Shown piece after piece: positions 1 through 36,077 of a DNA stretch of 36,077 nt. The DNA is taken from the NCBI GenBank assembly GCA_016928095.1, contig JAFGLL010000050.1, positions 1 through 36,077 on the forward strand. Reading direction: 5' to 3'. Numbering within the stretch: position 1 is the stretch's first letter; each line of letters starts with the position of its first letter. This stretch comes from Thermoplasmatota archaeon. Its GTDB lineage: Archaea; Thermoplasmatota; Penumbrarchaeia; Penumbrarchaeales; Penumbrarchaeaceae. The notes under the pieces are model-generated. The model was not told the origin of the DNA, made no database searches, and saw only the letters and a program-made list of their open reading frames with translations. The translations under genes and the position numbers were made by a program.

Positions 1-79
1 AGTGCGGGTCCCCGTTGATGAGGGAAGAAGCCACCCCGTGAAGGGCAGCGACGACAAAAGACCAAGGAGGGAGTCGAAA

Positions 80-448
80 ATGAAGATAGCAGTGACATCT
101 AGGGGAAGGGAGATGAGCTCGGAGACGGACCCGAGGTTCGGAAGATGCAGGTTCTTCATCATCGTGGACCCGGACACAAAGGAGTTCCAGACGGTGGAGA
201 ACGAAAGCTCGATGGCGATGGGGGGGGCCGGACCCCAGGCGTCCCAGACGATATCAAGGCTGGGTGTGGAGGTCCTGATAACAGGAAATGTGGGACCGAA
301 CGCTTTTCAGGCCTTGAAGGCATCCGGGATAAAGGTCATGATCGGGGCAACGGGTACCGTAGAGGAAACGATAGACAGGTATGGACGCGGCGAACTGGAG
401 GAGATAGACGACCCGAGCGTTGCGTCCCATTCGGGAATGAGACAATGA
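80..448 (+). CDS. NifX/NifB-C family (dinitrogenase Fe-Mo cofactor-type) protein 1
   Basis: A 122-residue protein of the family PF02579, whose members (NifX, NafY, NifB C-terminus) bind Fe-S or metal cluster precursors. The sequence opens MKIAVTS, followed by DPRFGRC and FFIIVDPDT, the usual start of the fold, and later has GVEVLITGNVGPNAF and GIKVMIGATGTVEE. The open frame extends to base 2, but ATG at 80 is chosen because AAGGAGG lies at 63-69 and because family members begin with MKIA. It is the first complete gene of an eight-gene operon and its stop overlaps the possible first ATG of the next gene. No nitrogenase genes are visible, so a role in another metal or Fe-S cofactor is more likely. 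Family assignment is secure; the substrate is unknown. Confidence 0.88.
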   Translation: MKIAVTSRGREMSSETDPRFGRCRFFIIVDPDTKEFQTVENESSMAMGGAGPQASQTISRLGVEVLITGNVGPNAFQALKASGIKVMIGATGTVEETIDRYGRGELEEIDDPSVASHSGMRQ

Positions 449-462
449 ACAAGGTGAGTAAG

Positions 463-867
463 ATGAAGCTGTGCATACCAACAATGGGCAATAGAGGAAT
501 GGATGAGATCGTCGGTGAGCATTTCGGGCGGGTCCCCACATACACCATTGTGGACCCGGATTCCGACGAGGTTACCGTCATCGAGAACAATACCATGCAC
601 ATGGGAGGGACGGGGTATGCCCCAGACCTTATATCAAAGGCGGGGGCCGAGGTCATGCTCTGCGGGGGTCTCGGAAGAAGGGCCATAGGACTCTTCGAGC
701 AGTCGGGGATCAAGGTTTACGTTGGTGCTTCCGGTACAGTCAGGGATGCCGTACGTATGTTCAACGATGGCAAACTGATCCAGGCGACCGACGAGACAGC
801 CTGCCAGCAGCATGCATTCAGAGGGGAAGGGACCGGGGACGGCCACGGGCATCACCATCATCATTGA
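463..867 (+). CDS. NifX/NifB-C family protein 2 with His-rich tail
   Basis: A second PF02579-type protein of about 134 residues. It starts MKLCIPTMGNRGMDEIVGEHFGR and contains YTIVDPDSDEVTVIENN and GIKVYVGASGTVRDAV. An upstream ATG at 445 overlaps the previous stop, but the ATG at 463 has AAGGTGA a few bases before it and gives the family-typical N-terminus, so 463 is preferred. The C-terminus ends GHGHHHHH, a plausible metal-binding tail absent from copy 1. The two copies are clearly divergent, suggesting paralogues with separate roles (for example carrier and chaperone) rather than a recent duplication. It lies 24 bp before the first MinD-type ATPase. Confidence 0.87.
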   Translation: MKLCIPTMGNRGMDEIVGEHFGRVPTYTIVDPDSDEVTVIENNTMHMGGTGYAPDLISKAGAEVMLCGGLGRRAIGLFEQSGIKVYVGASGTVRDAVRMFNDGKLIQATDETACQQHAFRGEGTGDGHGHHHHH

Positions 868-891
868 ACCATCCAGACCCGGGGCATAGGA

Positions 892-1716
892 ATGAAGATA
901 ACCGTGGCAAGTGGAAAAGGGGGAACGGGCAAGACGACCATCGCCACGAACCTCGCCCTGAGCATAGATGGGGCCCGTCTGATAGACTGCGATGTCGAGG
1001 GGCCGAACAGCCACCTCTTCTTTCCGGGACCCATGGAAAAGCTCAAGGACGTTTCCATACCGGCCCCTGATTTCGATCTTGAAAAGTGCACTTACTGCGG
1101 TAAATGTTCGGACTTTTGCCAGTACAATGCTATATCGGTTATCGGCGAGAAGCTCCTCTTCTTCGAGGAGCTCTGCCACGGATGCGGCGGGTGCAAGATC
1201 ATCTGCCCGTTCGATGCCATATCGGAGAGGGGACACCATATTGGCATCATCGAGAACAACAATGACCGCTCGTTGTTCCACGGCAGGCTGGATATCGGGG
1301 AGCCCTTCGGGGTGCCCATCATAAGGGAGCTCAAGGGACTGGCCAAAAATGAAGGGGTGACCATATTCGACTCACCCCCGGGAACAGCATGTCCGGCAGT
1401 GGAAGCCATGAGGGATTCGGACTTCTGCATCCTGGTCACCGAACCCACTCCCTTCGGGCTCTATGACCTGAAGCTCACCGTGGATGTGGTGAGGGGGATC
1501 GGCGTACCTTTCGGGGTGGTCGTGAACAGGGACGGCATAGGGGATGACAGGGTGGAGAGATACTGCATCGAGGAAGAAATACCCCTGCTTGCAAAGATCC
1601 CCAACGACATGGAGATAGCAAAGGCATATTCAAGGGGCGTTCCCATTGTGGAAGCGCTTCCTAGTTACCGGGACCTTTTCAGAGCGATGTATGATCGGAT
1701 CAGGGGGATGATCTGA
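892..1716 (+). CDS. MinD-superfamily P-loop ATPase with inserted ferredoxin domain (1)
   Basis: A 274-residue ATPase of the COG1149 type. A deviant Walker A GKGGTGKTT is at residues 8-16 and the switch region has DCDVEGPN. Two [4Fe-4S] motifs are inserted after it: Cys66, 69, 72, 76 and Cys95, 98, 101, 105, followed by CPFDAI. The second half carries FDSPPGTACP (Walker B-like) and VTEPTPFG, as in MinD/NBP35 proteins. Such proteins are thought to couple ATP hydrolysis to Fe-S or electron handling; exact substrates are not known. It overlaps the next gene (TGATG), and the two homologous ATPases probably form a heterodimer. Start ATG 892 gives the canonical MKITVASGKGG. Confidence 0.93.
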   Translation: MKITVASGKGGTGKTTIATNLALSIDGARLIDCDVEGPNSHLFFPGPMEKLKDVSIPAPDFDLEKCTYCGKCSDFCQYNAISVIGEKLLFFEELCHGCGGCKIICPFDAISERGHHIGIIENNNDRSLFHGRLDIGEPFGVPIIRELKGLAKNEGVTIFDSPPGTACPAVEAMRDSDFCILVTEPTPFGLYDLKLTVDVVRGIGVPFGVVVNRDGIGDDRVERYCIEEEIPLLAKIPNDMEIAKAYSRGVPIVEALPSYRDLFRAMYDRIRGMI

Positions 1717-2579
1717 TGGTCCGGGAATTGACAGTGATAAGCGGAAAGGGGGGTTGCGGAAAGACCACCCTTACCGCGTCGTTCTCCGCTCTTGCCAGGA
1801 ACCATGTCACAGTGGATGCGGACGTGGATGCCGCCGATATGCACATACTCATGAACCCCAGGATAATGAGCAGAGAGGCATTTCACGGCCTGAACGTTGC
1901 CAGAAAGAACGATGATATATGCATAAACTGCGGAAAATGTTATCAGAACTGCAGGTACGGTGCATTCGATCCCGACAATACACTGCACCCGGAGAAATGC
2001 GAGGGCTGCGCCGTCTGTGAACTTGTCTGTCCCGTGGGTGCCATCGAGATGGTCGAGAGGCAGGCGGGGGAAGCCTACATCTCCGAAACGAGGTTCGGCC
2101 CCCTGGTCCATGCGAAATTGCATGCGGGAGAGGAAGCATCCGGCAAACTCGTGGCGGTTGTTAGAAGCAGGGCCATAGAACTCGCTGAGGAAAAGGGGAA
2201 GGACCTTATCATCATCGACGGGCCTCCGGGAACGGGATGCACGGTGATCTCCTCGATAACAGGCGTGGACCTCGTTCTTGTCGTCATGGAGCCGACTTTA
2301 TCGGGTATGCATGATTCCATGAGGGTGATCGAGGTGGCAAACCATTTCAGGATCCCGTCGGTGGTATGCATCAACAAGTCTGATATCAACCCGGAGAACA
2401 CGCAAAAGATAGAGGAGTTCTGCATGGAAAAGGGGATAGAGGTCGTCGGGAGGCTTCCCTACGATGATACCGCAACAAAGGCGATGATGGAGAATAAAAC
2501 GGTCGTTGAATTCCCGGATGGGGCACTGTCTCGGAATATCAGGGAGATCTGGAGAAGGATCGAGAAGGCATTGCAATGA
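1716..2579 (+). CDS. MinD-superfamily P-loop ATPase with inserted ferredoxin domain (2)
   Basis: A 287-residue paralogue of the preceding ATPase with the same layout: Walker A GKGGCGKTT at residues 10-18, VDADVDAADMH in the switch region, cysteines 69, 72, 75, 79 and 95, 98, 101, 105 for two [4Fe-4S] clusters, then IIDGPPGTGC and VMEPTLSGMHD. The cysteine spacing is identical to the first copy, consistent with a heterodimeric partner. Such tandem pairs recur in anaerobic archaea and bacteria beside NifX-like genes. The start overlaps the previous stop (TGATG at 1714-1718), and the end overlaps the NifU-like start (ATGA at 2576-2579), so translation is likely coupled. Confidence 0.93.
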   Translation: MVRELTVISGKGGCGKTTLTASFSALARNHVTVDADVDAADMHILMNPRIMSREAFHGLNVARKNDDICINCGKCYQNCRYGAFDPDNTLHPEKCEGCAVCELVCPVGAIEMVERQAGEAYISETRFGPLVHAKLHAGEEASGKLVAVVRSRAIELAEEKGKDLIIIDGPPGTGCTVISSITGVDLVLVVMEPTLSGMHDSMRVIEVANHFRIPSVVCINKSDINPENTQKIEEFCMEKGIEVVGRLPYDDTATKAMMENKTVVEFPDGALSRNIREIWRRIEKALQ

Positions 2580-3010
2580 CCGGAAGTGACCTTGACGGGA
2601 TCGTTGATGACATTGAGAAAAGGATAAGAAAGGACGAGGAGAGGAGGTTCTCCGAAATAGTAATTCGGGAGGCCAGGAACCCTCAAAATATGGGACGGAT
2701 CGAGGACCCCGACCGTCAGGCCATGATAATGGGCCCATGCGGAGATACGATGGAATTCTCGTTGAGGACCAGGGACGGCAGGATAGAAGATATAAGGTTC
2801 ATGACCGACGGGTGCGGCTCTTCTATCGCATGCGGCAGCATCGCGACGAGGATGGTACTGGGAAAGAGCCTGGAATACGCCAGCGATATCACCGCCCGGG
2901 ACATCCTTGATGAACTGGGCGGTCTGCCCGAGGAGAACCGCCACTGCGCGAAACTTGCCGCTGACACACTTTCAAAAGCGATACGAAACCTTACGGTGAA
3001 GGAGCCGTGA
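2576..3010 (+). CDS. NifU/IscU-like iron-sulfur cluster scaffold
   Basis: A 144-residue protein of the NifU N-terminal (IscU) family. The three cluster-ligand regions are visible: ARNPQNMG, GPCGD (with the conserved Asp), DGCGSSIACGS and NRHCAKLAADTL. The motif before the last cysteine reads LPEENRHC rather than the LPPVKxHC recognised by HscA chaperones, so it probably works without an HscA-type partner. There is an additional cysteine in GCGSSIACGS and an N-terminal acidic/basic extension of about 35 residues. Its place directly after the two ferredoxin ATPases supports a role as the scaffold on which this operon builds or loads a cluster. Family call is strong; the client is unknown. Confidence 0.88.
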   Translation: MTGSDLDGIVDDIEKRIRKDEERRFSEIVIREARNPQNMGRIEDPDRQAMIMGPCGDTMEFSLRTRDGRIEDIRFMTDGCGSSIACGSIATRMVLGKSLEYASDITARDILDELGGLPEENRHCAKLAADTLSKAIRNLTVKEP

Positions 3011-3014
3011 TACC

Positions 3015-3593
3015 GTGAAATGTGCAAACTGTGACAACAAGGAATGCTACACGGGTAAGGACTGTCCGGGCCTCGCGGAGCAAGCGGGAAAAAGGTATAC
3101 CGGTGAGGACCTGAGATCGATGAAGGTTTCCACCTCCATAGAGTCGAGATACTACATGGAAAAGACCCGTCTGGAGGAACTGATCCTCTATGCAAAGGGA
3201 ATGGGTTACGAGAGAATAGGGATGGCGTTCTGCATAGGAATGGAGAAGGAAGCAAGGATCGTATCAGAGATACTTGAGAAGGATTTCAAGGTCTTTTCCG
3301 TGTGCTGCAAGGTCTGCGGCATCGACAAGGACGAAATGGACCTGGATAGACTCCATTCGAAGGAAGGAGTGGAGGCCATGTGCAACCCCATCGGGCAGGC
3401 CATGGTATTGAACAATGCGAAAACGCAGCTGAACGTCATCCTGGGCCTCTGCATGGGCCACGACATTCTCTTCACGAAGCACTCCGAAGCTCCGGTGACC
3501 ACACTGGCGGTGAAGGACAGGGTGCTGGCGCACAATCCTCTTGGGGCGATATATTCGAACTACTACCTTAAAAGACGGTTCGGGGGTGAATAG
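3015..3593 (+). CDS. DUF1847 cysteine-rich, probable metal-binding protein
   Basis: A 192-residue protein resembling the DUF1847 family. It starts at GTG 3015, after GGAG near 3001, and opens KCANCDNKECYTGKDCPG, with five cysteines in the first 20 residues. Further cysteines occur in AFCIGMEKEA, SVCCKVCGID, AMCNPIGQA and GLCMGHDILF. The pattern suggests metal or Fe-S binding; no catalytic function is established for the family. It sits 4 bp after the NifU-like gene, and its end overlaps or abuts the start of the next gene, so it belongs to the same operon. Confidence 0.78.
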   Translation: MKCANCDNKECYTGKDCPGLAEQAGKRYTGEDLRSMKVSTSIESRYYMEKTRLEELILYAKGMGYERIGMAFCIGMEKEARIVSEILEKDFKVFSVCCKVCGIDKDEMDLDRLHSKEGVEAMCNPIGQAMVLNNAKTQLNVILGLCMGHDILFTKHSEAPVTTLAVKDRVLAHNPLGAIYSNYYLKRRFGGE

Positions 3594-3597
3594 TGTC

Positions 3598-4269
3598 TTG
3601 GAACTCACAATTTTATACGACAACGAAGCCCTGGAGGGTTTCAGGAAAGGATGGGGTTTCTCCTGCCTGGTAGAACACCGTGAAAGGAAGATATTGTTCG
3701 ATACGGGCTGGGACGGAAGGAAACTGACGTACAACATGAAAAAGGCAGGGATAAGGAAAGAGGATATCGACATCATCGTGCTATCTCACGATCACTGGGA
3801 CCACATAGGTGGGCTTACCCGGGTCCTTTACCCGGGGGTGGAGGTCTATGTTCCCGCATTCTTCTCGAAGCGTCTGAAGAACGAGATATCCGAACAGGCC
3901 AGGCTTCACGAAGTGGAGGGCCCGGTCGAGGTCATGGAAGGGATCTACCTTACGGGCCAGCTTGGAGAGAGGACCAGAGAGCAGGCCATGGCTGTGGATA
4001 CGGGAAAAGGACTTCTGGTGATAACGGGCTGCTCGCATCCGGGCCTGGATGTGATGATCGATGGCGCTGGCAGGTTCGGGAGGGTGACCGGTGTCCTTGG
4101 CGGTTTCCACGGTTTCAGCGACATCGAAAAGCTGAAGGACCTAACATTCATCGCCCCCTGTCACTGCACGGAGCGGAAAAAGGAGATCCTTGAGCGGTTC
4201 GGCAAACAGGCCAGGACCTGCGGTTCAGGACAGAAGATGAACACGGGACATTTGACCGATCGGATATGA
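3598..4269 (+). CDS. metallo-beta-lactamase-fold hydrolase (COG1237-like)
   Basis: About 223 residues with the MBL metal motif SHDHWDHIGG near residues 63-71, preceded by ILFDTGWDG, and later TGCSHPGLD and GGFHGF. These match the group including dihydropterin/RFA-P synthase-like proteins (COG1237). The frame is open from 3541 inside the DUF1847 gene; TTG at 3598 is preferred because GGGGGTGA at 3582-3589 is well placed and the product then starts ELTILYDNEA, the usual family N-terminus. GTG 3586 is the alternative. The stop overlaps the radical SAM start (ATGA). Physiological substrate unknown. Confidence 0.82.
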   Translation: MELTILYDNEALEGFRKGWGFSCLVEHRERKILFDTGWDGRKLTYNMKKAGIRKEDIDIIVLSHDHWDHIGGLTRVLYPGVEVYVPAFFSKRLKNEISEQARLHEVEGPVEVMEGIYLTGQLGERTREQAMAVDTGKGLLVITGCSHPGLDVMIDGAGRFGRVTGVLGGFHGFSDIEKLKDLTFIAPCHCTERKKEILERFGKQARTCGSGQKMNTGHLTDRI

Positions 4270-5228
4270 TCATCATGACATATGAGAGAATTGCATACGG
4301 TCCCGTTCCCTCAAGGAGGCTCGGGCGGAGCCTGGGCATCAACAATATCCCTCCAAAGTTCTGCAGTTATTCCTGCATCTACTGCCAGCTCGGCAGGACC
4401 AAGGACATGCGGATCGAGAGAAGGAGATTTTACGGACCGGAAAGGATATTCCACGATGTTGAGGCTCAGGTGATGGCCGTGAATGAGATGGGGGGCCCCA
4501 TCGATCATCTGACCTTCGTTCCCGACGGGGAACCGACCCTCGATATCGACCTCGGAAGGGAGATAGAGATGGTGAGGGACCTGGGCTATCCCGTGGCAGT
4601 GATAACCAACTCATCATTGCTGGGTGATGAGGGAGTAAGCGAGGACCTCTCCGGAGCGGATCTTGTTTCCGTCAAGGTCGATTCGGTCGATGAGGGGATA
4701 TGGAAAAAGGTCAACAGACCTCACGGCAGTATCGGATTGAAGGATATCATGGATGGTCTGATGGACCTCTCGGGAAGCTTCAAAGGGTCGCTGATTACCG
4801 AGACCATGCTTGTCAAGGGGGTCAACGACAGCAAAGAACAGGCCGTGAAGACTGCGGAGTTCATTCGCGGGCTCGACCCGAAGATGGCCTATATCACCGT
4901 TCCGATAAGGCCCCCGGCGGAAGATAGCGTCGAGGTTCCACCGGATGAGACTATTTTGAGGGTCATCAGGGAATACTCCTCGAGGAAGCTCAGGGTGGCA
5001 GCTCTAACGGACAGGGAATTCGGTGATTTCACCTACACCGGGGACGTGAAAAATGACATACTTGCGATAACATCCGTTCACCCGATGAGAGAGGACAGCG
5101 TCAGGGAGATGGTCGAGAGGTCCGGAGAGGGTTGGGAAATGATCGATGAAATATTGGATGTGGGATCACTTACGATGATGGAATATCAAGGGGTAAGGTT
5201 CTACCGGAGGAAGTTCAATAGTAAATGA
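4266..5228 (+). CDS. radical SAM protein (COG0731-like)
   Basis: A 320-residue radical SAM enzyme. The N-terminus has YGPVPSRRLGRSLGINNIPP and the cluster motif CSYSCIYC (Cys33, 37, 40), followed by FVPDGEPTLD (the GEP motif) and an IRPPAEDSV segment. This N-terminal pattern belongs to the COG0731-related group, which also contains wyosine-synthesis-like proteins; the catalysed reaction cannot be assigned. ATG 4266 overlaps the preceding stop; ATG 4275 (MTYER) is an equally plausible start. It is the last gene of the operon. A gene for the minus strand ends 24 bp downstream, so transcripts converge. Confidence 0.87.
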   Translation: MIIMTYERIAYGPVPSRRLGRSLGINNIPPKFCSYSCIYCQLGRTKDMRIERRRFYGPERIFHDVEAQVMAVNEMGGPIDHLTFVPDGEPTLDIDLGREIEMVRDLGYPVAVITNSSLLGDEGVSEDLSGADLVSVKVDSVDEGIWKKVNRPHGSIGLKDIMDGLMDLSGSFKGSLITETMLVKGVNDSKEQAVKTAEFIRGLDPKMAYITVPIRPPAEDSVEVPPDETILRVIREYSSRKLRVAALTDREFGDFTYTGDVKNDILAITSVHPMREDSVREMVERSGEGWEMIDEILDVGSLTMMEYQGVRFYRRKFNSK

Positions 5229-5252
5229 TGATATTTGGAGGTTGAATGGAGA

Positions 5253-5690
5253 TCAATCATACCGTTTCCTGATCTCTTCATTGCAGATCGTGGGTTCGAT
5301 GATCTCCTGCCATCTTTCATTATCCCATGTTCCCAATTTGTTATGCGTGAAAAAATATTTCTGTGGTATGGGATGCGTTCCTATGACGACCTTCATTCCG
5401 TAATGACTCTCAATGAATTCACTAAAATGGGAGATATCAGGACAGGGGGGATATCCAACGATCAGACCGGTTGCCAGATGGATTGCTTCCGCTCCGTTCT
5501 TGATCATCTCCGCGGGAGCGTATTCGATATTCCCCCCGGGGCATCCACCGCAGCTTGTATATCCGACGACATCCAGAGGTTCATCCTTGCTGTAGATATC
5601 GAATGCGCCTTCCCTGTTCTGTATCGACCTGAAGCATTTTCCACCGGCGCAATCCCGGTAGCGGTCGCAGATGATGATCCCTATCTTCAT
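5253..5690 (-). CDS. CGGC-domain protein
   Basis: About 145 residues starting MKIGIIICDRYRDCAGGKC and containing GYTSCGGCPGGNIEYAP, the hallmark CGGC motif, then HLATGLIVGYPPCP, IESHYGMKVVIGTHP. The CGGC domain family is a small putative metal-binding domain common in anaerobes; its function is not established. ATG at 5690 is favoured; a GTG at 5705 in frame would add five residues. The start ATG overlaps the stop of a poorly supported upstream reading frame (ATGA at 5687-5690). It probably shares a transcript with fprA upstream. Confidence 0.82.
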   Translation of the reverse strand: MKIGIIICDRYRDCAGGKCFRSIQNREGAFDIYSKDEPLDVVGYTSCGGCPGGNIEYAPAEMIKNGAEAIHLATGLIVGYPPCPDISHFSEFIESHYGMKVVIGTHPIPQKYFFTHNKLGTWDNERWQEIIEPTICNEEIRKRYD

Positions 5691-5935
5691 TTCGGTTGCC
5701 CCCACCTGATAATTGCAGGACCTGCTCGATAATAAAAGTTGGTATCAAACAGGTGACAGGTGTCTCTGGTATGCACATTCAAGTGCGTTGAACCTGCATG
5801 CATGATCGCATATCCCGCACACATGACACTCCATCTTCGCATCATTCGCTCCCTTCGTTTCTGATCAGCATGCTTTCTTCCAGCTGTTTTTATATTCATC
5901 ATCCTCACGATGAGTTGGCTCATCACGAAAACCAT
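5687..5935 (-). CDS. possible small ORF with ideal ribosome-binding site (82 aa)
   Basis: On the minus strand GGAGGTGA (plus-strand 5944-5951) lies 8 bases before ATG at 5935, and this frame stays open for 82 codons, ending in an ATGA overlap with the CGGC gene. The N-terminus MVFVMSQLIVRMMNI is hydrophobic, then becomes Arg/Met-rich, which is unlike a normal protein. The initiation signals are strong, but the later composition looks like an out-of-frame reading. A frameshift near 5845-5850 would join this start to the cysteine-rich frame. It is listed because the signals are real even though the product is doubtful. Confidence 0.25.
   Translation of the reverse strand: MVFVMSQLIVRMMNIKTAGRKHADQKRRERMMRRWSVMCAGYAIMHAGSTHLNVHTRDTCHLFDTNFYYRAGPAIIRWGQPK
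5745..5834 (-). CDS. possible cysteine-rich microprotein (29 aa)
   Basis: A 29-residue frame between fprA and the CGGC gene encodes a peptide with six cysteines: CHVCGICDHAC followed by a sixth cysteine in ALECAY, a compact zinc- or Fe-S-finger-like arrangement. No good Shine-Dalgarno sequence lies directly before its ATG, and the same frame upstream is interrupted by TGA after WKKAC. It may therefore be the surviving 3' part of a broken gene, a product made by frameshift or recoding, or chance. See the finding on overlapping frames here. Confidence 0.3.
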   Translation of the reverse strand: MECHVCGICDHACRFNALECAYQRHLSPV

Positions 5936-5973
5936 GAATACCGTCACCTCCCAGGCGAGGTGCCATTGCATTT

Positions 5974-7167
5974 TCACGTGAATTCCATTGCTATCTTTTT
6001 CCCGTACTGGAAGCATTCCTCCAGTGCCGCATCGGTTGGGTTCCACAGGGCCTTCAGACCGTCATCCATGACCTTGAACCCTGCTTCCTCGAGCATCCTT
6101 TTCAGCATTGCAGGGGATTCTCCACTCCAACCGTAGGTGCCGAATACGGCCGCCTTCTTGTTCCTGAACCCCAGGCCCCGTATCTCCTCGAGGGTCCCGG
6201 CGACCGATGTCAGTATCCCCTTGTTGATGGTCGGAGATCCCACGACGATACCCTTGGACCTGAATATCTCCGTTATCACATCGTTCTTGTCGCTGCTGGA
6301 GAGCTTGAAAAGCTTCACCGTGACATCCTTATTCTCATCTACGATCCCTTTCGCGATCTCCTCCGCCATCCTCCTGGTCCCGTCCCACATAGTGTCGTAT
6401 ATGATCGTTATCTGGTTCTCACTGTAGGCCTGGCACCATTCCATGTATTTATTGACGATCTGCAATGGGTCTTTCCTCCAGATGACCCCGTGGCTCGTGC
6501 ATATCATGTCCAGCGGAACGTTCAATGAAACGAATTCCTCTATCTTCCTCTTGACCAGAGGGGAGAATGGGGTCAGTATGTTGGCGTAGTATTTCATGCA
6601 CTCCGTCCATAGCTCGCAGGGGTCAACGAGATCGTTGAACATCTTCTCGGATGCGTAATGCTGCCCGAAGGCGTCGTTGCTGAAGAGCACGTTATCGTCC
6701 GTCAGATAGCAGAACATGCTATCAGGCCAGTGGAGCATCGGTGCTTCGACGAAGATGAGCTGTTTGCCGTTCCCGATCTCCAGGGTGTCCCCCGTTTTCA
6801 CCGGATGGAAGTCCCAATCCTTGTGATAATGGCCTTTCAGCGACTTTATCCCGTTAGCTGTGCAGTAAATGGGAGTGTTCGGGATCTCCTCCATCAACCT
6901 GGGAAGTGCGCCGCTGTGGTCTATCTCGGCGTGATTGGCGATAATGTAGTCGATCCTGGAGAGGTCTATCTCCTTTTTCAGGTTCTCAACGAACTCGTCC
7001 GCAAAGGGAGCCCATACCGTATCTATGAGGACCACCTTTTCCTCCTCGATGAGATAGGAATTGTAGGTGGAGCCCTTGTGCGTCGAATATTCGTCCCCGT
7101 GGAACTTCCGAAGCTCCCAGTCTATCTTTCCGACCCAGCTGATGTTCCCCTTCACAATGAACCTCAT
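5974..7167 (-). CDS. fprA: flavodiiron protein FprA (F420H2 oxidase family)
   Basis: About 397 residues with an N-terminal metallo-beta-lactamase-like diiron domain and a C-terminal flavodoxin domain. Diiron ligands are visible in NHAEIDH (His79, Glu81, Asp83, His84), LHWPDSM, SNDAFGQH and TSHGVIW. The flavodoxin part starts at ITIIYDTMWDGT and has VVGSPTINKG and FGTYGWSGE. In anaerobic archaea these enzymes reduce O2 to water (or NO) with F420H2, protecting oxygen-sensitive metabolism; here the electron donor is inferred. An in-frame ATG at 7188 exists, but AAGGTGA sits five bases before ATG 7167, which also gives the usual N-terminus. A minus-strand TATA element lies about 40 bp upstream. 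Length is standard. Confidence 0.94.
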   Translation of the reverse strand: MRFIVKGNISWVGKIDWELRKFHGDEYSTHKGSTYNSYLIEEEKVVLIDTVWAPFADEFVENLKKEIDLSRIDYIIANHAEIDHSGALPRLMEEIPNTPIYCTANGIKSLKGHYHKDWDFHPVKTGDTLEIGNGKQLIFVEAPMLHWPDSMFCYLTDDNVLFSNDAFGQHYASEKMFNDLVDPCELWTECMKYYANILTPFSPLVKRKIEEFVSLNVPLDMICTSHGVIWRKDPLQIVNKYMEWCQAYSENQITIIYDTMWDGTRRMAEEIAKGIVDENKDVTVKLFKLSSSDKNDVITEIFRSKGIVVGSPTINKGILTSVAGTLEEIRGLGFRNKKAAVFGTYGWSGESPAMLKRMLEEAGFKVMDDGLKALWNPTDAALEECFQYGKKIAMEFT

Positions 7168-7202
7168 TTCTTTCACCTTCGGATACATGGTATATTAATG
7201 AT

Positions 7203-7212
7203 AGTATATATT
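7203..7212 (-). promoter_or_regulatory. TATA box for fprA
   Basis: The plus-strand AGTATATATT (AATATATACT on the minus strand) is about 40 bp before the preferred fprA start, placing a transcription start near 7182 and a leader of about 15 nt with the Shine-Dalgarno sequence inside it. A second minus-strand TATA-like element, GATATACTAT, lies at about 7237-7246. Confidence 0.45.
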
Positions 7213-7296
7213 GCATCGAGTTTCCAATAGTATATCATGAAGGCCGGGTCTGCTTAAAATAACCTTTCAAGGCTTTGATGACCGGAGGAGATCTTG

Positions 7297-7309
7297 GGAG
7301 CCGCCAGAG
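7297..7309 (-). repeat. degenerate tRNA-Thr 3'-end fragment, possible att remnant
   Basis: Plus-strand GGAGCCGCCAGAG differs by one base from GGAGCCACCAGAG at 9426-9438, the encoded 3' end of tRNA-Thr with part of its CCA. It is in the same orientation and lies on the opposite side of the AT-rich regulator/nucleotidyltransferase islet. A 13-base match with one mismatch is suggestive, not proof, of an integration border. Confidence 0.35.
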
Positions 7310-7377
7310 TAGCCTCAGGCGATTCGCCCGTGAAAAGCCTTCCAACAAATTCACTCTATCGTAAAGAAAATACATAA

Positions 7378-7385
7378 TTATAAAT
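7378..7385 (+). promoter_or_regulatory. TATA box for the winged-helix gene
   Basis: TTATAAAT lies 26-33 bp before the ATG at 7411, so transcription would start at or just before the ATG, suggesting a leaderless mRNA. No Shine-Dalgarno sequence precedes this gene, in agreement. Confidence 0.5.
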
Positions 7386-7410
7386 ATGTGTATTATGTTA
7401 TTACTTTACT

Positions 7411-8421
7411 ATGGACTCAAAATCCGCAGTCATGTCTATCATTGCGATCAAACCTCAATCTATAGGGGAATTATTGAATAGACTACCCTTTGCCCCACCT
7501 ACTATCTACGAAGCTGTAAGGGACCTGGAAGAGAAAAATCTGTTAAGGAGAAAAGATGCACTCGTCCTCGTGGCAGATGGATTCAAAGCAAAAAAGATCG
7601 CAGATATCCATATTCTTTCACTAAGTCACGGCATCGATCCTGAATTCATAATGAAGGAAAGTACGCTTTCCATCTGGAAGACGCTAGAGGTGGAACGCGG
7701 TTATAAAGATGTGAAGGATCTTACCGGGTATTCTCTTGTTACGATCAAGAACATCATTTCCCATCTCGTGGAAATTGGGCTTGTAAAATTCATGCGAAGG
7801 AAACCTGTTATCGCCGTAAGAAAGGATGATCATCCGATCAACAAGGAACTGCAGATGCTCTTTTCCCGGGAAGAAAATGGTGAGACATATCACTATCCGG
7901 GAACCATCCCATTCAAAGAGAATTATGTGACACCGGATGAACTCCAAAAGATCCTTTTTAATAGGATCGGGGAAGGCATCTCCGTCAAGAACACGGGTTT
8001 CCTTGTTAAAAATGGAAAAGGGACCGTTTCGATCATGGAAAGCACAGATGAGGTTCCATCACTTGAGGAATTGTTTCTGAAAAAACTCCTAACCACAGAA
8101 GGTATTGAAGATCTCTGCATCAAGATCCTGAAAACAGGTGAACTTGATCTTGAAGGACTCCTTGAATTATCTGTTGAGAAAAAAATGACGTCGGTTGTGG
8201 GATGTTATCTAGATATTCTGAAAGATATCGATCAGGAGATCGTTTCTGATGAGATCATTGAGAAATTTTTTGGATTATCACAAATGGAGAAAAAAAGGAC
8301 ATTCCTAAAGCAAGAGAGATCGTATGGGAAAAGCGGATGGGAGAGAAAGTATGAGAAGAAATGGAACATTGATCTTTACCTTGACCTTGATGCCATCAGA
8401 CACGGAGTGAGATCAGCATGA
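7411..8421 (+). CDS. winged-helix regulator / candidate antitoxin
   Basis: A 336-residue protein with two predicted winged-helix regions: residues about 5-55 (SIGELLNRL, APPTIYEAVRDLEEKNLLRR) and about 95-135 (DVKDLTGYSLVTIKNIISHLVEIGLVKF). The C-terminal half is acidic and helical. It overlaps the nucleotidyltransferase frame by ATGA, a two-gene order typical of AbiE-like (type IV) toxin-antitoxin pairs in which the HTH protein is antitoxin and autorepressor. Family membership beyond HTH is inferred from context. The DNA here is visibly richer in A/T than its neighbours, suggesting acquisition. It is probably leaderless, with its own TATA box. Confidence 0.7.
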   Translation: MDSKSAVMSIIAIKPQSIGELLNRLPFAPPTIYEAVRDLEEKNLLRRKDALVLVADGFKAKKIADIHILSLSHGIDPEFIMKESTLSIWKTLEVERGYKDVKDLTGYSLVTIKNIISHLVEIGLVKFMRRKPVIAVRKDDHPINKELQMLFSREENGETYHYPGTIPFKENYVTPDELQKILFNRIGEGISVKNTGFLVKNGKGTVSIMESTDEVPSLEELFLKKLLTTEGIEDLCIKILKTGELDLEGLLELSVEKKMTSVVGCYLDILKDIDQEIVSDEIIEKFFGLSQMEKKRTFLKQERSYGKSGWERKYEKKWNIDLYLDLDAIRHGVRSA

Positions 8422-9149
8422 ACCTTGAACAGTTCCCAACCGATATCAAGAACGATATCGAGGACCAGAGCTTATCCATTCTTGACAGGATCAAGGAAAG
8501 GGTAATCGTTATCGGCGGATGGGCAGTTAGGGCCCATCTTGGGGAAGGTCATCATAGATACACACTTGATTTTGATGGAGTGACAGATGACAAGAATTTG
8601 GAGGTTATTCGAGAAGAGATGGAAGGATATGGTTTCAAGGCTCATCATTCGAATTGGAATCCAGTTCCTGAAGAAGTATAAACCGAGTGTTTCCGTCCCG
8701 GAAGCACTAAGAGAAGAGGTTGAGAAGATACAGATCAGGATCGAGATATCCGAACCAATGATCACAGAATTCCAGACTCCCCATTTCTTCGAATTCAGCT
8801 GACGGACTTCGAGGAAAAAGGGATTCCTTATCATGATAAAAGGAGAGAAGTAATGGTGAAGGTGCCTCCGATCGAACATATAACAGCAGTGAAACTTGGT
8901 CTACTGGTTGATTACAAGAACAATCATGACGCAGCGATGCTGCTTCAGAGAAGCGACCTCAAACTGGTTATCAAAGCAATTCTTGAAAACGATGATTGGA
9001 GGGAAATGGTCCTGCGAAGAATGCCAAAATTGAAAGGGAGGATCTCTCAGAGCGGACAACTGGAGAATACCCTTGCCCTTGCTGCCGGACTCAATATCAA
9101 GGAACACATCAAGAGGCTCGGTATCATTGAAGAAGCGTTGAGGAAATGA
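8418..9149 (+). pseudogene. AbiEii-like nucleotidyltransferase, disrupted by two frameshifts
   Basis: Three consecutive frame segments read as one nucleotidyltransferase of about 244 residues. Segment 1 (8418-8681) has VIGGWAVRAHLGEG and TLDFDGV, the GG and DxD metal-binding motifs (Asp51, Asp53). Segment 2, in another frame to 8802, continues FLKKYKPSVSVPEALREEV and QIRIEISEPM. Segment 3, back in the first frame to 9149, reads LTDFEEKGIPYHDKRREV and VPPIEHITAVKLGLL. The shifts fall near 8660-8675 and 8790-8800 and compensate each other. The fold resembles toxins of AbiEii/AbiGii type. Either the toxin has decayed or the assembly has two indels. As read, only the first 87 residues, containing the catalytic site, would be made. 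Confidence 0.7.
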
Positions 9150-9269
9150 CCGATTGGATCTCATCAATTCAAGGTTCAATACAGCGAAATCATAAGACCT
9201 AGGTACAATTCTCATATATTTTAATAAAAATACTGATATTATGCCGAATAATGCACGTAAAAGAAGAGA

Positions 9270-9289
9270 GCCACCAGAGGGATTCGAAC
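9270..9289 (-). repeat. tRNA-Thr 3'-end duplication
   Basis: The 20 bases GCCACCAGAGGGATTCGAAC (plus strand) are identical to 9428-9447, the T-arm and acceptor end of tRNA-Thr. The two copies are 158 bp apart in direct orientation. Such a partial tRNA copy is the usual mark of site-specific integration, but here the intervening segment is only about 138 bp and carries no gene. Confidence 0.85.
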
Positions 9290-9427
9290 TTCCGCAAAAT
9301 CAGCGATTTTGCTCACCTTGAGACTTCTCAATGAAATTCCTCGAAACGAAGTCTCAAGACCCTTCGGGGTTCGGATCCATCTATACCTTATATCCATTCA
9401 TCTCTTCGAGCTGAATGGAAAAATGGA
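9290..9427 (-). repeat. tRNA-Thr-linked unit with three stem-loops (158-bp periodicity)
   Basis: Between the two tRNA 3'-end copies are three inverted repeats: CCATTCA/TGAATGG (9394-9400, 9412-9418), CTTGAGACTTC/GAAGTCTCAAG (9317-9327, 9348-9358) and GCAAAATC/GATTTTGC (9294-9301, 9305-9312). A small ACCC-TTCG-GGGT hairpin lies at 9359-9370. No coding frame is visible. The same size and order of elements recurs downstream of tRNA-Arg. It could be a minimal integrated element, a structured RNA, or an accreted attachment site. Confidence 0.6.
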
Positions 9428-9500
9428 GCCACCAGAGGGATTCGAACCCCCGACCTGCTGATTACAAGTCAGCCGCTCAACCGAGCTAAGCTATGGTGGC
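9424..9500 (-). tRNA. tRNA-Thr (anticodon TGT)
   Basis: The minus strand reads GCCACCATAGCTTAGCTCGG at the 5' end. The acceptor GCCACCA pairs with TGGTGGC, the anticodon stem is GCTGA/TCAGC around the loop CTTGTAA (anticodon TGT, threonine), and the T-arm contains GGTTCGAATCC. Discriminator T is followed by an encoded CCA (9424-9426). No intron is seen. A TATA element lies at 9535-9542. Confidence 0.93.
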
Positions 9501-9534
9501 AGATCGTTGGTAAATCCACCCAATCATAATCTCG

Positions 9535-9542
9535 TTTATAAA
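9535..9542 (-). promoter_or_regulatory. TATA box for tRNA-Thr
   Basis: Palindromic TTTATAAA about 35 bp upstream of the mature tRNA 5' end, the usual distance for an archaeal tRNA promoter. Confidence 0.5.
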
Positions 9543-9603
9543 CAGTTCGATTATCATGATCCGGAGCAGTTCGGGGAACCGGAATGCCTCCATCATGACC
9601 AAG

Positions 9604-9613
9604 GCTTATATAT
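9604..9613 (+). promoter_or_regulatory. TATA box for rps15
   Basis: CTTATATATG lies about 45-54 bp before the uS15 ATG; a transcription start near 9635 would leave a leader of about 23 nt that includes GGAG at 9645-9648. Confidence 0.5.
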
Positions 9614-9657
9614 GAAAAGTATAATCCTCCCCCCCGATCCATCGGAGTCGATGAAAT

Positions 9658-10116
9658 ATGGCTAGGATGCACGCAAGGAGAAGGGGACGATCCTCCTCCA
9701 CGAAACCCTTCAGGACAAAGAAGCCCGAATGGCTGGAAGTGGACCGCAAGGAGATCTTGGACCTCATCCTGGAGCTTTACCGCAAGGGTCTATCAACATC
9801 ACAGATAGGAATAGAGCTTCGCGACGTCCACGGCATCCCCGATGTGAAGACCGCTCTGGGTACCTCGATGTACGATATTATCAAAGAGGGCGGGGAAAAG
9901 ATGGACTATCCCGAGGACATCATGAACCTCATGAGGAAGGCCGTCAGGATGCACCGGCATATGTCGGTGAACCACAAGGATGTCCACAATCTAAGGTCCC
10001 TCCAGCTCACCGAGGCAAAGATAAGAAGGCTCGGCAGATACTACTCTAAAATGGGCGTCCTGCCCGACCGCTGGAGCTACAGGCTGGAGAAGGCCAAGCT
10101 CATAGTGGCCGATTGA
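9658..10116 (+). CDS. rps15: ribosomal protein uS15 (archaeal type)
   Basis: A 152-residue protein with the archaeal/eukaryotic S15 N-terminal extension (MARMHARRRGRSSSTKPFR) and the conserved GLSTSQIGIELRDVHGIPDVK. The core follows with HMSVNHKDVHNLRSLQLTEAKIRRLGRYY, the rRNA-binding segment. It binds 16S rRNA early in 30S assembly. Length fits archaeal homologues. ATG 9658 is preceded by GGAG. The order rps15, RecJ-like DHH protein, Pcc1 is found in other euryarchaea and supports the annotation of its neighbours. Confidence 0.97.
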   Translation: MARMHARRRGRSSSTKPFRTKKPEWLEVDRKEILDLILELYRKGLSTSQIGIELRDVHGIPDVKTALGTSMYDIIKEGGEKMDYPEDIMNLMRKAVRMHRHMSVNHKDVHNLRSLQLTEAKIRRLGRYYSKMGVLPDRWSYRLEKAKLIVAD

Positions 10117-10178
10117 TCCTACCTATCTTTTAATATGTTCTCTGCTTTCCCTCATACGTTTACCCCGGGGTTCATCGT

Positions 10179-11579
10179 ATGGAAGATCCTCTGAAATGGA
10201 TGAAGGTACCCCAACCTCTGGTGGAAAGACTTGGGGATGCTGCTGCACTTATAGAATCCACGTCAAGTTCGGTCAGGATAATCTCTCATTACGACGGTGA
10301 TGGCATTTCATCCGCGGGGATCCTATCGAAGGCCATTGGTAGGCAGGGGTTGAGGTTCCATACAACGATGACGAACATCCTTAAAGACCAGGACATGGCC
10401 TCCATGGACGGAGGATTCGAGCTTCTTGTAGTATCCGATATGGGGTCCTCCCAGGTAGAGGCTATTTCCCATAGGGTCATGGAGCTCGGGGTCAGAGCCA
10501 TCATACTGGACCATCACAACGTCAACGGGAGGAAAGGTCCCTATTCCATTTCTGACGGGGGAGGCGTTGTGGAGATAAATCCCCGTTTTTACAATATAGA
10601 CGGGACTTCCGGCTGCTCGGGGGCCACCCTTTCCTTCCTTCTTGCATTGAGGCTGTCCACGGATAACATTGACCTCTGCACATTCTCGCTGGCGGGGTCA
10701 CTTGCTGACAGGCAGCATGTCCCAAGCTTCTCGGAGCTGAACTACAGTATCCGGAACCTTGCCATGGAAAAGGGCTACCTGAGGTCATCTCGGGGGATGC
10801 CCTTCTCCGGAAGGTCCGTCCTTGAGGCGCTGGTAACATCCAACGACCCGTTCATTGACGGGATATCAGGGGACGAGAGCGCCGTGAGATCGCTACTCTC
10901 GCAGATGGCCATCAATCCACTGGTTCCCATGGAGGATGTGGAACCAGAGAAGATGAAGGCACTCCAATCCTACATCTACATAAGACTCCTCCGCAACGGG
11001 GTCAAGAGGTACATAGTCAATGAACTCTTCAGGGAGAACTTCCATTCCCCCGAATACGGTCCACTTCAGGACCTTGCGTATGCCATCGACGGGTGCGGTA
11101 GGTTCGGGAAGGCATCTCTGGGTTTCCAGGTGGTCTGGGGAGACATGGATGCGTTCAGGCAGGCACTGGAGGAACGCTTCCAGAACAAGGTGCATATACA
11201 GGGGCTCCTTCTTAGGAGAAAGGAGGAAGGCGTCAACGGCCTTCACAACATCCAGTGGTTCATGATGGAGGAGGAGAAGCTGTCAGGGACCATTGCCGGC
11301 CTGGCGCATAATTATATTTTCGACCACGACAAACCGATGCTCGCCATCGCCAAGGGTAACGATGGTCAGATGAAGGTCTCATCCAGGGGGGACAGGGACC
11401 TCTGCGTGAAGGGACTGGACCTTGGGGTGGTGATGAGGGAGGCGGGGATGAAGGCCGGGGGTGGGGGCGGAGGCCATGATGTGGCTGCCGGAGCCCATTT
11501 TCCGTATGATAAACTGGATGAGTTCCTGGATACCTGCGATCGTATGGTCGGGGAGCAGCTCAGGAAGAAGGGTGGTTGA
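10179..11579 (+). CDS. RecJ-like DHH/DHHA1 phosphoesterase
   Basis: A 466-residue DHH-family protein, probably an archaeal single-strand-specific exonuclease related to RecJ/GAN. Metal-binding motifs are SHYDGDG (residues 36-42), VVSDMGSSQ (about 84-92), LDHHNVNG (Asp111-His112-His113) and the SLADR motif near residue 174. The C-terminal DHHA1-type region has the glycine-rich GGGGGGHDVAAGAHFP. Archaeal RecJ homologues act with GINS at the replication fork or in DNA/RNA processing; which role applies here cannot be told. A TATA-like CTTTTAATATG lies about 45 bp upstream. The stop is directly followed by the Pcc1 ATG. Confidence 0.88.
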   Translation: MEDPLKWMKVPQPLVERLGDAAALIESTSSSVRIISHYDGDGISSAGILSKAIGRQGLRFHTTMTNILKDQDMASMDGGFELLVVSDMGSSQVEAISHRVMELGVRAIILDHHNVNGRKGPYSISDGGGVVEINPRFYNIDGTSGCSGATLSFLLALRLSTDNIDLCTFSLAGSLADRQHVPSFSELNYSIRNLAMEKGYLRSSRGMPFSGRSVLEALVTSNDPFIDGISGDESAVRSLLSQMAINPLVPMEDVEPEKMKALQSYIYIRLLRNGVKRYIVNELFRENFHSPEYGPLQDLAYAIDGCGRFGKASLGFQVVWGDMDAFRQALEERFQNKVHIQGLLLRRKEEGVNGLHNIQWFMMEEEKLSGTIAGLAHNYIFDHDKPMLAIAKGNDGQMKVSSRGDRDLCVKGLDLGVVMREAGMKAGGGGGGHDVAAGAHFPYDKLDEFLDTCDRMVGEQLRKKGG

Positions 11580-11825
11580 ATGTCTCCCCGCGATGAAGGA
11601 GGGGTTCCCTCGAGGATCCGTCTGAAGATAACGCTGGACTCGGAGGAAGAAGCCCGGCGTGTTATGGCGGCCTTGAAGGTGGATGACGACGGGTATGTCA
11701 CCACCATCGTGGAGGGGTGCATGGTGATCGGTGATGTGGGGGCGGATTCGGTGGAAGGTGCTCGTAGAGCTGCCGACGATTGGCTGGCTTGCCTGATGGC
11801 TGTGGTGAAGGAAAAGACATCCTGA
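11580..11825 (+). CDS. pcc1: KEOPS complex subunit Pcc1
   Basis: An 81-residue protein with the Pcc1 pattern: RIRLKITLDSEEEARRVMAAL, then the beta-strand EGCMVIGDVGADSVEGARRA and a helical end WLACLMAVVKEK. Pcc1 is the dimerisation subunit of KEOPS, which makes N6-threonylcarbamoyl adenosine at tRNA position 37. The ATG follows the RecJ stop without a gap and GGGTGG lies just upstream, so the genes are co-translated. Context (rps15-recJ-pcc1) is conserved in euryarchaea. Confidence 0.85.
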   Translation: MSPRDEGGVPSRIRLKITLDSEEEARRVMAALKVDDDGYVTTIVEGCMVIGDVGADSVEGARRAADDWLACLMAVVKEKTS

Positions 11826-11897
11826 GAATGATCGGATGGGACACATTCTTTCAGTAGTTTTCAAATATTCGAATGGCATCCAGTATCCGGGGATTAG

Positions 11898-12512
11898 ATG
11901 TCTCAAGGAAAGGTCGGAGATACAGCGGTTTTTTTAAACAACGTTAAGAAGAGAAAAAGGGCCGGGATCATGTCCCTCATCGTGGGGATACCCAATTTCA
12001 TACTTGCCGTTCTTATGACCTTCGGAGGGATCGCTTTATCGGTCATTCTGGGGTTCATCGTCTACGGTCTGTTGAACGACAGCGGCGGTGATGATCCATG
12101 GAAGGAGCTTTGCATTGTTCTGATACTGATATTATTCATCGGTCTGCTCATCGCAGCGGTCGTCTTCACATTGATATCGCTGTTGTTCGCGATGGGTGTA
12201 GGAGGGCAGACCATAGGCGGGTGGTACGCCCTCAAGGGGAGACATTACATCAGGTCCCTTGTGCTGACCATGATAGGGTCCGTCGTATCCCTCCTTGCCG
12301 GCCTCTGTCTGCTGGGGGTCGGGGTTCTGGGTGACTTATCAACATCGTTGAGGGTGGTCACGATCGCTTTCGGAGTGTACGAGATCGCTTCTTCAGGCGT
12401 AACCCTGACGAGCTTTATCATGCTCCTTGGAACGAAAGAAACGTTCAGCAAGCCGAAGAAGAAAAAGAAGAAGGATAAGAAGAGGTCCGGTCCCGGGAAG
12501 AAGAAAAAGTGA
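11898..12512 (+). CDS. membrane protein with Lys-rich C-terminus, unknown function
   Basis: A 204-residue protein with four to five hydrophobic segments, approximately at residues 25-58 (one or two helices), 70-98, 118-145 and 150-174. It ends in a strongly basic tail rich in lysine (KPKKKKKKDKKRSGPGKKKK), likely cytoplasmic and able to contact nucleic acid or lipid headgroups. I do not recognise a family. A TATA-like TTCAAATATT lies about 35 bp before ATG 11898, so the mRNA is nearly leaderless. It converges with the pilin-like gene whose stop is 20 bp downstream. Confidence 0.75.
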   Translation: MSQGKVGDTAVFLNNVKKRKRAGIMSLIVGIPNFILAVLMTFGGIALSVILGFIVYGLLNDSGGDDPWKELCIVLILILFIGLLIAAVVFTLISLLFAMGVGGQTIGGWYALKGRHYIRSLVLTMIGSVVSLLAGLCLLGVGVLGDLSTSLRVVTIAFGVYEIASSGVTLTSFIMLLGTKETFSKPKKKKKKDKKRSGPGKKKK

Positions 12513-12532
12513 TAATGACAGATATGTCAAGA

Positions 12533-12940
12533 TCATGGGTTCGCGACGGGGTCCCCTTCGTACATCATCTTGTTGTTGATGACTATCTTGATGTGATATG
12601 TGGTCCCCCCGGTTATCTCCATCCCCGTATCCGCAAATATCTGGTCCCCCGCATACATCTCTGTCACTGGTACCAAGGCAACATCCACACCGTCGATAAT
12701 GACTCTCATCGTAGAGGTATCGAGGGGTTCGGAGCCGCCCAAGAGAACAATGGATACCGTGTTGTTGGATGCCTCGAGGTCCGTGTTGAAGAAGAACATT
12801 TCCCCTTTATCTCCGTTCCCTGATGAGATGCTGAACACCCATAAAGTGATCACCCCTGCGAGAATTACGGTTATCGCTACCATCAACAAGATAGCGATAA
12901 CAGGGGAGACCCCTTTATTGTCGGAGGGAATTGGACGCAT
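12533..12940 (-). CDS. archaeal pilin-like protein 1 (GVSPVIA class III signal)
   Basis: About 135 residues beginning MRPIPSDNKGVSPVIAILLM, a typical archaeal type IV pilin N-terminus (DUF1628-like), with likely PibD cleavage after NKG and a hydrophobic assembly helix to about residue 35 (GVITLWVF). The remaining 100 residues form a beta-rich head with STMRVIIDGVDVALVPV and TTYHIKIVINNKMMYEG. The open frame extends upstream to 13069, but the pilin signal fixes the start at ATG 12940. Probably part of adhesion or surface pili together with the two related genes to its right. Confidence 0.82.
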   Translation of the reverse strand: MRPIPSDNKGVSPVIAILLMVAITVILAGVITLWVFSISSGNGDKGEMFFFNTDLEASNNTVSIVLLGGSEPLDTSTMRVIIDGVDVALVPVTEMYAGDQIFADTGMEITGGTTYHIKIVINNKMMYEGDPVANP

Positions 12941-13284
12941 TGTGGACCTATCTAGATTGATGAATGGTTTTAATGGTTTCGGTGAATTTGCGGGAATAAT
13001 GGAAAAATACCTCACAATGATTTCTGATCTAATAGGAACTTCAACCATCGTTCTCCATAGATTATCCATATGAGGATCGAGAGCGGATCCCGTTAGAAGG
13101 GATACATGGAAAAGCCTTATTACTCCCCTGTAGTTATCCTCGGAATTCTTCTCATCCCTTGTAACCGATCATCGATCACAATATTTTTTAAAAACCGATA
13201 ATCTCATCATGACTCTCCCAAAGAAAATGATCAAAGACCCGAATTCGGATGGATCCATCACCGGGGATCCTCGTATATCCGGGA

Positions 13285-14043
13285 TCAGGCGCTTCTTATG
13301 ATGATATCGTTCATCCAGACGACATTGTCATCATCCAATGATATAATTTTAACATCGATCATCTGACCCACATTACTTTCATTGCGAGCCCAGCTGAAGG
13401 ATTCGGTATCCCCCGCCAGATCAACATCGGTGGATCGATCAAGGACGATACCATCCGCACGGACCTCGTACCTTTTCCAATCAACAGATCCGGAGAGGAT
13501 CTCGAAGATCATTGTGTTCTCCGATCCCTCTTCAGAGGCGTTCCAGGTGATCCACGCCGAGATGCAGATCACATCGACATAACCCTCTGTCTGCTTCCGT
13601 AAAACCATGATGTCCTTTTCCCATGCGACGGAGTTCCTCTCGACGTTCACTATCATGACCTCAACGGTATCACCCACGTTGCTTTCGGATACCGTCCATG
13701 TGAACGTCTCATTATCACCCTCCTCATCAACTTCATCGTGGAGCGGTAGATAATCACCATCGATCCGAACCTGGAAATTACTCCAATCGACGATATCGCT
13801 CAGGACAACGATCGTAAATGTGCAGATACCTCCTTGCTCCGTCTCACTGTAGTAGATCCGACCCTCCGCTTCAATGGTTCCCGGATCAATTTCATCCCCA
13901 TCGTGGGGTTCCCATCCCCAGAGGAATATCGTTCCTCCTATGACGGTCCCAATGAACAGGAGGAATATTACGAATATGGATGCAACGATGGCGATTACGG
14001 GTATGTCCAGAGGCCCCCCTTTTCTCCTGTTATTCTCCGACAT
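13285..14043 (-). CDS. membrane-anchored protein with two tandem pilin-head-like domains
   Basis: About 252 residues: MSENNRRKGGPLDIPVIAIV, one hydrophobic helix to GTIFLWGW, then two repeats. Repeat 1 has DIVDWSNFQVRIDG, TVSESNVGDTVEVMIVN and SVAWEKDIMV; repeat 2 has GSVDWKRYEVRADG, RNESNVGQMIDVKIIS and NVVWMNDIIIRS. The same pattern appears once in the pilin at 14340 (GKIDWTKYKV, VKIVN, KVVWDNDII). The N-terminus lacks the full GVSPVIA signal, so it may be a stable membrane anchor or minor pilin. ATG 14043 is preceded by AAGGGAT; TTG 14061 is an alternative start. Confidence 0.75.
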   Translation of the reverse strand: MSENNRRKGGPLDIPVIAIVASIFVIFLLFIGTVIGGTIFLWGWEPHDGDEIDPGTIEAEGRIYYSETEQGGICTFTIVVLSDIVDWSNFQVRIDGDYLPLHDEVDEEGDNETFTWTVSESNVGDTVEVMIVNVERNSVAWEKDIMVLRKQTEGYVDVICISAWITWNASEEGSENTMIFEILSGSVDWKRYEVRADGIVLDRSTDVDLAGDTESFSWARNESNVGQMIDVKIISLDDDNVVWMNDIIIRSA

Positions 14044-14297
14044 GTCTATCCCTTTGTTCAATGACGATCCCGGGTATATATCCTTTATCTTGATCGAAGT
14101 TCATCCCCTTTATCCGGATCAAGGCATTTCCACAGTAGTCCATTCCCAGGCAGAAAAAGATCGAAACCTCCCCCTAACTCAAGAAAGATTTCTTCCACTT
14201 CAAATTTAAACGTGTTCAGAGAAGAAATGAATCTGTGAGAAATGAAGCGGTCAAGAAGTAAAAACTAATCGGAAAAAGAAGGAAAAAATAAAAAGAT

Positions 14298-14323
14298 AAG
14301 GGTCCGCCGAAGGGGGGACCCTT
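14298..14323 (-). terminator. intrinsic-type terminator of pilin gene 3
   Basis: AAGGGTCC/GGACCCTT forms an 8-bp stem 17 bp downstream of the pilin stop, followed on the minus strand by ATCTTTTTATTTTTTCC, a T-rich tract. This suits a strongly expressed monocistronic pilin gene. Confidence 0.65.
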
Positions 14324-14339
14324 CTTAACGAAACAACGT

Positions 14340-14810
14340 TTAAGCGGTAGCGATAATATCGTTATCCCAGACTACCTTGTTATCGCCGATGTTGACGATC
14401 TTGACAGAGTACTCTGTTCCAGATACAAGAGCATCGGTGCCTGTGAGAGTTGTTGCAGAGAAAAATGCAGTATCTCCAGCATTGGATTCTCCCGTGTTAG
14501 CAGTTCCAATTGCAGTTGTTGAGGAAGTGTATACCACAGTAGTCTCAATCGTTACCTTGTACTTTGTCCAGTCGATCTTTCCCGAGATCACTTCGAGAGA
14601 GAGGCAGCTGTAATCCACCGATGAAACTGTTAATCCATTAACATCAATCTCTCCTCTGATATTCAATGTCTCCACATCTCCACCTGCATCGTCGGTGAAG
14701 CTCTGCGCCCACAGGAACACGACGCCCGCAAGCACCACCGTGATCGCAACCATCAGGATCACGGCGATGACGGGCGACACGCCCATATCGTTCTTTCTTA
14801 TTGCTTTCAT
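14340..14810 (-). CDS. archaeal pilin/archaellin-like protein 2
   Basis: About 156 residues beginning MKAIRKNDMGVSPVIAVILM, with the class III signal, likely cleavage before GVSP, and hydrophobic helix to FLWAQSF. The Ser/Thr-rich head contains LEVISGKIDWTKYKV, YTSSTTAIGTANTGESNAGD, EYSVKIVN and KVVWDNDIIATA. ATG 14810 is preceded by GGAGG with 7-base spacing and by a minus-strand TATA element (14866-14875). A terminator follows. These signals suggest high expression, making this the best candidate for the major pilin here. The head matches the duplicated domain in the neighbouring gene. Confidence 0.85.
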   Translation of the reverse strand: MKAIRKNDMGVSPVIAVILMVAITVVLAGVVFLWAQSFTDDAGGDVETLNIRGEIDVNGLTVSSVDYSCLSLEVISGKIDWTKYKVTIETTVVYTSSTTAIGTANTGESNAGDTAFFSATTLTGTDALVSGTEYSVKIVNIGDNKVVWDNDIIATA

Positions 14811-14865
14811 TTTTAGTCCTCCGTGTCCCCCTATTCGGAACACAGATCGAACATTTAGCGAATGT

Positions 14866-14888
14866 CTATTTAAACCTTTTTATAATAT
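14866..14888. promoter_or_regulatory. divergent TATA boxes (pilin gene, small plus-strand ORF)
   Basis: CTATTTAAAC (14866-14875) serves the minus-strand pilin gene, about 60 bp from its ATG. TTTTTATAATAT (14877-14888) faces right, about 35-45 bp before ATG 14921. The adjacent, back-to-back placement suggests two divergent promoters sharing one short region. Confidence 0.45.
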
Positions 14889-14920
14889 CGGTATGGATTT
14901 GGGACATCCCCAACGGGAAA

Positions 14921-15121
14921 ATGTGGGGTACGATGGAGAACTATTATATAATTGGTATCACGGGTGATAATACAGTGTTCGATGCGGAGAACGACATCAC
15001 GGTAATTGAAAGAGTTCTTTCGGCATGGGAACGAGGGGAAGCCGGGTTGCAGCAGTGCATACTGCTCTTCGGAGGGAGACCCGCTGGAAATGACAAATGT
15101 CACTATGCCACTTTACAATGA
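14921..15121 (+). CDS. possible small protein (66 aa), unknown
   Basis: A 66-residue frame after a rightward TATA element: MWGTMENYYIIGITGDNTVF, then DAENDITVIERVLSAWERGEAG and a cysteine-containing end. Codon use is like that of neighbouring genes and the product is a plausible soluble mixture of charged and hydrophobic residues. ATG 14933 (MENYY) is an alternative start. No convincing Shine-Dalgarno sequence and no recognised family, so this is a tentative gene. Confidence 0.38.
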   Translation: MWGTMENYYIIGITGDNTVFDAENDITVIERVLSAWERGEAGLQQCILLFGGRPAGNDKCHYATLQ

Positions 15122-15233
15122 TAGGATACTGTACATTGTACATTTAGTCTTATTCTTTTTTTACTGTCTAGTATTCGTCATTATCAACCTTTTGAGCGAT
15201 TTGGTATTTCCGGTTCAGGGGGAGACCTCGAAG

Positions 15234-15241
15234 GTTTTATA
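15234..15241 (+). promoter_or_regulatory. TATA box for tRNA-Arg
   Basis: TTTTATAG about 34 bp before the tRNA 5' end, the spacing expected for an archaeal tRNA promoter. Confidence 0.45.
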
Positions 15242-15271
15242 GAGGGTCCCCCGTTCCCCTACTGATATTTT

Positions 15272-15348
15272 GCCCCGGTAGGGTAGCCTGGATATCCTGG
15301 AAGCCTGCGGAGCTTCTGACCTGGGTTCGAATCCCAGCCGGGGCACCA
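15272..15348 (+). tRNA. tRNA-Arg (anticodon GCG)
   Basis: The acceptor GCCCCGG pairs with CCGGGGC, the anticodon stem GAAGC/GCTTC encloses the loop CTGCGGA (anticodon GCG, arginine), and the T-arm is CTGGG-TTCGAAT-CCCAG. Discriminator A is followed by encoded CCA. No intron is seen. It is followed by two partial copies of its own 3' end. Confidence 0.9.
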
Positions 15349-15503
15349 TATCCTATCCTTTATACAATATATCAAGCAGGATAGGATATCCGGCTTCGGG
15401 GTTCGAACCTTGGTCCTGGAAGTTTGGAGGTTCCACGGCTCCAAACTTGCAGGTCAGGGAGATCATGAAGTGATCTGCCGAGATCGAATCCCAGCCGGGG
15501 CAC
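15348..15503 (+). repeat. tRNA-Arg-linked unit 1 (157-bp periodicity, three stem-loops)
   Basis: Directly after the tRNA CCA come ATATCCTATCCT/AGGATAGGATAT (15348-15359, 15378-15389), AAGTTTGGAG/CTCCAAACTT (15420-15429, 15439-15448) and AGATCA/TGATCT (15460-15465, 15471-15476). The unit ends with TCGAATCCCAGCCGGGGCAC (15484-15503), identical to tRNA bases 15327-15346. The first stem-loop could also end tRNA transcription. No coding frame is visible. Confidence 0.65.
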
Positions 15504-15682
15504 TCAATTATACAACACTTTTTGGCGTGCCCCTCTATAATATAATGATATACGCAAAATAAGCTGAATAGATGCTTACTTCTTATTTAGCTGGACCTTT
15601 GTGTTTGAATTTGATGGAATCAATGGACAACACAAAGGTCCCAGCCGGGGCACTTGATTATAGGTTAATTACTGGCGTGCCC
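15489..15682 (+). repeat. tRNA-Arg-linked unit 2 (150-bp periodicity) with flanking 44-bp repeats
   Basis: A second unit runs from the 3'-end copy at 15489 to a third copy, TCCCAGCCGGGGCAC, at 15639-15653. Stems are GGGGCAC/GTGCCCC (15497-15503, 15527-15533), AAATAAG/CTTATTT (15557-15563, 15582-15588) and GGACCTTTGTGT/ACACAAAGGTCC (15593-15604, 15630-15641). After both copies 2 and 3 the motif GGGCAC, a 23-base loop and GTGCCC recurs with about 14 of 23 loop bases equal, so copies 2 and 3 are part of a longer 44-bp direct repeat. Confidence 0.65.
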
Positions 15683-15699
15683 AAAAAGAAAAATTCATA

Positions 15700-16374
15700 G
15701 TGCACGGTTCCTTTTCCATTCCCATGGTGGAGATAGAGACGGGCACCCGGAGGATCGCAGATGCGGATCACTTCCGCACTATGACCGCCGCCTTCATCTA
15801 CGACCTCAACGAGAACATAAAAAACCACTGCAACGACCTCTTGGTCCCCTGCGTGGACCTGTACAAGGTACTGGGTTCCCCTGAAAGACCGGATATTCTT
15901 GACCCCGATCTCGCGATAGGGGACAACGCCCACCTGAACCTCAAAGGCCAGGAATGTCTCGCCAGGGCCTTCCACGAGGAGTATTTCAAGGACGCCGACT
16001 TCGACGTTGTCGTCTGCCTGGGGGACTCCCACACGCAGGGGTTCCCGGTTCGCGACAGCTCCAGGAACGGTCTCCCTATCGAGATGGATATCGACAGCCC
16101 CCATCAGTATCCTTACTGGCTCTCGAAATGGACCAAGAGGACGTTCATCAACGAGGGGGTCGCGGGAAACACGCTCTACGGGATGAGGAACCGTTTCGAA
16201 AAGGACGTCCTCCCCCACTTTCCGGACCACTGCTGCATACAGGGGGGCACCAACGATTCCCTTATTGGAACTCATCTGGAGGGATCGTGGGAGGACATGC
16301 GGTCCTTGATAGAAAAATGCCTGGATGCGGGGATCACTCCCGTCGTTGGGACGATACCACCGCTGGGGTTCTAA
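15700..16374 (+). CDS. SGNH/GDSL hydrolase with circularly permuted motif order
   Basis: A 224-residue frame. Residues 1-98 look like the C-terminal half of an SGNH hydrolase, with AFIYDLNENIKNHC, VPCVDLYKVL and the catalytic block V GDNAHLNLKG (Asp75, His78). Residues 99-224 look like the N-terminal half: DVVVCLGDSHTQG (Ser110), NEGVAGNT (Gly153 region), GGTNDS (Asn185) and TPVVGTIPP, then a stop. All four SGNH blocks occur exactly once but in the order V-I-II-III. Start is GTG 15700 or ATG 15724; neither has a Shine-Dalgarno sequence. It may be a genuine permuted enzyme or the junction of a tandem duplication with both outer halves lost. The 5' end lies next to the tRNA-Arg-linked repeats. 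Confidence 0.65.
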   Translation: MHGSFSIPMVEIETGTRRIADADHFRTMTAAFIYDLNENIKNHCNDLLVPCVDLYKVLGSPERPDILDPDLAIGDNAHLNLKGQECLARAFHEEYFKDADFDVVVCLGDSHTQGFPVRDSSRNGLPIEMDIDSPHQYPYWLSKWTKRTFINEGVAGNTLYGMRNRFEKDVLPHFPDHCCIQGGTNDSLIGTHLEGSWEDMRSLIEKCLDAGITPVVGTIPPLGF

Positions 16375-16379
16375 AAAGA

Positions 16380-16598
16380 TCATGTCCTGGGGGTGATGGA
16401 GACCACGTTGTTCCCCCGCAGGATGACGGTCCCCAGCCTTCTTCTCTCTCCGTTGTTCTCCTCCTCGGTCCCCTCGAGTACCATGTTCATGTACTCATCG
16501 TATCCCATGAGCTTGCCTTCCATGATCCTTCCATCCTTAAGCTTGATGGATACCTGTTTCTCGATGCTCTTGTCCAGCAGGTTCAGGGGCGTGGCCAT
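16380..16598 (-). CDS. archaeal Sm-like (LSm/SmAP) protein
   Basis: A 72-residue protein starting MATPLNLLDKSIEKQVSIKL. Sm1 motif: KDGRIMEGKLMGYDEYMNMVLE; Sm2 motif: LGTVILRGNNVVSI, with the conserved Arg-Gly-Asn that binds uridine. Archaeal LSm proteins form hexa- or heptameric rings on U-rich RNA and take part in RNA metabolism. ATG 16598 is preceded by AGGTG and a minus-strand TATA element (AAATATAAAG, about 16644-16653). The loop between the motifs is acidic (GTEEENNGERRR), slightly longer than in minimal SmAP1. Confidence 0.93.
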   Translation of the reverse strand: MATPLNLLDKSIEKQVSIKLKDGRIMEGKLMGYDEYMNMVLEGTEEENNGERRRLGTVILRGNNVVSITPRT

Positions 16599-16699
16599 GT
16601 GTTAACACCTGGAACTCCAGAAGGACCTCTCTTATATGAAACTTTATATTTCTTTGAAGGACCCGATACAGAAAACATCGTTCAACCATGCAGGGATGC

Positions 16700-17338
16700 T
16701 CATTCGTTCCAGTGATGACAGTGAGGGCATTTCCAGGTATACTGCCTTGGATACGGTTTCTTGCACATCCTGCATTTGAACTCCGCGTGGCACATCATGC
16801 ATTTTGTCGCCATTGCCGGAAGGGCAGAACCGCAGACCGGGCAGGTCATTAGAAGACCGCATTTCGTACAAGTGCTGGCGAACTTGCTGATAGGCTCCTG
16901 GCACTGGGGACAATGCACTTCGATCTCCCGGTCGCAGTCCTGGCAGGTCCCGGTGCCAAGGCAAACCTTGCATTTGAAAAAGAGCTTGACCCGTCCCCTT
17001 CCTTTGCATGCCTGACACTTTTTTGTATCCTTGCAGATAGGGCACATTATACCGTAGCTTTCCCTGTTGCGTTTGTAATCTGCTGTCGGATCGGCCCTCT
17101 CCAGAGCTTTCCTCTCCGCATCTTTTGCCGGTTTTAGCGGCTCTTTGAGGTCGAACCCCTCCACTTTGATGGTTTCCGTTACTTCATCCATGTCATAGGT
17201 CTTTGCATCCAGGGACGGTTCTATCACACCGGCTTCCTCTGGGACCTCGAAATTCACCGTAACGGAGAACTCCATCGTCCTTGCCTTCTGAAGCTCCTTC
17301 GTAAGATCGAAGGTTTCCTCCTCTTCGTTCACTCGCAC
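16700..17338 (-). CDS. multi-zinc-ribbon protein with ten CxxC pairs
   Basis: A 212-residue protein. The first 95 residues are acidic (ELQKARTMEFSVTVNFEVP, KVEGFDLKEPLKPAKDAERK). From residue 99 to 207 there are ten CxxC pairs (99/102, 108/111, 123/126, 132/135, 143/146, 157/160, 166/169, 180/183, 189/192, 204/207), enough for five zinc sites. CQACKGRGRVK and CKVCLGTGTC resemble the DnaJ-type CxxCxGxG zinc centre; the rest resembles double zinc ribbons. Function unknown; protein binding or chaperone-like work is possible. It starts at GTG, with TATA element ATTTATACC just upstream, so it may be leaderless. It is upstream of and co-directional with LSm. Confidence 0.75.
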   Translation of the reverse strand: MRVNEEEETFDLTKELQKARTMEFSVTVNFEVPEEAGVIEPSLDAKTYDMDEVTETIKVEGFDLKEPLKPAKDAERKALERADPTADYKRNRESYGIMCPICKDTKKCQACKGRGRVKLFFKCKVCLGTGTCQDCDREIEVHCPQCQEPISKFASTCTKCGLLMTCPVCGSALPAMATKCMMCHAEFKCRMCKKPYPRQYTWKCPHCHHWNE

Positions 17339-17440
17339 CGTATGGTCAGGAGGGTATAAATGGGTACCCGTCTCCCATGGTCCAGGAGTGATTACAACTT
17401 GTAGAAAACAATTAATAAGGGGTCTGTTCTGGGGTGGCCG

Positions 17441-18235
17441 ATGTCCGACCTGATGACATCATTATTACCGCAACCGGGGTGGATAACCTTCGGTCTTGGC
17501 CTGTCCCTCTGCGTCCTTCTCGGGATATATGCCTATTTCAGGAAGGTCCTGGACCTGAAAGCCAGTATACTGGCATCATTGATCGGATTCATCATAATAA
17601 TCTTTGCGGATTTCTTCTGGTTCCTTCTGATCCTCCTTTTCCTGGGGATCTCCTACATCGTGACCATCTGGAAGTATTCTGTCAAGGACAGCAACGGCCA
17701 CTCACAGGGGAACGTCGGGGAAAGGGGAGTGAAGAACGTTCTCTCCAACGGTGCGGTCCCCTTGATGATAGTGCTCACCTCCGGCCTTCTGGACGATATA
17801 TCTGAAGGATTGGCTGGCTTTCTGTTCATGGTCTCCATAGCCATTGCCACATCGGACACCTTTGCAAGCGAGATAGGGATCATGGCTAAGAACCCCCGGA
17901 TGATCACGGACCCCAAGAAGGTCGTGGAACCAGGGATCGACGGTGCTGTTTCGCTCCTTGGCAACGTTGCCGCGTTCGTGGGAGCCCTCCTGATCGGGGT
18001 CACCGGCTATTTCCTGGTAACGGACAGGTTGACGGCCATAGGCCCTCACGGTCTGGAGGCCGGTATCGCTGTATTGATAGCAACCATTGTCATGGGATGG
18101 CTGGGATGCCAGTTCGACAGCTATCTGGGTGCTACCCTCCAGAGGAAGGGTCTTATAACCAACAACATGGTGAACTTCATCACCATCATGTCAGGGGCTC
18201 TGGTCTCCGTTCCTATCTATTTTATCCTAACCTGA
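17441..18235 (+). CDS. DUF92 family membrane protein (VTE6-like)
   Basis: A 264-residue integral membrane protein with about six to seven hydrophobic helices. Conserved DUF92 segments are GNVGERGVKNVLSNGAVP, IATSDTFASEIG, DGAVSLLGNVAAFVGA and GCQFDSYLGATLQRKG. Plant VTE6, a relative, is a phytyl-phosphate kinase; in archaea a polyprenyl-phosphate kinase or lipid-related role is a reasonable inference, not proven. GGGGTGG lies about five bases before ATG 17441. It is divergent from the zinc-ribbon gene. Confidence 0.85.
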   Translation: MSDLMTSLLPQPGWITFGLGLSLCVLLGIYAYFRKVLDLKASILASLIGFIIIIFADFFWFLLILLFLGISYIVTIWKYSVKDSNGHSQGNVGERGVKNVLSNGAVPLMIVLTSGLLDDISEGLAGFLFMVSIAIATSDTFASEIGIMAKNPRMITDPKKVVEPGIDGAVSLLGNVAAFVGALLIGVTGYFLVTDRLTAIGPHGLEAGIAVLIATIVMGWLGCQFDSYLGATLQRKGLITNNMVNFITIMSGALVSVPIYFILT

Positions 18236-18303
18236 GGGTCGTAAAACCGAACCGAAAGGCTATATTGTTCAGGGTGCATACAAGACGCTAGAGGTAGCAA
18301 GGA

Positions 18304-19866
18304 ATGATAGATCTCCCGTATACAAAGAAGATGATACTGGTCGTACTCGATGGTTGGGGTCACAGCGAAGAGGTCGAGTACAACGCCATCAGGCAGGCGA
18401 GGACCCCTCATTTTGATTCCCTGATGGAGAACTATCCCAACCGTTTGATAGAGGCGTCCGGAGAGTTCGTGGGCCTCCCTGATGGTCAGATGGGTAACAG
18501 CGAGGTGGGTCATCTGACGTTAGGTGCCGGAAGGACCATCTATCAGCCACTCGTCAGGATCAACAAGGCCGTGGAGAGTGGCTCCATAAATAATAACGAA
18601 GAGATCCTTAAGGGTATGGAGAGGGTCAAAGCCCGGAACAAGACCCTGCACATCATGGGCCTTACGTCACACGGAGGGGTCCACAGCCACATATCGCATC
18701 TTTTCGGTATTCTCGGGATAGCCCTCGCTCTGGATATAGTGAGGGTCCGTGTCCATGTTATCACGGATGGCAGGGACGTTCCACCCGATTCAGCCCTGAC
18801 GGATATCCAGGAGCTCCAGGAATGGATCCATAGGAACGACAGAAAGGGCAGGATAAAGATAGCGACGCTAATGGGAAGGTTCTATGCGATGGACAGGGAC
18901 CGGAGGTGGGACAGGACACAGATGGCCTACAGGTATTACGTTGTCCCGCAGGAGAGCCGGTTCCGGGACCCTGTCCAGGCTGTGAAGGATTCCTACGATC
19001 GTGGGGAGACCGATGAGTTCATCAGCCCGGTCCAGTTCATTGACGATGATGGCCATCCCCTAGGTCTCGTGGAGCATGATGACACTCTTGTGTTCTACAA
19101 TTTCAGACCGGACAGGGCCAGACAGATCATGAAGGCCTTCATCTACCCCTATTTCGACGGGTTCGTCAGGGACAGGGTCGTTAAGCCCTATTTCGTTGCA
19201 ATGACCGACTACGACGATGCGGTCTACACACATATCGCGTTCACCGAAGAGAAGCTGACCAATACCATCGGAGAGGTCGTGTCATCCAGGGGGCTCAGAC
19301 AGCTGAGGATAGCAGAGACCGAGAAATATGCGCACGTGACGTTCTTCTTCAGCGGCGGAAGGGAGGATCCCTTCACCGGTGAGAACCGGATCCTGGTCCC
19401 GTCTCCCAAGGTGAAGACATACGATCAACGTCCGGAAATGTCCGCCCTGGAGATAACCCATAGGATGGAGGAGGAGCTTGAAGAAGGTTCCTTCGAACTT
19501 GGTGTGCTGAACTACGCGAACACGGATATGGTCGGACATACCGGAGTGATGGAGGCGGCAGTTAAGGCCGTAGAGACCGTGGACAAATGCCTCGGGAAGC
19601 TGGTCCCCCGCGCACTGAGGAACGATTATCAGCTTCTGATCACCGCAGACCACGGGAATGCAGAACACATGTGGAACTACGAGAAGAACATACCTTTTAC
19701 AGCTCACACCACGAACCCCGTCTATCTGATATACGTGGGTAACAGGATAACAAGGGACATGAAGCTCAGGGCAGGTATCGGGACGATCGCGGATATCGGC
19801 CCGACCATCTTGAAGCAGATGGGATTGCCGGTCCATCCATCCATGTCCGGGACCCCCTTCACATGA
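18304..19866 (+). CDS. gpmI: 2,3-bisphosphoglycerate-independent phosphoglycerate mutase (bacterial type)
   Basis: A 520-residue enzyme interconverting 2- and 3-phosphoglycerate. Metal and catalytic motifs are VVLDGWG (Asp16), GNSEVGH (phospho-Ser66), TSHGGVHSH, TDGRDVPP, FRPDRARQ and TADHGNAEH. Length and motif order match the bacterial/plant GpmI rather than the shorter archaeal ApgM (about 400 residues). Some archaea carry this form, presumably by transfer. The gene begins 68 bp after the DUF92 stop. ATG 18304 is preceded by GGTAGCAAGGA. Required for glycolysis or gluconeogenesis in the cytoplasm. Confidence 0.96.
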   Translation: MIDLPYTKKMILVVLDGWGHSEEVEYNAIRQARTPHFDSLMENYPNRLIEASGEFVGLPDGQMGNSEVGHLTLGAGRTIYQPLVRINKAVESGSINNNEEILKGMERVKARNKTLHIMGLTSHGGVHSHISHLFGILGIALALDIVRVRVHVITDGRDVPPDSALTDIQELQEWIHRNDRKGRIKIATLMGRFYAMDRDRRWDRTQMAYRYYVVPQESRFRDPVQAVKDSYDRGETDEFISPVQFIDDDGHPLGLVEHDDTLVFYNFRPDRARQIMKAFIYPYFDGFVRDRVVKPYFVAMTDYDDAVYTHIAFTEEKLTNTIGEVVSSRGLRQLRIAETEKYAHVTFFFSGGREDPFTGENRILVPSPKVKTYDQRPEMSALEITHRMEEELEEGSFELGVLNYANTDMVGHTGVMEAAVKAVETVDKCLGKLVPRALRNDYQLLITADHGNAEHMWNYEKNIPFTAHTTNPVYLIYVGNRITRDMKLRAGIGTIADIGPTILKQMGLPVHPSMSGTPFT

Positions 19867-20006
19867 GCAATTTCATACCCCGAAGACCCGGGAGAAATGA
19901 TCTTTTTTCGGTTGATGGACCGAGATCCTGCAGGTGTTCTCGATGGTAGATCAGGTCCAGGCCGTTTATTCACATGAGTAAATTATATTTATAAAAACCA
20001 ACATCA

Positions 20007-20114
20007 ATGGACGGAACAGTTACCATCCGGTATGTTGGAGGCGATCTGGGCAAAGGACAGGAAAAATGGGTAGGCCAGATGTTTACTGGCACCGAAAAAA
20101 GATACAAAGCTTAA
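20007..20114 (+). CDS. possible leaderless small protein (35 aa)
   Basis: In the 349-bp gap between gpmI and the giant exoprotein gene, an ATG 20-30 bp after a TATA-like AAATTATATTTATAAAA (19980-19996) opens a 35-codon frame: MDGTVTIRYVGGDLGKGQEK and a basic end. Codon use looks coding-like. No family is recognised and no Shine-Dalgarno sequence is present. Otherwise this gap holds only the TATA element for the next gene (GCTTAAAATATG, 20109-20120). Confidence 0.3.
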   Translation: MDGTVTIRYVGGDLGKGQEKWVGQMFTGTEKRYKA

Positions 20115-20215
20115 AATATGTATCCGGTGTTAGGGGCATCAATCCCGCCCATTCCCTTACGGGGCTATCCTATCTCAGTGATCTACCGTGACTGCTGGAT
20201 TAGTGGAGGTATAAC

Positions 20216-23200
20216 ATGAGAAAGAGCCTGGTGATGCTCGTTTTGTTGGCAATGGTAGCCACATCATTATTCGGCGTGACGGATATAACATCTGGGGATA
20301 TGGAGACGACTGTTCCCGGTTATACGGAGGGACCCCTGGACGTGATGGAGGAACCGGTCCAGGATATTATCGGGGGGTTCGAGAATGATGGACCAGTAAT
20401 AGGACCGCAACCGGAGGTCCCGGAATTCCTCAATGAGATCTTCCCCGAAGCTGAGGAAGATATTGGAATGGCGTGGCCCCAGATCGAGGATGAGCTCAGG
20501 GACCCGTCAAGGGGGGCCGTGAACACCTCTACCCTGATCTACATCCTGAAAGCCCCCAAGAAGGTATATTTCAACGATGAGCTCGAGGTCGAGGGACTCC
20601 TGCTCGAGGACAATAACTCCGACGGGGAGAGGAATTCCGGCGATCTACCTATACCAAGGGATTACATCTACCTCCAGTGGGCGGAAGGGACCGATGTGTA
20701 CTTCGAGGCTGACCTGATGACCGAATGGGACAGTCAGGAAGAGAACATGACCGAGGGGAAGTTCTCAATGCCCAGTAAGTTCCTCGGCAACGATACCAAC
20801 CCGATCAAGTTGTATGCAAATGTCACATCCATCTCGGCGAATCCGATAGAGTTGCGTTTATTTTACGCGGGTGTTTGGACCGTAGACGGTGCGAGGTTCT
20901 ACAACATCACGCAGGATATCTACAATTCTCTCTGGGACAAGAAAATTGGGGCAGATGACGATGGCGATGCCTCTGTTCTACAGGGCAACGGAATAGATGA
21001 CGACATGGACGGCGTCATAGACGACGGAGCACCTGGCATCCCCAAGAGCGGATGGCCCGAGGGTGTGGATGAAGAGGATTTCGAATTCGATGCACAGGGG
21101 AACCCTATAGATACGGATGGCGATGGCCTTATCGACGAGGACCCGAATGCGTTCATCGCAAGGAGAGGATTCGAGAAGAGGCTCTACGTGGAGATCTGGC
21201 ATAAAACCAAGACCACGATAGAGGTTATCGGTTCCGATCTGATCGACGTCGGGGACACATTTACCGTAAGAGGGACCATAGAGGATACATCATACGAATA
21301 TACCTTGATGGGTCCCAAGACCATGAGGCTGTTCTGGGACGGTCAACCTGTCGCCGAGGGTGTGGCATTCCCGGTCCCATCCCAGTATTATTCCGAATAT
21401 GAGTTCACTTTCCGGGTACCCGACGGTGCCACCGCCGGACCGCATAATGTGGCAGTGGAGTTCAGCCCTGGGTACAATATCACCAATAACTATTATTTCG
21501 ACCCATCGAACGCAACCACAACGATCCACGTGAGGAGGCCCACCAAGGTGATCTTTGATAACGTGGACCTCAGCTACAAGGTTACATGGGTATACAGGGG
21601 GTCGACCATTTGGATCAACGGATCCATCGTGGACAAGCTCTACTTCGAGAGGGATTTCGTACACCAGGGTCCGAAACTCTCCATAAACGGTGTGGAATAT
21701 GGGAACCACTACAGGTTCAATGTGATGTGGGGGGATGCGATCCAGCCATTCGCCAAGTTGTGGACTGGACAGTTCATCATAGACGATAACGGAACCTTTT
21801 CCATCGAATACGACCTGCCGGCTGGAAGCCAGCCACTTGGTCCGGTGACCGTTCTTGTCGAGACCAATTTTGATGAGAGCCGCTATCAGGACCCGCTGAT
21901 CTATTACTCCAACTCCCAGAACACAACGCAGTTCATGGTCCGTGCCCGCACAGAGCTGGATATCTGGATAGACCAGAACAAGAATGGTCTCGATGATGAG
22001 ACCGAGCAGGACCAGTACGGCAATTCGCTGAATACGTTCATTACAAGAAAGGAGTTCAAGGATGCCAACGGAAAGGTCTATGACTGGAACTATGCCCGTG
22101 TGAGGGGTAGATTGAAGGACCTTTCGCAGTCATCCGGAGCCGTGAAGGTGGGGGTCCCCAACCAGGACATCAAGTTCTACTGGGGGTTCGGTAAGAACTA
22201 TCTGAAGTACATCGAGCTGTCAACGGATTCCAACGGTAACTTCCAGGTGGATATACCCATTTCTGCCAACCACGCGTTGGGACCGGTCCCCATCAGAGCT
22301 TCTTTTTCCACGGACTACTGGACCAATTACTACGATACGTCCACCTATGTCGATACCGACGGGCAGCCATTTTCCGTTGTATCCTTCACCTCGCTATCCA
22401 TAAATGCATCGGTTGCCGTCAAGGGTAAAGAGGTAAGACTGACCGGCTCGCTGCTGGATGATCAGTTGGTTGGAATAGGAAACAGGACGGTGAACATATA
22501 CAGGCTGGACCGGTGGGACGGGAACTACAATTCCCTTTCAGCCGCCGGAGGCCTTGGAACGTTCATCGGGACCGTAACCACCAATTCCATCGGCAAGTAT
22601 ACCTTCACGGAATATACTGTCGAGGAGAGGATGAACGTAGGCTCCGTATGGGTGGTCGCCAAGTTCGTCGGCTCAGAGGAGTTCCCCTACGGTATAGGTG
22701 GTGTAAGATATCTGCCCAATGATGCGTTCATGCCCATCATTTCGACCCCGGACAAGCTGGTGATCACTTCAGAGACCTCGGTGGTACTGGAAACGGTGCC
22801 TGACTATCTCGTAAGGAACGGAGAGGCAAGGATAACCGGTAAGCTCCTGGAATCCTACAGAGGCAGGTACGACCAGACAAGGGGGGTGGCCGGACAGACC
22901 GTGACAGCCTACCTTAAACAGGGGGATGAGGTCTTCAAGATGGGTGCCACGAGGACCAGGAGCGACCCCAACCTTCCCGAGTTCAACGGATACTTCGAGA
23001 TAAAGACCCAGAACGTTCCTTCGAAACTGACCGTGGGAAATGTCGAGGTGATCGTGGATTTCGAGCCAGAGGTCAGTGCAGAGGGTGTTCCCCTTTATCA
23101 GCCATCTAGCAACAGGACACTGGCTGAGGTATGGTCCTCCACCAGGGTCAAAGAGGTATATTTCGGACCCGTGGACCGCTCGGACCCCCAGGACGGAAGA

Positions 23201-24070
23201 CCTGACCTGTATGAGGACCATCCCGAGGAATGGGTGTTTACCTATCAGGTGCTAGAGGGATCCACCGAAGTGACCTCCGGAGATCCGGTGACCTATGGTG
23301 TGGTTTGGCTCAATATTTCACTTGGACCATACACCAACGTGACCAGGGCGCTTACCGATATTCGCGGAAGGGTCCACTTCAACTACACCTCCAGGTTTAC
23401 TGACACGGCAACGGGGAATCCTTTCTCCATACCTGCCGAGCAAGATCAGGCCAACCTTACCATCCAGGTCAACTTCATAGGCAAACAGGGTTACACCAGC
23501 AGTATAAAGACCAGATTTTGCACATACCACAAGGAGAGCATTCCACCTCCGGACCCCGCCAGGTGGGCGATATTCTTCCTGTTCCTTTTCGTGCTCTTCC
23601 TCATTGCTTGCGTGGTCCTATTCTTCTTCTACCGTTACATCGAGAGGAGGAGAAGGCTTCGGGCACTCAAGAAGATCATCAAGAAGGCAGCAGATCAGCT
23701 GGAGACGGGTAATCCCTATTCTGCGGTCATATTCAAGGCATATCAGAAGATGGGTGCACATCTGCGGAGATACGGGTTCATGCGGCGTGATGCGGACACC
23801 TTCAGAGAGTTCGAGGATGCCGTGAGGGCTGCCCTCCCGGTGGATGAGGGGAGCCTCAACAACTTCCTTGATATCCTGGAGGAGGCAAGATATTCCAAGC
23901 ACGTTATCGGGTCCGGTCACAAGGACAGGGCGATAGATTGCCTCCGTAACGTGGAGAAATCACTTGATAATATAATCCTCGATGAGGAAGCTGCCCTAAG
24001 GCAGATGGAGCTTGCAGACGAGGAATATATAGAGACCGATATCGTGGTGAGCGAAGAGAAGGGGGCATAG
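20216..24070 (+). CDS. giant membrane-anchored exoprotein with DUF4129-like cytoplasmic tail
   Basis: A 1284-residue protein. A signal peptide (MRKSLVMLVLLAMVATSLFG) leads a long extracellular part of repeated beta-sandwich-like segments (for example VDVGDTFTVRGTIED, GKEVRLTGSLLDDQLVGIGN, NGEARITGKLLES), reminiscent of Ig-like/bacterial surface domains. Asp-rich Ca-binding-type loops occur at residues about 246-275 and 299-311 (DTDGDGLIDED). One transmembrane helix lies near residues 1116-1139 (WAIFFLFLFVLFLIACVVLF), then a cytoplasmic part with FREFEDAVRAALPV and ILEEARYSKH, like the DUF4129 tail found in MoxR-DUF58 operons. ATG 20216 follows GGAGGT. First gene of the envelope cluster. Confidence 0.82.
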   Translation: MRKSLVMLVLLAMVATSLFGVTDITSGDMETTVPGYTEGPLDVMEEPVQDIIGGFENDGPVIGPQPEVPEFLNEIFPEAEEDIGMAWPQIEDELRDPSRGAVNTSTLIYILKAPKKVYFNDELEVEGLLLEDNNSDGERNSGDLPIPRDYIYLQWAEGTDVYFEADLMTEWDSQEENMTEGKFSMPSKFLGNDTNPIKLYANVTSISANPIELRLFYAGVWTVDGARFYNITQDIYNSLWDKKIGADDDGDASVLQGNGIDDDMDGVIDDGAPGIPKSGWPEGVDEEDFEFDAQGNPIDTDGDGLIDEDPNAFIARRGFEKRLYVEIWHKTKTTIEVIGSDLIDVGDTFTVRGTIEDTSYEYTLMGPKTMRLFWDGQPVAEGVAFPVPSQYYSEYEFTFRVPDGATAGPHNVAVEFSPGYNITNNYYFDPSNATTTIHVRRPTKVIFDNVDLSYKVTWVYRGSTIWINGSIVDKLYFERDFVHQGPKLSINGVEYGNHYRFNVMWGDAIQPFAKLWTGQFIIDDNGTFSIEYDLPAGSQPLGPVTVLVETNFDESRYQDPLIYYSNSQNTTQFMVRARTELDIWIDQNKNGLDDETEQDQYGNSLNTFITRKEFKDANGKVYDWNYARVRGRLKDLSQSSGAVKVGVPNQDIKFYWGFGKNYLKYIELSTDSNGNFQVDIPISANHALGPVPIRASFSTDYWTNYYDTSTYVDTDGQPFSVVSFTSLSINASVAVKGKEVRLTGSLLDDQLVGIGNRTVNIYRLDRWDGNYNSLSAAGGLGTFIGTVTTNSIGKYTFTEYTVEERMNVGSVWVVAKFVGSEEFPYGIGGVRYLPNDAFMPIISTPDKLVITSETSVVLETVPDYLVRNGEARITGKLLESYRGRYDQTRGVAGQTVTAYLKQGDEVFKMGATRTRSDPNLPEFNGYFEIKTQNVPSKLTVGNVEVIVDFEPEVSAEGVPLYQPSSNRTLAEVWSSTRVKEVYFGPVDRSDPQDGRPDLYEDHPEEWVFTYQVLEGSTEVTSGDPVTYGVVWLNISLGPYTNVTRALTDIRGRVHFNYTSRFTDTATGNPFSIPAEQDQANLTIQVNFIGKQGYTSSIKTRFCTYHKESIPPPDPARWAIFFLFLFVLFLIACVVLFFFYRYIERRRRLRALKKIIKKAADQLETGNPYSAVIFKAYQKMGAHLRRYGFMRRDADTFREFEDAVRAALPVDEGSLNNFLDILEEARYSKHVIGSGHKDRAIDCLRNVEKSLDNIILDEEAALRQMELADEEYIETDIVVSEEKGA

Positions 24071-24075
24071 AACGG

Positions 24076-26139
24076 ATGAAATGGAACGAGGCCATCGCAA
24101 TAGCCATAGCAGTGATCATGGGGATAATATTCCTCATAGTCCCACTATTCTCACTTGTGTTCGATGTCGCAGGGATCACCGAGGACGATCCAAAGTTCTC
24201 CGCATATAATGACGATTACTGGGATATCAGTCATTTCATCGAGGATGTTGAGAACTACAACTGCCAGGTCCCCGGGTCCATTTTCTATAATGGGAAGGGG
24301 AACAATGACGGGGCCTATGATTACGAGGTCAAGTCCATGGTTTCGACTCCCACCCTGCTCCTTGGTGACCTAGTTGATCCAGAGAAGAGCATATATCTCG
24401 CGGTTGGTGTGGAACGGTCATACACCCAGGAAGAGATCAGGGCATTGAGGAGCTTCCTCGCCAGAGGTGGTCACGCAATCATCGCGGACGATTTCGGAAA
24501 TGCCAACCAGATCGCGAAGGACTACGGGGTTACCTATTACGGGGGCCAGTTCTATGATGAGAACTTCGATACCAACGTCAACTACACACTGGTAAATGCG
24601 CATATGGGTTCTGATCTTTATGATGTCGACGGGGTCAAGGTCTGGTCGAAGGACAAACCTTTCGGTGACGGTGTCTGGGATGACGACCAGGATGCCGACG
24701 GCAGGATAGATGAGGATGACAATACCGGAAGCTCCCGGAACTATGATGATGACAGGGACAATGCGGACCTTCAGAAGAACCTGCGTGATGATGATAATGA
24801 CGGGGTGGTGGACGAGGAGAACGAAGGTTTCGATGAGGACCCGATCGATGATGATGTAGTATTCACACCCGGTGGGGATGCGGAAAATCGTTGGTATGGA
24901 CACGTCAATGTCGACCTTGAATGGCTCAACGGGATGGATGATGATGATGACGGACTGATCGATGAGGACCTCCAGTCCTACGAGCTGATCACATACAAAC
25001 CCACCGGCCTGTTCTCATCCGTAAACCCCTGGATCTGGGCTGCAGGATCCTCCAAATCCTTCATCGATATGGACGGTAATGGCATCCTTTCGATACCCAC
25101 CTCGGGAGACCTTAAAGGAAAGAACGCTGACGAGGTCTCTTCCGTGGGGAACGAGTTACAGTTCTGCATCGAGATACCTGTAGCGGATGACGGGACCGGT
25201 GCAGTGGACGTGATATCCGGCGAGTCCCAGGAAACGATCAAGGAAGCCGAGAGCCAGGCCAAGAAATACCAGGTCAGGGAACTCAACCCCGAGGCGGATA
25301 AGTTGATAACAGAACTTGGCTCCATCGTTTTCATATCTGACCCCTCCATCTTCATGAACGATCTGTATTCGCTCAATCATATCAGATATGATGTAAACCT
25401 GCCCTGGGACCCGGAGGGTAACGGGGAAGATGATGACGGGGACGGTTTGATCGATGAGGACCGTGAGATCCTGAGAGAGACCGGGGATGTGGATATAAAG
25501 GATATCGAGGACCGTAACAACCTTGCCGACAACTCACCGGATTACTGGTCGGAGAGTGATGTGGAGAAGTTCCCCTGGTTATCCGAGGAGATGGCAGGCA
25601 GACCCAAACTGGATTACGATAATCAGCAGTTCCTCCTCGATCTGATACATCACCTATGCCCCGCAGAGGAGGGAGATACCAATCTGATCATAATAGATGA
25701 AAGCAGGCATTCACAATCCAACCATTTCCTGAAGCCGGTCTACAAGACCATGGAAGTGACTGGATTCCTGACCTCATCTCCATATTATGCTTACCCGATA
25801 ATATTCTCCATAGGTTTCCTCTTGATCCTCACAGCACTGATGGTAAGGGATAAAGAAAGCTGGGCACATAATTTCGATATCAGCCTTCTGGTCCCAAGGA
25901 AAGCCGTTCCTCTTGATAACAGGCTGCAGACGACCAAGTTAAGACTTGCGTTGAAGGAGAAGGTGAGGTTCACCAGAGGATTGAGCCCTGAGGAGTTCGC
26001 AACCCTTAGCGAGTCGATCATATTGAACTCGATAAGGGATCCAGAGTTGATCGAACTGCTTCAGAACATTGAACGCACCTATACATCTCAGGAACTGCAG
26101 CGCATGATGGAGAAAATTAAGAAGATCCAGAATATATAA
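24076..26139 (+). CDS. DUF4350-type membrane protein with Asp-rich loops
   Basis: A 687-residue protein with an N-terminal transmembrane helix (about residues 7-30) and a second near 570-590 (YAYPIIFSIGFLLILTALMV), leaving most of the chain extracellular. RSYTQEEIRALRSFLARGGHAIIADDFG resembles the DUF4350/GATase-like domain of MoxR-operon proteins. Four acidic loops of EF-hand or thrombospondin-3 style follow, including DDDQDADGRIDEDD, DDDNDGVVDE, DDDDDGLIDED and DDDGDGLIDED, which likely bind Ca. The cytoplasmic tail has GLSPEEFATLSESI. It begins 5 bp after the previous stop. Domain assignment is moderate, membrane topology inferred. Confidence 0.75.
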   Translation: MKWNEAIAIAIAVIMGIIFLIVPLFSLVFDVAGITEDDPKFSAYNDDYWDISHFIEDVENYNCQVPGSIFYNGKGNNDGAYDYEVKSMVSTPTLLLGDLVDPEKSIYLAVGVERSYTQEEIRALRSFLARGGHAIIADDFGNANQIAKDYGVTYYGGQFYDENFDTNVNYTLVNAHMGSDLYDVDGVKVWSKDKPFGDGVWDDDQDADGRIDEDDNTGSSRNYDDDRDNADLQKNLRDDDNDGVVDEENEGFDEDPIDDDVVFTPGGDAENRWYGHVNVDLEWLNGMDDDDDGLIDEDLQSYELITYKPTGLFSSVNPWIWAAGSSKSFIDMDGNGILSIPTSGDLKGKNADEVSSVGNELQFCIEIPVADDGTGAVDVISGESQETIKEAESQAKKYQVRELNPEADKLITELGSIVFISDPSIFMNDLYSLNHIRYDVNLPWDPEGNGEDDDGDGLIDEDREILRETGDVDIKDIEDRNNLADNSPDYWSESDVEKFPWLSEEMAGRPKLDYDNQQFLLDLIHHLCPAEEGDTNLIIIDESRHSQSNHFLKPVYKTMEVTGFLTSSPYYAYPIIFSIGFLLILTALMVRDKESWAHNFDISLLVPRKAVPLDNRLQTTKLRLALKEKVRFTRGLSPEEFATLSESIILNSIRDPELIELLQNIERTYTSQELQRMMEKIKKIQNI

Positions 26140-26171
26140 AGGATGGAATCAAAGAAAATAGGTGATGAGAA

Positions 26172-27281
26172 ATGACACCGGATGGAACCCAACCAACACC
26201 ACAGGCCAGACCGCCCGTAGCACCGCAGGCACCACCAAGGGCGCCTGGCGGCCAGCTGCCTCCCCAGCCGGGAGCAGCTCCAGCTGCGTCAGCTGGACCT
26301 GAAAAAAAGACCACGACCTCACCCGAGGTCCAGAGGGCCATTAAGGGTGTGTCAGCCACATCCACCGCTCTTATAGCGGAGGTTGAAAAGGCCATTATCG
26401 GAAAAAGGAATGTTCTCGAGCACGTTCTGCTTTCCATCCTGGCCGATGGACACATCCTGTTCGAGGATTTTCCGGGCACAGCGAAATCGCTCATGGTCAT
26501 GACGTTCGCTTCAGCCCTCGGATGCAAATACAGGCGTATCCAGTTCACTCCTGATCTGCTTCCGACGGATATCACCGGGACGTATATCTTCGATGAGAAG
26601 GACAACGAGTTCAAGTTCAGACCAGGTCCGATATTTGCGAACATCATCCTGGCTGACGAGATAAACAGGGCACCGCCCAAGACCCAGGCTGCTATGCTCG
26701 AGGCAATGCAGGAGAGGCAGGTGTCCATCGAGGGTGTGACGCACAGGCTTCCGAAGCCATTCCTTGTGATGGCGACGCAGAACCCCATCGAGCAGGAGGG
26801 GACATATCCTCTCCCCGAAGCTCAGGTCGACAGGTTCATGCAGAAGATGTCCATGGGTTATCCCTCAAGAGAGGACGAGAGGGAGATCCTGATACGCAGG
26901 ATGAGGAGAGGGAAAGACAATGTGGACATCAATGTGATCACATCCCCCGAGAAGATCATTGCGATGCAGCAGGTCGTCGAGAAGGTCCATATGGACCCTG
27001 CTCTTCTGACCTATATTGTGGAGATAGTCTACAGGACAAGGGAAGATCCCAGGGTCGTCGTGGGCTCATCTCCAAGAGGATCGCTGGCTCTTTTCAAGCT
27101 TGGCAGGGCAAGGGCAGTACTTCAGGGCAGGGATTTCATCACTCCTGATGATGTGAAGGCAGTTGCCATGCCTGCTTTGGCCCACAGGCTTATCCTCAAG
27201 CCGGAGCCAAGGATCCGCGGTGTATTGCCTCAGGATATAATCAATAAGATCCTGGCCGAGGTTCCAGTACCTGCGGTCTGA
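26172..27281 (+). CDS. MoxR-family AAA+ ATPase
   Basis: A 369-residue AAA+ ATPase. The first 50 residues are an unusual Pro/Ala-rich extension (TPDGTQPTPQARPPVAPQAP). The core has VEKAIIGKRNVLEHVLLSIL, Walker A-like EDFPGTAKS (residues 98-106), Walker B ILADEINRAPPKTQAAMLEAM (about 158-178), sensor NPIEQEGTYPLPEAQVDRF and a C-terminal lid with HRLILKP. MoxR proteins act as chaperones that mature metal or VWA-domain complexes; the partner is probably the adjacent DUF58 protein. ATG 26172 is preceded by AGGTGATG. It is 32 bp after the previous stop. Confidence 0.93.
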   Translation: MTPDGTQPTPQARPPVAPQAPPRAPGGQLPPQPGAAPAASAGPEKKTTTSPEVQRAIKGVSATSTALIAEVEKAIIGKRNVLEHVLLSILADGHILFEDFPGTAKSLMVMTFASALGCKYRRIQFTPDLLPTDITGTYIFDEKDNEFKFRPGPIFANIILADEINRAPPKTQAAMLEAMQERQVSIEGVTHRLPKPFLVMATQNPIEQEGTYPLPEAQVDRFMQKMSMGYPSREDEREILIRRMRRGKDNVDINVITSPEKIIAMQQVVEKVHMDPALLTYIVEIVYRTREDPRVVVGSSPRGSLALFKLGRARAVLQGRDFITPDDVKAVAMPALAHRLILKPEPRIRGVLPQDIINKILAEVPVPAV

Positions 27282-27302
27282 TCTTGGAAAGACCTGTGTC
27301 CG

Positions 27303-27321
27303 GACGGTCCAGCTGACCGTC
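27303..27321 (+). promoter_or_regulatory. 7-bp hairpin between MoxR and DUF58 genes
   Basis: GACGGTC-CAGCT-GACCGTC is a perfect stem-loop in the 67-bp gap, about 27 bp before the DUF58 ATG. No T-run follows, so it is more likely a processing or translation-tuning element than a terminator. Confidence 0.4.
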
Positions 27322-27348
27322 TGGACATATTTGGAGAAGTGTGAGAGT

Positions 27349-28614
27349 ATGTGGACGAAAAAAGCAGCTTCCTTCGTAAGCATGTCGGTGATCCTCGCGT
27401 TGCTGGGGTTGGCCACGAACAACCTGCTCATCCTGATGGTCGCCCTAACGGCTCTGGCCTACACTACGGTTAGTCTATTCGCCAACACGTCCACCAGGTT
27501 GACAGCTGACAGGGAGATGTCCCAGGAGAAGATCTTCGAGGACGGGACCGTAAAGGTCGAGTTGAGAATACTCAATCAGGGCGGTAAGACAGGTTTCCTT
27601 GAGGTCAGGGACAAGCTTCCCAGGGTCATACAATTGAAGGAGGGTACCAATTACACCTACCTGAACCTCAACCCAAAGGGTGCAACGAGGCTCAAGTACA
27701 CTATCAAGTGCCCTCTGAAGGGCGTTTTCAAGATAGGCCCCATAACCCTGAGGACGCACGATCCCTTCAACATGTTCTACAAGGAGAAGACAGTTGCCTT
27801 CGAATCGGACCTCACGGTATTCCCGCAGGTCAGGGATGTCAAGGAGCTTTACATCAAATCCAAACAGCCCAAGATGTATCCCGGCGAGATGAAGGTCAAG
27901 ATGCCCGGACCGGGGAGCGAGTTCTTCGCCATAAGAGATTACATGCCCGGGGACCCGTTCAGGGACATCAACTGGAAGGCATACGCTTCCACCGGGAAGC
28001 TCCTTGTGAACGAGCACGAGAGGCTCTCGGTATCGGATGTGACAATAGTGTTCGATTCAAGAACCCCCTCGAGGTATGGCATGGACTCAGACAATGCCAA
28101 CCTCTACGGTGCTCGTGCAGCTGCCACCCTGGCGAATTTCTTTCTCAAGAGAAGGGATTCGGTACAGATGGTGTTGTACTCCGATAAGGTGCTCACGATA
28201 AAGAAGGGTACCGGGCAGAAACAGCTCTTCGAACTGTTGACAGCTCTGGCAGGAGCGGAGCCAAAGGGCGACATACCGCTTTCGGGGATAGTGGAGGTAG
28301 CGATACCCTACATGCCCAGGCATTCCCCTGTCATTGTAATATCCAACCTGGAGGAGGACGACTCCATCAGGAAGGCCGTCAGCATGATGATGATGTTGGA
28401 GTTCGATGTCACCATAATTTCCCCCAATTCGATCGAGTTCGAGATCATGGCCAAACAGAAGAAGGGTGAGAAGATCAACCCGATCGCCTATGATATACTG
28501 AGACTCGACAGGGAGATAATGATACAGGAACTCAGAGGATACGGTGTCAAGGTACTTGACTGGAAACCGGCAACGCCGCTGACCCAGATATTGCTGGAGG
28601 CAAGGAACTACTGA
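27349..28614 (+). CDS. DUF58 domain protein
   Basis: About 421 residues. Two hydrophobic helices at the N-terminus (residues about 8-42) are followed by a beta-rich stretch with GKTGFLEVRDKLP, and the DUF58 signature FFAIRDYMPGDPFRDINWKAYASTGKL. The rest is VWA-like: VTIVFDSRTPS in the MIDAS position (altered relative to DxSxS), ARAAATLANFF and SPVIVISNLEEDD. Such proteins are partners of MoxR ATPases. The frame opens with TTG 27331, but ATG 27349 gives the normal membrane start (MWTKKAASF). It overlaps nothing and lies 9 bp before the next gene. Confidence 0.92.
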   Translation: MWTKKAASFVSMSVILALLGLATNNLLILMVALTALAYTTVSLFANTSTRLTADREMSQEKIFEDGTVKVELRILNQGGKTGFLEVRDKLPRVIQLKEGTNYTYLNLNPKGATRLKYTIKCPLKGVFKIGPITLRTHDPFNMFYKEKTVAFESDLTVFPQVRDVKELYIKSKQPKMYPGEMKVKMPGPGSEFFAIRDYMPGDPFRDINWKAYASTGKLLVNEHERLSVSDVTIVFDSRTPSRYGMDSDNANLYGARAAATLANFFLKRRDSVQMVLYSDKVLTIKKGTGQKQLFELLTALAGAEPKGDIPLSGIVEVAIPYMPRHSPVIVISNLEEDDSIRKAVSMMMMLEFDVTIISPNSIEFEIMAKQKKGEKINPIAYDILRLDREIMIQELRGYGVKVLDWKPATPLTQILLEARNY

Positions 28615-28623
28615 GGTGAAAAA

Positions 28624-29604
28624 ATGGCAGAATATTCCGATGATATGAACCTTGTTCCAATGGAGATCGGCCTCCAGGCCAACGAGACCATTCTCATGTG
28701 GGCCCTTGGCATACTCTTCTGGATCGGAGGGTTCTTCCTGATGCTCTTCTCGGTTGGGGGGAACCTGACACCTTTCGGCATCATAATGTACGCGTTGGGC
28801 GGACTCATGCTGATAGCATCACAGTTCGTAACCCGTTATAATCCCATAAAGACGACAAGGATCCCCATAACCGGGATCATTATTTGGGTCTGGTCATTGT
28901 TCCTGGCCTTCTGGATCCTTCTGAAGGGCTGGGGCGTGTATCTTGGGACCAATCCGGGATATTTCGTTCTGTTCTATCTTGTGATAGCCCTTATGATGAC
29001 GGGCGGAATGCTACTGGCGAACTTCCTGACCACAATGAAGATCCTCGATTGGATGAGCCTGGATATGATAGCCTTCTTGTATACAATGGGTGCCATCTCC
29101 CTGCTTGCAGGTATTGTCCATATCGGTTTTAATAACCCCGCTTTGATCGAGCTGGCGGAGATCTCCGTTGCGCAGTGGGTAATGCTCTTCCTTTTCGGCA
29201 TGGCTTTCATATTCATGCTGGAACTGTTCAATGGGTCCCACAGGTTCAACGAGATCATAAGATACGCGAAGGAAAGATCATCTGGAGAATTCAGTCTGAC
29301 CCCGGTGATAAACAATTATTACATCATGGGTTTCATCCTTTCTCTTATCATCGGGTTCGTGGTCCTTCTTGTTCTTGGAACGACCTTCATCCAGATCATC
29401 CTTCAGTACCTCTTGGTGCCTCAGCTTGCCGACTCCATAATGGCCAATTCCGTGTATCAGCTGTTCTTCACCATGGCATGGATATTCATTCCGGTGTGGA
29501 TAATCCTGGTCCTATGGACGGAATACAGGAGCAGAAAGGAGAAGGTTGAGGAAGAGGAGCTAAGGAGCAAGATCGAGAAGGAACAGAAGCTGGGAGTCTA
29601 CTAA
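28624..29604 (+). CDS. polytopic membrane protein, unknown family
   Basis: A 326-residue protein with about seven or eight transmembrane helices, from ALGILFWIGGFFLMLFSV near residue 25 to FFTMAWIFIPVWIILVLW near 285. It ends in a charged cytoplasmic tail (EYRSRKEKVEEEELRSKIEKEQKL). I do not recognise its family. It starts after GAGGTGAAAAA and sits 9 bp downstream of the DUF58 gene, so it belongs to the MoxR operon. A hairpin with a 12-T tract ends the operon just after its stop. Confidence 0.75.
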   Translation: MAEYSDDMNLVPMEIGLQANETILMWALGILFWIGGFFLMLFSVGGNLTPFGIIMYALGGLMLIASQFVTRYNPIKTTRIPITGIIIWVWSLFLAFWILLKGWGVYLGTNPGYFVLFYLVIALMMTGGMLLANFLTTMKILDWMSLDMIAFLYTMGAISLLAGIVHIGFNNPALIELAEISVAQWVMLFLFGMAFIFMLELFNGSHRFNEIIRYAKERSSGEFSLTPVINNYYIMGFILSLIIGFVVLLVLGTTFIQIILQYLLVPQLADSIMANSVYQLFFTMAWIFIPVWIILVLWTEYRSRKEKVEEEELRSKIEKEQKLGVY

Positions 29605-29633
29605 AGCTCCCGGCTTTTTTTTTTTTCTTTTTA
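29592..29633 (+). terminator. terminator of the MoxR operon
   Basis: GGGAG/CTCCC (29592-29596, 29607-29611) spans the stop codon and is followed by twelve T residues (29615-29626) and CTTTTTA. This strong poly-T signal separates the MoxR module from the ABC transporter genes. Confidence 0.7.
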
Positions 29634-29684
29634 TCAAACCAAGGTTGGTGAACCTTTAAATCCCAATTTCCCCATCGCTTCGAG

Positions 29685-30932
29685 GTGTTGTTGATATTTG
29701 ACCCCAGACACTACCCATTGAGGTCGGGTGTGCTGATCATTGCTATATCATCCTCGATAGCGCTGCTGGTGGTCATGTCCTCCCTGAGCGTTGGTGTGAG
29801 GGAGAGCTCTAGAGAAGCCATTGAGGGTGTTGGTGCCGATATATATGTGGTCCCGGATTCCCTCAACCCACTACTTCTGGACCTCCAAAGGTTCGATCAG
29901 GGATGGGCGGTCATCAGGGAGATCGAGGGTTCGTTATATCCACCGGACAACCTTTCACCAAGGTACAAACATACTCTTTTCTTTGGGGTAGATGGCGAGA
30001 CACTCGGTGAGACAGTGGCACATGGTCTGATCCCCGAAAAGGAGCTGCATTTCAGCCAGTTCAAGGTAATTGAGGGGACATGGTTCGATGAGGTAGGGGA
30101 TCCGGTGAGGGAGAACTTCCTTGCCGGATTGGAAGTGAATGGTTCTACCTACACCTATGAAGCCATGGTCTCCGAGGAATTCTCGAAGAAGAACGATCTT
30201 GGAACAGGTGATACGGTATTCTTTTCTTCAAGGATGAATTCCGTCGGGAACCTGCAATTCCTTGTGAAAGGTGTTTACGTGGACACTCTTTCACAGAGGT
30301 CCGATTCGGTCCTTGTTCATCTGGGGGAGCTTCAGCACATGCAAGGAGTGATCCGTTCCGACCCTCTGACCGAGATACTGCTGGAATACCCGAAGGGGAC
30401 CGATCTGGTAGAGGTTGTGGCGTGGTCAAGCTCTTCTAGTTTTATTTTCAACGATATAGTGGACCTGTACACCAAGGACGAATTCCTGTCGGAGCTTTAC
30501 AGCTTCACAGATGTCCTCAACGGTTTCTCCGTGATCGTCATATCGGTCACCCTGTTCGTATGCCTGGTTTTCACAGCTACGGTCTTAATGATATCCACCA
30601 AGGAGAGGACAGTGGAGATATCCATCCTGAGAGCTGTGGGTTTAACCCCCTTGAAGGTGTTCCTGATGGTGATCAGGGATTCCGTTATATTGTACATATT
30701 GGGAGCCCTGACAGGAACACTGCTTGGTCTTTGCATGAACAAACTGCTGAATGTCCTTTTAGATGGTCTTTTCAATGGCCTTCCCACGACCTTCCAGCCT
30801 TTCAGATTGGATCTATCCATCATCCTTTGGACATTGTTCTTTGCCCTCCTTCTGTCCATAGCATCAGGACTGCTGCCGGCCTTGATATCCGCAAGGAATC
30901 CGCCGGTCAATGCGATCAGGAGGAGCCTCTGA
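29685..30932 (+). CDS. FtsX/MacB-like ABC transporter permease 1
   Basis: A 415-residue permease. An N-terminal helix (residues about 15-35) is followed by a long extracellular domain and three C-terminal helices: FSVIVISVTLFVCLVFTAT, VILYILGALTGTLLG and LSIILWTLFFALLLSIASG. KERTVEISILRAVGLTPLKVF is the classical FtsX-type cytoplasmic coupling segment. The start is GTG 29685 (or TTG 29691). A TATA-like CTTTAAAT at 29654-29661 would give a leaderless or nearly leaderless mRNA. Overlaps permease 2 by one or more bases (TGATG). Likely a MacB/Lol-like exporter or membrane-stress system. Confidence 0.87.
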   Translation: MLLIFDPRHYPLRSGVLIIAISSSIALLVVMSSLSVGVRESSREAIEGVGADIYVVPDSLNPLLLDLQRFDQGWAVIREIEGSLYPPDNLSPRYKHTLFFGVDGETLGETVAHGLIPEKELHFSQFKVIEGTWFDEVGDPVRENFLAGLEVNGSTYTYEAMVSEEFSKKNDLGTGDTVFFSSRMNSVGNLQFLVKGVYVDTLSQRSDSVLVHLGELQHMQGVIRSDPLTEILLEYPKGTDLVEVVAWSSSSSFIFNDIVDLYTKDEFLSELYSFTDVLNGFSVIVISVTLFVCLVFTATVLMISTKERTVEISILRAVGLTPLKVFLMVIRDSVILYILGALTGTLLGLCMNKLLNVLLDGLFNGLPTTFQPFRLDLSIILWTLFFALLLSIASGLLPALISARNPPVNAIRRSL

Positions 30933-32254
30933 TGCAACTGGACAGACTGACCAGGAGATGGGCTAGGAACGTTTTAACCGTTATAGCGATAGCCATATCT
31001 TTCTCAATGTTACTCTCTCTATCCTCGGTCTCTCTCGGTATGTACAGGGCCTCAGAGGAGAGGCTGGCGGGGTCACCACGTGATATCGTGATATCATCCC
31101 TGGGACTGCAACCCAGCATAGAGAACTCTCACCTGGTGTCCCTGGAACTGAAGAAGGACCGGAACCTGTCCGCAGTGATGCCTTTATTGACGGTCATCGG
31201 TCGTCTGGGCATCGACAAGGACCACGAGAGGACCCTGAATGTCGGTGACAGGATCTCACAAAATGAGGGGATCGAGACCGTTACGGTTGGCATGGTCGGA
31301 ATAGTCCCTGACATGGCAAGGGATTTCATGGGTGACCAGAACGAGCTGTTCATCAGATCCGACCACCTTCGCTTCGATGGATGGTTCTCCGAGGGGGAGG
31401 ATCCGTTCTACAGATCGGCCTATCGAGAGAACTGGACGGGAGAACTCATCCTGGACGAGAACCTCCTTGAGGAACATGACCTTGACCATGGGGACAAGGT
31501 ATACCATGTGAACGGTACCGGGCAGGTATCCGCGGTCTATACCATAATCGGCGGTGTCAGGACCTCCCTTATCGGTGCAGGTCTCAGTTCTGAGCTCCTT
31601 GGAGGGATAGGGATAGTAAACCTTGGAGAGCTACAGTTGGCCACCGGAAACCATGAGAGGGACACTTCAGAAGGTAAAAGCGTGGACCTGGGCAATGCCA
31701 TCTACTTGGAGATTGATGAGAGGGTCGTGTCCTCCGAGGAAAAACGGCAGATCTCCATGATGCTCGAATCGAGATTCCCGGGTCTTGAAGTAACCTCAAA
31801 GGAATCACGTCTCTACAGTATCGATGAGGAAATCCTGATCCTGGAGGTCTTTGCTGTTTCTGCGGCGGCGGCCACCATATCCATCGGTATCCTTTTTTTG
31901 TCATCAATAATGATCATCGATGTCGAGGACCGGCGAATGGAGATATCCATAATGAGGGCTATAGGCATATCCAGACGGACCATCTTCATTCAAACGGTCA
32001 GGGATTCGCTGGTATTATCCAGCCTGGGCGCTCTTATCGGACTGGTTCCCGGTTGGATGGGTTCGGGTCTTCTTGATACTTTCCTTCGTGACCTTTACGG
32101 ATTGAACATCTCTTTTTCCAGTTTCGAGCCGTTGGTATTCCTGGGAAGCATCTCCTATCTTCTTATCCTGACCTCGCTCTTCTCCATTTTACCGGCTGTG
32201 AGGGCATCCAATATCATGCCTAGGTCCGATCTCAGATACCAACCCCATGGATAA
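30932..32254 (+). CDS. FtsX/MacB-like ABC transporter permease 2
   Basis: A 440-residue permease of the same architecture: MQLDRLTRRWARNVLTVIAI starts the first helix, a large extracellular domain follows, then EVFAVSAAAATISIGILFLS, the coupling segment DRRMEISIMRAIGISRRTIF, and two further helices. The open frame extends to 30560, but ATG 30932 overlaps the stop of permease 1 and is preceded by AGGAGGAG, so it is chosen. Two permeases with one ATPase suggest a heterodimeric transporter. Substrate unknown. Confidence 0.88.
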   Translation: MQLDRLTRRWARNVLTVIAIAISFSMLLSLSSVSLGMYRASEERLAGSPRDIVISSLGLQPSIENSHLVSLELKKDRNLSAVMPLLTVIGRLGIDKDHERTLNVGDRISQNEGIETVTVGMVGIVPDMARDFMGDQNELFIRSDHLRFDGWFSEGEDPFYRSAYRENWTGELILDENLLEEHDLDHGDKVYHVNGTGQVSAVYTIIGGVRTSLIGAGLSSELLGGIGIVNLGELQLATGNHERDTSEGKSVDLGNAIYLEIDERVVSSEEKRQISMMLESRFPGLEVTSKESRLYSIDEEILILEVFAVSAAAATISIGILFLSSIMIIDVEDRRMEISIMRAIGISRRTIFIQTVRDSLVLSSLGALIGLVPGWMGSGLLDTFLRDLYGLNISFSSFEPLVFLGSISYLLILTSLFSILPAVRASNIMPRSDLRYQPHG

Positions 32255-32302
32255 TATTATCATTGAACATTGATTACCGTTCAGGCATAGGAGGCAAGGT
32301 CC

Positions 32303-32971
32303 TTGGACATCGAGCTCAGGGGGGTTTCAAGAAGGTTCCGTATGGGTGACACCTACGTACATGCCCTGAGCGATGTTGATCTGATCGTCAAAGGAGGCGA
32401 GATGGTATCGGTCATCGGTCCATCAGGATCGGGAAAGACCACCCTTCTGAACATCATAGGAACACTGGACCGTCCCACGTCAGGTCGTGTCATTATCGGC
32501 GGTGAAGATATCACCGACCTCTCTGAGAGCAGATCGTCGAAGCTCAGGTTGATGCAGTTCGGCTTTATATTTCAGCAGTTCTATCTTCTTCCCACGCTCA
32601 CCGCTTTCCAGAACGTGTACCTTCCCATAAGGGAATCAAGGGGGCCCGGTGGTTCCGGCAGGGAAAAGGCCATGGAATTGCTGGAAACGGTTGGTTTGTC
32701 GCACAGGTCCAGACATCTTCCTTCTCAGCTTTCCGGAGGTGAACAGCAGAGGGTAGCGATCGCAAGGGCCATGGCAAATGACCCTCCGATCATTCTTGCG
32801 GACGAACCCACCGGAGAATTGGATTCTCAAAATTCCAATGTTATCATGGATACGTTAACGGACCTGAACCGGGACAATGGTAAGACCGTGATGATAGTCA
32901 CGCATGATCAGGGTATCGCACGAAGGTCCCACCGGATCGTCAGAATGAAGGATGGAAGGATACTCCATTGA
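32303..32971 (+). CDS. ABC transporter ATPase (LolD/MacB type)
   Basis: A 222-residue ATPase. Walker A is GPSGSGKTT (residues 39-47), Q-loop FIFQQFYLLPTLTA, signature LSGGEQQRVAIARA, Walker B IILADEPTGELD, and H-loop VTHD. The motifs FQQFxLLPTLTA and ADEPTGELD are those of the LolD/MacB family that drives FtsX-type permeases. TTG at 32303 follows GGAGG with 8-base spacing and is the best start; no ATG is available. It forms a transporter with the two preceding permeases. Confidence 0.95.
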   Translation: MDIELRGVSRRFRMGDTYVHALSDVDLIVKGGEMVSVIGPSGSGKTTLLNIIGTLDRPTSGRVIIGGEDITDLSESRSSKLRLMQFGFIFQQFYLLPTLTAFQNVYLPIRESRGPGGSGREKAMELLETVGLSHRSRHLPSQLSGGEQQRVAIARAMANDPPIILADEPTGELDSQNSNVIMDTLTDLNRDNGKTVMIVTHDQGIARRSHRIVRMKDGRILH

Positions 32972-33007
32972 GGTCCGCGATGGCATCGATCAGATCTCAT
33001 TAAGGGA

Positions 33008-33018
33008 AATTTTATATA
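33008..33018 (+). promoter_or_regulatory. TATA box for the FG-GAP protein gene
   Basis: ATTTTATATAC about 115 bp before ATG 33133, giving a leader of about 90 nt. Within it GGATGG/CCATCC (about 33077-33096) can form a short hairpin, and GGAGGT at 33120-33125 is a well-placed Shine-Dalgarno sequence. Confidence 0.4.
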
Positions 33019-33132
33019 CTATGGAAAAAAGGTTCAGATACCTATTAATAAATCCCGATAATAGAAAAGTTTGGTTGGATGGTTCCCGTGCCATCCGAAA
33101 ATAAGGGTTTCAGATAACTGGAGGTATGTTGT

Positions 33133-36077
33133 ATGAGCTTAAAGATAGAGAAAACGCGTTTTTCAAGGATCACGGTCCTATCGGTACTGATGGCCATTAT
33201 CCTGGTCTTCCCTGTTCTCGGGTCTTCCTCGGGTGCTGAGGGTCCAGAACCTTTAATGGCAATAACTGGAGAGGCTCCTGAACCTTTTTTTGGGACTCTT
33301 GATCTGGCCCAGGGGGTCGAGCAGTATCTGGGCGGTACCGGCGAGAGCGATAATCTTGGTTATTCCTTTGATAGTGCCGATATCAACAATGACGGCAAGG
33401 ATGACCTCATCCTTGGTGCTCCCGGATACAACGAGTACAGGGGTGCGGTTTACATCATCCTGGGCGGCAACAAGGACAGGATAATCAGCGCCGATGATGC
33501 GGATATCATAATCGAACATGATGAGATAGAAGCCTTCTTCGGCCTGAGCGTCAAGACAGGCGATGTGAACAACGACGGTTATGTCGACATCGTTGTTTCA
33601 GGTTATCAGAATACGGACTTCGGTCCTTCCGAAGGGGTGGTCAGGTATTCCAAGGTGTTCCTGTTCCTGGGACGTGACGAATGGCCTTCGAGGATGACGA
33701 TATACGATGCGGATTCGGTATATGTGGGAAGCTCGCCGCAACATTCTTTCGGGTGGGGACTCGAGGTCGGTGATATGACCGGGGACGGATATGATGACAT
33801 CATGGTCACCGAGATGAAGGCATGGTCGGCCGCCGGTGCGGAGGAGAGCTCAAGCGGGAAGACGTACGAGTTCTTCGCACAACCCGATGCAGCTGCCGGA
33901 AAGGACACTCAGGTACACATAGGTCAGCCGACCACGAACCAGGGTACCTATACCTATCTGATGACCAATTACGGGACGACGACCTACGGGTATATACAAT
34001 ATGACCTCTCCGAAGTGAAACCCGCCATCGCCGTGGATGATGCCACCCTATCATTCTATCATCAGTATAATGACAACTCTGGAAAGATAGAGCTTCGTAT
34101 CGTGGAAGAGGAGTGGGAGGAGATGACCATGACCTGGAACACCCAGGCGGCCGTATCCGATGACGTTGTTGCTCTTCAGTTACTTAATAAACAAGCCAAC
34201 TGGTTTGATTTCAAGGATGAGAGGATCAACGAGATGATCGCGGATTGGGTGAACGGAAAGATCCCGAACTACGGCATAAGGATAAGTGGTGAGAACGGTG
34301 AGTTCAACAATGCCTATTTCCTTTCAAGCGATAACTCCGCCAATCAACCCAAGATCTGGTTCGAGTATCACAAGGTTTCTGCCGGCGGGTTGAACGGGAC
34401 CGTTTATATGTTCGAAGGCGGTCCGACCATGGCGCCACTCAGGAACGTATCCCTGGGACTGTCTCCTTTAGGTTATGACCGTGTGATAACGAACAAGATG
34501 AATTCCACTGGTTTTGCCCAATCGGACCTTAACCTTGGTGATGTCAATGGTGATGGTTATCAGGACCTCCTCATCGGCTCTGTGGGTATGCAGATGGAAG
34601 GGCCTGCGTCCGGTGGTGCCCAGGTGGTGTTCGGCGGTCAGAACATGCCAGTGGATATCAACCTTCACATCTATCCGCATGTCAACATCACCTCGCTTCC
34701 GAATTTCCAGCTGACCTATATCACAAGTGCGGACATCAACGGGGACGGCATAGACGATATAATCACTACAGCTCCCTATGCTTTCAGCGACATGAGGGGT
34801 GGTTCATTTGCCTTCTATGGCGATCCGCTGTTGAAGACCGGCAAGATCTCCATTACCCAGAACGATTTCATGATACAGGGTCCGATGCCGGAATGGGCTT
34901 TCAATGTTGAGAATGCCGGCGATATCAACAATGACGGGAGGGACGACCTCTGGGTATTCTCCGAGGCCGGCGATGGTTCCAGAAGTGCGATCCCCACCTC
35001 GTTCCTGCTGTACATGAACCAGACGGATGATCTTCCGGACCCCTCGGACTACAATATGAAGTTCCAGCAACCATCCTTCAAGGTTCTTGCGACGGATAAG
35101 AAAAGTGCCATCGGATCCTATCTTAGAAACAGTATGATGACGCTTGATTTTGATGGAGACGGTGCATTGGAGTTCCTGATGTTGGACCCGTGGGGTAAGC
35201 TGGTCACGAATCCCAAGGAATCCGGTGTAGGCTACTTCCACTATGGTTTCAAGAGCGAGGTTCGTGTGGATGAGTTCACAATGCTCGACCTTGACGGTGT
35301 CAATGAGGATATATTGTGCGCGGGCAAGGAGTATCATGTCTATGGTCATATCACTGATACCTGGGCGTTGGAGGATTTCACATCGTTCGATATTTCTTTC
35401 ATATTCCACGGGAAAGGTGTTGAGGGAACGGACGTCAGTTTCAATTGGAACCAGGACCTGATGAGGATGACCGAGAGGTACGACCCCAATGATTGGGCCC
35501 AGATACATTCCAGCGCATTCGTACCCGATGGTGAATTGGGGATGTATGTCTATTTCAATTTCAGTTTCAGGCCCTTCATTCCTACCGAGGACCCTGTGGA
35601 CATGTCGATCGTAGTGACCGGCGGGATCAATCTGGGTGTATCCCTTTCCTACCCTGCGATATTCAGGGTGGAGCAGGACCTTGAGTTCGACGATGAACTA
35701 TCGGTGAATGGTGCGATAAACGGTGAGCTTAACCTTGGCAGCTTCGTCCAACCCGGAGAGACGATCCGTGTGACCGGGGCCAAGGTCGTTTACGAAGGGA
35801 CCGATGCCATTCCTCCCGATGATTATTTTTCGGTGAAGATGAGCGACAATTTCGGTAATATATTCCTGAATTCCTCCTCTTCGGGTATGGACATCCTTTT
35901 CATTTACAAGACCCAGGAGTTCACCGGAAGGGAGGAGATAACTGTCAGTCTAGTGGACCTATTAGGGATAGCACGACAGGCCACCGGTCCAAAGAGCTTC
36001 TTCTATTTCGTGGACGCAGATTTTCCGGACGCTCCGCAGGACCTGGAGGTCAAGGCTGATTCCGATATTGACACCCA
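33133..36077 (+). CDS. giant secreted FG-GAP/beta-propeller protein with DNRLRE-like domain (3' end outside window)
   Basis: At least 981 residues; the frame is open to the window edge. A signal peptide (TVLSVLMAIILVFPVLGSSS) is followed by FG-GAP/VCBS-type repeats: DINNDGKDDLILGAP, DVNNDGYVDIVVSG, DMTGDGYDDIMVTE. Then, at about residues 240-420, an inserted domain of DNRLRE/CBM96 type (YGYIQYDLSEV, WEEMTMTWNTQAAV). More repeats follow: DVNGDGYQDLLIGS, DINGDGIDDIITTAP, DINNDGRDDLWVF, DFDGDGALEFLML. The last 250 residues visible are beta-rich. Such proteins are surface adhesins or S-layer-like; Asp-Gly loops bind Ca. Start ATG is fixed by GGAGGT 7 bases upstream. It may be coregulated with, but has its own promoter separate from, the ABC genes. 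Confidence 0.82.
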   Translation, partial: MSLKIEKTRFSRITVLSVLMAIILVFPVLGSSSGAEGPEPLMAITGEAPEPFFGTLDLAQGVEQYLGGTGESDNLGYSFDSADINNDGKDDLILGAPGYNEYRGAVYIILGGNKDRIISADDADIIIEHDEIEAFFGLSVKTGDVNNDGYVDIVVSGYQNTDFGPSEGVVRYSKVFLFLGRDEWPSRMTIYDADSVYVGSSPQHSFGWGLEVGDMTGDGYDDIMVTEMKAWSAAGAEESSSGKTYEFFAQPDAAAGKDTQVHIGQPTTNQGTYTYLMTNYGTTTYGYIQYDLSEVKPAIAVDDATLSFYHQYNDNSGKIELRIVEEEWEEMTMTWNTQAAVSDDVVALQLLNKQANWFDFKDERINEMIADWVNGKIPNYGIRISGENGEFNNAYFLSSDNSANQPKIWFEYHKVSAGGLNGTVYMFEGGPTMAPLRNVSLGLSPLGYDRVITNKMNSTGFAQSDLNLGDVNGDGYQDLLIGSVGMQMEGPASGGAQVVFGGQNMPVDINLHIYPHVNITSLPNFQLTYITSADINGDGIDDIITTAPYAFSDMRGGSFAFYGDPLLKTGKISITQNDFMIQGPMPEWAFNVENAGDINNDGRDDLWVFSEAGDGSRSAIPTSFLLYMNQTDDLPDPSDYNMKFQQPSFKVLATDKKSAIGSYLRNSMMTLDFDGDGALEFLMLDPWGKLVTNPKESGVGYFHYGFKSEVRVDEFTMLDLDGVNEDILCAGKEYHVYGHITDTWALEDFTSFDISFIFHGKGVEGTDVSFNWNQDLMRMTERYDPNDWAQIHSSAFVPDGELGMYVYFNFSFRPFIPTEDPVDMSIVVTGGINLGVSLSYPAIFRVEQDLEFDDELSVNGAINGELNLGSFVQPGETIRVTGAKVVYEGTDAIPPDDYFSVKMSDNFGNIFLNSSSSGMDILFIYKTQEFTGREEITVSLVDLLGIARQATGPKSFFYFVDADFPDAPQDLEVKADSDIDT

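Follow-up and report, generated by a model that had tools for sequence, protein, structure and literature searches.

Two small non-coding units stand in tandem behind the tRNA-Arg(GCG) gene of a Thermoplasmatota archaeon, and both end in a copy of the 3' end of this tRNA. We see an even chance that these Arg units are members of a phylum-wide group of miniature, non-coding and non-autonomous integrative cassettes, which target tRNA 3' ends and are moved in trans. The window, i.e., the whole stretch of DNA that was analysed, comprises 36,077 nucleotides of contig JAFGLL010000050.1 (assembly GCA_016928095.1).

Tandem units behind tRNA-Arg and tRNA-Thr

The 13-nt 3' end of tRNA-Arg, TCCCAGCCGGGGC, occurs at 15332-15344 inside the tRNA and again at 15489-15501 and 15639-15651. 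The acceptor ends of these copies, at 15344, 15501 and 15651, are thus spaced by 157 and 150 bp and bound two non-coding units. An earlier sequence-only reading of this DNA had described three such copies at these spacings, with three hairpins in each interval. The positions confirm the copies, and the hairpins were recovered by DNA folding, with stems of 12, 10, and 6 bp in unit 1 and a 12-bp stem plus two weaker ones in unit 2. The array has the following parts:

15272-15348, plus strand: intact tRNA-Arg(GCG), its 3' end being repeat copy 1 (ARAGORN; Rfam RF00005, 57.4 bits)
15332-15346, plus strand: repeat copy 1, comprising the 3' strands of T-stem and acceptor, the discriminator and C (sequence; duplication extent mapped in 77 units)
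15348-15389, plus strand: unit 1 hairpin 1, 12 bp with an AT-rich 18-nt loop (DNA fold)
15390-15409, plus strand: unit 1, tRNA-Arg 3' end in inverted orientation, CCGGCT-TC-GGGGTTCGAACC, bulged by 2 nt (fold; host-matching test of 81 units)
15415-15453, plus strand: unit 1 hairpin 2, 4 + 10 bp (fold; compensatory changes at 10 of 12 pairs in homologous units)
15460-15476, plus strand: unit 1 hairpin 3, 6 bp, loop TGAAG (fold; compensatory changes at 5 of 7 pairs)
15484-15503, plus strand: repeat copy 2, end of unit 1, sharing 20 bp with the tRNA, TCGAATCCCAGCCGGGGCAC (sequence)
15497-15533, plus strand: unit 2 hairpin 1, built from repeat copy 2 itself, GGGGCAC ... GTGCCCC, 7 bp (fold)
15562-15592, plus strand: unit 2 middle stem, which carries the family motif ...ATTTAGCTGG (fold; motif also in loci L030, L155, L263, and L017)
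15594-15640, plus strand: unit 2 hairpin 3, 12 bp, GACCTTTGTGTT ... AACACAAAGGTC (fold; counterparts with different stem sequences in L133, L135, L139, and L155)
15639-15653, plus strand: repeat copy 3, TCCCAGCCGGGGCAC, end of unit 2 (sequence)

Beyond repeat copy 3 a trailing half-hairpin follows, with GTGCCC at 15676-15681. In the loci with counterparts of hairpin 3 and in others, TTGACGA or its complement TCGTCAA recurs in hairpin loops, often twice per unit, and this motif could serve loop-loop pairing or be a protein site.

A further unit lies behind tRNA-Thr(TGT), 5.8 kb from tRNA-Arg:

9424-9500, minus strand: tRNA-Thr(TGT) (ARAGORN; RF00005, 67.3 bits)
9270-9427, minus strand: one 158-bp unit on the plan of the tRNA-Arg units, with the 3' end of tRNA-Thr repeated at its terminus

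The Thr and Arg units had been called unrelated in sequence. This is correct for their stems, which differ, but the order of elements (hairpin, inverted tRNA end, hairpin, hairpin, tRNA end) is common to both. For each of them, related sequences were recognized at further tRNA genes; the Thr unit, for example, has a close cousin behind tRNA-Leu(CAG) of its own genome. The distal end of the Thr unit adjoins a nucleotidyltransferase-like frame at 8418-9149 of the window, which is apparently split by frameshifts and is possibly a decaying mobile-element gene.

Units behind many tRNAs of Thermoplasmatota

When the Arg units were used as DNA queries against the own genome (2.80 Mb, 124 contigs), matches appeared downstream of tRNA-Pro, Gly, Ser, and Gln, and also at contig ends that bear arrays. 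Among the 31 tRNA genes of this genome with at least 300 bp of flank, 14 are followed by a unit. Ten of its 39 tRNAs lie no more than 340 bp from a contig end, several of them within units or arrays, and therefore the arrays probably fragment the assembly. The close genomes that were sampled contain 102 tRNAs with flanks of 450 bp or more. Their own 13-nt 3' end recurs downstream in 38 of these 102, compared to upstream copies at 1 of 102 and to ends of other tRNAs in 10 of 853 tests as controls. Altogether, 100 unit bodies that differ from each other were collected, ranging from 74 to 240 bp with a median of 159.5 bp. The RecJ-like protein of this archaeon shares 65% identity with one from a Thermoplasmatales MAG, in accordance with its place in the Thermoplasmatota; named relatives sought through this neighbor gene amounted to a single contig. 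Units are present in every sampled genome of the own family and order, in two further families of the class and in the more distant Thermoplasmatota families f5, f9, and f10, with about eight families represented, whereas none was found at the 34 tRNAs of G013, G015, G025, G026, G033, and G034.

Two short units (74-95 bp) from distant families, L070 behind tRNA-Gly(GCC) of G027 and L128 behind tRNA-Ala(CGC) of G004, have one internal loop in common, with CTCAGTCG ahead of the inner hairpin and CTCCTCC behind it, while stems and tRNA differ. At three loci (L028, L030, L121) partial units devoid of an intact tRNA-end copy lie distal to the last complete unit, which suggests that older units decay with distance from the tRNA.

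An inverted copy matched to the host tRNA

About 15 bp are duplicated, namely the 3' strands of T-stem and acceptor stem together with the discriminator. The duplication has sharp borders: identity between the tRNA and the distal copy is 0.92-0.99 at positions -13 to -1 from the acceptor end, the discriminator still reaches 0.88, and background level follows shortly beyond it. In the 77 mapped units the duplication thus extends from -13 to +1 and in some up to -17, the left edge at -13 being partly imposed by the 13-nt search word. The units start T-rich (43% T vs. 29%).

Each unit contains, about 34 bp from its start, the tRNA end in inverted orientation. This host-matched inverted copy, which the sequence-only reading overlooked, is the most informative feature of the units. 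It matches the unit's own host tRNA with a mean local score of 6.99, compared to 5.00 (sd 0.15) after permutation of the hosts, and none of 10,000 permutations of 81 units reached 6.99; in direct orientation the same test of 81 units revealed no host matching. Where the acceptor stem of the host has a G-U wobble, the unit carries the exact complement of the 3' strand in seven cases, several of which come from related units, and the base of the tRNA 5' strand in none. In Arg unit 1, the inverted copy and the tRNA end pair around hairpin 1, so that one long imperfect hairpin is formed in the fold of 15321-15503 (z = -8.5).

Hairpins maintained by compensatory change

Compared to 200 dinucleotide shuffles each (DNA parameters), Arg unit 1 (z = -7.0) and unit 2 (z = -4.9) fold more stably than all of them, and the tRNA-Thr unit reaches z = -5.4. 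Across 78 units, 182 stems of at least 8 bp were counted vs. 14 in shuffled sequence. Stem-loops are therefore commoner than in shuffled sequence. In one family of 11 homologous units, we found 46 two-sided compensatory cells vs. 12.2 +/- 3.1 in shuffles, and a covariation score of 0.478 vs. 0.181 +/- 0.022. Hence, the hairpins of the units are maintained by compensatory change. The earlier proposal of a family of small, tRNA 3' end-linked units under selection for structure is supported by the many tRNAs and species concerned, by unit polymorphism among sister species, and by stems which outnumber those of shuffled sequence and are preserved through compensatory change.

Such strong compensatory changes would also be expected if the units were RNA genes, i.e., small RNAs which are co-transcribed with the tRNA and excised because their ends resemble an acceptor (RNase Z or RNase P substrates). 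The units lie on the strand of the tRNA, and the stem of inverted and direct copy resembles an acceptor/T minihelix, both in agreement with this explanation. However, selection at the RNA level is expected to favor G.U, and isolated mismatches within stems of the units are G.T in 16 and A.C in 15 cases, whereas tRNAs of the same genomes have 50 and 16, respectively (Fisher p = 0.02; with a laxer mismatch setting 59 vs. 58 in the units, p = 0.001). Since G.T is not commoner than A.C, unlike in tRNAs, DNA hairpins are favored over RNA, to a moderate degree. The GU content of covarying helices does not differ significantly from that of tRNA acceptors (p = 0.34), and only the mismatch test is therefore used as DNA/RNA evidence. 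Moreover, the inverted copy is the complement of the tRNA 3' end and not a version of the 5' strand, the T-rich unit starts should promote termination ahead of it, and the tRNA's own folding would face competition from an inverted T-arm in its trailer. The Rfam search of the window matched only the two tRNAs, and the units turn over fast among sister species. Altogether, RNA genes are an unlikely explanation.

Units differ between sister species

The sequence-only reading had suggested polymorphism as a check of the units, and they do indeed differ between the sister species G000, the own genome, and G001. At tRNA-Gln(TTG), G001 aligns with G000 through the tRNA and about 170 bp of flank, minus exactly one 159-bp unit. 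The 158-bp unit of the window at tRNA-Thr(TGT) is likewise missing from G001, which has TCTCTTCTTTTA directly after the tRNA, 32 nt that are identical to the window sequence beyond the distal copy. At tRNA-Asn, G002 has an extra unit next to the tRNA compared to G005, whose first unit is the counterpart of the second one in G002. The extra units sit on the tRNA-proximal side, and judged from the alignments either gain or loss may have occurred, as an identical "empty" site would remain if a unit were lost precisely through recombination between its repeats.

Related unit bodies also occur behind different tRNAs of one genome. In G004, unit 2 of tRNA-Val(TAC) and unit 1 of tRNA-Val(GAC) have two differences in about 94 body positions; each terminates in the end of its own tRNA, and the inverted copy of these near-identical units still fits Val-TAC only. 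Both repeat copies are of the target type, which is not predicted by simple one-site recombination between unlike cores. The pair shows that the body of a unit was transferred from one tRNA locus to another, which may have happened via insertion with target duplication or via body-only gene conversion.

Body-only gene conversion would fit a reading without a dedicated enzyme, in which the units would be old structured satellites with homologous recombination, gene conversion and slippage at the tRNA-end repeats as their only means of spread. Patterns that resemble unequal exchange occur in the tandem arrays, whose unit order is shuffled: L139 has the duplicated block pattern A-B-A'-B', and in L069 and L070 alternate units are identical. 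Moreover, the distribution comparisons described below identified no enzyme. However, repeats of 13-20 bp are very short for homologous recombination, and spread by recombination alone leaves the arrival of first units at many different tRNAs unexplained, as well as the consistent extent of the duplication and the host-matched inverted copy. We regard this alternative as rather unlikely.

Candidate enzymes

No tyrosine recombinase, Cas1, reverse transcriptase or Y1 transposase could be tied to the units by its distribution across close genomes. A tyrosine recombinase of some kind is present in nine of 11 genomes, but no single type tracks the units. The former view of the units as small satellites is supported with respect to family and structure, while a recombinase attachment site at the tRNA end and excised circles are putative.

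The own genome encodes a XerA/IntI-like tyrosine recombinase (L171, contig C108, 1171-1983), whose gene lies about 1 kb away from the array of tRNA-Gly(TCC). Its best solved relative is IntI4 (1e-32, in one search), which made it a candidate for the mover, and it is 53% identical to a protein of G004. The distribution of this type does not support such a role, as it is absent from the unit-bearing G003 and G005 and present in the unit-free G015, G025, and G033. It was also rejected as an integron integrase, since the IntI-specific segment is lacking and the best candidates score 160 and 187 bits, below the NCBIfam cut-off of 265; L171 is below the XerA cut-off, too. Reverse transcriptase as the required enzyme was dismissed, as it is found in G000 and G003 only and is absent in G004 and G005. 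The domain in G000 lies in a 455-aa open frame (L178, contig C57), possibly a group II intron protein. A Y1 transposase (Y1_Tnp/RAYT) is not encoded in any of the f1 and f2 genomes (G000-G009) and was discarded as well. Matches of two unit motifs to viral contigs (5 and 2, respectively) have neither tRNA nor unit nearby and look like chance within coding sequence, and phage and plasmid collections gave no unit match with the queries used.

A Cas1/casposase-like integrase that duplicates its target would generate a CRISPR-like array with the tRNA end as repeat, in line with the roughly 15-bp duplications found at the tRNA 3' ends and the tRNA-proximal position of additional units. However, Cas1 is absent in G000, which is 96% complete, and in eight of the 10 other close genomes, and was thus rejected as the required enzyme. 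Furthermore, the casposase duplication begins 8 bp past TCAAATC, about 10 bp more 3' than that of the units, and the units have no visible terminal inverted repeats. A Cas1-based origin is thus very unlikely.

Integrases do adjoin some tRNAs. Directly behind tRNA-Ser(AGA) of the own genome a 388-aa tyrosine recombinase is encoded (L164, contig C69, 1060-2226). This locus lacks a unit-like structure and probably represents an ordinary integrated element. An integrase also adjoins tRNA-Thr in L166. The units might accordingly be scars of such integrase-bearing elements that lost their interiors and left attachment-site halves behind. Since elements of the L164/L166 type contain neither an inverted tRNA-end copy nor the hairpin set, and scars would not preserve a common length, the three-hairpin plan and compensatory changes, this origin is very unlikely.

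A possible mechanism

For the preferred reading as integrative cassettes, we infer movement by a dedicated enzyme, folding in vivo and use of a folded strand. A unit comprises a T-rich hairpin, the inverted tRNA-end copy and usually two more hairpins between host tRNA-end copies of about 15 bp. Cassettes would be gained, usually beside the tRNA, through a putative trans-acting enzyme that recognizes the cassette as folded DNA. In the folded strand, the inverted copy would pair with the direct copy and thereby rebuild a double-stranded tRNA end, which would explain why the inverted copy matches its host and is exactly complementary. The logic would be integron-like, with the tRNA end playing the role of attI, and recombination among the repeats would later alter the arrays. 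It is possible, rather than probable, that the units even represent a new class of mobile elements, i.e., gene-free cassettes of about 160 bp which an enzyme acting on a folded single strand integrates at tRNA 3' ends and whose reversed target copy is re-matched at each new tRNA.

If this is true, many tRNA genes of Thermoplasmatota bear large and fast-changing arrays of tiny non-coding elements which standard annotation overlooks. The host-matched inverted copy would then be a direct and testable clue to folded-DNA integration outside integrons, and the arrays would be natural records of repeated insertion at defined sites.

Comparison with known systems

Casposons and CRISPR arrays resemble the units in that about 15 bp are duplicated at the 3' end of a tRNA and growth takes place beside a leader-like sequence; the casposase of A. 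boonei generates 14-15 bp duplications at tRNA-Pro (PMC6614799). The shifted duplication of the units, their lack of terminal inverted repeats and the missing Cas1 in most carriers set them apart. REP/BIME and PATE elements (Y1/RAYT) are small, palindromic and non-coding as well, but the units duplicate a tRNA end and the f1/f2 genomes have no Y1 transposase. Similar to MITEs and to tRNA-targeted elements with tyrosine integrases, the units are short and non-autonomous, with a duplicated target and a tRNA 3' end as site. However, they lack the terminal inverted repeats of known transposons, contain a host-matched inverted copy, and no autonomous partner was seen. RNAs from tRNA 3' trailers and partial tRNA genes (PMC9897764) also contain tRNA 3' fragments, whereas the units are repeated, structured and equipped with target-matched inverted copies. 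A search of the open-access literature, with subscription papers and preprints outside its scope, found no description of such tRNA-end arrays, and within this literature the class appears to be new.

Integron cassettes with their attC sites, including archaeal ones (PMC9668308), are added in tandem beside a fixed site; a repeat and its inverted partner bound each cassette, and one strand forms a bulged hairpin. The units likewise stand in tandem with a repeat and its inverted partner, and a bulged hairpin between inverted and direct copy is present, as judged from fold, host matching and covariation; its use as a folded recombination site would be putative. The main text on archaeal integrons mentions neither tRNA nor Thermoplasmatota (PMC9668308). 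In contrast to integron cassettes, the units are gene-free, their target is a tRNA 3' end, one arm of the hairpin is matched to the host tRNA, and no IntI was found. By inspection, the attC boxes GTTRRRY ... RYYYAAC are absent from the units, whose repeats are T-stem/acceptor sequence. Although the units thus differ in the defining features that were tested (boxes, integrase, and genes), it is integron cassettes that they would, by analogy, most resemble in their way of working.
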